Part shown: positions 1-64,000 of the stretch, piece by piece
Position numbering within the stretch: the stretch's first letter is position 1
How the letters are laid out: the number at the start of each line of letters is the position of its first letter
Assembly (NCBI RefSeq): GCF_003207895.1
Contig: NZ_NKUB01000004.1
Coordinates: forward strand, 124,001-188,000
Source: Komagataeibacter swingsii
Lineage (GTDB): Bacteria > Pseudomonadota > Alphaproteobacteria > Acetobacterales > Acetobacteraceae
Reading direction: 5' to 3'
Length of the DNA: 64,000 bases
Notes under the pieces: generated by a model
What the model saw: the letters and a program-made list of their open reading frames with translations, nothing else
Told to the model about the DNA's origin: nothing
Database searches by the model: none
Translations under genes and position numbers: made by a program

Positions 1-2
1 TG

Positions 3-1502
3 CTGGCGACACTTGTGGCCGGCACCATAATGGGGGGATGCCTGCTTTCGGCTCCCCTTGCGCGGGCGGATGACAGCGGGGTGATCCACCCTGACACCCA
101 GATCCAGCAGCTGCCGAATTTCGTAAACCTGGTCAAGCAGGTCAAGCCGGCCGTCGTGTCGATCACGGCGCGGATCAAGGACGCGGATGTGGGCGAGGAC
201 GGCGGGCAGGGCGGCATGCCCGGTGGCTTCCCGTTTCCCTTTCCCTTCCAGATGATGCCGCAGCAGGCCCATCATACCGTCGAGGCCCGTGGCTCGGGCT
301 TTGTCATCTCGCCCGACGGGTATGTCGTCACCAACAACCACGTGGTGAAGGGCGCGACCAAGGTGACCGTGACGCTGGATGACGGCACGGCGCTGCCCGC
401 CAAGATCGTGGGGCGCGACTCCAAGACGGATATCGCCCTGCTCAAGGTCTCGCCGTCGGGCAAGCTGCGCTTTATCGAACTGGGGGATTCGGACAAGGTC
501 GAGCCGGGTGAATGGGTCGTGGCCGTGGGCAATCCCTACGGGCTGGGCGGCACGGTCACGGCCGGTATCGTCTCGGCCCGTGGCCGTGACATCGGCGATG
601 GCCCGTATGATTCCTTCATTCAGGTTGATGCCCCGATCAACCGTGGCAACTCCGGCGGCCCGCTGTTCACGCAGGATGGCAAGGTGGTGGGCGTGAACAC
701 CGCCATCCTGTCGCCCTCTGGCGGGTCGATCGGGATCGGGTTCGCCATTCCGTCCGATACCGTGAAGAACATTGTCGACCAGCTTGAAAAGACCGGCCAT
801 GTCACTCGCGGGTACCTCGGCGTCACGGCGCAGGCGATCACGCCGTCCATGGCCAGTGCGCTGGGCATGAAGCCGTCGCCATCCGGCGCGCCGGCTACGG
901 GTGCGCTGGTGGCCAGCGTCAGTTCGGGTAGTCCTGCGGAAAAGGCGGGGCTGAAGGCGGGTGATGTCGTCACCTCGCTGAATGGCCAGGCCATCGACAC
1001 GCCGCATACGCTTGCGGTCAAGGTGGCAGGCATCGTGCCCGGAACCAAGGCGACGATCGCCTACCTGCGCAACAACAAGCCGCAGACCGCCAGCGTCCTG
1101 ATTTCCAGCCTGGGCAAGGGGGGCACGGCCGATGGCACGGTGGGCGATACGTCCCATGATGCCGACAAGGGGCCGAAGCTGGGGGTGACGCTCGCGCCCC
1201 TGACGCCTGACCTGCGCCAGCAGCTCGGGCTGGAGGAAAACGTGCGCGGCGTGGTGGTCAGTGACGTGCAGGCCGGTTCCGCCGCCGAACAGGCCGGGAT
1301 CCATGCGGGTGACGTCATCCAGTCCGTGGGCGATGTGCCGGTGGAAAACCCGCGCGCCACGGTTTCCGCCATCCGCCAGGCCCTGCAGGCCAATCATTCC
1401 GTCCTGCTGCGGGTCGTGCGCAACGGGCAGAGCGTCTTTGTGGCCGTCAGTCCCAACAGCGATGATTCTGACACGACCAGCCCTGACGAAGACGACCAGT
1501 AA
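3..1502 (+). CDS. degP: DegP/HtrA-type periplasmic serine endoprotease (5' end outside window)
   Basis: Trypsin-like protease and chaperone of the envelope, degrading misfolded exported proteins. The reading frame is open to the left edge. The first start visible is GTG at 15, but the hydrophobic signal-peptide core already begins before it and ends near ALARA-DD, so the true start is probably upstream. Numbering from GTG 15, the triad is His109 (TNNHVV), Asp139 (KTDIALL) and Ser213 (GNSGGPL). PDZ domains follow at about 265-363 and 386-478, with an acidic tail at the C-terminus. A Gly/Pro/Phe-rich segment around residues 63-85 sits in the usual LA-loop area. DegP, DegQ and MucD cannot be separated from this alone. 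A strong terminator follows and folD starts 180 bp downstream. Confidence 0.93.
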   Translation: MATLVAGTIMGGCLLSAPLARADDSGVIHPDTQIQQLPNFVNLVKQVKPAVVSITARIKDADVGEDGGQGGMPGGFPFPFPFQMMPQQAHHTVEARGSGFVISPDGYVVTNNHVVKGATKVTVTLDDGTALPAKIVGRDSKTDIALLKVSPSGKLRFIELGDSDKVEPGEWVVAVGNPYGLGGTVTAGIVSARGRDIGDGPYDSFIQVDAPINRGNSGGPLFTQDGKVVGVNTAILSPSGGSIGIGFAIPSDTVKNIVDQLEKTGHVTRGYLGVTAQAITPSMASALGMKPSPSGAPATGALVASVSSGSPAEKAGLKAGDVVTSLNGQAIDTPHTLAVKVAGIVPGTKATIAYLRNNKPQTASVLISSLGKGGTADGTVGDTSHDADKGPKLGVTLAPLTPDLRQQLGLEENVRGVVVSDVQAGSAAEQAGIHAGDVIQSVGDVPVENPRATVSAIRQALQANHSVLLRVVRNGQSVFVAVSPNSDDSDTTSPDEDDQ

Positions 1503-1529
1503 CACCCTCCCCGCCATTGGGGGGACACA

Positions 1530-1558
1530 GGCCGGGGTAGTCATGCCCCGGCCTTTTT
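1530..1558 (+). terminator. Rho-independent terminator after the protease gene
   Basis: Perfect 8-bp GC stem (GGCCGGGG / CCCCGGCC) with an 8-nt loop followed by five T, 28 bp after the protease stop codon. Confidence 0.8.
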
Positions 1559-1684
1559 CATGCGCAAAAGGCGGGAAGGCCGGTTTTTTTACCGGATGGG
1601 CCAGAAAAACGCCGGGTGATGATTGTCGCGCCATGGTTTCTTGCCTTATCTGCTGCCATCGCCATGTTCGTTTCCGGAGGGATG

Positions 1685-2599
1685 ATGACCGGTCCAGCAG
1701 TATCCGATACGCAGGAACCCCATGCCGCGCGCCTGATTGACGGCAAGGGCTTCGCGGCCCGCATGACGCAGGATATCGCCGCCGATGTCAGCGCCTTCTA
1801 CGACCGGCACCACATCACCCCCGGCCTTGCGGTGGTGCTGGTGGGCAATGACCCGGCCAGCGAGGTCTATGTGCGCAACAAGGCGCTGCAGACCCACCGC
1901 GCGGGCATGCGGTCGTTCATGCACATGCTGCCCGCCACGACATCGCAGAAGGAACTGCTGGGCCTGATCGAACGGCTGAATGTCGATCCCGAAATCCACG
2001 GCATCCTCGTGCAACTGCCGCTGCCCGCAGGGCTGGACCCGGTTGTGGTGACCAATGCAATCATTCCCGAAAAGGACGTGGATGGCCTGGGCGTGGTCAA
2101 TGCCGGGCGGCTGGCGCTGGGGCTGCCGGGAATCGTGCCCTGCACGCCGCTTGGCTGCCTGCTGCTGCTGCATCACTATGTGGGTGACATGCGGGGCAGG
2201 GACGCGCTGGTGATCGGGGCATCCAACCTTGTCGGCCGCCCCATGGCGGAACTGCTGCTGCGTGAGGGCTGCACCGTGACCGTGGCCCATATTGACACGC
2301 GTGATACCGCATCCCTTGCCCGGCAGGCCGATATCGTGGTGGTGGCGACGGGCGTGCGCGAACTGGTACGTGGCGACTGGATCAAGCCGGGGGCCACGGT
2401 GATCGATGTCGGCATTTCCCGTGTCACGCTACCCAATGGCAAGACGCGGCTGGTGGGTGACGTGAAGTTTGATGAAGCCGTAAAGCGCGCGGGCCTGATT
2501 ACGCCGGTTCCCGGCGGCGTTGGTCCCATGACGATCGCCTGCCTGCTGCGCAATACCCTTGATGCGGCCCGGATACTTGTGGAAGGCCCGGCGCGCTGA
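1685..2599 (+). CDS. folD: Bifunctional methylenetetrahydrofolate dehydrogenase / methenyltetrahydrofolate cyclohydrolase
   Basis: Interconverts 5,10-methylene-, methenyl- and 10-formyl-THF with NADP+, feeding purine and formyl-Met synthesis. The protein has 304 residues from ATG 1685. A GGAGG at 1676-1680 supports ATG 1685, or ATG 1682 just before it, rather than upstream in-frame starts. Signature parts are RLIDGK at the N-terminus, [11 protein letters not shown] (Tyr62 and catalytic Lys66), and the FolD motif [10 protein letters not shown] at 276-285. A Rossmann stretch [13 protein letters not shown] binds NADP. The next gene is a metF-like reductase 29 bp downstream, giving a one-carbon folate pair. 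Length and motifs are normal for the family. Confidence 0.96.
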
Positions 2600-2628
2600 G
2601 CGCCCTTGCCGCAGACAGGAGAGAATAC

Positions 2629-3363
2629 ATGACGCTTACTTCCGTTGAACTGATCCCGCGTGACCGGGAAACGCTGCTGCGCGACGCGGGGGATGTCAGC
2701 CGGCTGTTTCCCGATGCGCAGATGATCAATATTCCCGACCTGCTGCGTTTCCCCATGCGCAGCTGGGAGGCGGCGGCCCTGATCCGTCCGGTTTTCCCCC
2801 GCGTGATCCCCCATATCCGCGCCATCGACATCGCGCCGGATGCGCCGCTGCCGGGCGCGGATGACCCGGACCTGCATGAGGTGCTGGTGGTCAAGGGCGA
2901 TCCGCCAACGGACCTGAAGCACCGTACCTATCCCAATACCAGCGAGAGCGTGATCGCCCGTTACCGGCGGGAGGCACCGCATCTTGCGGTCTATGCCGCA
3001 TTCGATCCGTACCGCCGTGCGCCGTACAAGGAAATGGAGGCGGTCGCGCGCAAGAAGGAAGCGGGTGCCGCGGGTTTCTTCACCCAGCCTATTTTTGACA
3101 TGCGGATGCTGGAGCTGTGCATGAACTGGCTGCATGGGGAAAACGTGTTCTGGGGGATTTCCCCCGTGGTCGGCCCAAAATCGCGTTCGTACTGGGAAAC
3201 GACGAATCACGTCATCTTCCCCCATGATTTCGAGCCGACACTGGACGCCAACATCGCCTTCGCGCGGCAGATGATGGATACGGTGGCGCAGGCAGGCGGC
3301 AATACCTATCTCATGCCGCTGCGCGTCAATCTGGAACGTTACCTGACGCCGCTGCGTCGTTAA
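2629..3363 (+). CDS. metF: Methylenetetrahydrofolate reductase-like protein (short MetF family)
   Basis: Predicted TIM-barrel flavoprotein reducing 5,10-methylene-THF to 5-methyl-THF for methionine synthesis. At 244 residues it is about 50 shorter than typical MetF. Recognisable pieces are the N-terminal TSVELIPRD strand (compare SFEFFPP, with the active-site Glu), VLVVKGDPP (compare RGD.PP), and KKEAGAAGFFTQPIFD (compare K.dAGA...TQ.fFD). The C-terminal third is divergent. The start is supported by AGGAGAG about 8 nt before ATG 2629. Position directly behind folD supports a folate role. Substrate could differ because the match is partial, so MetF activity is likely but not certain. Confidence 0.75.
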   Translation: MTLTSVELIPRDRETLLRDAGDVSRLFPDAQMINIPDLLRFPMRSWEAAALIRPVFPRVIPHIRAIDIAPDAPLPGADDPDLHEVLVVKGDPPTDLKHRTYPNTSESVIARYRREAPHLAVYAAFDPYRRAPYKEMEAVARKKEAGAAGFFTQPIFDMRMLELCMNWLHGENVFWGISPVVGPKSRSYWETTNHVIFPHDFEPTLDANIAFARQMMDTVAQAGGNTYLMPLRVNLERYLTPLRR

Positions 3364-3395
3364 AGGCTGTTTGAAAACAACCTGTTAATCAAAGG

Positions 3396-3453
3396 ATAAA
3401 AGGTTTTGGGCGCCGCCTTTTTTCAAAAAGGCGGCGTTCTTCGAAGCTTTTTG
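3396..3453 (+). repeat. Three-armed intergenic repeat, copy A, left part (interrupted by IS)
   Basis: Left arm of the closing stem (AAAAGGTTTTGGGCG), the whole first hairpin (GCCGCC-T6-C-A5-GGCGGC) and the left arm of the second hairpin (GAAGCTTTTTG). The IS begins at the next base and the rest of the repeat resumes at 4275. It lies between the convergent metF-like and NUDIX genes. Confidence 0.85.
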
Positions 3454-3469
3454 GGGCCTGTTGGGAATT
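3454..3469 (+). repeat. Left terminal inverted repeat of the IS
   Basis: 16-bp inverted repeat, GGGCCTGTTGGGAATT, matched 15/16 by the right end. Confidence 0.9.
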
Positions 3470-3508
3470 ATGCTTTTCTGAAGCATCTGGATGTGATTCA
3501 AGGTCTGT

Positions 3509-4260
3509 ATGGATCGCTTCATACTGACAGATGCCCAATGGGCGAAGATGGAACCCCTGTGCCTTGGCAAGAAGACGGATCGGGGCCGCAGCGGGAAGGA
3601 TAACCGCCTTTTCATCGAGGCGGTCTTGTGGATTGCGCGGACCAGCAGTCCATGGCGGGATCTGCCGACATATTTCGGACATTGGAACTCGGTCTACTCG
3701 CGCTACAGCGACTGGATGAAAGCCGGGGTTTTCCAGCGAATTTTCGAGGCTGTCTCGGACGACGCCGACATGGAATATGCGATGATCGACGGCACGGTGG
3801 TGCGGGTTCACCGTCATGGCCAGGGCGCAAAAGGGGGACCCGAAATCAGGCGATCGGACGCAGTGTGACGGGATGGTCGACCAAGATCATCGCCATGACC
3901 GACGCCTTGGGTAACCTGGTCCGCTTTACCCTTATCCCCGGCCAGCATTACGATACGGTCGGGGTTGCGCCCCTTCTTGAACCGGCCGATTTCGGGGGCA
4001 TTCTTGCCGACAAGGCATTTGATGTGCACTGGATTGTGGACAGCATACGCGCGCAAGGCGCCTGTGTGGTCATTCCCCAGCGCAAAAACCGCCTCGACAG
4101 ACGCCCGTTCGATAAAGCCCTGTTCAAAGCGCGCCATCTTATCGAGAACTTCTTCTGCAAACTCAAGGAGTTCAAGCGCATCGCCATGCGCAGCGACAAG
4201 ACAGACAGGTCATTCTCGGCCATGATCTATCTCGTGGCCGCAGTCATCAATTCACGCTAA
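3509..4260 (+). CDS. IS5-family transposase, expressed by -1 frameshift (orfA 3509-3868, orfB to 4260)
   Basis: DDE-type transposase. OrfA (119 codons from ATG 3509, stop TGA at 3868) holds the N-terminal HTH-like part (LTDAQWAKMEPL) and the first catalytic Asp in MIDGTVVRVH. The second frame, -1 relative to orfA, continues in register through GTRNQAIGRS, the second Asp (ILADKAFD) and the Glu region (LIENFFCKLKEFKRIA). The frames join at an A4G5 run (3829-3837), giving HGQGAKGG-TRNQAIGRS, which is the expected family sequence. A programmed -1 shift is therefore more likely than a disabling mutation, although decay is not excluded. The orfB stop lies inside the right inverted repeat. Confidence 0.88.
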
Positions 4261-4274
4261 TCCCCAACAGGCCC
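4259..4274 (-). repeat. Right terminal inverted repeat of the IS
   Basis: Reverse complement reads GGGCCTGTTGGGGATT, one mismatch from the left end. It contains the final bases of the orfB stop codon. Confidence 0.9.
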
Positions 4275-4305
4275 TGAAAAAAGCTTCACCAAAAACGTCT
4301 TTTGA
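4275..4305 (+). repeat. Three-armed intergenic repeat, copy A, right part
   Basis: Resumes with TGAAAAAAGCTTC (right arm of hairpin 2) and CACCAAAAAC (right arm of the closing stem), completing the copy that begins at 3396. Confidence 0.85.
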
Positions 4306-4368
4306 TTTTAAGGCATTGTCATGATGTGACTGCTTTAAACAGTCTTTTCAGTCGGATCTCCGGCAGGG

Positions 4369-4944
4369 TCAGATCCAGCCGCGCGCGCGGATCAGGCCGA
4401 ATGCCGCGATCGTGACCATGCAGGTGATGCGCCCGTCCACGATCATCGCTTCCATTTCCTTCAGCGTGACGACATGGCAGGTAATGTCCTCCTCCGTTTC
4501 CTCACGCTGGTGCGGACCCTGCTGCAATCCGGTGGCAAGATAGGCCCGGCCTTTCTGGGTCGTGTAGCCCGCCCCCTGGTACATCAGGCCCGCATCGCGC
4601 ATCTGCCCGGCGATCAGGCCGGTTTCCTCGCGCAGTTCGCCCCGCGCCACGTCTTCAGGCGTTGCATCGGGGCGGTCTTCCCACATGCCCATGGGCAGTT
4701 CCCACATCCGCTTGCCGATGGGATAGCGGTACTGGCGGATCAGTGTGACGCGGGGGCCTTCCGGGCCGTCCCATAGCGGCAGGATCACGACAAAATCCCC
4801 CCGTTCCACCACGCCATACAGTCCCTGCCTGCCGCCGGGGCGGATGATGATGTCCTCGCGCACGCGGGTCCATGGATTTTCATAGGCGGTACGGGTGGAA
4901 ACGGTTGTATAGCCACCGGCATCCGGTTTGGGCGACTGTGTCAT
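4369..4944 (-). CDS. NUDIX hydrolase (ADP-ribose pyrophosphatase-like)
   Basis: Mg2+-dependent hydrolase of nucleoside-diphosphate-linked substrates, 191 residues. The Nudix helix is visible as ELPMGMW...EDVARGELREETGL, preceded by the substrate-side strand VTLIRQYRYPIGKRMWELP that is typical of ADP-ribose/sugar pyrophosphatases. ATG 4944 was chosen because AAGGA lies about 10 nt upstream on this strand and the domain begins soon after; an upstream in-frame ATG at 5067 would add a tail unlike the family. The gene converges on the IS and repeat copy A and is divergent from the MFS gene. The exact substrate cannot be told. Confidence 0.85.
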   Translation of the reverse strand: MTQSPKPDAGGYTTVSTRTAYENPWTRVREDIIIRPGGRQGLYGVVERGDFVVILPLWDGPEGPRVTLIRQYRYPIGKRMWELPMGMWEDRPDATPEDVARGELREETGLIAGQMRDAGLMYQGAGYTTQKGRAYLATGLQQGPHQREETEEDITCHVVTLKEMEAMIVDGRITCMVTIAAFGLIRARGWI

Positions 4945-5141
4945 GGGTTCTGAATCCTTCCAGATCACGCTTGCATGCAGCCCGCACAGGGCAGTCGTGC
5001 GGGAACGAAGGGCCATGGATTGGTTTTTCCAGGTTTTTCCATAAGCCCTATGGTGCTTTTGCTCCACAGTGATTTTGTGGGGCGGGTGGTATTGCTGGTA
5101 TCCGCGTTTGATCGGGACGCTTGTTTTTCATTACGGAGTTT

Positions 5142-6344
5142 ATGCGTATCATGACCGGGCCGCAGGCTGCATCGGGGTCACCTACACGACGGATACTGCC
5201 CGTCGTGCTGTTCAACCTCCTGTGTTACATTGATATCGGCCTGCCAATGGCGGTCATCCCGGTCTTTGTGCATCAGGTACTCGGATACAACACGGTCCTT
5301 GCCGGGCTGGCGGTGTCCGTGCAGTACCTCGCCACCTTTGCCTCGCGCGCGGGGGCGGGGCGGCAGGCGGACCGCCGGGGGGCGAAACCCACGGTGGTGG
5401 TCGGGCTTGCGGTCTGTACCCTGTCCGGGGCGGCGCTCATGCTGTCGGGGCTGCTGCTGCATTTTGCGGCCCTGTCCGTTGTCCTGCTGATTGCAAGCCG
5501 CATCCTGCTGGGCATTGGCGAAAGCTGGACGGCCACAGGCGCCATCATGTGGAATATCGGGCGCGTCGGCGCGGCCCGCACGGCACAGGTCATATCGTGG
5601 AATGGCGTGACCTCGTATGGCGGCATCGCTCTTGGCGCGCCCATCGGGCAGATCCTGTCGGGACTGCCGCTGCCATATGGCGGCCTTACGGTTGTGGGAC
5701 TGCTGTCAGCGGGGCTGACGCTGTTCGGTTTCGTACTGGCGCGGCAGTATGCCCCCGTACCGCCCGTGCCCAGCGAGGCGCCGCCCATGCCGTTCCATGC
5801 CGTCTTCCGGCGCGTGCTGCCGCATGGGATGGTGCTGGCGTGCGGGTCTGTCGGATTCGGGACGATTTCGGCCTGCCTTGCGCTGTTCTACGCCCATAAC
5901 AACTGGAGCGGGGCGGCAACCGCGCTGACCGGATTCGGCCTGTCGTTCGTGATGATGCGCTTCCTGTTCGCCCGGCAGATCGACCGCCGTGGCGGGCTGG
6001 CTGTCACATTCATCTCGCTGCTGGTTGAAACGCTGGGGCTGTGCGTGCTGTGGCAGTGTTCCTCGGTCAGGGGGGCGGCGTTGGGGGCTGCATTGACCGG
6101 TGCGGGGTTCTCGCTCGTGTTTCCGGCCATGGGCGTGCTGGCGGTGGCGCGCGTGGGGCCGGAAAACCGGGGGGCGGCACTCGGGGCCTTTTCCGTATTC
6201 CTTGATATCGCCGTGGGTCTGTCCGGCCCCCTGCTGGGGCTGGTGATCCAGACAATGGGATATGGCGCGCTGTTTCTGGTGTCCGCCCTGTTCACGCTGG
6301 CGGGTGTGGGTGTAACCATTGTGTTGAAATTCCTGCCGCGCTGA
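5142..6344 (+). CDS. MFS transporter (YhhS-like efflux family)
   Basis: Twelve-TM major facilitator of about 400 residues. Typical segments are LPVVLFNLLCYIDIGLPMAVIPVFVH (TM1), the loop RAGAGRQADRRGAKPTVVVG matching the MFS motif A pattern (G..aDr.Grr), and SRILLGIGESWTATGA in TM4-5, as in YhhS-type exporters. Two starts are possible, ATG 5142 (GGAG only 3 nt upstream) or ATG 5151 (12 nt). The gene is divergent from the NUDIX gene and 45 bp upstream of the LOG gene. Direction and substrate are not deducible; sugar or drug export is the usual guess for this subfamily. Confidence 0.85.
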   Translation: MRIMTGPQAASGSPTRRILPVVLFNLLCYIDIGLPMAVIPVFVHQVLGYNTVLAGLAVSVQYLATFASRAGAGRQADRRGAKPTVVVGLAVCTLSGAALMLSGLLLHFAALSVVLLIASRILLGIGESWTATGAIMWNIGRVGAARTAQVISWNGVTSYGGIALGAPIGQILSGLPLPYGGLTVVGLLSAGLTLFGFVLARQYAPVPPVPSEAPPMPFHAVFRRVLPHGMVLACGSVGFGTISACLALFYAHNNWSGAATALTGFGLSFVMMRFLFARQIDRRGGLAVTFISLLVETLGLCVLWQCSSVRGAALGAALTGAGFSLVFPAMGVLAVARVGPENRGAALGAFSVFLDIAVGLSGPLLGLVIQTMGYGALFLVSALFTLAGVGVTIVLKFLPR

Positions 6345-6389
6345 ATGGCGTGGCGGGCCGATAGTCCTGTGGGGAGCTGAGCTGGGTAG

Positions 6390-6974
6390 ATGCAGATTTC
6401 ATCCGTTGCCGTTTTTTGTGGATCGCGTTTCGGCTCCCGGCCGGAATACGCGGCGCAGTCGCGTGCGCTGGGGACGGCGCTGGGTCAGGCCGGGGTCAGG
6501 CTGGTCTATGGCGGGGGCCATGTCGGCCTGATGGGCACCGTGGCCGATGCGGTGCTGGCTGCGGGCGGGGCGGTGACCGGGATCATTCCCGCCTTCCTGC
6601 ATTCGCGTGAGATCATGCATGAAGGCGTGACCGACCTGACCGTGACCGACAGCATGCATGACCGCAAGGCGCGGATGTTCGCCCAGTCGGACGCCTTCGT
6701 GGTGATGCCCGGTGGGCTTGGCACCTTTGACGAGACGATCGAGATCATGACATGGCGGCAGCTGCGCCAGCATGACAAGCCGATCTACATCGTCAACGTG
6801 GCGGGCTGGGCCGATCCGCTGCTGGCCCTGGTGGATGGCTGTATCGCAGATGGGTTCGCATCCCCCACGGCGCGGAACCTGTTTGAGGTGGTGCCCGATG
6901 TCGCGACCCTGATGGCGGCGCTGGCGGCCCTGCCGGTGCAGGCGGATGCACGCGACAGGGTCAGCACGCTGTAA
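6390..6974 (+). CDS. LOG-family protein (nucleoside 5'-monophosphate phosphoribohydrolase)
   Basis: A 194-residue Rossmann-like protein of the TIGR00730/LOG type. N-terminal VAVFCGSRFGSRPEY binds the nucleotide, LVYGGGHVGLMGTVADA follows, and the catalytic motif PGGLGTFDETIEIMTWRQL is complete (PGGxGTxxE). Members cleave cytokinin riboside monophosphates or other nucleotides to base plus ribose 5-phosphate, so in bacteria it may serve purine turnover rather than hormone synthesis. Length is normal. It precedes tRNA-Pro by 55 bp, but that gene has its own promoter. Confidence 0.88.
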   Translation: MQISSVAVFCGSRFGSRPEYAAQSRALGTALGQAGVRLVYGGGHVGLMGTVADAVLAAGGAVTGIIPAFLHSREIMHEGVTDLTVTDSMHDRKARMFAQSDAFVVMPGGLGTFDETIEIMTWRQLRQHDKPIYIVNVAGWADPLLALVDGCIADGFASPTARNLFEVVPDVATLMAALAALPVQADARDRVSTL

Positions 6975-6991
6975 ATCTTTCATCTATCCCC

Positions 6992-7020
6992 TTGCCTTAA
7001 ATGCAGCGGCCCTGTATAGC
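6992..7020 (+). promoter_or_regulatory. Candidate sigma-70 promoter for tRNA-Pro
   Basis: TTGCCT (6992-6997) and TATAGC (7015-7020) with 17-nt spacing, ending 9 bp before the tRNA. It was seen by eye and no transcript data are available. Confidence 0.55.
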
Positions 7021-7029
7021 CGCCTGCAA

Positions 7030-7106
7030 CGGAGTGTAGCTCAGCCTGGTAGAGCACTGTGTTCGGGACGCAGGGGCCGGAGGTTCGAATCCTCTCACTC
7101 CGACCA
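7030..7106 (+). tRNA. tRNA-Pro (anticodon CGG)
   Basis: 77 nt with encoded CCA. The acceptor stem CGGAGTG / CACTCCG pairs fully. The D arm is GCTCAGCCTGGTAGAGC, and the anticodon stem CTGTG / CGCAG has loop TTCGGGA, placing CGG at 34-36. The T arm is GGAGG-TTCGAAT-CCTCT. It reads CCG codons. A terminator follows 6 bp downstream. Confidence 0.97.
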
Positions 7107-7111
7107 GATTT

Positions 7112-7146
7112 ACAAGCCGGTTATTCTCGGATAACCGGCTTGTTTC
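7112..7146 (+). terminator. Rho-independent terminator after tRNA-Pro
   Basis: Perfect 13-bp stem ACAAGCCGGTTAT / ATAACCGGCTTGT with a 6-nt loop and a short T run. Confidence 0.85.
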
Positions 7147-7288
7147 CGTTTTGCGGTATCCTTCCCGTCATGTTGCGGCAGTGCGGGAAATCCTTTATCC
7201 CCAACTTCCCAATGGATCACGATCTGGTTGGTTATAGCTCTGGTCGTCTGTCCGTCTGGTATGTGAACCCCGGGGACCTTTATTGATC

Positions 7289-8053
7289 ATGCACGTTTCT
7301 TCCGCCTCATTGCAGCAGGACACGCACGTCGGGTGCGGGGTCCGGTCGGGGCCGGTAATCAGCATCATCATCCCATGCTATAATGAGCGTGGAAATGTCG
7401 TTCCCCTGTTCCATGCGGTGGAAAAGGCCGTAAAGCACCATGCCTGGGAACTGATCTTCGTTGATGACAGCTCACCCGACGGCACCATAGACGAGGTATG
7501 GCGTCTGGCGCAGGAGGACAGCCGCGTGCGCGGTATCCTGCGCGTGGGACGTCGTGGGCTGTCATCTGCCGTGATCGAGGGAATCCTGTCTTCATCCGCC
7601 CCTGTGGTTGCGGTGATGGATGGGGACCTGCAGCATGATGAAAACCTGCTGGAACAGATGGTCGATGCCATCGAGCAGAAGGGGTACGATATTGTGGTCG
7701 GCAGCCGCCATGTGGAAGGCGGCGACAATAGCGGCCTGGCCAATTCGTGGCGCCTGTTTCTGTCCAATGCGGGGATTCGCATCGCGCAGTGCTTCCTGTC
7801 CGTGCGGGTGCGCGACCCGATGAGCGGTTTTTTTGCCGTCAGGCGCGACCTGGTTATCAAATCCCTGCCGCATCTGTCGGGTATCGGGTTCAAGATCCTG
7901 CTGGATCTGCTGATGGCGCAGCAGACGGTACCCAAGGTGATCGAACTGCCGTTTGTTTTCCGTTCGCGGCATGAAGGTGAAAGCAAAATGGGCAGGAAGG
8001 TGCTGGTCCAGTTTGCCCAGATGATTTCGTATCACATGCTGAAAAAAAGCTGA
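7289..8053 (+). CDS. Glycosyltransferase family 2, polyprenyl-phosphate mannose synthase-like
   Basis: GT-A fold enzyme predicted to transfer a hexose (usually mannose) from GDP-sugar to polyprenyl phosphate. Evidence: VISIIIPCYNERGNV at the N-terminus, FVDDSSPDGT, VAVMDGDLQHDE (DxD-like), DIVVGSRHVEGG, and RVRDPMSGFFAVRR, which is the DPM1/DPMS hallmark. There are 254 residues and no C-terminal membrane helices, as in single-domain Dpm1. ATG 7289 is 12 nt after GGGGA; TTG 7283 is 6 nt after it and also possible. The product may supply the lipid-linked donor used by GT-C membrane glycosyltransferases, two of which lie at 16.4 and 25.0 kb, but that link is inference. Confidence 0.88.
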   Translation: MHVSSASLQQDTHVGCGVRSGPVISIIIPCYNERGNVVPLFHAVEKAVKHHAWELIFVDDSSPDGTIDEVWRLAQEDSRVRGILRVGRRGLSSAVIEGILSSSAPVVAVMDGDLQHDENLLEQMVDAIEQKGYDIVVGSRHVEGGDNSGLANSWRLFLSNAGIRIAQCFLSVRVRDPMSGFFAVRRDLVIKSLPHLSGIGFKILLDLLMAQQTVPKVIELPFVFRSRHEGESKMGRKVLVQFAQMISYHMLKKS

Positions 8054-8111
8054 CCGGAATGAAGGCTTCTGCCTGATCCGGACGTGGCGTCTGCGCCTCC
8101 ACCCGGCGGGC

Positions 8112-8147
8112 AAAAAAAGGGAAAGGCTTATGCCTTTCCCTTTTTTT
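8112..8147. terminator. Bidirectional terminator between the GT2 and trehalase genes
   Basis: A7-GGGAAAGGC / GCCTTTCCC-T7 with a TTAT loop, so a stem plus T-tract exists on both strands between two convergent genes. It overlaps the trehalase stop region. Confidence 0.88.
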
Positions 8148-11043
8148 ATGATGGTGGCAGGGCGCTGTCATGGCCTGACGGTCTGGGGGCTGCCTGTCCC
8201 GCTTCAGGGCTGGCTGCTGGGGGTGCCGGGACCACCGGGGCAGCCGGTTGCGACGGGGCCATAACGGCGGGTATGGCCTGTGTCGTGGTCGCAGCGGGTT
8301 GCTGCGCGGGGGTCGGCTGGGGCGTAGCTGGCGCATCCGATGCTGGTGCCGCTGCCTGTGGCGCTGCCGCCGCCTTGTCTGGCGTGCTGGCAGGCGCGGG
8401 TGTGTCCGCATGCTGGTCCGCGGCAGGGGACGTAGGCGATGAAACCGTGGTGGCAGGCGGGCTTGCCGCAGACGGTGTATTCGCCGCAGCATCAGGTGCA
8501 GGTGCAGGTGCAGGTGCAGGTGCAGGTGCAGGTGCAGGTGCAGGTGCAGGTGCAGGTGCAGGTGCAGGTGCAGGTGCAGGGGAGGGGGGGATCTGTGTGG
8601 CCGAAGACGGCGCGCTGGCCCCCACGACCGACATCTGCGGCAGGGTGGGCGTCGGGGCCACGGGGCGCGGGGCCAGGGTGACGGTGGGCTGGCTGTAGCG
8701 GCTCAGCGCGTCATTGTCGCTCTGCACGCCATAGGCATTCATCGGCGGCAGGGGCTGCGGCGATGGCTGGTCGGCCGCCGGGTTGCGGTCAAGCACGACA
8801 CGGGTGTTCTGCGGGTAGCGGTTCATAAGCCCTAGCAGCGTGCCGTTGGTCCAGCCAAACCCGATCTGCATCGGGTATTCGCCGCCGCCCTTGCCGCCCT
8901 TGGGGCTGATGAACGGATTGACCACGTCATATTTTTCCAGCAGCACGCCGGATTTTTCATACGTGCCGATCACACGCCCCATCCAGCGGGCCGCGATATC
9001 ACTGGCCAGCGCATCATATCCGTACTGGTTCAGGCCCTTGACCGCCATCCATTGCAGTGGCGCCCACCCGTTGGGGGAATCCCACTGCTGCCCGCTACCG
9101 CTGCGTTCGGTGGCGATCAGGCCGCCAACCTTGAGCAGGTTTTTGCGCACGCTTTCGGATACGGCCTTGGCCTGCTCGGGTGTCGCCATCTGCATGAACA
9201 GCGGCACGACGGTGGCGCCTGACAGGATGGAGGTCGATTCCCCCTTCTTCCAGTCATAATCGATGAAGGCGGCCCGGCGTTCATCCCACAGGATGCGCTG
9301 CATCGCCTCGATGCGTCCCTGCGCCAGGCGGCTGTAGCGGGCGGCTTCCTCCTTGTTGCCTTTCAGTTCATAGGCGTGGGCCAGTGTCTGCTGCAGGTGC
9401 GGGATCATGCAGTTCAGCTCGACCGTCAGCAGGTCGGTGGTGTGGATGGTGGACAGGGTATGCCCGTCCGCCAGCCACCGGGACGAGAAATCCCATCCCG
9501 TTTCCGAACCGGCGCGCAGGTCGCGATAGACCTCTTCCTTCGGGCGGTCGGAATGCGCCGCCGTGGCGACATCCTCCGGGTAACTTTCGTCGCGCGGGGT
9601 ATCCATGTCATCCCAGTGGCGGTTCATGACCGTGCCATCGGGCAAGCGCACCACATGGCGGTAGGCGCCGCCGGGCGGGACGGAATCCTGCCCGTCCATC
9701 CAGTAATCGTATTCCGCCTGCAGTTCGGGCAGGAAGGTGGTGTAGGCCACCTGGCCATCATGCATGGCCAGCAGGTCCACCATGAGCGAGAAGAACGGAA
9801 CCTGCGACCGGCTGAGGTAATAGGTCCGGCTGCCATTGGGGATATGGCCGTACCGGTCGATCATCGACGCCATGTCGCGCACCATGTCGCGCATGAGGTC
9901 GATCTTCTGGTTTTCATACAGCCCGATCATCGTGAAGTAGCTGTCCCAGTAATACAGCTCGCTGAAACGCCCACCGGGCACGACATAGGTATAGGGCAGG
10001 GGAAGCTGGGATGAATACGCCACCTGCGTGTCGGGCGGCCGGCTGAGGACGTCCCACATGCCGTTGATGTAGTCGCGCACGTTTTCATCGGGGCTGCGCT
10101 GGTAGGAAACCGTCTTGCGTTCGGGCAGGGTGAAATGCCGCGCCACGAAATCCTTGAGCGAAAAGTCGGGCCGCAGCTTGGCGACATTGTATTCCGCCAT
10201 GAGGTCGGCCGGGGCTTCGTCCGGCACGGCGTCGGCTGCCGTCTTGGCGTCGGTATAGATATGCGCCTCGCCAATCGCCTGGAACAGCCCGTCCAGCACG
10301 ATCGAAGGGGGGCGCAGGTCCTGCACCAGCGCGGCCGGCGCGCCCGCATCGGACAGCGGGGCGTTGGCTGGCGGCACGGGGCTGCCGCCGGTGGAAGCCG
10401 GGCCATCCTTGTGCACGGTCTGGACCGGATTCGTACCGGGGGGGGGGGGGGGGGGGTCGGCATGGTCGGAACCGCCGGCCGCAGGCATCCCCGCGGGCGC
10501 CGGGACGGGTGCTGCCGGGGTGGGCGTGCCGGTGCCGGCCGGCATGGTCGCGCCATCGGGCGCGGCGGGCACGGGGGTTGCCTGCGTGGCGGGTGGCGTG
10601 TCCGTCGGGCTGGCCGGGGCCTTGCTGTCCGCGCCGGGGGCGACCGTCGCCGGGGATGCGGCAGCCGTGCCCGCCTGTGCGGGCGGGGGCTGGGTCGCGG
10701 CATCCGGTGTGGTGGCGTGGGCGGGTGGCAGCATGTTTCCGCTTCCCGACAGGGGTTCAGGCGTTGGGACGGAATAGGTCTGGTCCACCTGTCCCTGCGG
10801 CTGTGCCGATATTCCGGTGACGGAGGCAGGCGGAGCCGGGGCGGCTGTTGTCCCATCCGTGCCCGTGGCGGACGGGGAGGGGACAGCAGCGGGAGACGAC
10901 GGCGTGGGAGCCACCTGTGATGGGGTCGGCGCTGTCTGGGCCTGGGCGGGCGCGCCCGCGTAAAGAAGGCTGGCCAGCAACAGCCCGGCCTGGCGGGGCG
11001 CGGACCGGGACAGGCTAGAACCGCACAGGAGGGAAACTTTCAC
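8146..11043 (-). CDS. treA: Periplasmic trehalase (GH37) with long Pro/Ala-rich N- and C-terminal regions
   Basis: Hydrolyses trehalose to two glucoses in the periplasm. From GTG 11043 (GGAG 12 nt upstream) the protein has about 965 residues. A signal peptide ends near YAGAPAQAQ (residues 25-36). The region to about 245 is Pro/Ala/Thr-rich. The GH37 domain spans roughly 245-780, with signature 1 PGGRFSELYYWDSYFTMIGL at 356-375 and signature 2 QWDSPNGWAP near 650. The tail after about 790 is low complexity and contains an (AP)n block. E. coli TreA is about 565 residues, so some 400 residues are extra. A C19 tract and a 14-unit hexanucleotide array fall in the low-complexity parts. Confidence 0.92.
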   Translation of the reverse strand: MKVSLLCGSSLSRSAPRQAGLLLASLLYAGAPAQAQTAPTPSQVAPTPSSPAAVPSPSATGTDGTTAAPAPPASVTGISAQPQGQVDQTYSVPTPEPLSGSGNMLPPAHATTPDAATQPPPAQAGTAAASPATVAPGADSKAPASPTDTPPATQATPVPAAPDGATMPAGTGTPTPAAPVPAPAGMPAAGGSDHADPPPPPPGTNPVQTVHKDGPASTGGSPVPPANAPLSDAGAPAALVQDLRPPSIVLDGLFQAIGEAHIYTDAKTAADAVPDEAPADLMAEYNVAKLRPDFSLKDFVARHFTLPERKTVSYQRSPDENVRDYINGMWDVLSRPPDTQVAYSSQLPLPYTYVVPGGRFSELYYWDSYFTMIGLYENQKIDLMRDMVRDMASMIDRYGHIPNGSRTYYLSRSQVPFFSLMVDLLAMHDGQVAYTTFLPELQAEYDYWMDGQDSVPPGGAYRHVVRLPDGTVMNRHWDDMDTPRDESYPEDVATAAHSDRPKEEVYRDLRAGSETGWDFSSRWLADGHTLSTIHTTDLLTVELNCMIPHLQQTLAHAYELKGNKEEAARYSRLAQGRIEAMQRILWDERRAAFIDYDWKKGESTSILSGATVVPLFMQMATPEQAKAVSESVRKNLLKVGGLIATERSGSGQQWDSPNGWAPLQWMAVKGLNQYGYDALASDIAARWMGRVIGTYEKSGVLLEKYDVVNPFISPKGGKGGGEYPMQIGFGWTNGTLLGLMNRYPQNTRVVLDRNPAADQPSPQPLPPMNAYGVQSDNDALSRYSQPTVTLAPRPVAPTPTLPQMSVVGASAPSSATQIPPSPAPAPAPAPAPAPAPAPAPAPAPAPAPAPDAAANTPSAASPPATTVSSPTSPAADQHADTPAPASTPDKAAAAPQAAAPASDAPATPQPTPAQQPAATTTQAIPAVMAPSQPAAPVVPAPPAASPEAGQAAPRPSGHDSALPPS
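8495..8578 (+). repeat. Tandem hexanucleotide array (GGTGCA)x14 inside the trehalase gene
   Basis: Fourteen perfect 6-bp units. On the coding strand each unit encodes Ala-Pro, producing an alternating AP rod in the C-terminal tail. Unit gain or loss keeps the frame, so only linker length should vary. Confidence 0.97.
10438..10456 (+). repeat. 19-base homopolymer G tract inside the trehalase gene
   Basis: Nineteen G on this strand (C19 on the coding strand) encode the last base of an Asp codon plus six Pro codons, residues about 197-202, before the catalytic domain. A one-base slip would shift the frame before the catalytic domain. Confidence 0.95.
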
Positions 11044-11286
11044 GAGACGCCATTTCTCCAAACAATGAAAACCTGATCCTTGCACAATGCCCTGCCTTGC
11101 GTCCCTACCACAAAGGGAAACCGTCCAGATGGAGGGAAGTTCATTTTCACGCATGGTGCCTGTCATGAAGAGAGACCAGCTTTTCCCCATAGGTCAAAAC
11201 CGGCTATGCTGCCTGCCCTCCTGGCCCGCGCGGCCCGCGCGTCCATGTCCTTTCACCCCTGTTCCGCCAACCGGAGTCACCGTTTC

Positions 11287-12747
11287 ATGCCCTCATCCCT
11301 TCAGGGTCTTTCCCCGCTGGCTGCAACCGATGCCCTGTTTTTTGAACGGGCGGGCGCGCGCCTTGGCCGCCCCGACGCCGAGCGTCTGGTTCGCCATGCG
11401 CTGGAGGGCATGGATGATGGCGAGCTTTTCCTGGAATATCGTGAAAGCGAGGGGATTTCGCTGGATGAAGGGGTGATCCGGTCCGCCACCTTTGACACGT
11501 CTTCCGGTTTCGGCCTGCGCGCCGTGCTGGAAGCGGAAACCGGATTCGCCCATTCCGATGACATAAGCGAAAGCGCGATCCGCCGCGCCGGGGAAACCGT
11601 CAGCCAGATCAGGGCGGGCCGTTCGGGCACGCTGGCCGTGGGGCCGCGTTCGACCAACCACCGCCTGTATCCCGATATCAACCCGCTGGAAGAAGGGGCC
11701 TTTGCCTCCCGTGCCGCCATGCTGTCGGAACTCGATGCCTATGCCCGCGCGCGTGACCCGCGTGTGGTGCAGGTCATGGCTTCGATTTCCGCGGAATGGC
11801 AGGCGATCCAGATCATCCGCCCCGATGGGCAGCGCATGGCCGATATCCGCCCGCTGGTGCGCATGAACGTATCGGTGGTGGTGGAACAGGACGGGCGGCG
11901 TGAAAGTGGCGGCTACGGTCTGGGTGGCCGGTATTCCTATACCCGCCTGCTGTCGCCGCAGGTGTGGCAGGGTGCGGTGGACGAGGCCCTGCGCATGGCG
12001 CTGGTCAACCTTGATGCCCGTCCCGCCCCCGCGGGGGAAATGGAAGTGGTGCTGGGGGCCGGCTGGCCCGGTATCCTGTTGCATGAGGCCGTGGGCCACG
12101 GGCTGGAAGGTGATTTCAACCGCAAGGGCACGTCCGCCTTTGCCGGGCTTATGGGCAAGCGCGTGGCGGCCCCGGGCGTGACGGTGGTGGATGATGGCAC
12201 CCTGCCTGAACGCCGGGGCAGCCTGACCATTGATGATGAAGGCACCCCTACCAGCCGTACCGTGATGATCGAGGACGGCATCCTGACCGGCTACCTGCAG
12301 GACCGCCTCAACGCCCGCCTTATGGGGGTTGCCCCCACCGGCAACGGGCGGCGGCAGTCCTATGCCCATGCGCCCATGCCGCGCATGACCAACACCATCA
12401 TGCTGGGCGGCGACGCCACGACCGATGACATGATCCGCAGCACGAAGCGCGGACTGTATGCGGTCAATTTCGGCGGGGGGCAGGTGGACATCACATCGGG
12501 CAAATTCGTGTTTGCCGCATCCGAGGCCTACATGATCGAGGACGGGAAGATCACCACCCCCGTCCGTGGCGCGACCCTGATCGGCAATGGCGCGGACGCC
12601 ATGACCAAGGTGACGATGATTGGCGGCGAACCCGCCCTTGACCCCGGTATCGGCACCTGTGGCAAGTCAGGGCAGGGCGTGCCGGTGGGCGTGGGCCAGC
12701 CCACGCTCAAAATGACTGGCCTGACCGTGGGCGGCACGGGTAGTTAA
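11287..12747 (+). CDS. tldD: TldD metalloprotease
   Basis: Zinc-dependent cytoplasmic protease subunit that works with TldE/PmbA in peptide maturation and degradation. The 486-residue length matches E. coli TldD (481). The metal-binding motif HEAVGHGLEGD begins at His266 (HExxxH), followed by FNRKGTSAFAG; C-terminal FGGGQVDITSGKFVFAASEAYMIEDG is also typical. ATG 11287 was chosen for family length and a GGAG 11 nt upstream; in-frame upstream starts would add an unrelated tail. The partner gene tldE is not in this window. The 243 bp upstream, shared with the divergent trehalase gene, should carry both promoters, though I could not pick convincing boxes. Confidence 0.94.
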   Translation: MPSSLQGLSPLAATDALFFERAGARLGRPDAERLVRHALEGMDDGELFLEYRESEGISLDEGVIRSATFDTSSGFGLRAVLEAETGFAHSDDISESAIRRAGETVSQIRAGRSGTLAVGPRSTNHRLYPDINPLEEGAFASRAAMLSELDAYARARDPRVVQVMASISAEWQAIQIIRPDGQRMADIRPLVRMNVSVVVEQDGRRESGGYGLGGRYSYTRLLSPQVWQGAVDEALRMALVNLDARPAPAGEMEVVLGAGWPGILLHEAVGHGLEGDFNRKGTSAFAGLMGKRVAAPGVTVVDDGTLPERRGSLTIDDEGTPTSRTVMIEDGILTGYLQDRLNARLMGVAPTGNGRRQSYAHAPMPRMTNTIMLGGDATTDDMIRSTKRGLYAVNFGGGQVDITSGKFVFAASEAYMIEDGKITTPVRGATLIGNGADAMTKVTMIGGEPALDPGIGTCGKSGQGVPVGVGQPTLKMTGLTVGGTGS

Positions 12748-12750
12748 GGA

Positions 12751-12835
12751 ATAAAGGTTTCTGGGTGCCGCCTTTTTTCAAGAAGGCGGCGTTCTTCGAA
12801 GCTTTTTGAAAAAGCTTCACCAAAAACTTCTTTTA
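12751..12835 (+). repeat. Three-armed intergenic repeat, copy B
   Basis: Complete copy: closing stem arms (AAAGGTTTCTGGGTG / CACCAAAAACTT), hairpin 1 GCCGCC...GGCGGC, and hairpin 2 GAAGCTTTTTGAAAAAGCTTC. It sits between convergent tldD and pdxJ and overlaps the pdxJ stop codon. Confidence 0.9.
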
Positions 12836-13579
12836 CTTTCGTGCTGCTGCGATCACATTTTTCATGTGACGGATCACGGCGGGCAGCCCGTCAAAAATGG
12901 CCTGCCCGATCAGGAAATGCCCGATATTGAGTTCCATGACCTGTGGCAGGGCGGCAATCGGGCCGACATTGTCATAGGTCAGGCCATGGCCCGCATGGAC
13001 TTCCAGCCCGCATCGCGCCGCATGTTCCGCGCCCACGGTCAGGCGGCCGAGTTCCACCGCGCGCGCCGCCGCATCCATGGCGTCGGCATAGGCGCCCGTG
13101 TGCAGTTCCACCACGGCTGCCCCCAGTTCCGCCGCCGTCTCGATCTGGGCCGTATCCGGGTCGATGAACAGTGAAACACGGATGCCCGCATCACGCAGCC
13201 GGGCAATGCGCGGCGCCAGTTCGCTGGCCTGCCCGCGCACGTCCAGCCCGCCTTCGGTCGTGACTTCCTGCCGCCGTTCGGGCACCAGGCAGCACGCATG
13301 CGGGCGCAGGCGGGTGGCGATGGTGGTCATTTCCTCGGTGGCCGCCATTTCCATGTTCAGCGGGATCGACAGGTCCGCGCGCAGGCGTTCAAGGTCGGCG
13401 TCGCGGATGTGGCGACGGTCCTCGCGCAGGTGGGCAGTAATGCCATCCGCGCCTGATGCCTGCGCCAGCAGCGCCCCCTTGACCGGGTCGGGATGCGTGC
13501 CGCCGCGCGCATTGCGCACGGTGGCGATATGATCGATGTTGACGCCCAGCCGGATGGGGGCGGGATGGGATGTGGTCAT
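12833..13579 (-). CDS. pdxJ: Pyridoxine 5'-phosphate synthase
   Basis: Condenses 3-amino-2-oxopropyl phosphate (from PdxA) with deoxyxylulose 5-phosphate to pyridoxine 5'-phosphate, the last ring-forming step of DXP-dependent vitamin B6 synthesis. 248 residues, TIM barrel. The N-terminal [18 protein letters not shown] is diagnostic, with [12 protein letters not shown] and ELHTGAYA further on. The start codon overlaps the pdxA stop by 4 bp (ATGA), implying translational coupling in a peptidase-pdxA-pdxJ operon. The stop codon lies in repeat copy B. Confidence 0.97.
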
Positions 13580-14565
13580 GACCTGTTCCTGTGTTCGGCC
13601 ATCCGCATGGCCATGCGCAGTGCCGCGACAAGGCTGGACGGATCGGCCACGCCCCGTCCCGCAATGTCGAAGGCGGTGCCGTGATCGGGCGATGTGCGGA
13701 TGATGGGCAGCCCCAGCGTGGTATTGACCCCCTGCGTCATGTCGATGGTCTTGAGCGGGATCAGTGCCTGGTCATGGTACATGCACATCGCCACGTCATA
13801 GCGCGCCCGCGCGGGTGGCGTGAACATGGTGTCGGGTGGCCATGGCCCGCTTATGTCCATGCCATCGGCGCGCAGGGCGGCGATGGCGGGGGCGATGATG
13901 GTCTGTTCCTCCGTGCCCATGCTGCCGTCCTCGCCCGCATGGGGGTTCAGCCCGGCAATGGCGATGCGTGGCGCCGCAATCCCGAAATCACGCTGTAACG
14001 CCGCATGGGTGGTGCGGGTGGCGGCGATGATGGCGCTGGTATCCAGCTCATCCAGCGCGCGGCGCAGGCTGACATGGATGGTAACGGGCACGACCCGCAG
14101 TTCCGGGCAGGCCAGCATCATCACCTCGCGTCCCGGCACATCACACAGGGCGGCCAGGTATTCGGTATGGCCGGGATAGGGAAAGCCGGCCTTTTTCAGC
14201 ACGATCTTGCTGATCGGGTTGGTCACCACGCCAGCGGCCTGCCCATTGCGGGCCAGTTCCACCGCGCGCGCGATGGACGTGGTGATGGCGGGGGCGTTGC
14301 GGCTGTCCGGCTGGCCTGCGTGGACCGGCGCCTGCAGCCCGACCGGCAGCACCGGCACGGCGTGGACAAAGACTTCGGCCGCCTGCGCAATGGTGGCGAT
14401 TTCGCGCACCGGCACGTCATGCCGCCCGATCAGCCCCGCATCACCCAGCACCGCGAACGGTGTCGCGCCTTGTCGCATGGCCCGCCATGCGCCTGCGGTG
14501 ATTTCCGGCCCGATTCCCGCCGGGTCCCCCATGGTCAGGGCAAGGGGCAGGCTGGTCTCAGGCAT
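13576..14565 (-). CDS. pdxA: 4-hydroxythreonine-4-phosphate dehydrogenase
   Basis: NAD-dependent oxidation of 4-phosphohydroxy-threonine, supplying the substrate of PdxJ. 329 residues, normal length. Visible motifs are [15 protein letters not shown] at the N-terminus, [26 protein letters not shown], and [42 protein letters not shown] read in two overlapping pieces, including the metal-binding His residues. It overlaps the upstream peptidase gene by 8 bp and pdxJ by 4 bp, so all three are probably one transcript. Confidence 0.97.
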
Positions 14566-15964
14566 CGGTCGTGCCCATGGCGTGCAGGATGCGGATCCAT
14601 GACCGGATGCCCTTGTGGAAGGATGTCAGGTCATATTTCTCGTTGGGGGAATGCACGCGGTCATCATCCAGCGCGAAGCCTACCAGCAGGGCGGACATGC
14701 CCAGGATACGCTGCATGTCGGCCGCCACCGGGATCGACCCGCCACAGCCGATGGTGACCGCGGGCGTGCCCCATTCATCCCCCAGCGCCGCCAGCGCGGG
14801 CTGCAGGCCAAAGGTGTCATCGGGCACGACGCTGGCGACCGACCCGCCACAGGGCGTGAAGGTGACCGTGCAGTCAGGCGGCAACTGGTCACGCACATGG
14901 GCGCAGAAGGCCTGGCGGATGCGCACCGGGTCCTGGCCCGCCACCAGCCGGAATGACACCTTTGCCATCGCGTCACCCGGCAGCACGGTCTTGAAGCCTT
15001 CGGCGGTGTAGCCGCCGGATATGCCGTTGATCTCGAAACTGGGGCGGCACCATGTCTGCTCGATGGCGGTGTATCCCTTTTCGCCCGCAGGCTGCGACAG
15101 TCCGACATCCCCCAGGAAGGTTGCGTCATCGGGGGCGATTTCACGCCAGCGCGCGCGCAGCGCCTCCGGCGGGTCCTGCACGCCGTCATAGAAACCGGGC
15201 AGGGTGACGCGGCCGGTGGCGTCATCGCGGAGGGAGGACAGCACCCGGCACAGCACGTCCGCCGGGTTGCGCGCGGCATTGCCGTAAATGCCCGAATGCA
15301 GATCGCGGCTTGCGCAGCGCAGGTGGATTTCCTCGCCCACCATGCCACGCAACGTGGTGGTGATGGCGGGCACGCCGGGCAGCATGGCGGTATCGCAGAT
15401 CAGCCCGACATCGGCGCGCAGTTCTTCCAGGTGGGTTTCCATGAAGGGGAGCAGGCTGGGGCCGCCACATTCCTCCTCGCCCTCGATCAGGAGCGAGATG
15501 CGCACCGGCATCCGCCCGGTCGTGGCGCGGATGGCGCGCAGGGCCTCGATAAAGGTCATGACCTGACCCTTGTCATCCGATGCGCCGCGCGCGGTGATCT
15601 GCCTGCGTCCGTCCGCCGCCGTGACCAGCGCGGGTTCAAACGGGGCGGTCGTCCATAATTCCAGCGGGTCAACAGGCTGCACGTCGTAATGGCCATAAAA
15701 CAGCACGTGCGGGCCAGCGGGTGGCGTGCGGTCATGCGCCACCAGGATGGGATGGCCGGGCGTTTCATGCAGTGTCACGTCAAAGCCGAGGCTGTCGAGT
15801 TCATCGCGCAGCCATCGTGCCGCCTGCCTGCAATCCGCCGCGTGTTCGGGCTGGGTGGAGATGCTGGGAATGCGCAGGAACGCGAGCAGCCGCGCCAGGG
15901 CGTCATCAAGCGTGTGGTCCGCCTGTTCCAGCACAGGCGCGAGGGAGGCAGGTAAATCGGTCAT
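14558..15964 (-). CDS. M20-family dipeptidase/deacylase
   Basis: Zinc metallopeptidase of the M20 (ArgE/DapE/carnosinase) clan, 468 residues. Metal-site motifs are [14 protein letters not shown] (first His and Asp), [10 protein letters not shown] (bridging Asp), [14 protein letters not shown] (catalytic Glu-Glu) and the dimerisation-domain stretch [17 protein letters not shown] 15964 follows GGAACGTTC at good spacing; an in-frame start at 16237 would add 91 unrelated residues. It heads the operon with pdxA and pdxJ. Substrate is unknown. Family members hydrolyse dipeptides such as Xaa-His or N-acyl amino acids, and no B6 link is established. Confidence 0.88.
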
Positions 15965-16371
15965 GAACGTTCCATTTTGCAGCATGCGGCAGGCAGCCCG
16001 AACGGGAGAGGGTGCGATTTTGCCTGTTATGGGGGCAAAAGCAACAGGTCTCCATACCGGGTTGCCCGCCAGTACGCGCGGGTCAGGGGCGACACGGATG
16101 CGATGCGTGGGCCGGATGGGAAACAGGGCCAATCGCGCGTGTTTTGCTCCGGTGAGCAGGAGGGCAGGCGGTATGAAAGGCAAAGACGTTGGGCTTGCTG
16201 CCATGATCTGCGTGCCATTAAAAAATACCTGAAACATAATTTAAAAATAAGGACTTGATGGCGGAAATAAATAATTTATCAGTACACTCAGTCAGGATTG
16301 GTTTTTTTTAACTTGCCGCCATGATGGGCACTGGAAAGTATCTATGGTTATATTTTCATGGAGGATTGGCG
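15965..16371. other. Intergenic region with sharp AT-rich shift
   Basis: No convincing gene. Bases up to about 16200 have normal composition and should carry the promoter of the divergent peptidase operon. From about 16205 the sequence becomes strongly AT-rich and remains so into the next gene, a sign of a foreign segment. A good Shine-Dalgarno GGAGG stands at 16360-16364. Confidence 0.6.
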
Positions 16372-16410
16372 ATGGACGACATAATATTGTTATTTCTGAA
16401 TGAATATTGA
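16372..16410 (+). CDS. Possible 12-residue leader peptide overlapping the GtrII-like gene start
   Basis: ATG 16372 lies 7 nt after a strong GGAGG and encodes MDDIILLFLNEY before TGA. Its end overlaps ATG 16400 of the following gene by 11 bp in another frame. The downstream gene itself lacks a clear ribosome site, so translation may be coupled through this leader. It could also be a chance micro-ORF. Confidence 0.35.
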   Translation: MDDIILLFLNEY

Positions 16411-18088
16411 GAATTTATCTATGATTACTTCAGAAATTGGTCCTGGAAATCACGCTCATTCTTCGTATTTTTCCTGCAGGAAAGAGTTTGCAATACGTGC
16501 AACACTCTTTTTTTTAGTGTTCTTTTTCTTCTCATACCCAATAATACATGCCAATGTCTATTATGCGGATGACACCTTGCATGCGTTCAGTAACATACAC
16601 TGGGAACGTGATGGTCGGATTCTGGGTCAGTTACTGCTGCTGTTCATGGGACGCTTCGCATCCGTAGATTACGCGCCACTACCCCAGATCATTGGCCTGC
16701 CATTTATTGCAGCAGTACTGGCAGCATTCAGCATAAGATGGGGATATAACAGGCTGTCTTCCATCATATGTCTGTCTTTTGTCGTTTGTAACCCATTCTT
16801 TCTTGAAAATATTTCCTACAGATTTGACAGCATGATCATGGAATGCGCCGTTGCCTGCGCCATCATGCCGTTTGCGCTTGCGTTTTTTCTACCGCAATAC
16901 AGCCGGAAGCACCTGATGCCATGGCAGTTTCTGGCGCTTTTTTCATGCCTCAATTTATATCAGCCAGCCCTGAATGTGTATTTCTGCCTGTGTTGCCTGA
17001 CCGTAATGCTGTCCTTGCTGGAACAGGAAACGGTCAGGCAGGTTCTGGATACACTTGGCGGAAACGCCATGACCGTATTCCTGGTCCTGGTCGCCTATAA
17101 ACTGGAAATGTGCCTGCTGCCCGGTGGCGATAACTATGCGGATGCGCATAAGGCCGCCATCCATTCGCTTCATCAGGTCCTGGGGAATGTCCCGGATTTT
17201 TTTTACGCGATTGCCCCTGCCCTGATCAAAGGCCCGCAGAGTATCATTTTCTCGGTCATAATCGCATCGGGCTGTATCATGCTGGTATCGCGCACCGTGC
17301 GCATGCTGCGCGCAGGTAGCCTGACGCCCACCGCCGGCTGCCTTGTCGGCTGCTGCCTTGTGGTCCTGCCTTTCTGCATCCCGGGCATCCTGCTCCTGCT
17401 TGCTAGTCCCATTCATTCCCATCGGGTCATGATCGGCTTTGGCATGGTCTGTGCGTGTTTCATGACCTTCCTGGTGAGGATGGCACCTTCTTTCGGGCGA
17501 CATGCCAATTGTCTGGCCTGCATTGTGGCGGGATACTGTCTGTGGTCGGAAATCACCATGTCGGCAGCCTATGGGAATGCCCTTGCGGCGCAATCCCGTT
17601 TCCGTGACCAGATGGCGCAGGCCATGGTTGATGACGCGGTACAGCTGGCGCGTGAGGCGGGGCAGCCGGAAAATACAACTTTTTGGTGGAACACACGCGG
17701 AGGGGAGCCGATCGCGCCACTGGCCCTGTACATCCTGCGTAAATATGAAATCCTGACGAATATCATCCTTGTGGCTTACGTGCCTTTTTTACCGTCTCCA
17801 TGGATGATGCATGACATCATGCTGACCCATGGCCTGCCCACTAATATCCTTTCAGGGGGGGCTGCGCCGGATACAGGAAAGGTTATGTGGAAAGCGCTAC
17901 AGGCTGAACTGGAACATTGCGCCATCGACGGTAGCCGGGAGCATGGCCCGTTCATGACCTACAGGATCGGTAATTCCATTATCGTGGATTACGATAAGCG
18001 CTGCATCCAGCACGGGAACGGATATGTGCGCAGTCCGTCCCGTCGGCAGAATACGTTCCTTGGCAGGATGGTGGAATCCAGTAAATAG
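16400..18088 (+). CDS. GtrII-like membrane glycosyltransferase (GT-C type)
   Basis: Polytopic membrane protein of 562 residues with about 10-11 hydrophobic segments. The N-terminal loop NVYYADDTLHAFSNIHWERDGRILGQLLLL resembles GtrII glucosyltransferases (acidic pair after TM1, then GR.L), which add glucosyl groups from lipid-linked donors to O-antigen or other envelope glycans outside the membrane. A soluble C-terminal part follows about residue 420. The start is uncertain: ATG 16400 has no ribosome site and ATG 16421 is an alternative. The first ~250 bp are AT-rich while the 3' two-thirds has normal GC, suggesting transfer or a composite origin. Acceptor and sugar are unknown. Confidence 0.7.
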   Translation: MNIENLSMITSEIGPGNHAHSSYFSCRKEFAIRATLFFLVFFFFSYPIIHANVYYADDTLHAFSNIHWERDGRILGQLLLLFMGRFASVDYAPLPQIIGLPFIAAVLAAFSIRWGYNRLSSIICLSFVVCNPFFLENISYRFDSMIMECAVACAIMPFALAFFLPQYSRKHLMPWQFLALFSCLNLYQPALNVYFCLCCLTVMLSLLEQETVRQVLDTLGGNAMTVFLVLVAYKLEMCLLPGGDNYADAHKAAIHSLHQVLGNVPDFFYAIAPALIKGPQSIIFSVIIASGCIMLVSRTVRMLRAGSLTPTAGCLVGCCLVVLPFCIPGILLLLASPIHSHRVMIGFGMVCACFMTFLVRMAPSFGRHANCLACIVAGYCLWSEITMSAAYGNALAAQSRFRDQMAQAMVDDAVQLAREAGQPENTTFWWNTRGGEPIAPLALYILRKYEILTNIILVAYVPFLPSPWMMHDIMLTHGLPTNILSGGAAPDTGKVMWKALQAELEHCAIDGSREHGPFMTYRIGNSIIVDYDKRCIQHGNGYVRSPSRRQNTFLGRMVESSK

Positions 18089-18153
18089 CGCCGCAGGCAG
18101 CCTGCCCGGATTGATAGGTCCGGGTCACATCCGGCTTTCATGATTATGGATGC

Positions 18154-18438
18154 TCAGCCCCCGCCATGCAGGAAGCCCAGCGCGGGCAGGGGGCGCCATG
18201 CGCGTGGCAGGTCCGCGCGGCGATAGGGGCGGATGCTGTAATGTGGCGCCGCGATTGCATTGCGTTCAAGGAAATTGCGGTAGGCGGCCACCTGCTGGCT
18301 GCGCCATTCACAGTCCGCTTCCGCGCTGGCGCGGGTGGGGTAGATGCTGGCGATTCGCGTGTTGCCCCCGGTGCGGGCAACCACCGCCCAGGATTCGTCA
18401 CGTCGCGCCGTGGTCCGGAAAACGACAACCTTGCCCAT
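18154..18438 (-). CDS. Small conserved-looking cytoplasmic protein, unknown function
   Basis: 94 residues from ATG 18438, starting MGKVVVFRTTARRDESWAVV. No signal peptide or membrane segment. Amphipathic, with Trp/Tyr/Arg-rich composition and a Gly-rich end. The sequence looks coding (regular codon-position GC and a plausible start), whereas a 305-codon frame covering the same strand is an antisense shadow of the lapA-like gene. It converges on the GtrII-like gene and is divergent from the lapA-like gene. I do not recognise a family. Confidence 0.6.
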   Translation of the reverse strand: MGKVVVFRTTARRDESWAVVARTGGNTRIASIYPTRASAEADCEWRSQQVAAYRNFLERNAIAAPHYSIRPYRRADLPRAWRPLPALGFLHGGG

Positions 18439-18582
18439 TGTTTCGTCCCTGTCCCGGTGGCCTGTCGCCTGTCATGGCCTGTGACCCACAGGCAACCATG
18501 CCTGCCGTGCGCGATCAAGCGGCGCGCCGGATGAATTGATTTCCTTGCAGCCCTCTGTTCTTGGCGGTAGGGAACAGGGATC

Positions 18583-19005
18583 ATGATACGTCTTTTCATC
18601 ACCCTGCCCGTGATCGTGGCACTGATCATTTTCGCGGCCTGTAACCAGGCGCCGGTGGAACTGTCATGGCTGCAATGGAAATGGACGTCATCGCCCGGCG
18701 TGCTGGCGCTGCTGGTCGCCGCCGTGCTGTATGCCACGGGGTCCGCCAGCGTGTGGGTCGTGGTCCTGCGCCAGATGCGCCGCGCCCGCCGCGCCGAACA
18801 GGAAGTGCGCGCCCTGCGCGCCCGCCTGCCGGAAAGTGACACGGGTACCACCCGTGCCCCCGGCCTGACATCCGCCCCGGCCAGTTCCCCGATGGTGAAG
18901 GCGTATGAAGCGGAACAGGCCACGGCCACCGCCACCCCCGTCGCGACGGAACCCGCCGTGGTGACCCCGCCCGCCATCACGGCGGAAAAGCCGCCGGGCG
19001 CCTGA
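18583..19005 (+). CDS. LapA-domain (DUF1049-like) inner-membrane protein
   Basis: 140 residues. TM1 at about 4-20 (FITLPVIVALIIFAACN), a short periplasmic loop with PVELSW (compare the N.....v.l..l LapA pattern), TM2 at about 39-64, then a basic coiled segment RQMRRARRAEQEVRALRARL and an Ala/Pro/Thr-rich cytoplasmic tail. LapA/LapB proteins tune LPS assembly in gammaproteobacteria; in alphaproteobacteria a LapA-like gene commonly precedes pyrF/trpF, as here with pyrF 56 bp downstream. Functional equivalence to E. coli LapA is inference. Confidence 0.78.
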   Translation: MIRLFITLPVIVALIIFAACNQAPVELSWLQWKWTSSPGVLALLVAAVLYATGSASVWVVVLRQMRRARRAEQEVRALRARLPESDTGTTRAPGLTSAPASSPMVKAYEAEQATATATPVATEPAVVTPPAITAEKPPGA

Positions 19006-19060
19006 TCCCTTAATTCCCGCACGTCACATGACCTGCATGCCTGACCATGGAGCACCGCCA

Positions 19061-19768
19061 ATGACTGGACGGTCCACCCGCCTGATTGTCGCCCTCGATA
19101 CCAAGGATACGGCGCAGGCCGCGCGCTGGCGCGAACAGGCGGCAGGCCATGCGGGCGCGGTCAAGCTGGGGCTGGAGTTCACCTATGCCCGTGGACTGGC
19201 CGCCGTGCGGGAAGCCGCAGGTGACAGTCCGCTGTTCCTTGACCTCAAGCTGCATGACATCCCCAATACCGTAGCGTCCGCCATCGGCAGCCTTGCCGCC
19301 CTGCGGCCCGCCATGCTGACCATCCATGCCAGCGGCGGTCGCGCCATGATCACGGCCGCGCGCGGGGCGGTGGATGAAACCTTTCCATCCGGCAGCCGCC
19401 CGCTGCTGCTGGCTGTTACCGTGCTGACCAGTATGGATACGCAGGGCCTGCATGAAGTGGGCGTGCCCGGCAGCGTGGAAGAACAGGTTGTCCGCCTGGG
19501 CAGGCTGGCCATGGAGTCGGGGGCGGATGGGCTGGTGTGTTCCTCGCATGAAATTACCCCTTTGCGCCATGCGCTGGGCAACGGGCCGGTACTGGTCGTG
19601 CCGGGCATCCGTCCCGCCGGCAGCGCGCTGGGGGACCAGAAGCGGGTCATGACCCCGGCACAGGCCCGTGCGGCGGGGGCTGACTGGATCGTGGTGGGGC
19701 GTCCCATCACCCGCGCGGAAGACCCGGCGGCGGCGGCGGCGGCGATTGCCGCTGAACTGTCGGCCTGA
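19061..19768 (+). CDS. pyrF: Orotidine 5'-phosphate decarboxylase
   Basis: Last step of de novo UMP synthesis. 235 residues from ATG 19061, which has ATGGAGC 8 nt upstream. The catalytic signature FLDLKLHDIPNTV (Asp-Lys-Asp charge network) is intact, LTIHASGG follows, and VVPGIRPAG plus the phosphate-binding end DWIVVGRPITRAEDP closes the barrel. An in-frame upstream ATG at 19028 is less likely. It forms a run with the lapA-like gene and trpF (20 bp downstream). Confidence 0.96.
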   Translation: MTGRSTRLIVALDTKDTAQAARWREQAAGHAGAVKLGLEFTYARGLAAVREAAGDSPLFLDLKLHDIPNTVASAIGSLAALRPAMLTIHASGGRAMITAARGAVDETFPSGSRPLLLAVTVLTSMDTQGLHEVGVPGSVEEQVVRLGRLAMESGADGLVCSSHEITPLRHALGNGPVLVVPGIRPAGSALGDQKRVMTPAQARAAGADWIVVGRPITRAEDPAAAAAAIAAELSA

Positions 19769-19788
19769 ACCGGGCCGGGGACGACACC

Positions 19789-20412
19789 ATGCCGGTCAGG
19801 GTCAAGATATGTGGCATCCGTGACCATGCGGGGCTGGATGCGGCTACGCAGGCCGGGGCGGACTGGGTCGGGTTCGTATTTTTCAGCCGTTCGCCGCGTC
19901 ATGTCACGATGGAAGCCGCCAGTAGCCTGGCGCGCGACATGGCCGCGGATAGCCCGAAGCGGATCGGCCTGTTTGTCCGCCCGACGGATGACGATATGCG
20001 CCGCGTGCTGGACCATGTGCCGCTGGACGGGTTGCAGATTTATGATGATGCAGGCCGGACCGAGGTCATCCGCACCCGCTTTGGCCTGCCGGTATGGGGG
20101 GCCGTGGGGATTGCCAGCAGGCGGGACCTGCCTGAAACCTGTGCGGTGGATGGGCTGGTGATCGAATCCCGCGCGCCCGCCGGGTCGGACCGTCCCGGCG
20201 GCAATGCCCATGCCTTTGACTGGACCCTGACAAACGGCTGGCAGGCCCCTGTGCCATGGCTGCTGGCGGGTGGGCTGAACTCCGATAACGTCCAGCGCGC
20301 CGTACGGCAGAGCGGGGCGCGCGCCGTTGATGTCTCATCCGGCGTGGAATCCGCCCCCGGCGTCAAGTCGCCCGAACTGATCCGCCGTTTCGTGCAGGCG
20401 GCCCGCGCCTAG
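19789..20412 (+). CDS. trpF: Phosphoribosylanthranilate isomerase
   Basis: Third step of tryptophan synthesis, Amadori rearrangement of N-(5-phosphoribosyl)anthranilate. 207 residues. N-terminal VRVKICGIRDHAGL carries the catalytic Cys; GADWVGFVFFSRSPRHV and LLAGGLNSDNV plus VDVSSGVESAPGVKS supply the general acid and phosphate site. The trpBA genes usually next in alphaproteobacteria are absent; instead an oppositely oriented gene overlaps the end, the two stops sharing CTAG at 20409-20412. Confidence 0.96.
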   Translation: MPVRVKICGIRDHAGLDAATQAGADWVGFVFFSRSPRHVTMEAASSLARDMAADSPKRIGLFVRPTDDDMRRVLDHVPLDGLQIYDDAGRTEVIRTRFGLPVWGAVGIASRRDLPETCAVDGLVIESRAPAGSDRPGGNAHAFDWTLTNGWQAPVPWLLAGGLNSDNVQRAVRQSGARAVDVSSGVESAPGVKSPELIRRFVQAARA

Positions 20413-20735
20413 CGGTAATACCCGTAATATGGCGGCGGTGGCGGTGGGGGCGGCGGGTACGCATAAACCGGATAGGGCGGCGGCGGATAGGCATAGGCTG
20501 GATAGGGATAGCCATAGCCGTAACCATAACCCCGGTAGCGGTAAGGCGACATCGCGACACCCAGCGCCGTGCCCGTGGCAATGCCCAGGCCGAATCCGCC
20601 CCAGCCCCAGCCGCGGTGCCAGCCACCGCCCCAACCCCCACCCCATCCGCCGCCGCGCCATGCATAGGCGGCGGGAGCGGGCAGAACGCCGACCAGTCCC
20701 ATGGACACGGCCAGCAACAGGGCCAACTTACGCAT
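20409..20735 (-). CDS. Secreted Gly/Trp- then Tyr/Pro-rich small protein
   Basis: 108 residues. A signal peptide (LALLLAVSMGLVGVLPAPAAYA) is followed by a Gly/Trp-rich part (repeated GGGWGG), a short hydrophobic Gly-zipper-like piece GLGIATGTALGVAM, and a Tyr/Pro-rich tail. Such composition suits a surface or periplasmic structural protein. Related small proteins in proteobacteria are usually annotated hypothetical. Its last codon overlaps the trpF stop on the other strand. No enzymatic motif is seen. Confidence 0.72.
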   Translation of the reverse strand: MRKLALLLAVSMGLVGVLPAPAAYAWRGGGWGGGWGGGWHRGWGWGGFGLGIATGTALGVAMSPYRYRGYGYGYGYPYPAYAYPPPPYPVYAYPPPPPPPPPYYGYYR

Positions 20736-20880
20736 CTCGGGTGGTTCCTTTTCCTGATCTCGTATCCGCTGATATTGGCATATGCCCGCCTGATATCCAG
20801 TCCTGTGTCCATATCGTTATGTGACAGGGTGGTGCGGCATTTTCATGATTGAAAACTGTTTAAAAATAACGGGCTGACAA

Positions 20881-20912
20881 ATAAAAAACAAAAGCTTCAC
20901 CAAAAATTCCTT
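20881..20912 (+). repeat. Three-armed repeat, copy C (internally deleted remnant)
   Basis: Only the right end remains: AAAGCTTCACCAAAAA, preceded by the AT-rich left flank common to other copies, with hairpin 1 and most of hairpin 2 missing. It lies 3' of the DUF721 gene. Confidence 0.6.
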
Positions 20913-20957
20913 ATGATTTCGGGAATTATGCCGAAGGCAGGTTTTTCCAGCCCGTCC

Positions 20958-21452
20958 CTACCGCCCACGACCGGCATTCAGCCAGCCACCCAGACGGCAC
21001 AGCGCGTCCTTCAACGGCCCGTCAGGCATGTCGTCAATCTGCACGGGTGGCGGTGGCGGGCGACGGGGTGCCGTGGTGGGCAAGCGGGGCGGGGCCGTCA
21101 GGTCCTGCACCATCTTCAGGCGCCTGACCACGCCCTGCCCGCAGGTGGTGTTGATGCGGGCGATGACGGTGGGGGCAAGGTGCTGCAGTTCCATCGCCAC
21201 TGGCCCGCGGCAGGCAACGGTCAGGGTGCCGGCACTCAGGCGGCGCGGCACGGTCATGCCCGCCAGGTGGGGGCCGACAATATCGGGCCAGTCCGTCATG
21301 ACCTGCACGGCGGCGGGGGACTGCTTGCGAAATACGGGACGACTGACATGCGGCAGCAGGGCCGCCATGCTGCGCGTGCGCATGGACCGCCGGGGCGGTT
21401 CGGGCGCAGGGGTCTCATTCTTTTGCTTGCTGCGGGTCGGCGGGTTCGTCAT
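20958..21452 (-). CDS. DUF721 (DciA-like) protein
   Basis: 164 residues from ATG 21452. The core RPVFRKQSPAAVQVMTDWPDIVGPHLAGMTVPRRL...GTLTVACRGPVAMELQHLAPTVIARIN matches the DUF721/DciA pattern (basic N-terminus, W..iVG, KH-like fold). Members of this family load or help the replicative helicase in many bacteria. The C-terminal third is Pro-rich. The gene is divergent from mutY with only 10 bp between starts, so its promoter must lie inside the mutY coding region. The replication role is family knowledge, not shown here. Confidence 0.8.
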   Translation of the reverse strand: MTNPPTRSKQKNETPAPEPPRRSMRTRSMAALLPHVSRPVFRKQSPAAVQVMTDWPDIVGPHLAGMTVPRRLSAGTLTVACRGPVAMELQHLAPTVIARINTTCGQGVVRRLKMVQDLTAPPRLPTTAPRRPPPPPVQIDDMPDGPLKDALCRLGGWLNAGRGR

Positions 21453-21462
21453 AAACGGGTCC

Positions 21463-22542
21463 GTGTTACCTTCTGCCGCCGATCTGTTACGCTGGTATGA
21501 CCGGCATCGTCGCACTCTGCCATGGCGCGCCCTGCCGGGCCAGAGCGCAGATCCCTATCGCGTGTGGCTGAGCGAGATCATGCTGCAGCAGACCACGGTT
21601 ACGGCGGTCATTCCCTATTTCGAGCGTTTTCTGGACGCCTTCCCCGATGTCACGGCCCTGGCCCGCGCGCCACAGGACCGGGTCATGGCGCTGTGGGCCG
21701 GTCTTGGCTACTACGCCCGCGCGCGCAACCTGCATGCCTGTGCGCGGGTGGTGGCGGAAAATGGCGGTTGCTTTCCCGATACGGTGGCGGGGCTGCTGGA
21801 ACTGCCGGGAATCGGGGCCTATACCGCCGCCGCCATCGCCGCCATCGCCTTTGGCCGCCCGGTCGTGCCGGTGGATGGCAATGTGGAACGCGTTACGGCG
21901 CGGCTGTTCGCCATGGCCGACCCGCTACCCGGATCGCGCAAGGCCATTGCCCGGCAGGCCACGACGCTGAATACGGACCGGGCGGCGATTGCCCGTCCGT
22001 CCGATTTCGCGCAGGCCCTGTTTGACCTGGGGGCCGGGATCTGTACGCCGCGCACGCCTGCCTGCGTCTTGTGCCCGTGGCGCGAATCCTGTGCGGGGAA
22101 CCGGCAGGGAATCGCGGCCTCCCTGCCACGCCGGGCGCCAAAGGTGGCACGGCCGGTGCGCCATGGCGTGCATTTCTGCATGGTGGATGCGGCAGGCGGC
22201 ATCCTGCTGGTCCGGCGGCCTGAAAAGGGGTTGCTGGGGGGCATGATGGGCCTGCCCGGCCCGCACTGGCGCGATGCGCCGTGGCCGCAGGCGGAGGCGC
22301 TGGACCATGCGCCCACCGCACCCCGGCTGCGCGCCAGATGGCAGCGGGTCGGGCAGGTGAAGCACGTCTTTACCCACTTCACATTGCTGGTCGATGTCTA
22401 TGCGGCGCGCATATCCACCTTTCCCAACAGTCTGGTAGGGGCGGAGGGGATCATTCACGATGTGGATTGCGATGATGTGGCGCTGCCATCATTAATGCGT
22501 AAATGCGTGGAACTGGCACGGGACAGTAATATTTTTGATTGA
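21463..22542 (+). CDS. mutY: A/G-specific adenine DNA glycosylase
   Basis: Removes adenine mispaired with 8-oxoguanine. From GTG 21463 the residue numbers align almost exactly with E. coli: catalytic Glu38 (SEIMLQQTTV), helix-hairpin-helix LPGIGAYTAAAI, Asp138 (VPVDGNVERV), and the 4Fe-4S loop Cys194, 201, 204, 210 (C-x6-C-x2-C-x5-C). A NUDIX-like C-terminal domain (ILLVRRPEKGLLGGMMGLPG, ending about VKHVFTHF) recognises 8-oxoG. The ribosome site is weak and the gene starts 10 bp from the divergent DUF721 gene. Length 359, normal. Confidence 0.95.
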   Translation: MLPSAADLLRWYDRHRRTLPWRALPGQSADPYRVWLSEIMLQQTTVTAVIPYFERFLDAFPDVTALARAPQDRVMALWAGLGYYARARNLHACARVVAENGGCFPDTVAGLLELPGIGAYTAAAIAAIAFGRPVVPVDGNVERVTARLFAMADPLPGSRKAIARQATTLNTDRAAIARPSDFAQALFDLGAGICTPRTPACVLCPWRESCAGNRQGIAASLPRRAPKVARPVRHGVHFCMVDAAGGILLVRRPEKGLLGGMMGLPGPHWRDAPWPQAEALDHAPTAPRLRARWQRVGQVKHVFTHFTLLVDVYAARISTFPNSLVGAEGIIHDVDCDDVALPSLMRKCVELARDSNIFD

Positions 22543-22598
22543 CGCGGGCATGAAACGCGCGGTTGACTGGTAGCTGTCCGATCAGGAAAGGGACCGTG

Positions 22599-22721
22599 AT
22601 GTTCACTTTTGTCCAGATGCTTTCCCCCGTTGCCGCCATGCTGGGTCTTGCCGGTGTGGCATATTACCTGCGCGCGCCGGCACGTGCACTACAGCCGGTC
22701 CGTGTGCGGACCCGTCGCTGA
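22599..22721 (+). CDS. Possible 40-residue small membrane protein
   Basis: ATG 22599 follows AGGAAAGGGA at good spacing and reads 40 codons. The peptide has one predicted membrane helix (VQMLSPVAAMLGLAGVAYYL) followed by an Arg-rich tail, compatible with an inner-membrane small protein. It sits in the 258-bp gap between mutY and hemH in the same direction. No homology is claimed; coding status rests on the ribosome site and composition. Confidence 0.4.
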   Translation: MFTFVQMLSPVAAMLGLAGVAYYLRAPARALQPVRVRTRR

Positions 22722-22800
22722 GGCATCGCCTGTGGCAGGGTCACGGGTATGTCCGCCTGTTCCTTTGCATACCTGAACGGCTTCATGTAGCAGCCGTTCC

Positions 22801-23868
22801 ATGACGTTCATTACCGTAAATCGTGCGGCGCAGCATGAAAATGCTCCGTCGCGCCCCGGGGTGCTGCTGAGCAATCTGGGCACCCCCGATGGCACCGGCT
22901 ATGGCGCGGTGCGTCGGTACCTGGCCGAATTCCTGTCAGACCGGCGCATTATCGAAGCCAGTCCCCTGATCTGGAAACCTGTCTTGTACGGGCCGGTGCT
23001 GACCTTTCGCCCCCGTAAATCGGGGGAGGCCTATCACCGGATCTGGCATCACGACCGGAATGAAAGCCCGCTACGCACCTATACCCGTGAGCAGGCGGAG
23101 CAACTGGCCGCACGGCTGGCGGCGGATGGCGTGCCGGTGGCATGGGGCATGCGCTACGGCCAGCCATCGATAAAACAGGCGTTGCATGAACTCGTGGGGC
23201 AGGGATGCGACAGGGTCCTGCTCGCACCGCTTTACCCGCAATACAGCGCAACGACGACCGCGACCGCCAATGACCAGGCGTTCCGCGCGCTCATGCGCAT
23301 GCGTAACCAGCCATCCATCCGCACGCTGCCGCCGTTTCCGGATCACCCCGCCTATATCGCGGCCCTTGCGCGGTCCATCTCGGCGCGCCTCGCCACGCTG
23401 GATTTCAGGCCGCAGATGATCGTGGCGTCCTTCCATGGGCTGCCGAAGGTCTATGTGGAAAAGGGCGATACCTACGCCGCCGACTGCCAGCGCACCATCA
23501 CGGCGCTGCGGCAGGCCATGGGCTATGATGAACAGATGATGCCGCTGACCTTCCAGTCCCGTTTCGGCCCGGCAAAATGGCTGGAACCCTATACCGCGCC
23601 GTTTATCGAATCGCTGCCCGCGCGCGGGATCGAACGTATTGCCGTCATCACGCCGGGCTTCATTTCCGACTGTATCGAAACGCTGGATGAAATCGGCAAT
23701 GAAGCGGGGGCGGCCTTTGTCAAGGCAGGCGGCAGGGAACTGGCGCTGATCCCCTGCCTGAACGATTCCCCCGATGCGATTGACCTGCTGGAAACCCTTG
23801 TGCGGCAGGAACTGGGGGGGTGGCTGCCGCATGTGGGCACAGATACCGCACCTGCCACCTCTGGTTAA
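22801..23868 (+). CDS. hemH: Ferrochelatase
   Basis: Inserts Fe2+ into protoporphyrin IX, final step of protoheme synthesis. 355 residues. N-terminal GVLLSNLGTPDGTG, catalytic His212 in VASFHGLPKVYVEKGDTY, and Glu293 in FISDCIETLDEIGNEA are intact; FQSRFGPAKWLEPYT is also typical. Length matches the proteobacterial HemH type. Heme made here would feed ctaA (26.5 kb) and the CcmAB heme exporter (39-40 kb) elsewhere in the window. It is followed by repeat copy D. Confidence 0.97.
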   Translation: MTFITVNRAAQHENAPSRPGVLLSNLGTPDGTGYGAVRRYLAEFLSDRRIIEASPLIWKPVLYGPVLTFRPRKSGEAYHRIWHHDRNESPLRTYTREQAEQLAARLAADGVPVAWGMRYGQPSIKQALHELVGQGCDRVLLAPLYPQYSATTTATANDQAFRALMRMRNQPSIRTLPPFPDHPAYIAALARSISARLATLDFRPQMIVASFHGLPKVYVEKGDTYAADCQRTITALRQAMGYDEQMMPLTFQSRFGPAKWLEPYTAPFIESLPARGIERIAVITPGFISDCIETLDEIGNEAGAAFVKAGGRELALIPCLNDSPDAIDLLETLVRQELGGWLPHVGTDTAPATSG

Positions 23869-23901
23869 ATCTTTTCTTAAATAACACATTGATAAAAAAC
23901 A

Positions 23902-23986
23902 ATAAAAGTTTTTGGGTGCCGCCTTTTTTCAAAAAGGCGGCGTTCTGTCGAAGCTTTTTGAAAAAAGCTTCACCAAAAACTTTTTG
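23902..23986 (+). repeat. Three-armed intergenic repeat, copy D
   Basis: The cleanest copy: AAAAGTTTTTGGGTG / CACCAAAAACTTTTT closing stem, hairpin 1 arms GCCGCC (23918-23923) and GGCGGC (23936-23941), and hairpin 2 GAAGCTTTTTGAAAAAAGCTTC. A left flank AAATAACACATTGATAAA is shared with copy F. It lies between convergent hemH and the Gly-rich gene. Confidence 0.92.
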
Positions 23987-24057
23987 ATGATTGCAGCATG
24001 TTTCCCGGGCTGATTTTTCCAGCAGTCACCTGGGGTACCGGTTGCGCTGTACCGGCC

Positions 24058-24615
24058 TTATGGCCGGTCGCAGCTTTCGGTCAGGGTGTTATAGGCCTGA
24101 CCACGCGGGCAGGTGACAGGTTTAGCGGGGGGCGGCGCGGACTGGCCCGTGGCCGGTTGCCCCTGCTGTGGTGGGGCGGTCTGGTCGGTCAGGAGCGTGG
24201 ACAGGTCCCTATCATAGATGGAATCATCTTCCGGCGCGTTATTGCCCGTGCCGTTATAGATTTCAGGTGCTGCCCGATAGCTGGCGCTGGCCGCGGCCGC
24301 GCCCATGGCGGGACCCATGGCGTAACCGCCCCAGCCCCATCCGCCCCACGGATAGCCCCAGCCGCCATAGACGGGGTAGTAGGGATAGTAGCCACCGCCC
24401 CAGCCACCCCATCCCCAACCGCCGCCGCGCCAACCGCCGCCACCCCGGCCGCCACCATGCCAGCCGCCATCGCCACGACCGCCACCACCGTGCCAGCCAC
24501 CGCCACCGCCGCCGCCACGGAAACCGCCCCCGCCATGTGGTTCGGCATGGGCGGATGGCCCGCATGCGATCAGTGCCATCAGCGCACCCGTCGCGACATG
24601 TTTCAGCTTGAGCAT
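24058..24615 (-). CDS. Secreted Gly/Trp/His-rich protein with C-terminal Cys pair
   Basis: 185 residues from ATG 24615 (AGGA about 8 nt upstream). Signal peptide to about GPSAHA, then a long Gly-rich block with repeated GGGGW and GGGWHGG patterns, a Tyr/Pro/Trp segment YYPYYPVYGGWGYPWGGWGW, a small Ala-rich helix-like part, and a more ordinary tail ending VTCPRGQAYNTLTESCDRP with two Cys. Similar in style to the 20.4-kb protein, suggesting related surface or periplasmic proteins. No known family is recognised. In-frame starts upstream (to 24798) would place the signal peptide internally, so were rejected. Confidence 0.7.
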   Translation of the reverse strand: MLKLKHVATGALMALIACGPSAHAEPHGGGGFRGGGGGGGWHGGGGRGDGGWHGGGRGGGGWRGGGWGWGGWGGGYYPYYPVYGGWGYPWGGWGWGGYAMGPAMGAAAASASYRAAPEIYNGTGNNAPEDDSIYDRDLSTLLTDQTAPPQQGQPATGQSAPPPAKPVTCPRGQAYNTLTESCDRP

Positions 24616-25011
24616 GTTCCATTCCTGCATATCTGAATGCGATGTATCGCAGAAAACCATCCGTCCGGAAAAGACATGGCGTGCCATATGGCCGGACTGC
24701 CCCCAACCGGGCGGGCTGCCGGCATCTGGCCCCGGGCGGCCTATGTCCCATATGGTCATCTTCCGTCCGGTTTGCACCTGTGCATCGGGACGGGGCATGG
24801 CGCCATAAAAAAATAGCTGGCAGGATGTATAAAATTATTACGCCGTATTCTAACGGTATCCATCCGGCCCGGTTCGGGTCAGGATGGGAAACGTGTATGG
24901 ATGCGTTCGTCAGGGCGTCGGGATCAGGTCATTGTCATCGCGGGATTGCGGAAATATCCGGATACGTCATATTCCCTTCATTTTTTTATATGAAAATACG
25001 CTAACGTTGCC
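24616..25011. other. Intergenic region turning AT-rich
   Basis: No supported gene. It should hold the promoter of the minus-strand Gly-rich gene. From about 24800 onward AT content rises and continues into the next gene, paralleling the composition break at 16.2 kb. Confidence 0.5.
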
Positions 25012-26502
25012 ATGAAAAATAAAATCCGTATGGATAATATGAATTTTGATATAAAGAAATTAGAAAATAAAAAATCTGTATGGATTTATATAGGATTATT
25101 TTTTTTATTCATCCTCCTTCTCCCGCATGTAGCATTCATTACTGATCATATATCATTATCCAGTAACGAAGGGTGGAATGCTTACCTGGCACGGCGCGCC
25201 ATGGGGCTGGATCATGCGCCGCTGTACCCGCCTTCCGAACAGATGGTGTTCAATAATTACCCGCCCAGCTCGTTCTATGTTGTCGGCCTGTTTGGCTGGC
25301 TGCTGGGGGACATGATTGTGGCAGGGCGCGTCATTTCGCTTCTGGCGCTGCTTTTCTGTGCCTGGGCCACGGGGCGCATTGTCCTCGCCTGGGGGGGGAC
25401 ACGGGGCGGGGCGTGGCTCGCAGGGCTGCTGGTCATGCTCTATTGTGCTGTTTTCTATAGTGATTATGTCGCCATGGATGACCCGCAATGGCTGGGTCAG
25501 GCCGTCATCATGGTGGGGTTCATGCTGCTGGCGGGCACTGGCGGCCAGGCGGGATGGGCCGGCGCATGGCGGCCTTTCTGCGCGGGCTTCGTCATGGTGG
25601 CCGGGCTGACCTTCAAGCACAACATCCTGGCCCTGCCAGCGGCGGCCTTTGTGTGGCTGCTGCTGACCGACCGGCGCCACGCCGTTGCGTGGACGGGGGG
25701 ATGCCTTGTGTCCCTGTGCCTGCTGGGTGGGCTGTATTACAGCTGTTTCGGCCCGGATTTCATCCAGGGCGTCTTTGGCCACAAGCGCATTTTCTATGCG
25801 CGGGGCATGCTCAAGGGACTGGGTAACGTGGTGGGGCTGGGCGGCATGATGGTGTCGTGCGCATTCGTGCCCTGGCTGCGCCTGCGCCACAGGTCCGGCC
25901 TGCTGCTGGGGCTGTACCTGCTGCTGGCGGTTGCATCGGCCATCGTGCAGCGGGCAGGTGCCGGCGTGTCGCATAATGCCTGTTTCGAGGCCCTGCTTGC
26001 GGCGGCCTTGTGCGCGGGCCTTGCGCTGTCGTACCTGGCGACCGCCGGGGCAATGGCCGGTCGCCTGCCTGGGCGCACCCTTCTTGTGGGCATGGTGGGG
26101 TTGAACCTGCTGCCGGTGGCGGTCAGCCTTCCGGTCTACCTGCCCTATCTTTACCGCAGCAATGTGACCATCATCGTGGAGCATCTGGGCGCATCAGATG
26201 AAACGATTGCCGCCGTGCGTGCGATTGATGGCGATGTGGCGTGCGAGACGCTGGCCCTGTGCTACTGGGCGCACAAGCCGGTGGTGATGGATTTCTTCAA
26301 CTATTCCCAGCATGTCGCGGTCACGCATGACGCGCAGGCGCTGGAACAGGCGGTGGACCGCCACGACATCGCGGCGTTCGTAAGCAATTCACGCTTTGAT
26401 ACACAGGAAGAGGTCTGGGAGTTCCCCACCCTGTGGCGCATCATCCGCGCACGCTATCCCCATGTGCGGCTGCAGGGCGCGGCCTATATCGTAACGCCAT
26501 GA
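25012..26502 (+). CDS. Polytopic membrane protein, probable GT-C glycosyltransferase
   Basis: 496 residues, about 10-11 hydrophobic helices. After TM1 comes an acidic extracytoplasmic loop SSNEGWNAYLARRAM...NNYPPSSFYVVG, the pattern of ArnT/PMT-like GT-C enzymes, where an acidic residue after TM1 is catalytic. The last ~120 residues are soluble. The N-terminal ~35 residues are Lys/Asn/Ile-rich and encoded by AT-rich DNA, whereas the rest is GC-rich. ATG 25012 lacks a clear ribosome site; ATG 25030 or 25039 are alternatives. Donor would be a polyprenyl-phosphate sugar. Function is inferred only from topology. Confidence 0.6.
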   Translation: MKNKIRMDNMNFDIKKLENKKSVWIYIGLFFLFILLLPHVAFITDHISLSSNEGWNAYLARRAMGLDHAPLYPPSEQMVFNNYPPSSFYVVGLFGWLLGDMIVAGRVISLLALLFCAWATGRIVLAWGGTRGGAWLAGLLVMLYCAVFYSDYVAMDDPQWLGQAVIMVGFMLLAGTGGQAGWAGAWRPFCAGFVMVAGLTFKHNILALPAAAFVWLLLTDRRHAVAWTGGCLVSLCLLGGLYYSCFGPDFIQGVFGHKRIFYARGMLKGLGNVVGLGGMMVSCAFVPWLRLRHRSGLLLGLYLLLAVASAIVQRAGAGVSHNACFEALLAAALCAGLALSYLATAGAMAGRLPGRTLLVGMVGLNLLPVAVSLPVYLPYLYRSNVTIIVEHLGASDETIAAVRAIDGDVACETLALCYWAHKPVVMDFFNYSQHVAVTHDAQALEQAVDRHDIAAFVSNSRFDTQEEVWEFPTLWRIIRARYPHVRLQGAAYIVTP

Positions 26503-26539
26503 CCGATGCGGTGGCGGCGCGCCGCCACCTGCCTGCGCA

Positions 26540-27640
26540 TTACGGGCGGCCCACCCCCCGCAGGCGGTGCAGGGTGACGATGGCCGCTGTCAGCACGATG
26601 GCCGCACAGGTCTGGTGGACCGTGCCCGCCCATACCGGCACCACCAGCAGCAGCGTGGTCACGCCCAGCGCGTACTGCAGCAGCACCAGCCAGCCCAGCA
26701 CCACCAGCGCGCCGTGGACATCCCGACCCAGTTGCGGCGTGCGCAGCCCCAGCACGATGGTGAAGCCAATGAGCAGCGCCGTGGTGGTGGCCAGCAGGCG
26801 ATGGTCGAACTGGATGGCGGGAATGTTCTGGAACCAGTTCAGCCAGAACGGGTGCAGCCGCGCGTAGCCCGGCGGGATCAGGTGGCCATCCATGAGCGGG
26901 AAGGTATTGTAGGCAAATCCCGCATGCGTGCCCGCGGTAAAGCCGCCCGCGATGACCGTGATGCCCACCAGCAGGCAGATGGCCCAGACCAGGCGATGGA
27001 TGCGTACGGCTTCAGGGGTGGCGGGAATGAAGGCCGGGCGCGGCGTGCGCACGGACAGCGCCGTCCACAGGATGGCGATGTACAGCGCGAAGGCGCAGCA
27101 CAGGTGTAGCACCAGCCGCACCGGGGCGACCGCCGTGCTGTCGGGGTTGAAGCCCGACGCCACCATGAACCACCCGATCGCGCCCTGCAGCCCCCCCAGC
27201 ACGAAAAACAGCACCAGCCGCAGCGCCAGTCCCCGGCCCAGCGCGCCAGTGATGGAAAACCAGACCAGCGGCACCAGCAGGACCAGCCCCATGAGCCGCC
27301 CCCAGAAGCGGTGCGTCCATTCCGCCCAGAAAATCTGCTGGAAGCCCGCAAGCCCGAATCCGTCATGCAGGATCTTGTACTGCGGAATGGTCTTGTACAG
27401 CGCGAACTGGCGCTCCCATTCCGCGTGGCTCAGGGGCGGGATCATGCCGGTAATGGGCCGCCAGTCCATGATGGACAGGCCCGATCCGGTCAGGCGGGTA
27501 TAACCGCCCAGTGCGATCATGCCGACAAGCATGAAGCAGATTGCAAACAGCCACGTCGAGATACGCTGCCGGTTGCGCAGCTCCTGCGCGGACGGGGGCG
27601 TACGGCCCATCAGGGAGCCGGAGGAAGGATATGCGGACAT
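26540..27640 (-). CDS. ctaA: Heme A synthase (COX15/CtaA)
   Basis: Oxidises heme O to heme A for aa3/ba-type terminal oxidases. 366 residues, eight TM helices. N-terminal [44 protein letters not shown] is diagnostic, and heme-ligand His residues occur in [25 protein letters not shown] and TVHQTCA. Heme A in acetic acid bacteria fits the cytochrome ba/a1 ubiquinol oxidase known in this group. ATG 27640 is used; ATG 27610 is possible. It is divergent from the TVP38 gene. Confidence 0.95.
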
Positions 27641-27727
27641 AACCGGATTTAGACCGCCCTTGCAGTCCGCCGCAAGGCGATGCTAGGCGCGAAGACGCAA
27701 ATCGCTGCCGGAAAACAGGATGCACGC

Positions 27728-28432
27728 ATGACAGTACCGCACGCCGTACGGCCTGCACCCCCCGGCCGGGCCACGTTGCGCGTGCTGGCCCGGCCCATCA
27801 TGCTGCTGGGGGCCTTTGTCGGGCTGGCGGTGGTGATGGGCCGCCTGCCGGCGATGCGGGAGATGCTGGCGGCGGCCCCCGCCGTGCATGCGGGCGGGAA
27901 AGGGGTGGCGATATTCATCCTGGCCGCCAGTGCGTTCTGCGCGTTTGGCCTGCCACGGCAGGCCGTGTGCTTTGCCGCCGGCGCCGCCTATGGAATCGGG
28001 GCGGGATGTGTCCTTGCCACGATCGCGACCCTGGCCGGCTGCCTGTGCGGCTATGGCTGGGGACGGTGGGCGGGACGGCCGCCCATGCCCGCGCGCCTTG
28101 CGGCAACCATGGCGCGGCTGGATGGTTTCGTGCGGCACGAACCGTTTGCGTCCGTCCTGACGCTGCGGCTCATGCCGGTGGGGTCGGCCCTGCTGCTCAA
28201 CCTCGCGTCCGGCATGCTGGGGGTGCGGGTCGTGCCGTTCATGCTGGCCACCATGCTGGGCAGCCTGCCGCAGACCGCCGTGTTCGTGCTGGTGGGATCG
28301 GGTATCCGGCTGGGGGGGGCATGGCGCATCGGGCTGGCGGTCGCGCTGTTCGCCCTGTCCGCGCTGGTGGGGCTATGGCTTATGCGCCGCGTGCGCATGG
28401 GCCGCCCCGACATGGCGCGGGTATCGCGATAG
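27728..28432 (+). CDS. TVP38/TMEM64 family (VTT domain) membrane protein
   Basis: 234 residues from ATG 27728 (AGGA 8 nt upstream). Several membrane helices with the VTT core: FGLPRQAVCFAAGAAYGIGAGCVLATIATLAGCLCGYGWGRW (in pieces), then VLTLRLMPVGSALLLNLASGMLGVRVVPFMLATMLGSLPQTAVFVLVGSG, matching the R..P..P....N...G...v....F...t..G..P pattern. DedA/VTT proteins are implicated in lipid flipping and membrane homeostasis; a specific role is unknown here. Confidence 0.83.
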   Translation: MTVPHAVRPAPPGRATLRVLARPIMLLGAFVGLAVVMGRLPAMREMLAAAPAVHAGGKGVAIFILAASAFCAFGLPRQAVCFAAGAAYGIGAGCVLATIATLAGCLCGYGWGRWAGRPPMPARLAATMARLDGFVRHEPFASVLTLRLMPVGSALLLNLASGMLGVRVVPFMLATMLGSLPQTAVFVLVGSGIRLGGAWRIGLAVALFALSALVGLWLMRRVRMGRPDMARVSR

Positions 28433-28519
28433 CGAATTGCAGTATGGCGTAATTAGATGGTGAAAAAGGGGAACCGGCTGGTCTACTAGTCCCCACAATC
28501 TTTCAACATGGAGTGCCTC

Positions 28520-29812
28520 ATGGGCTCATCCGCAACGGCGGGCCATTCAGCGGACAACCCCGTGCCGGAAACGACAGCCCGCCCGATGGGGTGGATTGCG
28601 ATCCTGCTGGGGTTCCTGACCGCGGTCGGCCCGGTTTCCACCGACATCTACCTCCCGGCTTTTCCTGAACTGGAAACGACGCTGCACGGCCGCGCGGGTT
28701 CGGCGCAGATGACGCTGGCCATATGGTTCGTGGGGCTGGCGATCGGGCAGATCACCATGGGGCCGCTGTCGGACCGTTTCGGCCGGCGCAGGCCCATGCT
28801 GGTTGGCACCCTGATCTATACGCTGGCATCGGTCGGGTGCGCGATGGCGCGGGACATTCCCACGTTTTCGTTCTTCCGGCTGATCGCATCCCTGGGGGCG
28901 TCGGCCAGCCTGATCATTCCCAGCGCCTGCGTGCGCGACATGTCGCATGGCAATGAATCCGCGCGCCTCATGTCGCGGCTGGTGCTGGTGATGGGGGTCG
29001 TGCCCATCCTGGCGCCCACGCTGGGGGGCATGGTGCTGTCGATTGCGTCGTGGCGGTCGATCTTCTGGGCGTCGGCGGTGTACGGGCTGATCTGCATCCT
29101 GCTGATCTGGCGTGTCCTGCCGGAGACGCTGAAACCCCAGAACCGCAGCGAGTTCTCGCCCGTCACCCTGTTCAGCCGCTACATGATGCTGGCGCGTGAT
29201 CGCGGGTTCATCACCCATGCCATGATCGCCGGTTTTTCGTGCTTCATGTCGTTTACCTACCTGTCCGCCGCCCCGTCGGTGTTCCGTGGCCTGTTCGGCC
29301 TGTCGGCGGCGCATTTCGGCATGCTGTTCGGCGTGTTCGCCGTGTGCATGATCGGGGCGTCCCAGCTTAATGGCATGCTGGTGGGGCGTATTGACGCGGC
29401 TCGCATCCTCGGGGTCGCGGTGGTGGTCGCGGTGGCGGGGACCATCGCCATGACCGCCATGGCCACCATCATCGCCTTCGCCATGCAGCATGGCGGCCAT
29501 CCGCCCGTGTGGATGATGGGGTGCCTGATCGTGACCATGATGGTGTCACTGGGCACCACGGGCATCATCGGACCCAATGCCACGGTGGGCGCGCTGGCCG
29601 ACCACCCGCGTTTCGCGGGCAGCGCATCGGCGTTCGTGGGCACGCTGCAATATGTGCTGGGTGCGGTGGCCGGGGCGTTCGTGGGCATGCTGCCGACCAA
29701 CTCCCCCATTCCCATGGCGGGTGTCATGCTGATGGGGGCGGCGATCATGCTGGTCATGGTGCTGCTGCGGCCCGCCCGGCCGCCCGCCAGCGCGGAGGTG
29801 GGGAAGGAATAA
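28520..29812 (+). CDS. Bcr/CflA-type multidrug efflux MFS transporter
   Basis: About 430 residues, 12 TM. The N-terminus ILLGFLTAVGPVSTDIYLPAFPELETTL is the Bcr/CflA hallmark (DMYLPALP-like), followed by IGQITMGPLSDRFGRRRPMLVG (motif A) and IIPSACVRDMSHGNESARLMSRL (compare AVVRD). Such H+-antiporters export bicyclomycin, chloramphenicol and similar compounds; the actual substrate is unknown. ATG 28520 was chosen for a GGAG 6 nt upstream over ATG 28508. Confidence 0.9.
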   Translation: MGSSATAGHSADNPVPETTARPMGWIAILLGFLTAVGPVSTDIYLPAFPELETTLHGRAGSAQMTLAIWFVGLAIGQITMGPLSDRFGRRRPMLVGTLIYTLASVGCAMARDIPTFSFFRLIASLGASASLIIPSACVRDMSHGNESARLMSRLVLVMGVVPILAPTLGGMVLSIASWRSIFWASAVYGLICILLIWRVLPETLKPQNRSEFSPVTLFSRYMMLARDRGFITHAMIAGFSCFMSFTYLSAAPSVFRGLFGLSAAHFGMLFGVFAVCMIGASQLNGMLVGRIDAARILGVAVVVAVAGTIAMTAMATIIAFAMQHGGHPPVWMMGCLIVTMMVSLGTTGIIGPNATVGALADHPRFAGSASAFVGTLQYVLGAVAGAFVGMLPTNSPIPMAGVMLMGAAIMLVMVLLRPARPPASAEVGKE

Positions 29813-29996
29813 AGTCTCCCCCTGCCGCATCCGCCCGCCAGTGCGCGCCAAAGCATGTGTCCCGCACCCGGTTGGGGTTGTCGCCCCGCCGTGTGGCGGC
29901 TACAGCGGGGGGCCGTCCGCAGGGGCGACGCTTTCGTGAACGGGGCAGGGCTGTCCCGGATCTGTATGACCACGCAACGGGGACTGCGCACCGATC

Positions 29997-30527
29997 ATGA
30001 CGACCGCCAAGATCGACCTGAAACAATACATCCGTAACATCCCGGATTTTCCCAAGCCCGGTATCCTGTTCTACGATATCTCGACCCTGATGCGGAACGC
30101 GGATGCGTGGCAGATCGCCATGGGGCGTCTGGCGGCGGCTGTGGCGCCGTGGGCGCCGGACATGCTGGCGGCCATCGAATCGCGCGGCTTCCTGACGGCG
30201 GCCCCGCTGGCCAGCCGCCTTGGCTGCGGGCTGGTCATGCTGCGCAAGCCGGGCAAGCTGCCGGGCGAGACGGTATCCCACAGCTATGACCTGGAATATG
30301 GGTCCGATTCGCTGCATATCCAGGCGGATGCGATCCAGCCGGGACAGCGCGTGGTCGTGATGGATGACCTGCTGGCCACGGGGGGTACGCTGGTGGCGTC
30401 CGTCTCCCTGCTGCGCAAGGTCGGTGCCGATGTGGTGGGGGCCGCCACCATGATCGAGCTGACGGGCCTTGGCGGGCGCGACCGGCTGGATGTGCCGGTC
30501 AGGACCCTCGTCTCCTACGACGAGTAA
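29997..30527 (+). CDS. apt: Adenine phosphoribosyltransferase
   Basis: Salvages adenine to AMP with PRPP. 176 residues. N-terminal [22 protein letters not shown] is typical, as are [19 protein letters not shown] and [10 protein letters not shown]. The PRPP loop [14 protein letters not shown] is complete. Upstream, 29813-29996 is GC-rich and holds no gene I can support; it probably contains the promoter. The FUSC gene follows after 134 bp. Confidence 0.96.
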
Positions 30528-30661
30528 CCGGCAACGCCGGGCGCGCGGTATGCGGAACGCACTGCCACGCATGCAGCCATCGGGCTGTCCGCCTGTGCGC
30601 CGGGCCGGTATGATGTACAATGTGCACGGATCGTATCTGAACAGGGGGGCTTGACGCCGGG

Positions 30662-32896
30662 ATGAAAGGTCTTGAGCTTTCCCTGATCCGTTTCAGCAAT
30701 CAGGTCCGTGGTTTTTTCAGGCGGCTGTGGCCGCCGGGCATGAGCGTGCGGCAGGATCACCTGCGCTGGCTTTACGCCCCCGGTATCTTTACCTTCGGCT
30801 ACGCGCTGCGGACCACCATTACCTCGCTTATCGCGCTGGGCATCGCGCTGTGGTGGGAACTGGGCAGCCCGCAATGGGCGGCGCTGACGGTCTGGATGGT
30901 GGCGCAGGGCACGCGGGGCAAGAGCGTGGCCAAGGCGCGATGGCACCTGTTTGGCATGGTGGTCGGCACGATCTGTGCCGTGCTGCTGGTGGCGGCCTTT
31001 CCACAGGCGCCGCTCATGTTCATTCTCATGCTGGCGATCGGGATCGGCGCGTTCTGCTTTATCGGGACATTGCTGCCCGGCCCGGCGACCATGACCAATT
31101 ACCGTATCCACGGCATGCGGGCGAGCGGCTTTACCTACGCCATCATCTCGCTCGACGGGATTGACGACCCCGAGCATATCTTCATGACGGCCATGGCGCG
31201 CGCGACCTATATCGTGCTGGGCATCGTGCTGGAAAGCACCGTCTCCTCCCTGTTCCAGTTCAAGCTGGAGGAGCGCGCGCAGGACCGGCTGGCCGCCAAT
31301 TTCCTGACCGCCATCAACGGGGCGGCCCAGACCCTTGCATCCCTGCTGTCGGGGGAGACGCAGGTGCTGAAAAAGGCGCGTGGCGTCTTTTCCAACATTA
31401 CGTCCCTGAGCGACCAGATCGAATTCGCGGAAGTGGAGATGGGGTCCCATCGCGGGCATGAGGGCGACCATGCGCGGGCCGCGCTGGCGCGGGTGGCCAT
31501 GCTGCTGTCGCGCGGGCTGGATCTTGCGGCCCTGATGCAGGGGCCGTGCAGGATGCCCGATGCCGCCTTCACCGCGACTTCAAGCGAGGTGGAAGCCTTC
31601 CTCAAGGACATGGCGTCACAGCTGGAAGCCAGTGAAGACATCCAGCCCGTGCTTGCCCGCCTGGCGGCGCTGCAGGCATCGTGCCGGCAGAGCGTGGCCG
31701 ATTCCCTTGATGAGGAAATGGGCAGCCCCGGCAGCGCCCCCGTGGACCCGCAACTGGTGCGGATGCTCTCGCAGCAGCGCATGCTCAACTACGCGCTGGG
31801 GGAAATACTCGATGAACTGGAACAGGCGCTGATCCAGTTTGACGCCAGCCGCAATCCCCTGCTGCATGACCATTTCCACTACCGGCTCAAGACCTTCCGT
31901 GACTGGCAGCAGGCCTTTACCAACAGCCTGCGGGCGTCGGTCACCATTTTCGGTTCGGGCCTGATCTGGATCACCACGTCGTGGTCGGCGGGGCTGACGT
32001 TCATGATGTTCGTGTCCATCGTGTGCAGCCTGTTCTCGACGCTGGAAAAACCGGCACTGGCCACGCGGGCCTTCCTGGGGGGGGCGATCATCGCCTCGGT
32101 CGTGGCGGGGGTGCTGGTGCTGTGGCGCCTGGCTGAACCCACCACGTATGAAATCATGGCCGTGTGCCTGTTCCTGCCTATGCTGGCGGGGGGGCTGGCC
32201 TTTGCCTATCCCGCACTGGTGCTGGGGGCGGTTTCGTACAACCTGTTCCTGCCCATCCTGCTGGGGCCGGGCAACCAGTCGCGGCTGGATGAGGTGGCGT
32301 TCTTCAATACCGCCATGCCGCTGGTGCTGGGGCTGTGGTACGCCATGTGGTCGTTCAGGCTGGTGCTGCCGTTCGATACGAACGACATGCGCTGGCAGAT
32401 GCGTACCGGCATCCTGCGCGGGCTGCGCTATGTCGCGCGCGCGCGCAACCTGCCAACCACGCTGTATGTGGTCGAGCACAACGTGGACCGCTTCGTGCGC
32501 CTGCTGACCAATGCCGAAAACACGCCGGATACGATTATCGATGCGTACCTGCAGGGCATCCTGTCCGCCATGACGATCGGGCTGAACATCATCCGCCTGC
32601 GTGCGATTCTGGAACGCCACATGCTGCCGCCTGAAGCCCAGCGCGTCGTGGGCGACATGATGGGGCGCATGGCCCAGTTCAGCGGGCGGTACGGGGGGCA
32701 TTACGGCCGCACGGCGCGATCCGCCAAATTCGCCATCGCCCACCTGCAGCAGATAGCGGGACAGGCGGATAATCTGGGTGTGCGGCTGGAAATCGACAGT
32801 GCGTTGACCTGCCTGTACGTGATTTCCTATGAACTGGATCACAACCAGAGGTTCTTTGACGCCTCCAGTCCCTATCTCGACCCGGTCATGGTCTGA
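30662..32896 (+). CDS. FUSC-family (AaeB-like) membrane exporter
   Basis: 744 residues built as two membrane bundles, each followed by a large soluble part. Bundle 1 begins YALRTTITSLIALGIALWWELGSPQWAALTVWMVAQGTRGKS, the FUSC hallmark (P.wa..tv....p..g.s). Bundle 2 begins near SLRASVTIFGSGLIWITTSWSAGLTFMMF. Between them is a long helical region with coiled-coil character. Family members export aromatic carboxylic acids (AaeB) or fusaric acid, usually with a membrane-fusion partner (AaeA/DUF1656). No such partner lies beside it. Followed by repeat copy E and convergent with accC. Confidence 0.86.
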   Translation: MKGLELSLIRFSNQVRGFFRRLWPPGMSVRQDHLRWLYAPGIFTFGYALRTTITSLIALGIALWWELGSPQWAALTVWMVAQGTRGKSVAKARWHLFGMVVGTICAVLLVAAFPQAPLMFILMLAIGIGAFCFIGTLLPGPATMTNYRIHGMRASGFTYAIISLDGIDDPEHIFMTAMARATYIVLGIVLESTVSSLFQFKLEERAQDRLAANFLTAINGAAQTLASLLSGETQVLKKARGVFSNITSLSDQIEFAEVEMGSHRGHEGDHARAALARVAMLLSRGLDLAALMQGPCRMPDAAFTATSSEVEAFLKDMASQLEASEDIQPVLARLAALQASCRQSVADSLDEEMGSPGSAPVDPQLVRMLSQQRMLNYALGEILDELEQALIQFDASRNPLLHDHFHYRLKTFRDWQQAFTNSLRASVTIFGSGLIWITTSWSAGLTFMMFVSIVCSLFSTLEKPALATRAFLGGAIIASVVAGVLVLWRLAEPTTYEIMAVCLFLPMLAGGLAFAYPALVLGAVSYNLFLPILLGPGNQSRLDEVAFFNTAMPLVLGLWYAMWSFRLVLPFDTNDMRWQMRTGILRGLRYVARARNLPTTLYVVEHNVDRFVRLLTNAENTPDTIIDAYLQGILSAMTIGLNIIRLRAILERHMLPPEAQRVVGDMMGRMAQFSGRYGGHYGRTARSAKFAIAHLQQIAGQADNLGVRLEIDSALTCLYVISYELDHNQRFFDASSPYLDPVMV

Positions 32897-32938
32897 CCCC
32901 GACGGGCAGGGCATCATTTCAAGTAATCCATTGATAAA

Positions 32939-33028
32939 GAATAAAAGTTTTTGGGTATCGCCTTTTTTCAAAAAGGCGATGTCTTCTGAAGCTTTTTGAA
33001 AAAAGCTTCACCAAAAACTTCTTTTATT
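32939..33028 (+). repeat. Three-armed intergenic repeat, copy E (with compensatory changes)
   Basis: Closing stem and hairpin 2 as in copy D. Hairpin 1 reads ATCGCC...GGCGAT instead of GCCGCC...GGCGGC, so two base pairs changed on both sides and pairing is kept. It lies between convergent FUSC and accC genes. Confidence 0.92.
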
Positions 33029-33054
33029 CTGTCGCTGTTTTGCAGGCAGTCGTT

Positions 33055-33092
33055 AAAAAAGGGCAGCACCGCAATAGTACCGCCCTTTTTTT
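33055..33092. terminator. Terminator between the FUSC gene and accC
   Basis: AAAAAAGGGC / GCCCTTTTTTT with a long internal loop that contains extra GGT/ACC pairing. T-tracts exist for both strands. It stands beside repeat copy E, so the repeat is not the only terminator candidate here. Confidence 0.7.
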
Positions 33093-33122
33093 CGTGGTCT
33101 CTGCTTTCGCGGATGATCCGGT

Positions 33123-34474
<1,352 letters not shown>

Positions 34475-34475
<1 letters not shown>

Positions 34476-34933
34476 TACTCTATGATGACCAGCGCTTCGC
34501 CGAATTCGACCGGGTCGCCCGACTGCACCAGAACCTTGCTCAGGGTGCCCGCGCGCGGGGCCTTGATCTGGTTGAAGGTCTTCATCGCCTCGATCAGCAG
34601 CAGCGTCTGGCCCGCGCTGACCTGCTGGCCTTCGGTCACGAACGGCGGGGAAGACGGGTCGGGCGCCAGATAGGCGACACCCACCATCGGGCTGGTCACG
34701 GCGCCGGGGTGCTTGGACGGGTCGGCCGCAACGGCGGCAGGGGCCACCGGCGTTACGGGAACGGGCGCCGCCACGGGGGCCGGGGCCGGCACGGCATGGG
34801 CGACCGGTGCCACCGCGCGGACAACACGGATGCGGTTGTCCTTTTCCGCGATCTCGATTTCGGTCAGGCCGGTATCGGTCAGAATTTCAGCCAATGCCCG
34901 AATGGCATCCGCATCCACGAGCAGTCGGCTCAT
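34475..34933 (-). CDS. accB: Acetyl-CoA carboxylase, biotin carboxyl carrier protein
   Basis: Carries biotin between the AccC and AccAD sites. 152 residues. Family N-terminus [27 protein letters not shown], a mobile Ala/Pro/Val-rich linker (about 41-70), then the biotinyl domain from [15 protein letters not shown]-like sequence to the end with Lys118 in [10 protein letters not shown] and the family thumb. The start overlaps the aroQ stop by 4 bp (ATGA). Normal length. Confidence 0.97.
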
Positions 34934-35385
34934 TGATCGTCCTCGTCCAGAATCATGTCTGTCATGGCCTGAAGCGCAAGGGCATACCCCCGTACGCCCA
35001 GCCCGCATATGACGCCAATGGCGGCGCGGGAGACGTAGGAGTGATGACGGAAGGCTTCACGGCGGTGAATGTTGGAAATGTGCACCTCGATCACGGGCAG
35101 ATCAACGGCAAGAAGCGCGTCAAGGATCGCAACCGAGGTGTGGGAGTAGGCCGCCGGGTTGATGATGATGCCGCGTGCGCGGCCCCGGCATTCCTGTATC
35201 CATGAAACGAGTTCCCCCTCCCCATTCGTCTGGCGGAAGTCGATGGCCACATCCAGGCGTTCGGCGGCCTGGACACAGACCTGCTCCACGTCATCAAGCG
35301 TGGCATGGCCATAGACCTCGGGCTGCCTCAGACCGAGCATGTTCAGGTTGGGGCCGTTCAGCACGGCAATGAGAGGGCGCTCCAT
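34930..35385 (-). CDS. aroQ: Type II 3-dehydroquinate dehydratase
   Basis: Third step of the shikimate pathway. 151 residues from ATG 35385, which begins the family sequence RPLIAVLNGPNLNMLGLRQPEVYG containing the catalytic Tyr/Arg loop. FRQTNGEGELVSWIQEC, IINPAAYSHTSVAILDAL and EVHISNIHRREAFRHHSYVS complete the fold, including the catalytic His. Heads the aroQ-accB-accC operon, an arrangement common in alphaproteobacteria and linking aromatic and fatty-acid precursors. Confidence 0.97.
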   Translation of the reverse strand: MERPLIAVLNGPNLNMLGLRQPEVYGHATLDDVEQVCVQAAERLDVAIDFRQTNGEGELVSWIQECRGRARGIIINPAAYSHTSVAILDALLAVDLPVIEVHISNIHRREAFRHHSYVSRAAIGVICGLGVRGYALALQAMTDMILDEDDQ

Positions 35386-35536
35386 GATGCACGCGCCTAG
35401 CACGCCCGCCGTCCGGTTCCAAGCCCGATCATGTCACGCATGCCGTGCGGGCGCCTGCCCGGCCGGCCCCAGGCGGGGGCAGCCGATCGTGACGGTAGTG
35501 ATATGATATCGGTGCATCACATGGTATGGTGGGGGC

Positions 35537-36079
35537 ATGACAGGATATCCCGATCACCCACGCGGTGGCAGGGGGACGGGCCACGATGGCGCGCGGTTTA
35601 CGTTGCCGGTGATTGTGGCGTGCCTCATGCTGGCGGCATCCGGGGGCATGCAGGTGGCATGTGCCACGGCCCGGCACGGCGCGCCCGTGGGGCGGCATGG
35701 GGCGCGCGGCGGCGCGCGGCGGCTGCCTGTCATGACGCATGTCCCCGCGCACTGGCGCCAGCATGGGCTGGCAAGCTGGTATGGCTCGGGCAGGCAACTG
35801 GGCCACGCCACCGCATCGGGGGAAATGTTTGATCCCGGCGCGCTGACGGCCGCCCACCGGCAGTTGCCGTTTGGCACCCGGATTCTGGTGCATTCGCGCC
35901 GGACGGGGCGTTCGGTCGTGGTCAGGGTAAACGACCGGGGGCCATATCATGGCGCCCGAATCATTGACCTGTCGCTTGAGGCCGCGCGCCAGCTTGGCAT
36001 GCTGGGCATGGGCATGACGCAGGTCGACCTGCTGCCCATGCTGGATGATGAGGAAGAAGTCGCAGGCGCGCCGCGCTGA
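35537..36079 (+). CDS. RlpA-like septal-ring lytic transglycosylase / double-psi beta-barrel protein
   Basis: 180 residues. An N-terminal hydrophobic stretch (FTLPVIVACLMLAASGGMQVACA) serves as signal sequence; a Cys follows but the lipobox (QVAC) is imperfect. The DPBB domain is clear: GLASWYGSGRQLGHATASGEMFDPGALTAAHRQLPFGTRILV, then VVRVNDRGPYHGARIIDLSLEAARQLGM, including the catalytic-type Glu and Asp. E. coli RlpA adds a SPOR domain, absent here. Role: cleaving or binding peptidoglycan lacking stem peptides. It converges on the BrkB-like gene with 10 bp between stops. Confidence 0.87.
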   Translation: MTGYPDHPRGGRGTGHDGARFTLPVIVACLMLAASGGMQVACATARHGAPVGRHGARGGARRLPVMTHVPAHWRQHGLASWYGSGRQLGHATASGEMFDPGALTAAHRQLPFGTRILVHSRRTGRSVVVRVNDRGPYHGARIIDLSLEAARQLGMLGMGMTQVDLLPMLDDEEEVAGAPR

Positions 36080-36089
36080 CCTGCCCGCC

Positions 36090-37031
36090 TTACAGGCTCT
36101 GGTGCTTGGTCCAGCCTTCCATGGTCTTTTCGGGCGCGCAGCGCAGTTTCATCTCGATTTCAAGCCCGGCGTTCAGTTCGGCCCCCAGCAGCACGACATA
36201 GGCCGAGACATAGAACCACATCATGATGGCGATGAACGCGCCCAGCGGCCCGTAAGTGGCGCTATAGCCCGCGATATGGCTGACATAATACGAAAATCCC
36301 GCCGATGAGAGCAGCCACAGCAGCGTCGCCCCCACCGATCCGGGCAGGATGCAGCGCCAGTACGTATGGGGCCGGTTGGGACCAAAGCGGTACAGCAGCG
36401 AACATAGCGACAGCACGAACAGCAGCATCAGCAGCGGCCCGCCCATGTGCACCAGCAGTTCGACCGATCCCGGCGGCGGGGCAAGGGACAGGCGCTGCGG
36501 CAGGTAATCAAGCAGGAACGGCAGCGCCACCATCAGCGCAAGTGTCAGGATCCCCCCGCAGATCGAGCAGAACGTAAGCCCCATGCCCATGGCCTGGAAC
36601 CGCACGAAACTGCGTGTTTCGGGCGTGTTGTAGGCAACGTTCATCGCCATGATCAGCGAGCGCGTGGCCGAGGATGCCGACCACGTGGCGATGGTGGTCG
36701 ATATGATCAGGTTGAACGTAAGCGAGGAATGCGATTCGGCCACCAGCAGGTGGATACGGTCCCCGATCATGTCATAGGCGGAAGGCGGCAGCAGGTTGCG
36801 CAGCACCACCAGCTGCGGCTCCACCGTCTGGGGATCGAACAGTAGCCCGTAGAGGGAGATGAGCGTGCTCATGGCGGGGAACAGGGACAGGGTGGCATAG
36901 AACGCACATCCCGCCGCGGCCAGCGTGATCTGGTCGGATACGATGTTGCGGGCGACCTGTTGCGCCACCTTCTTGACCTGCCGCATGGAAAACTGCGGCA
37001 GGTGGTGCGCGGGCGGCGGGATGTCCGTCAT
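36090..37031 (-). CDS. YihY/BrkB-family inner-membrane protein
   Basis: 313 residues from ATG 37031, six membrane helices. Typical features: DQITLAAAGCAFYATLSLFPAMSTLISLYGLL (A..t.A..aYy...slfP), a middle HLLVAESHSSLTF region, and C-terminal YGPLGAFIAIMMWFYVSAYVVLLGAELNAGLE, which is the family end motif. Once misassigned as RNase BN. The true function is unknown, probably transport or envelope related. Confidence 0.86.
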   Translation of the reverse strand: MTDIPPPAHHLPQFSMRQVKKVAQQVARNIVSDQITLAAAGCAFYATLSLFPAMSTLISLYGLLFDPQTVEPQLVVLRNLLPPSAYDMIGDRIHLLVAESHSSLTFNLIISTTIATWSASSATRSLIMAMNVAYNTPETRSFVRFQAMGMGLTFCSICGGILTLALMVALPFLLDYLPQRLSLAPPPGSVELLVHMGGPLLMLLFVLSLCSLLYRFGPNRPHTYWRCILPGSVGATLLWLLSSAGFSYYVSHIAGYSATYGPLGAFIAIMMWFYVSAYVVLLGAELNAGLEIEMKLRCAPEKTMEGWTKHQSL

Positions 37032-37208
37032 GTCGATTTCAGTGGATGAGGTACCAATCAAGGGGAACGTCGTGTCCTGTCTTCTGCCACGTGGGCGGCC
37101 GGGGTCGGCGCCGACCATGTGTATATTGCGCCACGGTCGGATGAGCTTAGATGAAAAACTGTCGGAAGGGATGATTTTTCTATTGCGTCACGGGCGTATT
37201 GTCCTCAT

Positions 37209-37415
37209 ATGCGCTGCTTACGCAACAACGCACGTGCCACTGGCCCTCTGAGGTTACGCAACGACGTCAAGCGTTCTGGCAATCGGGCCGCCACAGGGTG
37301 GGGGTCCTTAATTGGTCGCTGGTCCGTTAGACCGTTTCGCAACATCTGTCCGTTTGTGCAATCCCAGAATTGTATCCATCCGGGCGGCAGTACAGAAGGG
37401 ATTTGGGTGCGATGA
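37209..37415 (+). promoter_or_regulatory. Ornithine decarboxylase leader with possible Arg-rich leader ORF
   Basis: A reading frame of 68 codons (ATG 37209, TGA 37413-37415) overlaps the decarboxylase ATG 37412. It is Arg-rich (MRCLRNNARATGPLRLRNDV...) and contains near-direct repeats TTACGCAACAACG and TTACGCAACGACG. Alphaproteobacterial ornithine decarboxylase genes are known to carry the long speF RNA leader (Rfam family of that name). This 290-bp gap is in the right place, but I cannot confirm the structure by eye. Confidence 0.4.
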
Positions 37416-38542
37416 CTCCCAAAATCGCTCGTTATCTGGCTGAGCAGTCACCTGCCACGCCTTGCCTTGTCGTTGACGTTGACCGGGTGGAAGAACGCTA
37501 TCGCGCGCTGCGCGACGCGCTGCCGCTGGCCCGGATCTATTACGCCGTCAAGGCCAATCCCGCCCGTGAAATCCTGACCCGCCTGGTGGGCCTGGGGTCG
37601 GCGTTCGACGCCGCATCGTGGGAAGAGATTTCCATGTGCCTCGATGCGGGCGCGCGCCCGGCCGATGTCTCCTTTGGCAATACCGTCAAGAAGGCGTCGA
37701 ACATCGCCCGCGCCTTTGCCGCCGGTGTGGACATGTTCGCCTTCGACTGCGCGGAAGAGCTGGAAAAGCTGGCCCGCCATGCGCCGGGTTCGCGCGTCTA
37801 CTGCCGCCTGATCGTGGAAAACGAAGGCGCCGACTGGCCGCTGTCGCGCAAGTTCGGCACGACGCTGGACAATGCGCGTGACCTCATGCTGCGCGCCCGC
37901 GACCTGGGACTGGACCCGTATGGCCTGTCCTTCCATGTCGGCAGCCAGCAGACGGCGACCGGCGCGTACGAAGCCGCCATCGCGCGCGTGGGCATGCTGT
38001 TCACCGACCTCAAGGCGGCGGGGCTTGACCTGCGCATGATCAACCTGGGCGGCGGGTTCCCCATCCGCTACCGTGATGACGTGCCGGGCATCGACCGTTT
38101 CGCGCTGGCGATCAGCCACGCCATGACCGAGCATTTCGGCAACGACCTGCCGGAAATGATTGTCGAGCCGGGCCGCTTCATCGTGGGGGACGCGGGTGTC
38201 GTGTCGTCGGAAGTGGTGCTGGTCAGCCGCCGTGGCATCGATGATGGCGTGCGCTGGGTTTATCTGGACATCGGGCGTTTCGGCGGCCTGGCGGAGACCG
38301 AGGGCGAAGCCATCCGCTACGGCATCCGCACCCCGCATGACGGGACGGCGACCGGCCCCGTCGCCATTGCAGGCCCGACCTGCGACGGCGCGGACATCAT
38401 GTATGAAAAGACCCCCTACGCCCTGCCGCTGGGTCTGGAGTCGGGGGACCGGATCGAACTGCTGTCCACCGGGGCGTATGTCTCGACCTACTGCTCGACC
38501 GGGTTCAACGGGCTGAAGCCGATCCAGGAACATTATATCTGA
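37412..38542 (+). CDS. Type III (PLP) ornithine/lysine decarboxylase
   Basis: Makes putrescine (or cadaverine) from ornithine (lysine). 376 residues, alanine-racemase fold of eukaryotic-type ODC. PLP Lys47 lies in YYAVKANP; SFHVGSQQ, INLGGGFPIRY, EPGRFIVGDAG and the active-site Cys324 in GPTCDGADIMYE are all present. Alphaproteobacterial members are often bifunctional, so lysine activity is possible. ATG 37412 overlaps the end of a possible leader ORF, suggesting translational control by polyamine or ornithine level (inference). Confidence 0.93.
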   Translation: MTPKIARYLAEQSPATPCLVVDVDRVEERYRALRDALPLARIYYAVKANPAREILTRLVGLGSAFDAASWEEISMCLDAGARPADVSFGNTVKKASNIARAFAAGVDMFAFDCAEELEKLARHAPGSRVYCRLIVENEGADWPLSRKFGTTLDNARDLMLRARDLGLDPYGLSFHVGSQQTATGAYEAAIARVGMLFTDLKAAGLDLRMINLGGGFPIRYRDDVPGIDRFALAISHAMTEHFGNDLPEMIVEPGRFIVGDAGVVSSEVVLVSRRGIDDGVRWVYLDIGRFGGLAETEGEAIRYGIRTPHDGTATGPVAIAGPTCDGADIMYEKTPYALPLGLESGDRIELLSTGAYVSTYCSTGFNGLKPIQEHYI

Positions 38543-38659
38543 TACGCCATGGCCCATGGGGCCAGGCAAAATGCGGGGCGGCGGGACGAAGGTCTTGCCG
38601 CCCTTCGCATATCGGGGGAATACACACGGCAGTCCAACCATGCCGGAGGTGTCGTTCCC

Positions 38660-39058
38660 GTGTCCCTTTTTTCAATGCTGCGCATGCTTGGCCTGGCCGC
38701 CATCCTGTCCGGCATGGTGATAGTGCAGGCCAGTGCCGCCCCGGCGCTGGTGCATTCCGAACCCACGCCGGGCCAGCATGTCGCCGCGGGCAACGTGGCC
38801 GTGAAGCTGTCGTTCGACACCGTGATCGACCCGTTCCGCGCCCGCCTGCTGCTGCTTGGCCCCGGCGGGGTGCCGCAACTGCTGCCCGCATCGCCCACTG
38901 ATGATGAACAGCAGTCCATTGCCACCAGCGTGGCGCTGACACCGGGGCATTACGTCCTGCACTGGCGCATGCGGGCGCGGACGGGTGATCCGGCGCAGGG
39001 GACGTTGCCGTTTGACGTTGACGCCGCCACGGTACCCAAACCGGGCAGTCACCCTTAG
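38660..39058 (+). CDS. CopC-domain periplasmic protein
   Basis: 132 residues from GTG 38660, which has GGAGG 10 nt upstream. Signal peptide MLRMLGLAAILSGMVIVQASAAPA, then the CopC/YobA-type Ig-like beta domain: LVHSEPTPGQHVAAGNVAVKLSFDTVIDP, ending LTPGHYVLHWRMRARTGDPAQGTLPFDV, close to the CopC end pattern (Y.v.Wrv.s.DGHp..G...F.V). The N-terminal His of the Cu2+ site is shifted (A-L-V-H), and the usual DGH is replaced by TGD, so copper binding may be weak or absent. No copCD partner nearby. Confidence 0.78.
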   Translation: MSLFSMLRMLGLAAILSGMVIVQASAAPALVHSEPTPGQHVAAGNVAVKLSFDTVIDPFRARLLLLGPGGVPQLLPASPTDDEQQSIATSVALTPGHYVLHWRMRARTGDPAQGTLPFDVDAATVPKPGSHP

Positions 39059-39087
39059 AGCGTTCGCAAATAACACATTGATAAATA

Positions 39088-39174
39088 ATAAAAGTTTTTG
39101 GGTACCGCCTTTTTTCAAAAAGGCGGCGTTTTTCGAAGCTTCTTGAAAAAAGCTTCACCAAAAACGTCTTTTTT
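39088..39174 (+). repeat. Three-armed intergenic repeat, copy F
   Basis: AAAAGTTTTTGGGTA / TCACCAAAAAC closing stem, hairpin 1 CCGCC...GGCGG, and hairpin 2 GAAGCTTCTTGAAAAAAGCTTC. Shares the left flank CAAATAACACATTGATAAA with copy D. Lies between convergent copC-like and ccmB genes and reaches the ccmB stop codon. Confidence 0.9.
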
Positions 39175-39853
39175 ATTCCACAGCAGCCCGCAATCCGGCC
39201 CCCGCCGCCAGCGGGCACAGGGGAATCGCCGCCGCCAGAAAGGCGCCCAGCAGTTCAAGGTCCGGCCCCCAGGACAGGCCGGTCTGGGCCGCATCCAGCG
39301 CCGCCGCGCCAAAGATCAGCGCGGGCGTGGTCAGCGGCAGCACCAGCAGCGGCAGCAGCACGCCGCCCCGCCGCGCGCCCAGCACCACCGACGCCGCCAT
39401 GCCCCCGATCAGCGACAGGATCAGCGTGCCAAGGAACAGCCCCGTCAGCAGCACGACCATGCTGCCCGAGGGCATGCCCAGCATGATGGCCAGCGGCCCC
39501 GCCGCCAGCAGCAGCGGCAGGCCGGTTGTCAGCCAGTGGGCCATCATTTTCGCCAGCGCGATGAGGGAGGCGGGCAGCCCGGTCATCAGGAGATGGTCCA
39601 GTGACCCGTCCTCCAGCTCCGCGCCGAACAGGCGGTCCAGCGGCAGCAGGGCGGCCAGCAGCGCGCAGACCCAGACAATGCCCGGCGCCATGCGCCGCAG
39701 CAGTTCGGGCGAGGGGCCAAGGGCCAGCGGGAACAGCGCGCCGGCAAGGATGAAGAACAGCACCGCGCCAAGCGTGTCCGCCCCATGGCGCAGGGCAAGC
39801 CGCAGGTCACGTTCCAGAATGGCCATGATGAGGGAGGGAATCTGGAATTTCAC
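39173..39853 (-). CDS. ccmB: Heme exporter membrane protein CcmB
   Basis: Membrane subunit of the CcmABCD complex of System I cytochrome c maturation. 226 residues, six TM helices. Family sequence is clear: LERDLRLALRHGADTLGAVLFFILAGALFPLALGPSPELLRRMAPGIVWVCALLAALLPLDRLF and ELEDGSLDHLLMTGLP. The start overlaps the ccmA stop by 4 bp. Other ccm genes (ccmC-H) are not in the window; downstream is repeat copy F. Confidence 0.95.
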   Translation of the reverse strand: MKFQIPSLIMAILERDLRLALRHGADTLGAVLFFILAGALFPLALGPSPELLRRMAPGIVWVCALLAALLPLDRLFGAELEDGSLDHLLMTGLPASLIALAKMMAHWLTTGLPLLLAAGPLAIMLGMPSGSMVVLLTGLFLGTLILSLIGGMAASVVLGARRGGVLLPLLVLPLTTPALIFGAAALDAAQTGLSWGPDLELLGAFLAAAIPLCPLAAGAGLRAAVE

Positions 39854-40494
39854 AGCAGGTCGTCCTCGGGGAAATCCTCCATCGGTTGCGGGATGTCGGA
39901 TTCGTTCAGGCCCGGCAGCGCCAGCGTGCGGGCATTGGGAAGGGGCAGGGGAACATGGGTGGTTGCAATCACAATTCCGCCAGCCTGCCGGTGGGCCGCA
40001 AACAGGGTGCCCAGCAGGCCCATCGTGTTGATGTCCAGCCCCAGGCTGGGTTCATCCAGCAGCCATAGCGGGGCCTGCGCCAGCAGGACGCGCGCCAGCG
40101 CCGCGCGGCGTTTCTGCCCCGCCGACAGCATGCGCGCGGGCAGGTCGGCCAGCCCGGAAATGTTGAGAGATTTCATGCATGAATCAGGATTCCCGCCACT
40201 TGCGCGCGCCGCCAGCGTCAGGTTTTCGCGCAGTGTCAGCCCAAGCTTCAGCGCGTCCTGATGGCCCAGATAGGCCACCCGTCCGGCATGCTGGCTGCGA
40301 TCGGCCAGCGCATCGACCCCGGACCACAGGACATGGCCGCCTTCCGGTTTGCGCAGACCCGCAAGCACGCGCAGCAAGGTGGACTTTCCAGCACCGTTTG
40401 GCCCGGTCAGGAGCAGGGCGTCGCCCGCGCCCAGCGTAAAGCCGACACGGTCCAGAACCAGCCGTTCACCGCGGAAAACCGATATATTTTCCAC
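39850..40494 (-). CDS. ccmA: Heme exporter ATP-binding protein CcmA
   Basis: ABC ATPase that, with CcmB, drives release of holo-CcmE during cytochrome c maturation. 214 residues from GTG 40494. Walker A TGPNGAGKSTLLRVLAGL, Q-loop region AYLGHQDALK, signature LSAGQKRRAALARVLL, Walker B LWLLDEPSLGLD and the H-switch VIATTH are all present. The frame extends upstream without ATG/GTG/TTG, and a strong GGAGG at 40543-40547 sits 9 nt before an in-frame ATT (40533) that would add PAFTPPGRPLLE, so the annotated start may be internal. Confidence 0.94.
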   Translation of the reverse strand: MENISVFRGERLVLDRVGFTLGAGDALLLTGPNGAGKSTLLRVLAGLRKPEGGHVLWSGVDALADRSQHAGRVAYLGHQDALKLGLTLRENLTLAARASGGNPDSCMKSLNISGLADLPARMLSAGQKRRAALARVLLAQAPLWLLDEPSLGLDINTMGLLGTLFAAHRQAGGIVIATTHVPLPLPNARTLALPGLNESDIPQPMEDFPEDDLL

Positions 40495-40772
40495 TTCCAG
40501 CAGGGGGCGGCCGGGGGGAGTAAAGGCAGGAATGACGGAAATCCTCCGATCGGTGGGTGATGGGGCGGGCGGATGAAAAAAACGCCTGCTCCCGCTTTCT
40601 TGTTACCCGGTCCAGCTTGTGTCGCAACCGCGTCCGGGTATGTTCTACCCCCGTTGGGAGATCAAGCAGGTTGTCCCCGACAAGGCCGCAAATCACGCCC
40701 CATGGAAGTGGGGCGCGGGAAAACGGTCATACGGGACGATCCGTTGCTGATGCCTCGGAGGAAACAAAGCCA

Positions 40773-43466
40773 ATGAAGACGGTTGGGCACGACTCAATGA
40801 AAACGGGCCGCACACTGAATGTGGACGGCAAGACCTATCATTATTTCTCAATCCCGGAAGCTGAAAAGACGATCGGCTCCGTCGGCCGCCTGCCGGTCAG
40901 CCTGAAAGTGCTGCTGGAAAACGTGCTGCGGTTCGAGGACGGGCATTCCTACTCGGTCAAGGATGCCAAGGCCATCGCCGAATGGCTGAAGGAAGGGCGC
41001 AGCACGAAGGAAGTTCCCTTCAAGCCCGCGCGTATCCTGATGCAGGATTTCACCGGCGTTCCCGCCGTGGTCGACCTGGCCGCGATGCGCGACGGTATCC
41101 TGAAGCTGAAGGGCGACCCGCAGAAGGTGAACCCGCTGGTTCCCGTCAACCTGGTGATCGACCATTCGGTCATGGTGGACGTGGCCGGCTCGCCCGAAGC
41201 ACTGCAGGACAACGTGACCATCGAGTTCGAGCGCAATGGCGAACGCTACGCCTTCCTGCGCTGGGGCCAGGAAGCGTTTGAAAACTTCTCTGTCGTGCCG
41301 CCGGGCACCGGGATCTGCCACCAGGTGAACCTGGAATACATCGCGCAGGCGGTGTGGACGGCGCATGTGGGTGGCAAGGACTATGCCTATCCCGATACCC
41401 TGTTCGGCACCGACAGCCACACCACCATGGTCAACGGCATGGGCGTTCTGGGCTGGGGCGTGGGCGGCATCGAGGCGGAAGCCGCGATGCTGGGCCAGCC
41501 GATCGCCATGCTCATCCCCGACGTGATCGGCTTCAAGCTGGTTGGCAAGCTGCCCGAGGGCGCCACCGCCACCGACCTGGTGCTGACGGTCACCCAGATG
41601 CTGCGCAAGAAGGGCGTTGTCGGCAAGTTCGTCGAATTCTTCGGCCCCGCCCTTGACCACCTGCCGGTTGCCGACCGCGCGACCATCGCCAACATGGCCC
41701 CGGAATATGGCGCGACCTGCGGCTTCTTCCCGGTTGACAACCTGACGCTGGATTACCTGCGCCAGACCGGGCGTGAGGAACACCGCATCAAGCTGACGGA
41801 AGAATACCTGAAGGCGCAGGGCATGTTCCGTCATGCCGAATCGGCGCATCCCGTGTTCACCGATACGCTGGAACTCAACCTTGAGACCATCGTGCCGTCC
41901 ATCGCCGGCCCCAAGCGCCCGCAGGACCGCGTCGTGCTGAAGGGTGCCGACAAGGCGTTCGAGACCGAACTGACCGGCAGCCTGGGCGTGCCCGCGGCTG
42001 ACAAGGACAAGAAGGCCAAGGTGGCCGGCACCAATTACGAGATCGGCCACGGCGACGTGGTGATCGCGGCCATCACGTCCTGCACCAACACCTCCAACCC
42101 CGCCGTGCTGATCGCGGCTGGCCTGGTGGCGAAAAAGGCGCGTGCGCTGGGCCTGAAGCCCAAGCCGTGGGTCAAGACCTCGCTCGCACCGGGGTCGCAG
42201 GTTGTGACCGACTACCTCAACCGCGCGGGCCTGCAGGCCGAACTGGACGCGATGGGCTTCAACACGGTGGGCTATGGCTGCACGACGTGTATCGGCAACT
42301 CCGGCCCGCTGGAAGATCACATCGTCGATGCGATCGAAGGCAACAAGCTGGTTGCGGTGTCGGTGCTTTCGGGCAACCGTAACTTCGAAGGCCGTATCTC
42401 GCCGAACGTGCGCGCCAACTACCTCGCCAGCCCGCCGCTGGTCGTGGCGTATTCCCTGCTGGGCACCATGCGTGAGGACATCACCACCACGCCGCTGGGC
42501 ACCTCCAAGGACGGCAAGCTGGTGTACCTGAAGGACATCTGGCCGACCAACCACGAGATCGCCGCCCTGATCGGGTCCGCGATCACGCGTGAGGAGTTCA
42601 TCAACCGCTACAAGCACGTAAGCCAGGGCACGAAGGAATGGCAGGCGCTGAAAGTCGCCACCGGTTCCGAGACCTACAAGTGGGATGCATCCTCCACCTA
42701 CGTGCAGGACCCGCCGTACTTCCAGGACATCACCCCCGAACCCCAGCCGCGTAGCGACATCATCGGCGCGCGCCTGCTGGCCCTGCTGGGTGACAACATC
42801 ACGACCGACCACATCTCGCCTGCGGGCGCGATCAAGGAAAGCTCGCCTGCCGGCAAGTACCTTGAAGCCCATGGTGTCGCGAAGAAGGACTTCAACTCCT
42901 ACGGGTCGCGTCGTGGCAATGACCGCGTGATGGTGCGTGGCACGTTCGCCAACATCCGCATCAAGAACGAGATGCTGCCCGGCACCGAAGGGGGCGTGTC
43001 CAAGCACTTCCCGGACGGCAAGGAAGGCTCCATCTATGATGTGGCGATGGAATACAAGAAGGAAGGCGTGCCCCTGGTCGTGATCGGCGGCAAGGAATAC
43101 GGCATGGGTTCCTCGCGCGACTGGGCGGCCAAGGGCACCCTGCTGCTGGGCGTGCGTGCGGTGATTGCCGAAAGCTTCGAGCGTATCCACCGTTCCAACC
43201 TGGTGGGCATGGGCGTGCTGCCGCTCCTGTTCGAGGAAGGCACAACGCGCAAGACGCTGGGCCTGAAGGGGGATGAGACCTTCGAAATCCGCGGGCTGGA
43301 CAAGATCACGCCGCGTATGACGATGACCATGACCATCACCCGCGCCGATGGCTCCAAGCAGGATGTGCCCCTGCTGTGCCGCGTCGATACGCTGGATGAG
43401 GTGGAGTATTTCCGCAATGGCGGCATTCTCCAGACCGTGCTGCGTGGCATGACCAAGGCCGCGTAA
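40773..43466 (+). CDS. acnA: Aconitate hydratase A
   Basis: Citrate-isocitrate isomerase of the TCA cycle, with known links to acetic acid resistance in acetic acid bacteria. 897 residues from ATG 40773 (GGAGG 11 nt upstream; ATG 40797 possible). The 4Fe-4S ligands Cys437 (TSCTNTSNP), Cys503 and Cys506 ([11 protein letters not shown]) match the E. coli AcnA positions within two residues. Substrate loops [22 protein letters not shown]-like [12 protein letters not shown], and [13 protein letters not shown] are intact. Monocistronic, divergent from ccmA, with a strong terminator. A 5' leader of over 150 bp separates it from ccmA. Confidence 0.98.
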
Positions 43467-43509
43467 TCACACGGCCTGTCCCGGTTTTTGCCGGGATGGA
43501 ATGATAAGG

Positions 43510-43542
43510 CGGCGGCCCGTATGATGCGGGCCGCCGTTTTTT
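43510..43542 (+). terminator. Rho-independent terminator after acnA
   Basis: Perfect 10-bp GC stem CGGCGGCCCG / CGGGCCGCCG with a 7-nt loop and six T. A smaller hairpin TCCCGG-TTTTTG-CCGGGA precedes it at 43479-43496. Confidence 0.9.
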
Positions 43543-43660
43543 ATGAACAGATCATATATGCATATCCAGCATAGGTTAGCGGCGTTACCGTTGCATTTTA
43601 CACATATCGGTGGTGTCTTTTCTCTGTATTGTGCATAAATAAGATGCCGCTTAAAACTGT

Positions 43661-43680
43661 AACTATGTAATAACATAGTT
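43661..43680. promoter_or_regulatory. Perfect dyad upstream of the LysR gene, candidate operator
   Basis: AACTATGT-AATA-ACATAGTT, 8-bp arms, 18 bp before the LysR start, in an AT-rich 150-bp gap. AT-rich dyads with T-N11-A spacing near the gene's own start are usual LysR-family sites. Binding is not shown. Confidence 0.5.
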
Positions 43681-43697
43681 GAGGATGCTGGGGCTTC

Positions 43698-44594
43698 ATG
43701 GATCTGCTTTCTGCCTTGCATAGCTTCGTCCGTGTGGCCGCCACGGGTTCATTCTCGGCGGTATCAAGGGAAACGGGGGCCAGCCAGCCCACCATTTCCC
43801 GTCATATTGCGTTGCTTGAAGCCCATTACGGCGCAACCCTGTTTGCCCGGACCACCCGCAGCCTGATGATGACGGAAGACGGGCGCAGCCTGTTGCCGCA
43901 TGCCTATGAAGTGCTGGAAATACTGGAAACGGCGGAAACGGCGCTTGGCCGCAGGCGTGCCTCGGTTTCGGGGCTGGTGCGGCTGGGGGTGACCACGGCG
44001 TTCGGCCTGTACCTGACCAGCCGGCTGAACAGCCTGCTGGAGGAACATCCCGACCTGTCGGTTGAACTGGTCATGCGCGATGGATTCGGTGACCTGGTGG
44101 AAGAAGGGCTGGACCTTGCCATCCGCATCGGTTCCATTGCCGAAGGGTCGCTGATCGCCCGCAGGCTTGGCTCGGTCCATCGCTGCGTGGTGGCGTCGAC
44201 CGACTACCTCGCCCGCCGTGGCACGCCCGAACACCCGCGTGACCTGCTCAACCATCCCTGCATTGCCTATAGCTATGGGGGCACCCGCCATGACTGGCAG
44301 TTTGCCCGCAAGGGTGAGGCCGAAACCACGGTCGCGGCCAGTGGCCCATTCCGCGCCAACAGCAGCGAAGCCGTGTTGCAGGCGGTGCGGGCCGGGCTGG
44401 GAATTGGCATGCTGCCGACATTCCAGGCGGAAGAAGACATTGCGGCCGGGCGGCTGAAGCACCTGCTGCCGGAATGGACGATACCGGAACTGCCATTCTA
44501 CGCCGTCCATACGGGGCCGCGCACGCTGCCGCTGCGTACCCGTACCGTGCTGGATTTCCTGATCGAGATTTCGGATGTCCTGCGGCAGGGCTAG
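43698..44594 (+). CDS. LysR-family transcriptional regulator
   Basis: 298 residues. N-terminal winged HTH MDLLSALHSFVRVAATGSFSAVSRETGASQPTISRHIALLEAHYGATLFARTTRSLMMTEDG (read in parts), then the periplasmic-binding-like effector domain beginning GLVRLGVTTAFGLYLTSRLNSLLEEHPDLSVEL. This is the subgroup (CrgA/DsvA-like) that often controls quinone or aldehyde reductases. The adjacent convergent flavoprotein gene is a possible but unproven target. A perfect dyad lies just upstream. Confidence 0.93.
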   Translation: MDLLSALHSFVRVAATGSFSAVSRETGASQPTISRHIALLEAHYGATLFARTTRSLMMTEDGRSLLPHAYEVLEILETAETALGRRRASVSGLVRLGVTTAFGLYLTSRLNSLLEEHPDLSVELVMRDGFGDLVEEGLDLAIRIGSIAEGSLIARRLGSVHRCVVASTDYLARRGTPEHPRDLLNHPCIAYSYGGTRHDWQFARKGEAETTVAASGPFRANSSEAVLQAVRAGLGIGMLPTFQAEEDIAAGRLKHLLPEWTIPELPFYAVHTGPRTLPLRTRTVLDFLIEISDVLRQG

Positions 44595-44616
44595 GCTTTT
44601 ATTGTTTTTTGATCAT

Positions 44617-44656
44617 GAAAAAGGCCGACCCCTTACCGGGAGTCGGCCTTTTCTTT
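44617..44656. terminator. Bidirectional terminator between LysR and flavoprotein genes
   Basis: AAAAAGGCCGAC / GTCGGCCTTTTC with a 12-nt loop (44618-44629 and 44642-44652). A/T tracts flank both sides, suiting convergent genes. Confidence 0.85.
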
Positions 44657-44675
44657 CGCATCTGCCGGAACCGGC

Positions 44676-46094
44676 TCAGCGCCCGGTCATGATCCGTTCC
44701 AGAAGCTGGGCCACGGTGGGTACGAAGCCGTTGGCATAGAACGGGTCAGTCGCGAAACGCCACGCGTTCGTGCCGCCGAACATGAGGTTATGGTCAATCA
44801 CATCCGCCTGATCCGGCCCATGGGCGTGGGCCGCCGCCTGCAACGTTTTCTGGATGCAGTAGGAACGCGGGTCCGCCTTGTGCCCGTTGGAATAGGCGGG
44901 CGGCTTCTGCGACCAGTTGGAAAAGCGGCATTCCGACAGGCAGCCCATGCAGGCCCCCTGATCGGCCAGGATTTCACGCGCCCGTTCCGGGGCCACAAAC
45001 ACCAGCGTGTTATCCGGCGTCCGCATGGCCTCGGTATGGCCTTCCTCGATCCACAGCCGCGCGCGCTGCGCATCGGCCGGGGTAACGTAAACCTGCCGCC
45101 CACGCGCGCCGATGGCCAGCACCGCCGTATGCTCGCCCAGTGCTTCGGGGGAGAACGGGACCTGCCGTTCCGACCGTCCCCGCAATTCACGCAGGAACGA
45201 ATTGTTCACCGCCGATGAATAGAAGCCGGTGGGCGAGAAACGGTTGAGGAACACATCCCCCTTCTTCAGCGTCAGCAGGCGCTGTTTCCACGCATCGGGA
45301 ATCGGGCTTTCGCGCGTCAGCAGCGGACGGGTGCCGAACTGGAACACGATCGGCCCGAGTTCGAGGTTGTCGATCCAGTCCTGCCATTCCTCCAGCCACC
45401 ACACGCCACCGGCCATGATGATGGGGGTGTCATCCAGGCCAAAGGCCCGCATCTGCTTGCGCAACGCCAGTACGCGGGGGAAGGGGTCTTCCGGCGCCAG
45501 CGGGTTTTCGGTGTTGGACAGGCCGTTATGGCCACCCGCGCGCCACGGGTCTTCGTACACCACCGCACCCAGCAGTTCGCCCGTCTTGTGGTACGAACGC
45601 CGCCACAGGGCGTTGAACGCACGGGCGGATGATACGATGGGGTAATAATGGATACCGAACCGCGCCGCGATTTCCGACAGGCGGTACGGCATGCCCGCGC
45701 CACAGGTCAGGCCCTGGATCATGCCCGGCGCACCCTCCAGCACCCCGTTTATGACGCGTTCCGCGCCCCCCATTTCCCACAGGATGTTGGCATGGATACG
45801 CCCCCTGCCGCCTGCGATTTCATGCGCGATGCGGGCCTGCGCGATCCCGCCGCGAATGGCGTAATCAATCAGTTCCTCGTGCCGCTCGCGCCGTGTTTTA
45901 CCATGATAGACCTGCGGGACGACGTTGCCATCCTTGTCATAGGAATCGGCATTCACGATCGAGACCGTGCCCGCCCCCCCGGCTGCCGCCCAGTGCCCGG
46001 CGGATATGCCGGTTGAGATCGAGACGCCCTTCCCCCCTTCGACCAGGGGCAGAATATCCGTCCCGCCCATACGGATCGCATTGATCGGCTTCAT
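44676..46094 (-). CDS. Nitronate monooxygenase-like FMN oxidoreductase with C-terminal Cys cluster
   Basis: 472 residues from ATG 46094 (GGA 6 nt upstream); a start at 46148 is less likely. The barrel resembles PF03060 enzymes: GGKGVSISTGISAGHWAAAGGAGTVS, QGLTCGAGMPYRL, EDPWRAGGHNGLSN (compare AGGHrG) and PIIMAGGVWW before the phosphate-binding VFQFGTRPLLT. Usual nitronate monooxygenases have 310-380 residues. The extra C-terminal part includes CMGCLSECRFSNW (C-x2-C-x3-C) and another Cys in SYCIQKTL, perhaps an iron-sulfur or zinc site. Substrate unknown; the family covers nitronate oxidation and enoyl reduction. Confidence 0.75.
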   Translation of the reverse strand: MKPINAIRMGGTDILPLVEGGKGVSISTGISAGHWAAAGGAGTVSIVNADSYDKDGNVVPQVYHGKTRRERHEELIDYAIRGGIAQARIAHEIAGGRGRIHANILWEMGGAERVINGVLEGAPGMIQGLTCGAGMPYRLSEIAARFGIHYYPIVSSARAFNALWRRSYHKTGELLGAVVYEDPWRAGGHNGLSNTENPLAPEDPFPRVLALRKQMRAFGLDDTPIIMAGGVWWLEEWQDWIDNLELGPIVFQFGTRPLLTRESPIPDAWKQRLLTLKKGDVFLNRFSPTGFYSSAVNNSFLRELRGRSERQVPFSPEALGEHTAVLAIGARGRQVYVTPADAQRARLWIEEGHTEAMRTPDNTLVFVAPERAREILADQGACMGCLSECRFSNWSQKPPAYSNGHKADPRSYCIQKTLQAAAHAHGPDQADVIDHNLMFGGTNAWRFATDPFYANGFVPTVAQLLERIMTGR

Positions 46095-46186
46095 CACCAT
46101 TCCATCGTCATGTGTCTGCCCGCGCGGCGGGACGCCCATGCCGGGCACATCCCGCCGCCGGGTGTCATACAGGTCGGGGCCGCGTC

Positions 46187-48322
46187 TTAGCGCGCGGGCG
46201 CACGACCGGGCTTGGCACCCACTGTCTCGGTGATATCGGCGCCGGTTTCCTGGTCGACCACGCGCATGGACAGCTTGACCTTGCCGCGATCGTCAAAGCC
46301 CAGGACCTTCACCTTCACCTCGTCTCCCTGCTTGACGACATCGGTCGTCTTGGAGACACGGCCCTGCGCCAGTTCGGAAATGTGAACCAGCCCGTCACGG
46401 GGGCCAAGGAAGTTGACGAACGCACCGAAATCGGCGGTCTTGACGACCTTGCCGTTATAGATGTGGCCCACTTCGGGTTCCGCCACGATGCCACGGATCC
46501 GTTCGATGGCCTTTTCGGCCTGATCGTCGGACGACGCGGCGATCATGATCGTGCCGTCGTCGTTGATGTCGATCTTCGCACCCGAATATTCAACGATCTC
46601 ACGGATAACTTTACCGCCCTGGCCGATCACGTCGCGGATCTTTTCCTTGGGCACCGAGATCGTGGTGATCTTGGGAGCCGAGGAGGATACATCCGTGCGG
46701 CCTTCGGTCAGCGCCTTGGCCATTTCACCCAGGATGTGCAGGCGACCCTGACGGGCCTGGCCCAGCGCGATCTTCATGATTTCGGGCGTAATCGACGTGA
46801 TCTTGATGTCCATCTGCAGCGCGGTGACACCCTGCTCGGTGCCCGCCACCTTGAAGTCCATGTCGCCCAGGTGGTCTTCATCGCCAAGGATGTCGGACAG
46901 GACGGCGAAGTCCTCGTCTTCCTTGATCAGGCCCATGGCGATACCGGCCACCGGGCGCTTCAGCGGCACACCGGCATCCATCAGCGCAAGCGAGGCGCCG
47001 CATACGGTCGCCATGGAGGACGAGCCATTGCTTTCCGTGATCTCGGACACCACACGCATGGTGTACGGGAAGGTGTCCTTGCCCGGCAGCAGCGGGTGGA
47101 TCGCACGCCATGCCAGCTTGCCGTGGCCGATTTCACGACGGCCGGGGGACCCCATGCGCCCGCACTCACCGACCGAGAAGGGCGGGAAGTTGTAGTGCAG
47201 CATGAAGTTGTTGCGGTATTCGCCTTCCAGCGCGTCCACGATCTGCTCGTCCTGGCCGGTGCCAAGGGTCGCGACCACAAGGGCCTGCGTCTCGCCACGG
47301 GTGAACAGGGCGGACCCATGCGCGCGCGGCAGGATGCCGACTTCGGACACGATCGGGCGGATCGTTTCCAGGTTACGGCCATCGATACGGAAGCCGGTAT
47401 CCAGCACCTCGGTGCGGACCACGTCGGCTTCCAGGTCCTTGATCATGGGCTTGGCGGCATCGGCATCGGCCTCGCCAATCTTGGCGAGGATGGCTTCACG
47501 GGCTGCGGCAACCTTCTTGTAACGCACCTGCTTGGCGCGTTCCTTGTACGCCTCGGCGATCAGGGCGCGACCGGCCTTGTCCACCTTCTTGCGCAGCTTG
47601 ATTTCCTCGGCCGTCGGCTCGGCCAGATCCCACGGTGCCTTGGCGGCACTTTCGGCCAGGTCGATGATCAGGTCGATCACCGGCTGGAAGGCTTCATGGC
47701 CGAAGGTCACGGCACCCAGCATCACGTCCTCGGACAGTTCCACCGCCTCGGACTCGACCATCAGCACGCCTTCGGACGTGCCGGCCACGACCAGGTCCAG
47801 CTCGCTGTCCTTGAGCTGGGAAATGGTCGGGTTCAGCACGTACTTGCCGTTGCTGTATCCCACGCGGGCAGCACCCACGGGACCGAAGAACGGAATGCCC
47901 GACAGCGTCAGCGCGGCCGAACAGCCGATCAGCGCCACAACAGCGGGGTCGTTTTCCATGTCGTGGCTGAGCACGGTGGCGACGACCTGCACTTCATTGC
48001 GGAAGTTTTCGGGGAACAGCGGCCGGATCGGGCGGTCGATCAGGCGGGAGTTCAGCACCTCGGCCTCGCTCGGGCGGCCTTCACGCTTGAAGAAGCCACC
48101 GGGGATCTTGCCTGCGGCGTAGGCCTTTTCCTGATAGTTGACCGTCAGCGGGAAGAAATCCTGCCCCGGCTTCACGCTCTTGGCGCCAACGGCGGTGCAC
48201 AGCACCACCGTATCGCCATAGGTTACGACAACCGCGCCATCGGCCTGACGGGCGATCTTGCCCGTTTCCAGCACCAGCGGGCGGCCGCCCCATTCGATTT
48301 CCTTGCGAAAATAATTAAACAT
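46187..48322 (-). CDS. pnp: Polyribonucleotide nucleotidyltransferase (PNPase)
   Basis: Phosphorolytic 3'-5' exoribonuclease of the degradosome. 711 residues from ATG 48322, starting [33 protein letters not shown]. Two RNase PH domains (about 1-220 and 300-545, the second with ERGETQ-like [14 protein letters not shown] and [23 protein letters not shown]), a helical linker, a KH domain ([12 protein letters not shown]) and a C-terminal S1 domain ([28 protein letters not shown]). Follows rpsO with a 297-bp gap containing a GC hairpin, as where E. coli pnp is autoregulated. Confidence 0.98.
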
Positions 48323-48494
48323 CCAGACAACCCTGTCCGTTGACTGCCGCAATGCAGGCGGGCCGGACATGGGAACGTATGATGGCAGCGCCTCGGACGG
48401 CATGGAGCGCGACGGCACGGCCGCCAGAACACCATGTGGCCTGAAACGCTGCGATCCGGGTCCGGACATCTCCGCCATGACATGGCAGCGTGTT

Positions 48495-48517
48495 GGCAGC
48501 GCCCCTGGGGGCGCCAG
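48495..48517 (-). promoter_or_regulatory. GC hairpin in the rpsO-pnp spacer
   Basis: GCGCCC-CCAG-GGGCGC stem on the coding strand with no following T-tract. Position between rpsO and pnp matches the RNase III-processed leader used for pnp autoregulation in E. coli; function here is inference. Confidence 0.4.
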
Positions 48518-48619
48518 AAAATATCCGGCCCGATCGGCCACGGCCATGCACCTGCATGCACCGTGGCCGTTCAGACCGTGCGGGTACGCATTATGACCGC
48601 GTTCCCGCCATGTCGCAAA

Positions 48620-48889
48620 TCAGCGACGCAGGCCGAGGCGCTTGATCAGCGTTTCGTAACGGGCCTGGTCCTTGCGCTTGACATAGTCCAGCAGGCGGCG
48701 GCGGCGGCCGACCAGCATCAGCAGGCCACGGCGCGAATGGAAATCCTTCGCGTGGGTCTTCAGGTGATCGGTCAGGTTCACGATCCGCTCGGTCAGCAGG
48801 GCAACCTGTACTTCCGGCGAACCCGTGTCCGTCGCGGCATTGCGGTATTCGCCAATAAGCGCCGTGCGGCGTTCAGCAGTAATCGACAT
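48620..48889 (-). CDS. rpsO: 30S ribosomal protein S15
   Basis: 89 residues from ATG 48889 (GGAG 6 nt upstream). Matches S15 throughout: [34 protein letters not shown], then [32 protein letters not shown] and [12 protein letters not shown]. Binds 16S rRNA helix 22 and the three-way junction early in 30S assembly. Lies 24 bp after truB, upstream of pnp. Confidence 0.99.
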
Positions 48890-48913
48890 CGTCATCTCCA
48901 TTGATCATTCGGT

Positions 48914-49834
48914 TCACAGCATGCGTACCGATCGCAGCAGGCCGCCTTCGGGGCGGCACAGCCCGACCACACGCGCCCCATCCATCGCACGCACGACACC
49001 CGAGCGGGGGTCGGTATGTTCCGGCATCCGGTCCGCCAGCTGGTTCAGGTCAATCGCCTGGCCAAATGACAGGGCATCCGCTTCCTCACGGGTCAGGGCC
49101 AGCGCCGGGATGTCGGCCAGCGCGGTCGCGACCGGAAGCAGCAGATCCGGTGGGGCAGGCGCGTTGTCGGCGCTTGCGACAATTTTGTCCAGTGGAATCG
49201 CATGGGATTCATCAAAAGGCCCGACGTTCAGCCGCCGCAGCGCCGCCACATGCCCCACCGTGCCGCAGGCCAACGCGATATCGCGGGCCAGCGCGCGCAT
49301 GTACACGCCCTTGCCCGATTCCACCTCGAACACCGCCGTATCGGCATCGGGGCGGGCAATCAGTTCAAACCGGTCGATCCGCGCGGGACGGGGGGGCAGT
49401 TCGGGCGCATTGCCCGCGCGCGCCATGTCATAGGACCGCCTGCCTCCGACCTTCAGCGCCGAAAAGACCGGCGGCACCTGCATGATGTCGCCACGGAAGG
49501 CGGCAAGGGCCGCCTCGAACGCGGCATTGTCGGGCCGCACGTCCGACACGGCGGTCACGCTGCCTTCCGCGTCATCACTGTCGCGTGCTTCCCCGATGCG
49601 CAGGGTGAAGTGATAGCGCTTGGTGCCATCCATTATATAAGGCACGGTCTTGGTCGCCCTGCCAAAGGCCACGGGCAGCAGCCCCGTCGCCAGCGGGTCC
49701 AGCGTGCCGCCATGTCCCGCCTTGGCCGCGTCAAACAGGTAGCGCACACGGCCCACGACCTGGGTGGAGGTCATTCCCAATGGCTTGTCCACTATCAGCC
49801 AGCCATCAAGCGGGCGTCCACGTTTGCGTCCCAT
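48914..49834 (-). CDS. truB: tRNA pseudouridine-55 synthase
   Basis: Converts U55 in the T arm of tRNAs to pseudouridine. 306 residues from ATG 49834 (AAGG 9 nt upstream; GTG 49843 possible). LDGWLIVDKPLGMTSTQVVGRVR and the catalytic KAGHGGTLDPLATGLLP with Asp46 are intact; GDIMQVPPVFSALKVGGRRSYDMAR and a C-terminal PUA-like part complete it. In most proteobacteria truB directly follows rbfA; here an inverted MCE gene separates them. Confidence 0.97.
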   Translation of the reverse strand: MGRKRGRPLDGWLIVDKPLGMTSTQVVGRVRYLFDAAKAGHGGTLDPLATGLLPVAFGRATKTVPYIMDGTKRYHFTLRIGEARDSDDAEGSVTAVSDVRPDNAAFEAALAAFRGDIMQVPPVFSALKVGGRRSYDMARAGNAPELPPRPARIDRFELIARPDADTAVFEVESGKGVYMRALARDIALACGTVGHVAALRRLNVGPFDESHAIPLDKIVASADNAPAPPDLLLPVATALADIPALALTREEADALSFGQAIDLNQLADRMPEHTDPRSGVVRAMDGARVVGLCRPEGGLLRSVRML

Positions 49835-50024
49835 TGCAGGCACCTTGCATCATGAGGGGGGGAATGCCGTGCGTTTAGACGAGGCACGCATGCACGGCAA
49901 TGCCCCATTCCGCCACCGGGGCTGGCCGCCCGCGCCACACGTGGTAAAAGGCGAAGCGGGCACATGCCTGCCATCCCCGCAGCCTGCTTTGCCTGTCGTG
50001 GATGTAATGTCATCTTGCAGCAAA

Positions 50025-50048
50025 CGGACACGTGGCCGAATGTGTCCG
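50025..50048. promoter_or_regulatory. Inverted repeat upstream of the MCE gene
   Basis: CGGACAC-N10-GTGTCCG, 7-bp perfect arms, 40 bp before the MCE start in the gap divergent to truB. Could be an operator or the base of a leader hairpin. Confidence 0.4.
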
Positions 50049-50088
50049 CAATCGTTTTTTATTCTGCGTCTAGGGAGACCTGAACACC

Positions 50089-51060
50089 ATGGCTGAACGG
50101 CAGACCACGGTCGGTGCATTTGTGTTGGGTGGAGCCCTGCTTGGTGTGACGGCCATAGCGCTGTTCGGACAGTTTCATCCCTTTTCCCCCACCAGTCGGG
50201 CCGTTGTGGTGTTCGACAGCCCCATCAACGGGCTGGGCGTAGGCGCGCCCGTCACCTTCGACGGCGTGCAGGTCGGCCATGTGGAACATATCGCCGTCCA
50301 GTTCGATCCCCAGACGCATCAGGCCCTCATTCCCGTAACACTGGAACTGCAGGCCAATGGCGCGCGTATGGCGGGCGGCCATGGCAGGGTGCTGGACAGC
50401 CGCGAACTGCCAAAACTGGTGGAAAACGGATTGCGCGCCGAACTGCATATGCAGAGCTTTGTTACCGGCCAGGAAGAAATCGACCTGACCTTCGACCCCA
50501 GCGTGCCCGCGCACCTGCATCCCGGCATCAGCGCACTGCCGGAAATCCCGGCGCGTGAATCGGAAATGCAGAAGCTGACCGACGCGCTGACGGCGCTGCC
50601 GCTGAAGAACATCGCCAACAACGCCGACGCCATGCTGGTCAGCATCCGCACGCTGGCGGACAAGCTGGACAAGGACCTGCCCCCGCTGGTGGACAGCGTG
50701 CGCGCCACGTCCGACCATACGCGGGTGACGGTGGACACCGCGACCGATGCGATCCGTGACCTGGACCACCATATGGATACGACGCTGGCCTCCATCAACA
50801 ACCTGGCCGATACCGGCACGGCGCAGCTGGATGCGCGTGGCGGCGAACTGCATACCCTGCTGGTCAATTCCAATGAAACGGTGACCGAGGCCAAGGGCGC
50901 GCTGGCCGGCCTGCATGACATTACCGCGCCCAGCTCCGCCGACCGTTCCAATATCGATTCGTCACTGCGTGACCTTGCCGCCGCCGCCGCCGCCCTGCGT
51001 GGATTCGCCACCGACGTAGAACGCAACCCGCAACTGCTGCTGATGGGGCGGCGTAACTGA
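50089..51060 (+). CDS. MCE-domain (MlaD-like) substrate-binding membrane protein
   Basis: 323 residues; AGGGAGA lies about 12 nt upstream. One N-terminal TM helix (VGAFVLGGALLGVTAIALFGQF), then an MCE domain (FDSPINGLGVGAPVTFDGVQVGHVEHIAVQFDPQTHQALIPVTLEL), followed by helical coiled-coil-like segments with Thr/Asp/Leu repeats to the end. MCE proteins form periplasmic rings that shuttle phospholipids with an MlaFE-type ABC transporter. No mlaE/mlaF lies next to it, so it is an orphan here. It interrupts rbfA and truB in opposite orientation. Confidence 0.85.
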   Translation: MAERQTTVGAFVLGGALLGVTAIALFGQFHPFSPTSRAVVVFDSPINGLGVGAPVTFDGVQVGHVEHIAVQFDPQTHQALIPVTLELQANGARMAGGHGRVLDSRELPKLVENGLRAELHMQSFVTGQEEIDLTFDPSVPAHLHPGISALPEIPARESEMQKLTDALTALPLKNIANNADAMLVSIRTLADKLDKDLPPLVDSVRATSDHTRVTVDTATDAIRDLDHHMDTTLASINNLADTGTAQLDARGGELHTLLVNSNETVTEAKGALAGLHDITAPSSADRSNIDSSLRDLAAAAAALRGFATDVERNPQLLLMGRRN

Positions 51061-51080
51061 TCCCTGTCCCGGATCGGGAC

Positions 51081-51129
51081 CATGAAAAAAGCCGGTCCGG
51101 CATTATGCCATGACCGGCCTTTTTTCATG
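51081..51129. terminator. Terminator after the MCE gene
   Basis: CATGAAAAAAGCCGGTC pairs with GACCGGCCTTTTTTCATG (one bulged base), loop of 14 nt; A/T tracts allow function in both directions. Confidence 0.85.
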
Positions 51130-51135
51130 GAAACA

Positions 51136-51219
51136 ATGGAAGTTTCCGGGTGCTGTCCTTTTCAAGAAAGCGGCGTTCCCCGAAGCTTTTTGGAAAAAAG
51201 CTTCACCAAAAACTTTTGC
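51136..51219 (+). repeat. Three-armed intergenic repeat, copy G (diverged)
   Basis: GGAAGTTTCCGGGTG and TTCACCAAAAACTTTT closing arms, a degenerate hairpin 1 (CTGTCCTTTTCAAGAAAGCGGC), and intact hairpin 2 GAAGCTTTTTGGAAAAAAGCTTC. Between convergent MCE and rbfA genes, just after a classical terminator. Confidence 0.8.
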
Positions 51220-51249
51220 TTGATGGAAAGACGGCTGAAGCGGGAGGCT

Positions 51250-51690
51250 TCAGTCCTCCAGATCCCGCCGGACTTCCGGCTGGCGTAGCATGTTATCGAC
51301 CTCCATTGCGTAATCCAGTGCCGTATCGGGCTGGAAATGCAGGTCGGGCACACCACGCAGGCGCAAGGCGTGCGACAGGCGCGTGCGCAGGAAAGGCGTT
51401 ACACGCTTGAGCGCGGGCAGCAGTTCCGCCACATCGCTGCGACCCAGACGCGCCACGAATACGGTGGCATGCTTGAGATCGGGCGAGATACGCACTTCGG
51501 TCACCGTAATGCGCACATCGGCCAGGTCAGGGTCGCGGAATTCGGTGCGGGCAAATATTTCCGCCAGCACGCGACGGACTTCTTCCGCCACGCGCAACTG
51601 CCGCTGCGAGGGACCAGACGCGGAATGGCCGGCAAGTTTCCCTGCCGGCCCGCTCTCGCTCATCCCTTTTCTGGATGAATTACGGCTCAT
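51250..51690 (-). CDS. rbfA: Ribosome-binding factor A
   Basis: Late 30S maturation factor with a KH fold, 146 residues. [20 protein letters not shown]...[31 protein letters not shown] matches RbfA; the C-terminus [24 protein letters not shown] is typical. A 30-residue Ser/Gly-rich N-terminal extension precedes the fold. ATG 51690 overlaps the infB stop by 4 bp (ATGA); ATG 51663 is an alternative. Last gene of rimP-nusA-ylxR-infB-rbfA. Confidence 0.96.
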
Positions 51691-54395
51691 GCCGGGACGA
51701 GTTCCATTTCATAACATTCGACCACGTCACCCTCGCGCAGGTCGTTATACCCGGCAAAGGACAGGCCGCACTCGTAACCGCGCGCCACTTCCTTGACGTC
51801 ATCCTTGAAGCGCTTGAGCTGGCTCAGCTCACCTTCATGGATCACGACGTTGTCACGCAGCAGGCGCACGCCACAGCCACGCTTGACCACGCCTTCGGTA
51901 ACGTAACAACCGGCGACCTTGCCCACCTTGGTAATTTCGAAAACCTTGCGGATTTCGGCGTAACCCAGGAACTTCTCGCGATGCTTGGGCGCGATCTTGC
52001 CACGGACCAGCTGCTCCACATCATCAGCAACCTGATAGATGATGGAATAGTAGCGGATATCCACGCCCTCACGCTGCGCCAGCTCACGCGCCTGCGCCGT
52101 GGCGCGGACGTTGAAGGCGATGATGACGGCGCCGGACGCCTTGGCCAGTTGCACATCACTTTCGGTGATTTGGCCAACCGTTGCGTTCAGCACGCGGATC
52201 TTGACTTCCTCATGCTCCAGCTTCTGCACCGTCGCCTCAAGGGCTTCGGCCGAACCCTGCACGTCCGCCTTGATCAGGACGGCCACTTCCTTCTGCGCAC
52301 CAGCCTGGATACGGGCCAGCATCTGGTCCAGCGTGCCGCGTGCGGCGGTCTGGCCGGCTGCCGTGCGATCCTTGATCACGCGCTGACGGAATTCCGAGAT
52401 TTCGCGTGCGCGGTTCTCGTTTTCCACCACCACGAACGGCTCACCCGCGCCCGGTACCCCGGTAATGCCCAGGATTTCGACCGGCATGGACGGACCGGCT
52501 TCGCCAAGCTGGCGGTTGCGATCGTCGATCATGGCGCGGACGCGGCCCCATTCGGCCCCGGCCACCACGATATCGGTGCGGCGCAGCGTGCCCTTCTGGA
52601 CCAGCACGGTCGCAACCGGGCCACGGCCACGGTCAAGGCGGCTTTCGATTACCGAACCCTCGGCGACACGATCCGGATTGGCCTTCAGGTCAAGGATTTC
52701 AGCCTGCAGCAGGATGGCTTCCTCAAGCTTGTCCAGCCCGGTGCGCTTGAGCGCCGAGACTTCGACATCCTGCGTGTCGCCACCCATGCTTTCCACCACG
52801 ATTTCGTGGTTCAGCAGTTCCTGGCGCACGCGGTCGGGGTTCGCGCCCGGCTTGTCGCACTTGTTGATCGCCACGATGATCGGGGCATCGGCCGCCTTGG
52901 CATGCTTGATGGCCTCGATCGTCTGCGGCATCACGCCGTCATCCGCCGCAACCACCAGCACCACCACGTCGGTTACCGATGCACCACGGGCACGCATGGC
53001 CGTAAAGGCCTCATGGCCCGGGGTGTCGATGAAGGTAATCTTCGCACCCGATGCCAGGGTTACCTGATAGGCGCCGATATGCTGCGTGATGCCACCGGCT
53101 TCGCCATTGGCGACATCGGTGGTGCGCAGCGCGTCTAGCAGCGAGGTCTTGCCGTGATCGACATGGCCCATGACGGTCACGACCGGCGGACGCGGCTTGA
53201 GGTCCTCGGCCCTGTCCTCGATGCCCTCGATCCCGATTTCAACATCGCTGTCGGAGACACGGCGCACGCGGTGGCCGAATTCCTGCACGACCAGTTCAGC
53301 CGTATCCGCGTCGAGCGACTGCGTAACCGTCGCCATGACGCCCATTTTCATCAGCGCCTTGATGACCTCGCCCTGACGGGCGGCCATACGGTTGGCGAGT
53401 TCCTGCACCGTGATGGTTTCGGGCAGGACCACGTCGCGCACCACGCGGACCTGATCGGAGCGCAGGCGTTCCAGTTCCGCCTGGCGGCGCTCACGCTCAC
53501 GCTGACGGCGGACGGAGGCGAGTGAACGGGTCTTGTCGTCATCCCCCTCGATCGCGGCCTGCACGTCAATGCGACCGGCGCGACGGCTGTCATTGTTCTT
53601 CTTCGCTCCGCCCGACGGGCGGCGACCGGGTGCGGCGTTGCCGGGACGGCGGCTGGGGCGACGTTCTTCCTCGCCCCCTTCCGCACGGCCACTGCGCAGG
53701 CGCAGCGTCTCGCCAGCACCGGCGGCGGCGCGGCCACTGGCGGCGCCGGCTGCATTGCCGCCACCTGCCGGGCGCGCCGGGCGCAGCGGCTGTGCCGGCA
53801 TGATCGCACGTTCGGCCAGCGGACGCAGGCGCTGCATCGGCGGCGCGAGCGTGACCTCACCGGGAATCGGCACGGACGAGACAACCGGCCCTTCCGGCTC
53901 GGTGGACTCGGCCGGTTCGGGCATGGCCTGCGTCGCGGCGCTGCGGGCTTCGTGCTTGCGGGCCTCGGCCTCGGCGGCGGCATCTGCCTTTGCGCGTGCC
54001 TCTTCTTCGGCACGGCGGGCATTTTCCTCTTCCTGGCGACGGGCTTCTTCCGCGGCGGAAAGGATCGTGATCTTTTCCTGCTCGCGCGCTTCCTTTTCGC
54101 GCTGGATGGCGGCGCGGCGCTGTTCGTCCAGCACGCGCTGGCGGGTTGCCAGCTCGGCTGCCGTCAGCGCGCGACCACCCCGTCCCCCGGCGCGACCGCC
54201 AGCCGGCCCCGATCCGTTACCTGCGGCCCCGGCCCCGCGCTTCTTGCGCACCTCGACCTGAACCACCTTTGAACGACCATGGCTGAAGCTCTGTCGCACG
54301 GAACCGGCATCCACCGTCCGTCCGACTTCCCTACGGCCCGCCGGCCGCAGGGACAAGCGTCCCTTACCCTGATCCTGATCGTTGCCTTCGCTCAT
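51687..54395 (-). CDS. infB: Translation initiation factor IF-2
   Basis: GTPase that places fMet-tRNA on the 30S subunit. 902 residues. N-terminal ~300 residues are Arg/Ala/Glu-rich low complexity with a coiled-coil stretch, as in other alphaproteobacteria. IF2_N piece [28 protein letters not shown] precedes the G domain: G1 [15 protein letters not shown]3 DTPGHEAF, G4 NKCD. Domains II-IV follow to the C-terminal [21 protein letters not shown]. Overlaps the ylxR stop and the rbfA start by 4 bp each. Confidence 0.98.
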
Positions 54396-55111
54396 GTACC
54401 CGCCTGTTCACACCGTCCGGCGGACCGCTCCGCCGAATTCGGGCTGGTCCTGCCGGACAAACCCGCAAAACGTTCACTCTCGATACGGAATCGGCGCGCC
54501 AGTTCACCATGCAGCATCGCCGCATGAACAACATGGTCGCGGCCAAATGCCGCACCCAGACCCGATGCCGTAGGAACAACCGTAACCGGAAGGTCCCGTG
54601 CACCAGACAAAACTCTCTTCCTCTCGTCGGGGCTGCCATCGGCGGCCTGTATAACCAGACCGGCCCGACCGCCCACAACCCACTCACGCACCTTGGCAAA
54701 GCCACAGACAATCTGCCCGGCCCGCCGTGCCAGCCCTGCAACATCCATCATGCGCCGCAGCAACCCGTCTTCAACAAGATGGGTCAGGTCAGGGTGAATA
54801 ACAACCCTTCCCCGTGCCGCGCGTGCGAATGCGCCACGTGTGCGTGCTGTTTCTAACACATCCGCACGTGCGCTCAACCAAATTCCCCGTCCGGGCAGAC
54901 GTGCGGAAAGATCAGGGATCACGACTCCGTCGGGGGAAATGACGAACCTGATCATTTCCTCTTTCGGCAGCCGGACGCGGGTGACGGCGCAGCGGCGCAG
55001 CGGACCGCGCTCTTCCTGTTCCGTGTCGCCCGCGTCTTCCGCGTTTGGATCCCCCTGCTCAGACGTCGGTCGTCTCCTGTTCGTCGGCCGTGTTTCCGCC
55101 CGCCCTGTCAT
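54392..55111 (-). CDS. YlxR (DUF448) fused to an L7Ae-like RNA-binding domain
   Basis: 239 residues. After an acidic N-terminus, residues about 35-110 form YlxR ([44 protein letters not shown]), and about 130-210 resemble L7Ae/L30e ([25 protein letters not shown]...[17 protein letters not shown]). This fusion between nusA and infB is usual in alphaproteobacteria. It likely binds structured RNA. No start codon exists after the nusA stop before the domain, so ATG 55111, overlapping nusA by 53 bp, is taken. Overlaps infB by 4 bp. Confidence 0.88.
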
Positions 55112-56609
55112 CTTCATCAAACCAGTGCGCGCGGGCCGCCATGATGATTTCGTTGGCCGCATCCTCGTCAATCGCATCGCTGCCGAGGATTTCAACCAGT
55201 TCGTCACCGGCCAGGTCGGCCAGGTCATCAAGCGTCTTTATGCCCTTCTCACCCAGCGTCACCAGCATCTGGTTGGTGAACACGCCCAGCGCCGCGATGT
55301 CATCGGTGACACCCAGCGCCCGGCGCCTGTTGTCCAGTTCTTCTTCCTGGCCCGCAAGGTAGCCTTCGGCGCGGCGGACCAGCTCACTGGCCACGTCCTC
55401 GTCAAAGCCTTCGATGTTGGCCAGTTCCTCGGGGTCGGCGAATGCCAGTTCCTCGATGGAATGGAACCCTTCGGTCACCAGCAGGCCCGCGATGACGTCA
55501 TCAACGTCCAGCGCCTCGACAAACAGGTTGCTGCGCCGACGGAATTCTTCCTGGCGGCGTTCCGATTCCTCGGCTTCGGTCAGGATGTCGATGTCCCAGC
55601 GCGTCAACTGGCTGGCAAGGCGGACATTCTGCCCGCGCCGCCCGATGGCAAGGCTGAGCTGGTCATCGGGGACGACCACCTCGACCCGGCCCGCTTCCTC
55701 ATCCATCACCACCTTGCTGACCTCGGCCGGGGCAAGGGCGTTGACGACAAAGGTCGCGGCCTGCGGACTCCACGGGATGATATCGATCTTTTCGCCCTGC
55801 AGTTCCTTCACGACTTCCTGAACGCGGCGGCCGCGCACGCCCACGCAGGCGCCGACCGGATCGATCGACGCATCGCGGGAGATGACGGCCATCTTCGCCC
55901 GCGAGCCGGGGTCGCGCGCCACGGCCTTGATCTCGATGATGCCGTCATAGATCTCGGGCACTTCCTGCGCGAACAGCTTGGCAAGGAAGGCCGGATGCGT
56001 GCGGGACAGGAAGATCTGCGGGCCACGCGGCTCGTCACGCACATCATAGATGTAGGCGCGCACGCGGTCGGAATTGCGGAAGCTTTCGCGCGGGATCAGT
56101 TCGTCACGGCGCAGCAGGGCCTCGGCATCGCCGATCTCGACCAGCAGGTTGCCGTATTCCGTGCGCTTGACGGTGCCATTGACGATTTCGCCCACGCGGT
56201 CCTTGAAGTCATTGAACTGGCGGCGGCGTTCATATTCGCGCACGCGCTGGACAATGACCTGCTTTGCCGTCTGCGCCGCGATGCGGCCGAAATCGATGGG
56301 CGGCAGGGGGTCGATCAGGTATTCCCCAAGCTGGATCTCGGGCTTGAACTTGCGTGCGATGTACAGCGGGATCTGGGTTTCCTCGTTCTCCACCGTCTCG
56401 ACCGCCTCGGTCCAGCGCGACAGCCGGACATCGCCCGTCTTGCGGTCGATGGTGGCGCGGATATCCTTTTCATGACCGTATTTCGCGCGGCCGGCCTTCT
56501 GGATGGCCTGCTCCATCGCTTCCAGCACTTCCTCACGGTCGATCGACTTTTCCCGCGCTACGGCATCGGCAACCAGCAGCAGTTCGGGACGGGCAACGGA
56601 CGTATCCAT
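55059..56609 (-). CDS. nusA: Transcription termination/antitermination factor NusA
   Basis: RNA polymerase elongation factor. 516 residues from ATG 56609 (GGAG 6 nt upstream). N-terminal RNAP-binding domain to about 125, S1 domain (GEIVNGTVKRTEYGNLLVEIGDAEALLRRDELIPRE in parts), KH1 (DPVGACVGVRGRRVQEVVKEL) and KH2 (LAIGRRGQNVRLASQL). The C-terminal acidic region carries two helix-hairpin-helix-like repeats (GFHSIEELAFADPEELANIEGFDEDVASEL). Lies 20 bp after rimP in the operon. Confidence 0.98.
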   Translation of the reverse strand: MDTSVARPELLLVADAVAREKSIDREEVLEAMEQAIQKAGRAKYGHEKDIRATIDRKTGDVRLSRWTEAVETVENEETQIPLYIARKFKPEIQLGEYLIDPLPPIDFGRIAAQTAKQVIVQRVREYERRRQFNDFKDRVGEIVNGTVKRTEYGNLLVEIGDAEALLRRDELIPRESFRNSDRVRAYIYDVRDEPRGPQIFLSRTHPAFLAKLFAQEVPEIYDGIIEIKAVARDPGSRAKMAVISRDASIDPVGACVGVRGRRVQEVVKELQGEKIDIIPWSPQAATFVVNALAPAEVSKVVMDEEAGRVEVVVPDDQLSLAIGRRGQNVRLASQLTRWDIDILTEAEESERRQEEFRRRSNLFVEALDVDDVIAGLLVTEGFHSIEELAFADPEELANIEGFDEDVASELVRRAEGYLAGQEEELDNRRRALGVTDDIAALGVFTNQMLVTLGEKGIKTLDDLADLAGDELVEILGSDAIDEDAANEIIMAARAHWFDEDDRAGGNTADEQETTDV

Positions 56610-56629
56610 CAGTGTCTCCACAACATCGT

Positions 56630-57319
56630 TCAGTTGGCCTTGCGCGCCGGCTTGTGGCCGGGCCTGCCGGGGGCCATCTGCGTTCCGGCCGGGGTGTCTT
56701 GATCCTCCGGCCCGTTTTCGTCGCTGGCGGCATCCGGCTTCATCATCCGGGCGCTCGCCTCGATCAGTTCATCGGTCAGGACCAGCCGCGCCTTGCGCAT
56801 TTCGGCGAAAGGCAGCGCGACCTCGGTCCCGTCATCCAGCCGCATCAGGCCGTGGCCGTCGCGCGCGCCCAGCACGATACCGGCAAAGCGCTTGCGGCCA
56901 TCAATGGGCATGTTCATCTCGGCCCGGGCAAGGTGGCCCGCGAAACGCTCCCAGTCTTTGGCGCGCGTCAGGGGGCGGTCGATCCCGGCGGAGGAGACCT
57001 CCAGCGTCCAGGCGCCCGGCAGCGGGTCCTCGACATCCAGTATCGCGCCCACCGCATGGCTGATCTGTTCGCAGTCCTCAATGGCGATGAGCGTGCCATC
57101 CGCACGGTCCGCCATGATCTGCACCGTGGGGGATTCGCGCCCCAGCACCGCCACGCGCACAAGGTCAAAGCCCATGTCGGCCAGCGCGGGCGCGATCATT
57201 TCGGCAATACGGGCATCAAGGCCCGTCAGGAATGGCAGATCAGCGTCCAATGCAAAAAAGGCAGCCCTGCGGCCACCCCCCAAAGAAAAAACCAGAGATG
57301 AAGGAATTGCCGGTACCAT
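56630..57319 (-). CDS. rimP: Ribosome maturation factor RimP
   Basis: Needed for 30S assembly before S12 binding. 229 residues. The core [94 protein letters not shown] (in parts) is unmistakable. The N-terminal ~30 residues before FLTGLDARI are not conserved, so the start (ATG 57319) is less certain. The C-terminal tail is Pro/Lys-rich. First gene of the nusA-infB operon, divergent from the AAA+ cluster. Confidence 0.94.
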
Positions 57320-57401
57320 AGGTCACGCCCACCGTAACCGCAAGAACTATATGTCCGGCCGGACGTTACATTTCCTGCATCTTAACGTCTTGCCATATCA
57401 C

Positions 57402-58064
57402 ATGCCTGACCCACATTATGCACGCATGACGCCGTTGAACTCACCGCCGGAACCCGCACGGGAACGCAGTGAACGCTCATCCAGCCGCAGGCTGGTTGTG
57501 GTGGGGCTGATCGCGGCCGTTGTCGCGGGCGGCGGCCTGGGCACGGGCGGGTTCATGGCCGCGCGCGAAGGCGGCAGCGGCAGCCAGACGCCCCCCGTCG
57601 CCGCCGAGGCGGGCGGCGGTGGCGCCGGCGACGGCACGCACCTCATGCTGAACGCCCCGGTGCAGAACCGGCCCGACATGATGGGCCAGATGCCCATGAT
57701 CTCGCCCGACCGCGCGGCTGAGATGCTGCGCCAGACATCCTATACCATACAGCAGCAGGCCGAGATCATGGCGGCGCTGAAGCGCCGCGACATCATCCTG
57801 GCCGACATGCCCATGTATGACATGACCGGCGGCAACGCGGTGGTGAACGTGCAGTCGCTTGGGCTGGTGCAGACCGTGCACCTTGGCCCGCAGCCCAAAA
57901 GCGTCATCCTGCCCATCCGCGTGGCGGGCAACGTGTCCATCACCGCGGCGGGGGACCCGGGGCCTGCGGGCATCCATGCGGGCGCGGTGTTCGTGCCCGG
58001 CCCCACGGCGCTGCCCGTGCTGACGCGTGACACTGAAATCGTGATTGGGGTAGTCGTGCAATGA
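57402..58064 (+). CDS. Single-TM protein of unknown family, first gene of the AAA+ cluster
   Basis: 220 residues from ATG 57402 (or 212 from ATG 57426). A short basic N-terminus rich in Ser/Arg/Glu, one TM helix (RLVVVGLIAAVVAGGGLGTGGFMAA), a Gly/Ala linker, a Met-rich helical stretch (MMGQMPMISPDRAAEMLRQTSYTIQQQAEIMAALKRRDIILADMPMYDM, in parts) and a beta-rich end (VILPIRVAGNVSITAAGDPGP...TRDTEIVIGVVVQ). Topology predicts cytoplasmic N-terminus and periplasmic body. Its stop overlaps the AAA+ start by 4 bp (ATGA), so the two are co-translated. I recognise no family. Confidence 0.72.
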   Translation: MPDPHYARMTPLNSPPEPARERSERSSSRRLVVVGLIAAVVAGGGLGTGGFMAAREGGSGSQTPPVAAEAGGGGAGDGTHLMLNAPVQNRPDMMGQMPMISPDRAAEMLRQTSYTIQQQAEIMAALKRRDIILADMPMYDMTGGNAVVNVQSLGLVQTVHLGPQPKSVILPIRVAGNVSITAAGDPGPAGIHAGAVFVPGPTALPVLTRDTEIVIGVVVQ

Positions 58065-59335
58065 AACCGCTCTATCCGGCGCTAATGGAGCGGCTGGTAC
58101 CCCTCATCATGGTCATTTTCCTGGTGCTGGGCAGCTTTCAGGCCGCGATGGCGTTGCATCTTTCGCTCGCCAGCCTGCGGCATTTCATGGAATGGTGTGC
58201 CCCGGCCTATCCGGTCGTGGCAGCGGCCAGCGCCTTGCTGGCGCTGACCGGGCTGTGGTTCGAGAACCGGGCCGAAAAACTGGCCCGCAAGGGGATCCGA
58301 CGCAGACGGGGATGGATAATGGACGTACTCGCCAGGCTGACCAATCGCAGCGCGCTGGAGGAAATGCTGGCGCGCGAACAGAAAGAAACCGTGATCGACG
58401 CGGAGGAACTGGCCGCAAGCCTGCGTGCCCGCGTGATCGGCCAGGACCAGGTGTGCGAGGACGTGGCGACCCAGCTGCGCCGCCGCCTGGCGCTGCAGGT
58501 GCGTGGCAAGCCGGTGGGCATCTTCCTGCTGGCAGGCCCGCCGGGCACGGGCAAGACCTACCTGTCCAAGCAGCTTGCGCGCCAGCTTGACCGCCCGCTG
58601 CTGAACTTTGACATGACGCAGATGAGTTCCCCCCACGCCGCGACCCAGCTGTTCGGCTCGCCCAAGGGATATGTGGGGTCGGATACGTACGGCAAGCTGA
58701 CCGGCGGGCTGAAGGAAAAGCCCGACGCGGTGGTGCTGCTGGATGAGATCGAGAAGGCGCATCCCGACGTTTTCAAGAAGTTCCTGACCGCGTGGAACGA
58801 TGGCCATGTGACCGAGGCCTCCACCGGGCAGCAGATTTCCACCGTGCGCTGCATCTTCATGCTGACGTCCAACATCGCCACCGAAGCCCTGACCGAAATC
58901 GCGGACCGGCTGGTGGATGAACCCGACAAGATGCGCGCCGAATCGGTCGAGGCCCTGCGCCAGGCCGGTTTCGCGCCGGAAGTGCTGAACCGCCTGGACC
59001 GCATTTTCATCTTCCGCCCGCTGGAAGGACTCGACATCGCGCGTGTGTCCGCCCTTGAGATCGAGGCCATGATCGACAGCTACGGCCTGAAGGTCGAAAC
59101 CGGCGGCATCGACCCCGCCCTGCTGTTTGAGGTCATGCGCCGGCAGGACCGCATGGGACCCGCCGCCAGCGCGCGTGACCTGGCGCGCTCCATCGAGGAC
59201 ATGATAAGCGACTCGCTCATCACCGCCCGCCAGCAGGGGGCGAAACTGGTGCGGGTCGTTTCCAGTGAAGATGGCGTCGTGGCTGAAATCGCGGATGCCG
59301 ACCGCACCGCCCAGCGCGCGCCGATCAGTTCCTGA
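58061..59335 (+). CDS. Membrane-anchored HSP100/ClpB-D2-like AAA+ ATPase
   Basis: 424 residues. Two TM helices (about 11-32 and 49-67) precede one AAA+ module of the Clp/HSP100 type: GQDQVCEDVATQL box, Walker A GPPGTGKT (159-166), pore loop GYVG (203-206), Walker B VVLLDEIEKAHPDVF (Asp228, Glu229), sensor 1 Asn271, Arg finger Arg311 in LNRLDRIFIF, and a ClpB-like C-terminal subdomain with sensor 2 Arg372. No N domain, no D1, no visible ClpP-docking tripeptide. The retained Tyr pore loop implies polypeptide threading at the membrane. Start overlaps the upstream partner gene by 4 bp. Biological role is not known to me. Confidence 0.82.
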   Translation: MKPLYPALMERLVPLIMVIFLVLGSFQAAMALHLSLASLRHFMEWCAPAYPVVAAASALLALTGLWFENRAEKLARKGIRRRRGWIMDVLARLTNRSALEEMLAREQKETVIDAEELAASLRARVIGQDQVCEDVATQLRRRLALQVRGKPVGIFLLAGPPGTGKTYLSKQLARQLDRPLLNFDMTQMSSPHAATQLFGSPKGYVGSDTYGKLTGGLKEKPDAVVLLDEIEKAHPDVFKKFLTAWNDGHVTEASTGQQISTVRCIFMLTSNIATEALTEIADRLVDEPDKMRAESVEALRQAGFAPEVLNRLDRIFIFRPLEGLDIARVSALEIEAMIDSYGLKVETGGIDPALLFEVMRRQDRMGPAASARDLARSIEDMISDSLITARQQGAKLVRVVSSEDGVVAEIADADRTAQRAPISS

Positions 59336-59401
59336 CCCATGCGGAGGGTATCCCGTTTCCGGCCCCGACCAGGCGTCGCGGCCCGTGGCATGGACTGCTG
59401 A

Positions 59402-60346
59402 ATGTCTGCTTTTTCGCGCTTATGGCACCGGGCGCCGGTATGGCGGTTCTGCCTTTACATGATCCTGCCGTTCACGGTGCTGACGCTGATCTTCCCGCCA
59501 GCCTACCTGACGCGCCTGATCCCCCGGCTGTCGGCGCTGTCCGCCGGCATCCATAACCGGCTGGGCCTGCATGACGCCCCGGCCAAGGGTGAGGGCGGCG
59601 GCGGGGACGGCAATGGCGAGGACGGCGTCATCACCATGATGCCGATCACCGACCGGCTGACCAAGGCCATCCCGTTTGCCGGCCGCATCCTGCCGCTGCC
59701 CGAGGGTACGTGGCACCCGGTCATGAACATCATCAACGGCCCGCATGGGGAAGTGCTGGAAAACGTCCTGATCCGCGTGGAAGGCCATGTCGTCACCGGC
59801 ATGATCGGGGCGGAGGGCAGCACCCAGCCCGTGCCGGAAACGGCCATTACCTCCATCGATTCCAGCTGCCATGACGACCGGAACTACATGTCGCGCGTGC
59901 TGACCGCGCACCCGCCGGCAATGGAATGCTGGTTTACCACGGCGGTCTATCCTGCCTCGATCAACCGCACGGCCATCATCGCCAACCGGCTGAAGGAAGA
60001 AGGGTTCATCCTGCCGCCCGTGCTGCTGAAGGCCGGGTGGAGCTACAGCACGCCCGCGGGCGACCACAACGTCAATGTCGAGACGGTGACCATCTTCCTC
60101 AACCCCGTGAACACCGACAGCACCAAGATGCTGCGCACGCCCGATTACTGGGCCAAGGACACGCTGGGCCAGCAGCCTGCCGCCAGCGATTTCGTCAAGC
60201 GGACGAATACATGGATGGCCGGCTGGGCGCAGGTCCTGCATGACGGGTTCAACAGCGACATGCTGGCCTCAAGCGACGAACAGCGCGCCCGCCTGGCGCA
60301 TGATCCCGCGGCCCCCCAGCCGGGGCGGGGCAGCCCGCTGGACTGA
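59402..60346 (+). CDS. Single-TM protein with large extracytoplasmic domain, third gene of the AAA+ cluster
   Basis: 314 residues. One N-terminal TM helix (FCLYMILPFTVLTLIFPPAYL), then a Gly/Asp-rich linker and a folded domain of about 230 residues with mixed alpha/beta character, containing SIDSSCHDDRNYMSRVLTAHPPAMECWFTTAVYPASINRTAI and GWSYSTPAGDHNVNVETVTIFLNP. Two Cys (SSC and ECW) could pair if periplasmic. Starts 66 bp after the AAA+ gene in the same direction. No family is recognised; co-occurrence suggests a substrate adaptor or partner, which is inference. Confidence 0.7.
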   Translation: MSAFSRLWHRAPVWRFCLYMILPFTVLTLIFPPAYLTRLIPRLSALSAGIHNRLGLHDAPAKGEGGGGDGNGEDGVITMMPITDRLTKAIPFAGRILPLPEGTWHPVMNIINGPHGEVLENVLIRVEGHVVTGMIGAEGSTQPVPETAITSIDSSCHDDRNYMSRVLTAHPPAMECWFTTAVYPASINRTAIIANRLKEEGFILPPVLLKAGWSYSTPAGDHNVNVETVTIFLNPVNTDSTKMLRTPDYWAKDTLGQQPAASDFVKRTNTWMAGWAQVLHDGFNSDMLASSDEQRARLAHDPAAPQPGRGSPLD

Positions 60347-60370
60347 GGAGCCGCGCCAGAACCTTTTCCC

Positions 60371-60988
60371 CTATGCCGCCACGGGCAGGCAGGTGTCGCG
60401 GAACAGCGCGAAGGCCAGCGCGCGGTGGCTTATGGTGTTCTTTTCCGCATCGCTCATATCCGCAAAGCTGCGGCCGCCGCCGCCGGGGGCGAAGATGGGG
60501 TCGTAGCCATGGCCGTTCTCCCCATGCGGCGGCCAGATGACATGCCCGTCAATGCGCCCCTCGAAGGTTTCGGTCCGCCCGTCGGGCCAGGCTAGGCACA
60601 GGACGGAAATGAACCATGCGCTGCGGTCGGGGTTATCGCCCATCCGGTCATGGATGCGGCGCATGGCGTCGGGGTAATCCTTTTCCGGGCCGGCCCAGCG
60701 GGCGGAGAAAATACCCGGCGCGCCATCCAGCGCCGCGACACAGAACCCGGAATCATCCGCCAGCGCGGGCAGGTTTGCGGCTTTCGCGGCCGCCATGGCC
60801 TTGAGGGCGGCATTGCCGGTAAAGCTGTCGGCGGTTTCCTCCGGTTCGGGCAGCGACAGGTCGCCGGCCGGGATGACACGGATGCCATATCCCGCCAGCA
60901 GTGCCGCGAATTCCGCGATCTTGCCCCGGTTATGGGTGGCCAGCACCAGCGTGTCGCCACGGTTCAGGCGGGTGGGGGTTGCGTTCAT
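60371..60988 (-). CDS. rdgB: dITP/XTP pyrophosphatase (RdgB/HAM1)
   Basis: House-cleaning enzyme hydrolysing non-canonical purine NTPs. 205 residues. [68 protein letters not shown] (in parts), [34 protein letters not shown] are diagnostic, including the catalytic Asp in ADDSG. Its start overlaps the rph stop by 4 bp; rph-rdgB pairing is common in alphaproteobacteria. Confidence 0.97.
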
Positions 60989-61713
60989 GCCTTTAATGCC
61001 TCTTCCACGATGGCGGTCTGGATACGGAACAGTTCGGCCGTGCCGGTGCGGGCCAGCCGCATGAGGGTGTTGAACTGGGCTTCGGTAAAGGGGTCCTTTT
61101 CCGCCGTGCCCTGGATTTCCACAATGCCGCCATCGGCGGTCAGGACAAAATTGGCGTCGGCGCTGGCCGTGCTGTCTTCCCTGTAGTCCAGGTCCAGGAC
61201 CGGGCCGTCATCCGTCAGCCCGCAGGATATGGCCGCGACCTGCCCCTTGATTGGCAGGGCGGGCAGGGTGCCGTCGCGCACCAGTTTTTCCAGCGCCAGG
61301 CGCAGGGCCACCCATGCCCCGGTAATGGCGGCGCAGCGCGTGCCGCCATCGGCGTTCAGCACGTCGCAATCCACCGTGACCGAGATTTCACCCAGCGCCT
61401 TCAGGTCCACCACCGCGCGCAGGGCGCGGGCGATCAGGCGCTGGATTTCCTGTGTGCGGCCGGTCTGCCGGCCTTTCGCGGCCTCGCGCTGGCCCCGGTT
61501 GTGGGTGGCGCGCGGCAGCATGCCGTATTCCGCCGTGACCCAGCCCTGTCCCTTGCCGCGCAGGAAGGAAGGCACGCGGGTTTCGACCGTGGCGGCGCAC
61601 AGGACTTCGGTCCCGCCCATGCGGATCAGGGCGGACCCTTCGGCATGGCGGGCGAAGCCGGGCTGGATGAAGACGGGACGCAGGGCGTCAATGGCACGGC
61701 CGGATGGGCGCAT
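60985..61713 (-). CDS. rph: Ribonuclease PH
   Basis: Phosphate-dependent 3' trimming of tRNA precursors. 242 residues from ATG 61713 (GGAG 10 nt upstream). [20 protein letters not shown], then [48 protein letters not shown] and [22 protein letters not shown] are characteristic, as is [20 protein letters not shown] (metal/phosphate site). First gene of rph-rdgB, divergent from hrcA, the standard arrangement in this class. Confidence 0.98.
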
Positions 61714-61866
61714 GGGCGTAAAACTCCGCAAGGTGATGGGGCGGCATAACCTGCAACCCGTTCCTGTTTCCAGTCCCGCGTGGGCAGGACGCGGCAGGAT
61801 CTGCTAGGATGGGGACGCGGATGGTCCGCATGGTGAATGGATACGTGCAACACGGGAGGCATGGCG

Positions 61867-62940
61867 ATGGAAAACCGACCACAGGTATCGCAGCCCGCCC
61901 TGCTGTCCGGGCTTGATGCGCGCTCTGCCGCGATCCTGCGCGAAATCGTGGAACAGTATGTCGAAACGGGTGAGCCGATGGGGTCGCGCACCCTGTCGCA
62001 GCGCCTGCCGCTGTCGTTGTCGCCCGCCACGATTCGCAACGTGATGGCGGACCTGACCGATGCGGGGCTGCTGTTCTCGCCGCATGCCTCGGCGGGGCGG
62101 CTGCCCACGGAAAAGGGCGTGCGGCTGTTTGTCGACGGGCTGCTGCAGTTCGGCAGCCTGAGCGAGGAGGAGCGCGAAAGCATCGCGGGGATGCTGGACG
62201 TGAAGGGCCGCTCGCTGGAGGATACGCTGGCGCAGGCGTCGTCCATGCTGTCGGGCCTGTCATCCGCCGCGGGCCTTGTCATGGCCCCCAAGAGCGACGG
62301 CACCACCATCAAGCATATCGAATTCGTGGCCCTTGGCCCGGGGCGCGCGCTGGTCATCCTGGTCAGCGCGGACGGGCAGGTGGAAAACCGCGTGATCGAG
62401 ACGCCGCCCGGCTTGCCGCCCTCGGCGCTGGTGGAGGCGGGCAATTACCTCAACGCCCACCTGTCGGGCCAGACGCTGGACCGCCTGCGCGAGACGGTCA
62501 GCACCGACATGACCGCCAACCGCAACGAACTGGACCACCTGACGGCGGAGGTGGTGGAAAGCGGCCTTGCGACATGGAGCGACGCGGATGAGCGCGGCGG
62601 CACCCTGTTCATACGCGGGCAGGGCCGGCTGCTGGCCGATGTGACGGAAATCGAGCGCCTGACCACGATCCAGATGCTGTTCGAGCGGCTGGAAACGCAG
62701 GAGACCATGCTGCGCCTGCTCGACCTTGCGCGCGAATCCGAAGGGGTGCGGATCTTCATCGGGGCCGAAAGCGGGCTGTTCGGCATGGCGGGCATGTCGG
62801 TGGTCGTGGCCCCGGCGCGCACCGATTCCAACCGCATCGTGGGCGCGATCGGCGTGATCGGGCCGACGCGCATCAATTACGCCCGCATCATTCCCGTGGT
62901 GGATTACACGGCGCGGGTGATCGGGCGCATGCTGGGCTGA
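61867..62940 (+). CDS. hrcA: Heat-inducible transcription repressor HrcA
   Basis: Represses chaperone operons at CIRCE operators, with GroE modulating its activity. 357 residues from ATG 61867 (GGGAGG 7 nt upstream; ATG 61861 also in frame). Winged HTH region [75 protein letters not shown] (in parts) and C-terminal [21 protein letters not shown] are diagnostic. grpE, often downstream in alphaproteobacteria, is replaced by an aldo/keto reductase. No CIRCE inverted repeat is visible upstream. Confidence 0.97.
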
Positions 62941-63056
62941 GGCGCAGGGGTTTCATGCAACCGGACTCGCGGGGGTGGCCTTATGCTTGGCGCACAGCAA
63001 CCGCGCGTCCTGGCCACAGCGCCCACGGCGTGCCCGCACCGCGCAAGGAGAATGGC

Positions 63057-63944
63057 ATGTTTACACCCGATGCAAGGCAGTCCGGATCGTTCATGATTGG
63101 TGGTGACCTTGAGGTCACGCGGCTTGGCTTTGGCGCCATGCGCATTACCGGTCCCGGCATATGGGGCGAACCGGCCGACCGTGCGGCGGCGCTGGCCACG
63201 CTGCGCCGCCTGCCCGAACTGGGCATCAACTTCGTCGATACGGCGGATGCGTACGGCCCGTTTGTCAGCGAGGACCTGATCCGCGAGGCGCTGCATCCCT
63301 ATACGGACACCATCATCGCCACCAAGGGCGGGCATACGCGCCACGGTCCCGACATCTGGAAGCCGGTGGGCAACCCCGATTACCTGCGCCAGTGCGTGCT
63401 GATGAGCATGCGCAGGCTGGGGGTCGAACACATCGACCTGTGGCAGTTGCACCGCGTGGGGCCGGACTGCACGCCCGAACGGCAGTTCGAGGCCATCGCC
63501 ACCATGCGCGCGCAGGGGCTGATCCGCCATGTCGGCCTGTCGGAAGTGACGGTGGAGATGATCGAGCGCGCGCGGTTGTATTTCCCTGTCGCCACGGTCC
63601 AGAACCGCTTCAACCTCGTCAACCGCTATTCCGAGGACGTGCTGGATTACTGCACGAAGGAAAATATCGGCTTCATCCCATGGGCGCCGCTGGCGGCGGG
63701 CAGCCTGACGAAGGGGGATACGCTGCTGACCCGGCTGGCGCGTGAGAAGGGCGTGCAGCCCGGACAGGTCGCGCTGGCGTGGCTGCTGCGCCGTGCGCCG
63801 GTCATGCTGCCCATTCCCGGCACCAGCAGCCCCGCGCATGTGGCCGATAACGCGGCGTCCGCCGCGATTGAACTGAGCCATGAGGAATTCCAGCAACTTG
63901 ACAATGACGGCCGCGCGGAATGGGCCAGCCGTAACGGCGCGTAG
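63057..63944 (+). CDS. Aldo/keto reductase
   Basis: NADPH-dependent oxidoreductase, (alpha/beta)8 barrel, 295 residues from ATG 63057 (AAGGAG 6 nt upstream). Catalytic tetrad positions are visible: FVDTADAYG (Asp, Tyr), IIATKGG (Lys) and LWQLHRVG (His). The cofactor end [24 protein letters not shown] is typical of AKR5/AKR13-like enzymes that reduce aldehydes or ketones. Follows hrcA in the same direction by 116 bp. Substrate unknown. The remaining bases to 64000 hold nothing I can support. Confidence 0.92.
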
Positions 63945-64000
63945 GCGTTCGGCACGGCCCTGGCGCGGCGGATCGGGGGCGACGGCGGCGGCGGACAATG

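Follow-up and report, generated by a model that had tools for sequence, protein, structure and literature searches.

A candidate membrane-tethered HSP100-type motor with two partner proteins in Acetobacteraceae

Here, we analysed a three-gene cluster of Komagataeibacter swingsii in which an AAA+ protein of the HSP100/Clp D2 type, apparently tethered to the inner membrane, is flanked by two single-TM (transmembrane) proteins, P1 and P3. In our best reading, to which we give a little less than an even chance, the cluster encodes an inner-membrane extraction or remodelling motor that works without a protease. More ambitiously, and with more doubt than confidence, we propose that this is a membrane HSP100 machine, so far undescribed, whose engine can be detached: a permanent scaffold of P3 and the membrane part of the AAA+ protein (AAA-TM) would carry a powered module, the ATPase core plus P1, which was lost as a unit, leaving a pseudo-ATPase scaffold at least twice. 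Across the inner membrane, such a machine would join an unfoldase in the cytosol to a periplasmic disulfide domain (PLPxGxW) that is widespread and has no name.

The three-gene cluster and its conservation

An earlier note had described a three-gene membrane cluster around an AAA+ protein in the window (the whole stretch analysed, 64,000 nucleotides), and the open reading frames, TM segments and AAA+ domain were all confirmed as described:

P1, 57402-58064, forward strand: single-TM protein of 220 aa from 57402, or 212 aa if the start is 57426
AAA+, 58061-59335, forward strand: 424 aa, with a hydrophobic hairpin (residues 12-67) and one HSP100/Clp D2-type AAA+ domain (residues ~105-390)
P1/AAA+ overlap, 58061-58064, forward strand: 4-bp ATGA, start/stop
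P3, 59402-60346, forward strand: 314 aa, single-TM protein with a large extracytoplasmic domain, PLPxGxW and two invariant Cys (C156, C176)
P3 juxtamembrane motif RLWHRAPVWR, 59417-59446, forward strand: the most conserved part of P3

The ATGA overlap suggests translational coupling of P1 and AAA+, and the two genes also overlap by start and stop in 56 of 80 related loci. A promoter and terminator scan returned one promoter-like site, where 0.5 would be expected, and one terminator-like site, where 1.6 would be; we base nothing on either. Hydrophobic segments lie at residues 12-30 and 49-67 of the AAA+ protein, 31-49 of P1 and 13-31 of P3, the last in keeping with the single-TM, largely extracytoplasmic P3 proposed before. 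A basic stretch directly follows the AAA+ hairpin, and by the positive-inside rule the AAA+ domain would be cytoplasmic; the RLWHRAPVWR motif of P3 is likewise predicted to be cytosolic, and the charges of P1 point to an N-in/C-out topology. The start of P1 is uncertain, 54 of 57 orthologs having a Met at the position of Met9 (57426), and the conserved part of P1 is the C-terminal half, which ends in VIVQ. Profile searches with P1 yielded chance-level matches in Pfam and PDB and, in NCBIfam, one weak match over the TM region (E 0.001; 19 bits, with the cut-off at 100); hhalign detected no relationship between P1 and P3. For P3, none of the families in Pfam, NCBIfam or PDB exceeded the cut-off, and its Pfam and PDB profile matches were at chance level.

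Residues 86-390 of the AAA+ protein match ClpB 533-834 in NCBIfam (E 2e-51), ClpA D2 was matched as well, and the closest solved domains by PDB sequence matches are the D2 domains of ClpE, ClpB, ClpC and ClpA. Ahead of the domain there is a hydrophobic hairpin and a linker, with nothing resembling D1 or an N domain; the N, D1 and M domains that precede D2 in the ClpB disaggregase are all missing. Thus, the complete ClpB-D2-like module with a pore loop and without N domain or D1 that the earlier note had recognised is borne out, and the hairpin together with the D2-type motifs supports a membrane-tethered HSP100-type motor. To our knowledge, HSP100 motors are soluble. Among 139 collected copies, a set that includes a Microvirga relative and counts several genomes more than once, 131 carry Walker A, Walker B, a G[YF][VS]GS[DE] pore loop and the Arg finger, and these 131 show the full HSP100/Clp D2-type set, sensor 1 included; the remaining eight come from four genomes with broken motors, each counted twice. 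In a tree of 12 rows, the family and Microvirga AAA+ proteins are separated from ClpA, ClpB, ClpK and a phage Clp protein at 100/100. Between one Neokomagataea and one Gluconobacter, residues 76-420 are 85-92% identical and the TM part 64%; the ATPase part is the slowest-changing region of the protein in intact lineages.

Order and strand (P1-AAA-P3) are the same in 80 of 80 named loci of Acetobacteraceae. These loci were retrieved via AAA+ peptide patterns and are the best 80 of 128 encoding a relative; their AAA+ proteins are 73-100% identical. The genes are therefore co-conserved, as the proposal of an AAA+ protein with two dedicated envelope partners had implied. In a sample of 150 genomes of the family, the AAA+ gene is present in 35 and P3 in 36; P1 accompanies P3 in 31 of these 36, being absent from the four broken-motor genomes and not found in G049, whose P3 lies at the edge of a contig. 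In G126, P1 and the motor are present and P3 is split into pieces, an exception to P3 as the constant companion of the other two.

Broken motors and a plasmid relative

Of the 35 AAA+ genomes, 4 have a broken pore loop and broken ATPase motifs and yet keep the reading frame, the hydrophobic hairpin and P3. P1 is absent from exactly these four genomes and present in the other 31. Identity to the window in the pore-loop region is 5-20% in the broken copies, compared with 80-100% in 21 intact ones, and in region 125-146 it is 59-63% versus 72-100%; the hairpin of the broken copies keeps its hydrophobic segments at a sequence identity of just 20-28%. Because the Walker A lysine persists, loss of ATPase activity in these copies stands as a prediction. 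The earlier note had regarded a lack of ATPase activity as telling against a motor: the intact copies retain the ATPase motifs, whereas the broken copies of the four genomes are predicted to have lost the activity. Its view of the three genes as one machine holds as far as co-conservation goes; indivisible they are not, the motor motifs and P1 having been lost jointly while the AAA+ frame and P3 stay.

These losses are not a single event. Uniting all four broken rows in one clade is rejected (p-AU 2e-51), uniting G061, G136 and G070 is not (p-AU 0.33), and G116 (broken, without P1) is the sister, in one genus, of G029 (intact, with P1). The supported branches require at least 2 independent co-losses of motor motifs and P1, and the best tree has 3; with so few independent events, a sign test gives p 0.5. 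Given that four genomes retain the cluster without motor motifs, pulling cannot be its sole selected role, and ATPase activity is not always selected.

One relative outside Acetobacteraceae appeared among the matches listed, on a Microvirga plasmid. Its motor is intact and P1 does not adjoin it, which speaks against a strict coupling of P1 to the motor. Ten bases past the AAA+ stop begins a mini-P3 of 64 residues that consists of the RLWxxAxxWR-TM module only, without the periplasmic P3 domain; apart from one chance match, no relatives of it were found on other plasmids. The gene upstream, presumably ASCH-like as judged by eye, was considered as P1 and rejected. Since the broken copies keep AAA-TM and P3, and Microvirga keeps the motor and the P3 anchor, AAA-TM plus the anchor look like a scaffold.

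The strongest alternative, which we nevertheless consider unlikely, takes this scaffold as the point of the system: AAA-TM and P3 would be a structural or sensory periplasmic unit, with the ATPase and P1 as accessories that tune or recycle it through ATP-driven assembly and disassembly of P3 complexes. Indeed, P3 and the broken AAA+ genes have been retained after the motor motifs and P1 disappeared, with pN/pS of ~0.3-0.5 in the comparison of G061 with G136 and with both frames still open in G070 and G116. Furthermore, other alphaproteobacteria have anchorless relatives of the periplasmic domain of P3, so that this domain probably serves a separate function; these relatives carry no Pfam or NCBIfam name apart from SHOCT and DUF2061 tails, and plasmid searches with three of them gave no match. 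By contrast, the slow change of the ATPase part in intact lineages and the Microvirga plasmid, where the motor is kept without the periplasmic domain, argue against this alternative.

Proteolysis, defence and chance

Several of ClpE, ClpB, ClpC and ClpA, the nearest solved relatives, feed ClpP, and the motor could accordingly extract membrane proteins and pass them through an adaptor to ClpP or another soluble protease. We regard this as improbable. The IG[FL] sequence of the ClpP-docking loop of ClpA, ClpC and ClpX occurs in 9 of the 139 AAA+ copies, each time solely within the TM2 region, in line with the earlier note's claim that a docking motif is absent. In the ClpA-like protein of the same genome, by contrast, IGF stands at the corresponding position of the alignment. 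Nor does the three-gene cluster contain a protease gene; elsewhere the genome has separate genes that, judging by sequence, we call ClpB-, ClpA- and Lon-like. FtsH, the textbook case in bacteria of an AAA+ protein that is anchored in the membrane and handles membrane proteins, belongs to a different AAA+ clade, and its zinc protease motif, HExxH, occurs in 0 of 139 copies, so that the proposed distinction from FtsH stands as to the protease motif. The matched passages on FtsH and mitochondrial FtsH-like proteases describe membrane-anchored AAA+ enzymes handling membrane proteins (PMC7949044, PMC7226402).

An anti-phage or plasmid-borne defence module, akin to the single-domain ClpB-like proteins of candidate defence systems, is a still more remote prospect. 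The AAA+ domain does match two PADLOC models, PDC-M37B at E 2e-23 and DolB at E 1e-19, names that we take to stand for the candidate defence systems PDC-M37 and Dodola, and the sole outside relative among the matches listed lies on a plasmid. However, these matches cover only the shared ClpB-like core, leaving out the hairpin, are weaker than that to ClpB in NCBIfam, and do not extend to P1 or P3; neither a whole-model match nor the partner gene was found. The cluster shares its locus with rimP, nusA and infB in 88 of 101 loci searched. AAA+ matched 2128 plasmid records; the 20 listed are Microvirga and 19 at ~31-35% identity, and all five of the 19 that were inspected (H7, H2, H3, H4 and H17) are long Clp-type frames of 633-964 aa matched in their C-terminal part. 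Among phage records, 148 had a Clp-type match, none at ≥60% identity or over 80% of the query; viral contigs gave nothing with the window AAA+ as query and, with the Microvirga query, one distant soluble protein without a hairpin. Finally, that a truncated ClpB merely lies between unrelated genes, as homology to ClpB D2 only might suggest, is scarcely credible given the constant order, the recurrent overlap, the joint absence of P1 and motor motifs, and the mini-P3 beside the plasmid copy.

Proposed mechanism and significance

In the extraction or remodelling motor that we favour, N-terminal TM hairpins would suspend a hexameric ring of the AAA+ protein beneath the inner membrane. The N-terminal face of this ring, the site of D1 and substrate entry in ClpB, would be turned to the membrane. 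The intact ring would grip polypeptides by the aromatic GYVGS loop and, if it pulls in the direction we suppose, draw them out of the membrane or dismantle membrane complexes; the product would be released, because there is neither a built-in protease nor a ClpP dock. P3 would be a constitutive partner that probably docks on the membrane part of AAA+ through its TM helix and RLWxRAPxWR collar and has its disulfide-type domain in the periplasm. We assign P1 to the powered module because all genomes of the family that retain it have an intact motor; it may be a regulator or a client of the motor. The role we infer is one in extraction or envelope quality control.

The machine would share its domain type with the D2 of ClpB, ClpA, ClpC and ClpE (GYVG pore loop, Walker A and B, Arg finger) but lacks their N domain, D1, M domain and ClpP loop, and adds a hairpin and dedicated partners. 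In its way of working it may be compared to Msp1, which has one N-terminal TM segment and belongs to the classic AAA clade, whereas the present cluster combines a Clp D2-type domain, two TM segments and two partner genes. Common to both is the membrane anchor, and the AAA+ protein appears to have the N-terminal anchor, single AAA+ domain and lack of protease typical of an Msp1-like protein; the matched part of one account presents Msp1 as a membrane-anchored homohexameric AAA+ protein that extracts membrane proteins (PMC12793716). The broken copies recall LAP1, a Torsin partner described in the matched passage as an AAA+ fold without nucleotide-binding motifs (PMC4358337). Torsins, in the excerpts covered, are eukaryotic proteins of the ER and nuclear envelope, and the Torsin Pfam match of AAA+ is weak (24.2 bits, cut-off 27); unlike LAP1 and LULL1, the broken copies are orthologs that replace the motor, not its partners. 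A published description of the three-gene family, which would have told against the earlier proposal, was not among the matches listed, which span part of the literature. For Gluconobacter oxydans B58 there is a knockout collection (PMC12041372), and no match was made between the locus names in the part of that paper covered and P1, AAA+ or P3.

The envelope of acetic acid bacteria is exposed to acid and ethanol. In these bacteria, a conserved HSP100 tethered to the membrane and lacking a protease would constitute a new route for remodelling bacterial membrane proteins. The natural variants without an engine split scaffold from motor function with no need for engineering, and the Microvirga plasmid offers a minimal two-gene version for reconstitution.

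Components and genomic setting of the gene set

The gene set consists of P1 (a single-TM protein), an AAA+ protein (two TM segments and one HSP100/Clp D2-type domain) and P3 (a single TM segment and a large extracytoplasmic domain), encoded by consecutive genes in the 3.73 Mb source genome:

window 57402-60346, forward strand: P1, AAA+ and P3, in this order

In NCBIfam, residues 86-390 of the AAA+ protein correspond to ClpB's second ATPase domain (E 2e-51) and to ClpA (E 5e-48), and the best PDB relatives are ClpE, ClpB, ClpC and ClpA; the sequence matches include no counterpart of the N domain, D1 or M domain. The N-terminal part contains two hydrophobic segments (12-30 and 49-67), after which the sequence is strongly basic, so that, by the positive-inside rule, on which the topology is based, the ATPase domain would reside in the cytoplasm. 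The motor motifs are kept in an alignment of 23 copies, and the main ones pass in 131 of 139 collected copies, a set that includes Microvirga and counts several genomes more than once. HExxH is found in none of these 139 copies, and IG[FL] in nine, there only in the TM2 region; the ClpA-like protein encoded elsewhere in the source genome has IGF at the corresponding alignment position.

Relatives found via AAA+ patterns, i.e., close relatives only, are encoded in 128 loci, and in all of the best 80, which are named and among which Komagataeibacter loci are the nearest (AAA+ identity, 93-100%), P1, AAA+ and P3 lie on one strand in the same order. P1 and AAA+ overlap by 4 bp (ATGA), as they do in 56 of these 80 loci, across which AAA+ and P3 are 3-169 bp apart. 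To the left lie divergent genes that we read by eye as rimP, nusA, ylxR and infB; the set shares its locus with rimP, nusA and infB in 88 of the 101 loci searched, and does not in five divergent carriers (L159-L163), in one of which (L160) it adjoins what we take, by eye, to be pcm, tolC, popZ-like and valS genes. Directly 3′ of P3 (window 60346-62940) are genes likewise read by eye as rdgB and rph (convergent), then hrcA, none of which was detected within the fetched flank of the 80 named loci (tblastn, E ≤ 1e-5); in K. diospyri (L002), presumptive LysR-, aconitase- and ccmAB-like genes, also read by eye, follow P3. As a side observation, the 3′ end of P3 is a rearrangement breakpoint.

P3 was matched in 36 of 150 Acetobacteraceae genomes (G numbers) and AAA+ in 42, of which 35 were left after dropping those in which the match is confined to the ClpB-type core (G021, G035, G063, G072, G087, G112 and G138). 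These 35 are the P3 genomes minus G049, where P3 starts at base 73 of its contig. Under strict limits that would miss broken copies, with 5-6 candidates scored per genome and few genomes per family, AAA+ was matched in 1/289 genomes of the class sample (E ≤ 1e-60) and 2/349 of the phylum sample (E ≤ 1e-58), all from Acetobacteraceae. P1 was matched in 82 of 150 genomes of the order sample; the match in G003 (E 8e-4), which lacks AAA+, is probably spurious. Neither P1 nor the P3 domain was matched in G155 (1.7 Mb), which has the genus code of many carriers, or in six g41 genomes (G040, G122, G150-G153; 2.0-2.5 Mb), from which it appears that the whole set can be absent. The literature matches listed, with most subscription papers and preprints outside their scope, describe no bacterial HSP100 that is anchored in the membrane and has partners of this kind.

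Joint loss of motor motifs and P1

Four genomes (G061, G136, G070 and G116) have an open AAA+ frame of 402-472 aa in which the motor motifs are broken. All four Walker A motifs (GPAGTGKK, GPTGTGKN, GPAHTGKG and GPKGTGKK, respectively) retain the lysine and lose the following Thr; G061 has lost both acidic residues of Walker B, and G136, G070 and G116 have each lost one; and the pore loop is missing throughout. Identity to the window is 5-20% in the pore-loop region, compared to 80-100% in 21 intact copies, and 59-63% versus 72-100% in region 125-146. Judged from these sequences, the broken copies are predicted to lack ATPase activity and may still bind nucleotide.

P3 and its motif are retained in all four genomes. 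By contrast with 31 of the 36 genomes searched, a whole-genome profile search (E ≤ 0.01) detected no P1 in these four or in G049, and no P1-like frame was present among the listed frames of at least 70 aa upstream of the broken AAA+. Thus, the 35 AAA+ genomes divide into 31 with P1 and 4 broken without it, with zero mixed cases. In G101, the P1 match is short (positions 66-146 of 203) and the motor is intact. In G126 (L164 7490-9792), P1 and the motor motifs are present, but P3 is broken up into several frames, and comparison with the close relative G046 shows a shifted AAA+ N terminus, reflecting either disrupted genes or sequencing error.

In a 25-row NusA+InfB tree, G116 pairs with the intact G029 of the same genus, and G061 with G136 (NusA partial), both at 100/100. 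A single clade of all four broken rows is rejected (p-AU 2e-51) and one of G061, G136 and G070 is not (p 0.33), so that two independent co-losses of the motor motifs and P1 are firm, and three are the minimum on the best tree; the independent pairs are too few for significance in a sign test (p 0.5). Between G061 and G136, pS is near saturation (0.71-0.83) while nonsynonymous differences stay at 0.25-0.42 per site, indicating that the broken genes are still maintained as proteins. The core is the most relaxed part (37% identity), compared to 47% in the TM part and 61-66% in the flanks.

The anchor and periplasmic domain of P3

The most conserved stretch of P3 is RLWxRAPxWR (mean majority 0.84 versus 0.32-0.53 elsewhere), which, we infer, docks P3 on the AAA+ protein. 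A relative of the latter, 412 aa long with N-terminal hydrophobic segments of its own, is encoded on plasmid pMVF16-3 of Microvirga sp. VF16 (51% identity over residues 86-403); in a 12-row tree, it falls with the family proteins, apart from ClpA, ClpB, ClpK and a phage Clp protein, with support of 100/100. No P1 was found directly upstream of it. Next to it lies a mini-P3:

L122:16001-16195: unannotated frame of 64 codons, starting ten bases past the Microvirga AAA+ stop

Its ATG is preceded by a purine-rich GAGGAG, and it encodes RRLWNEASVWRW and one TM segment, followed by the stop. The P3 profile scores this frame at E 1.4e-4 among 5763 frames, the weakest of 111 matches and the sole one outside family loci, in a frame set with no loci from other sources than the family except L122 and L123. 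Mini-P3 is the anchor part of P3.

Conversely, the periplasmic domain occurs without the anchor. A P3-domain profile widened with two anchorless P3-like proteins of carrier genomes (L168:8125-9069 and L169:7276-8268) matches 11 of 289 class genomes, the source genome included. The frames of ten relatives (L186-L195) share a PLPxGxW-like motif, with two Cys in most, and their N termini, by eye, are mostly signal-peptide- or lipoprotein-like; among the eight scanned, Pfam and NCBIfam gave no name beyond SHOCT or DUF2061 tails. Several families of Alphaproteobacteria have this apparently secreted domain, which in some cases is duplicated or precedes DUF2061 or SHOCT. Among 45 family genomes lacking either a P1 match or a true AAA+ match (the marginal P1 of G003 aside), the P3-domain profile matches three, one marginally. 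The preferred reading of P3 is therefore that an anchor has been joined to a periplasmic domain that is older and has no name.

Proposed working of the machine

In our reading, P1 belongs with the engine, i.e., the motor, and P3 with the chassis, which includes the TM part of the AAA+ protein. In the ClpB geometry, the D2 ring has a substrate entry face; the N-terminal hairpin would sit at this face, so that the natural pulling direction would be out of the membrane. Because the AAA+ protein lacks both a protease motif and a ClpP dock, it is more likely to extract proteins or take complexes apart and then release them than to degrade them.
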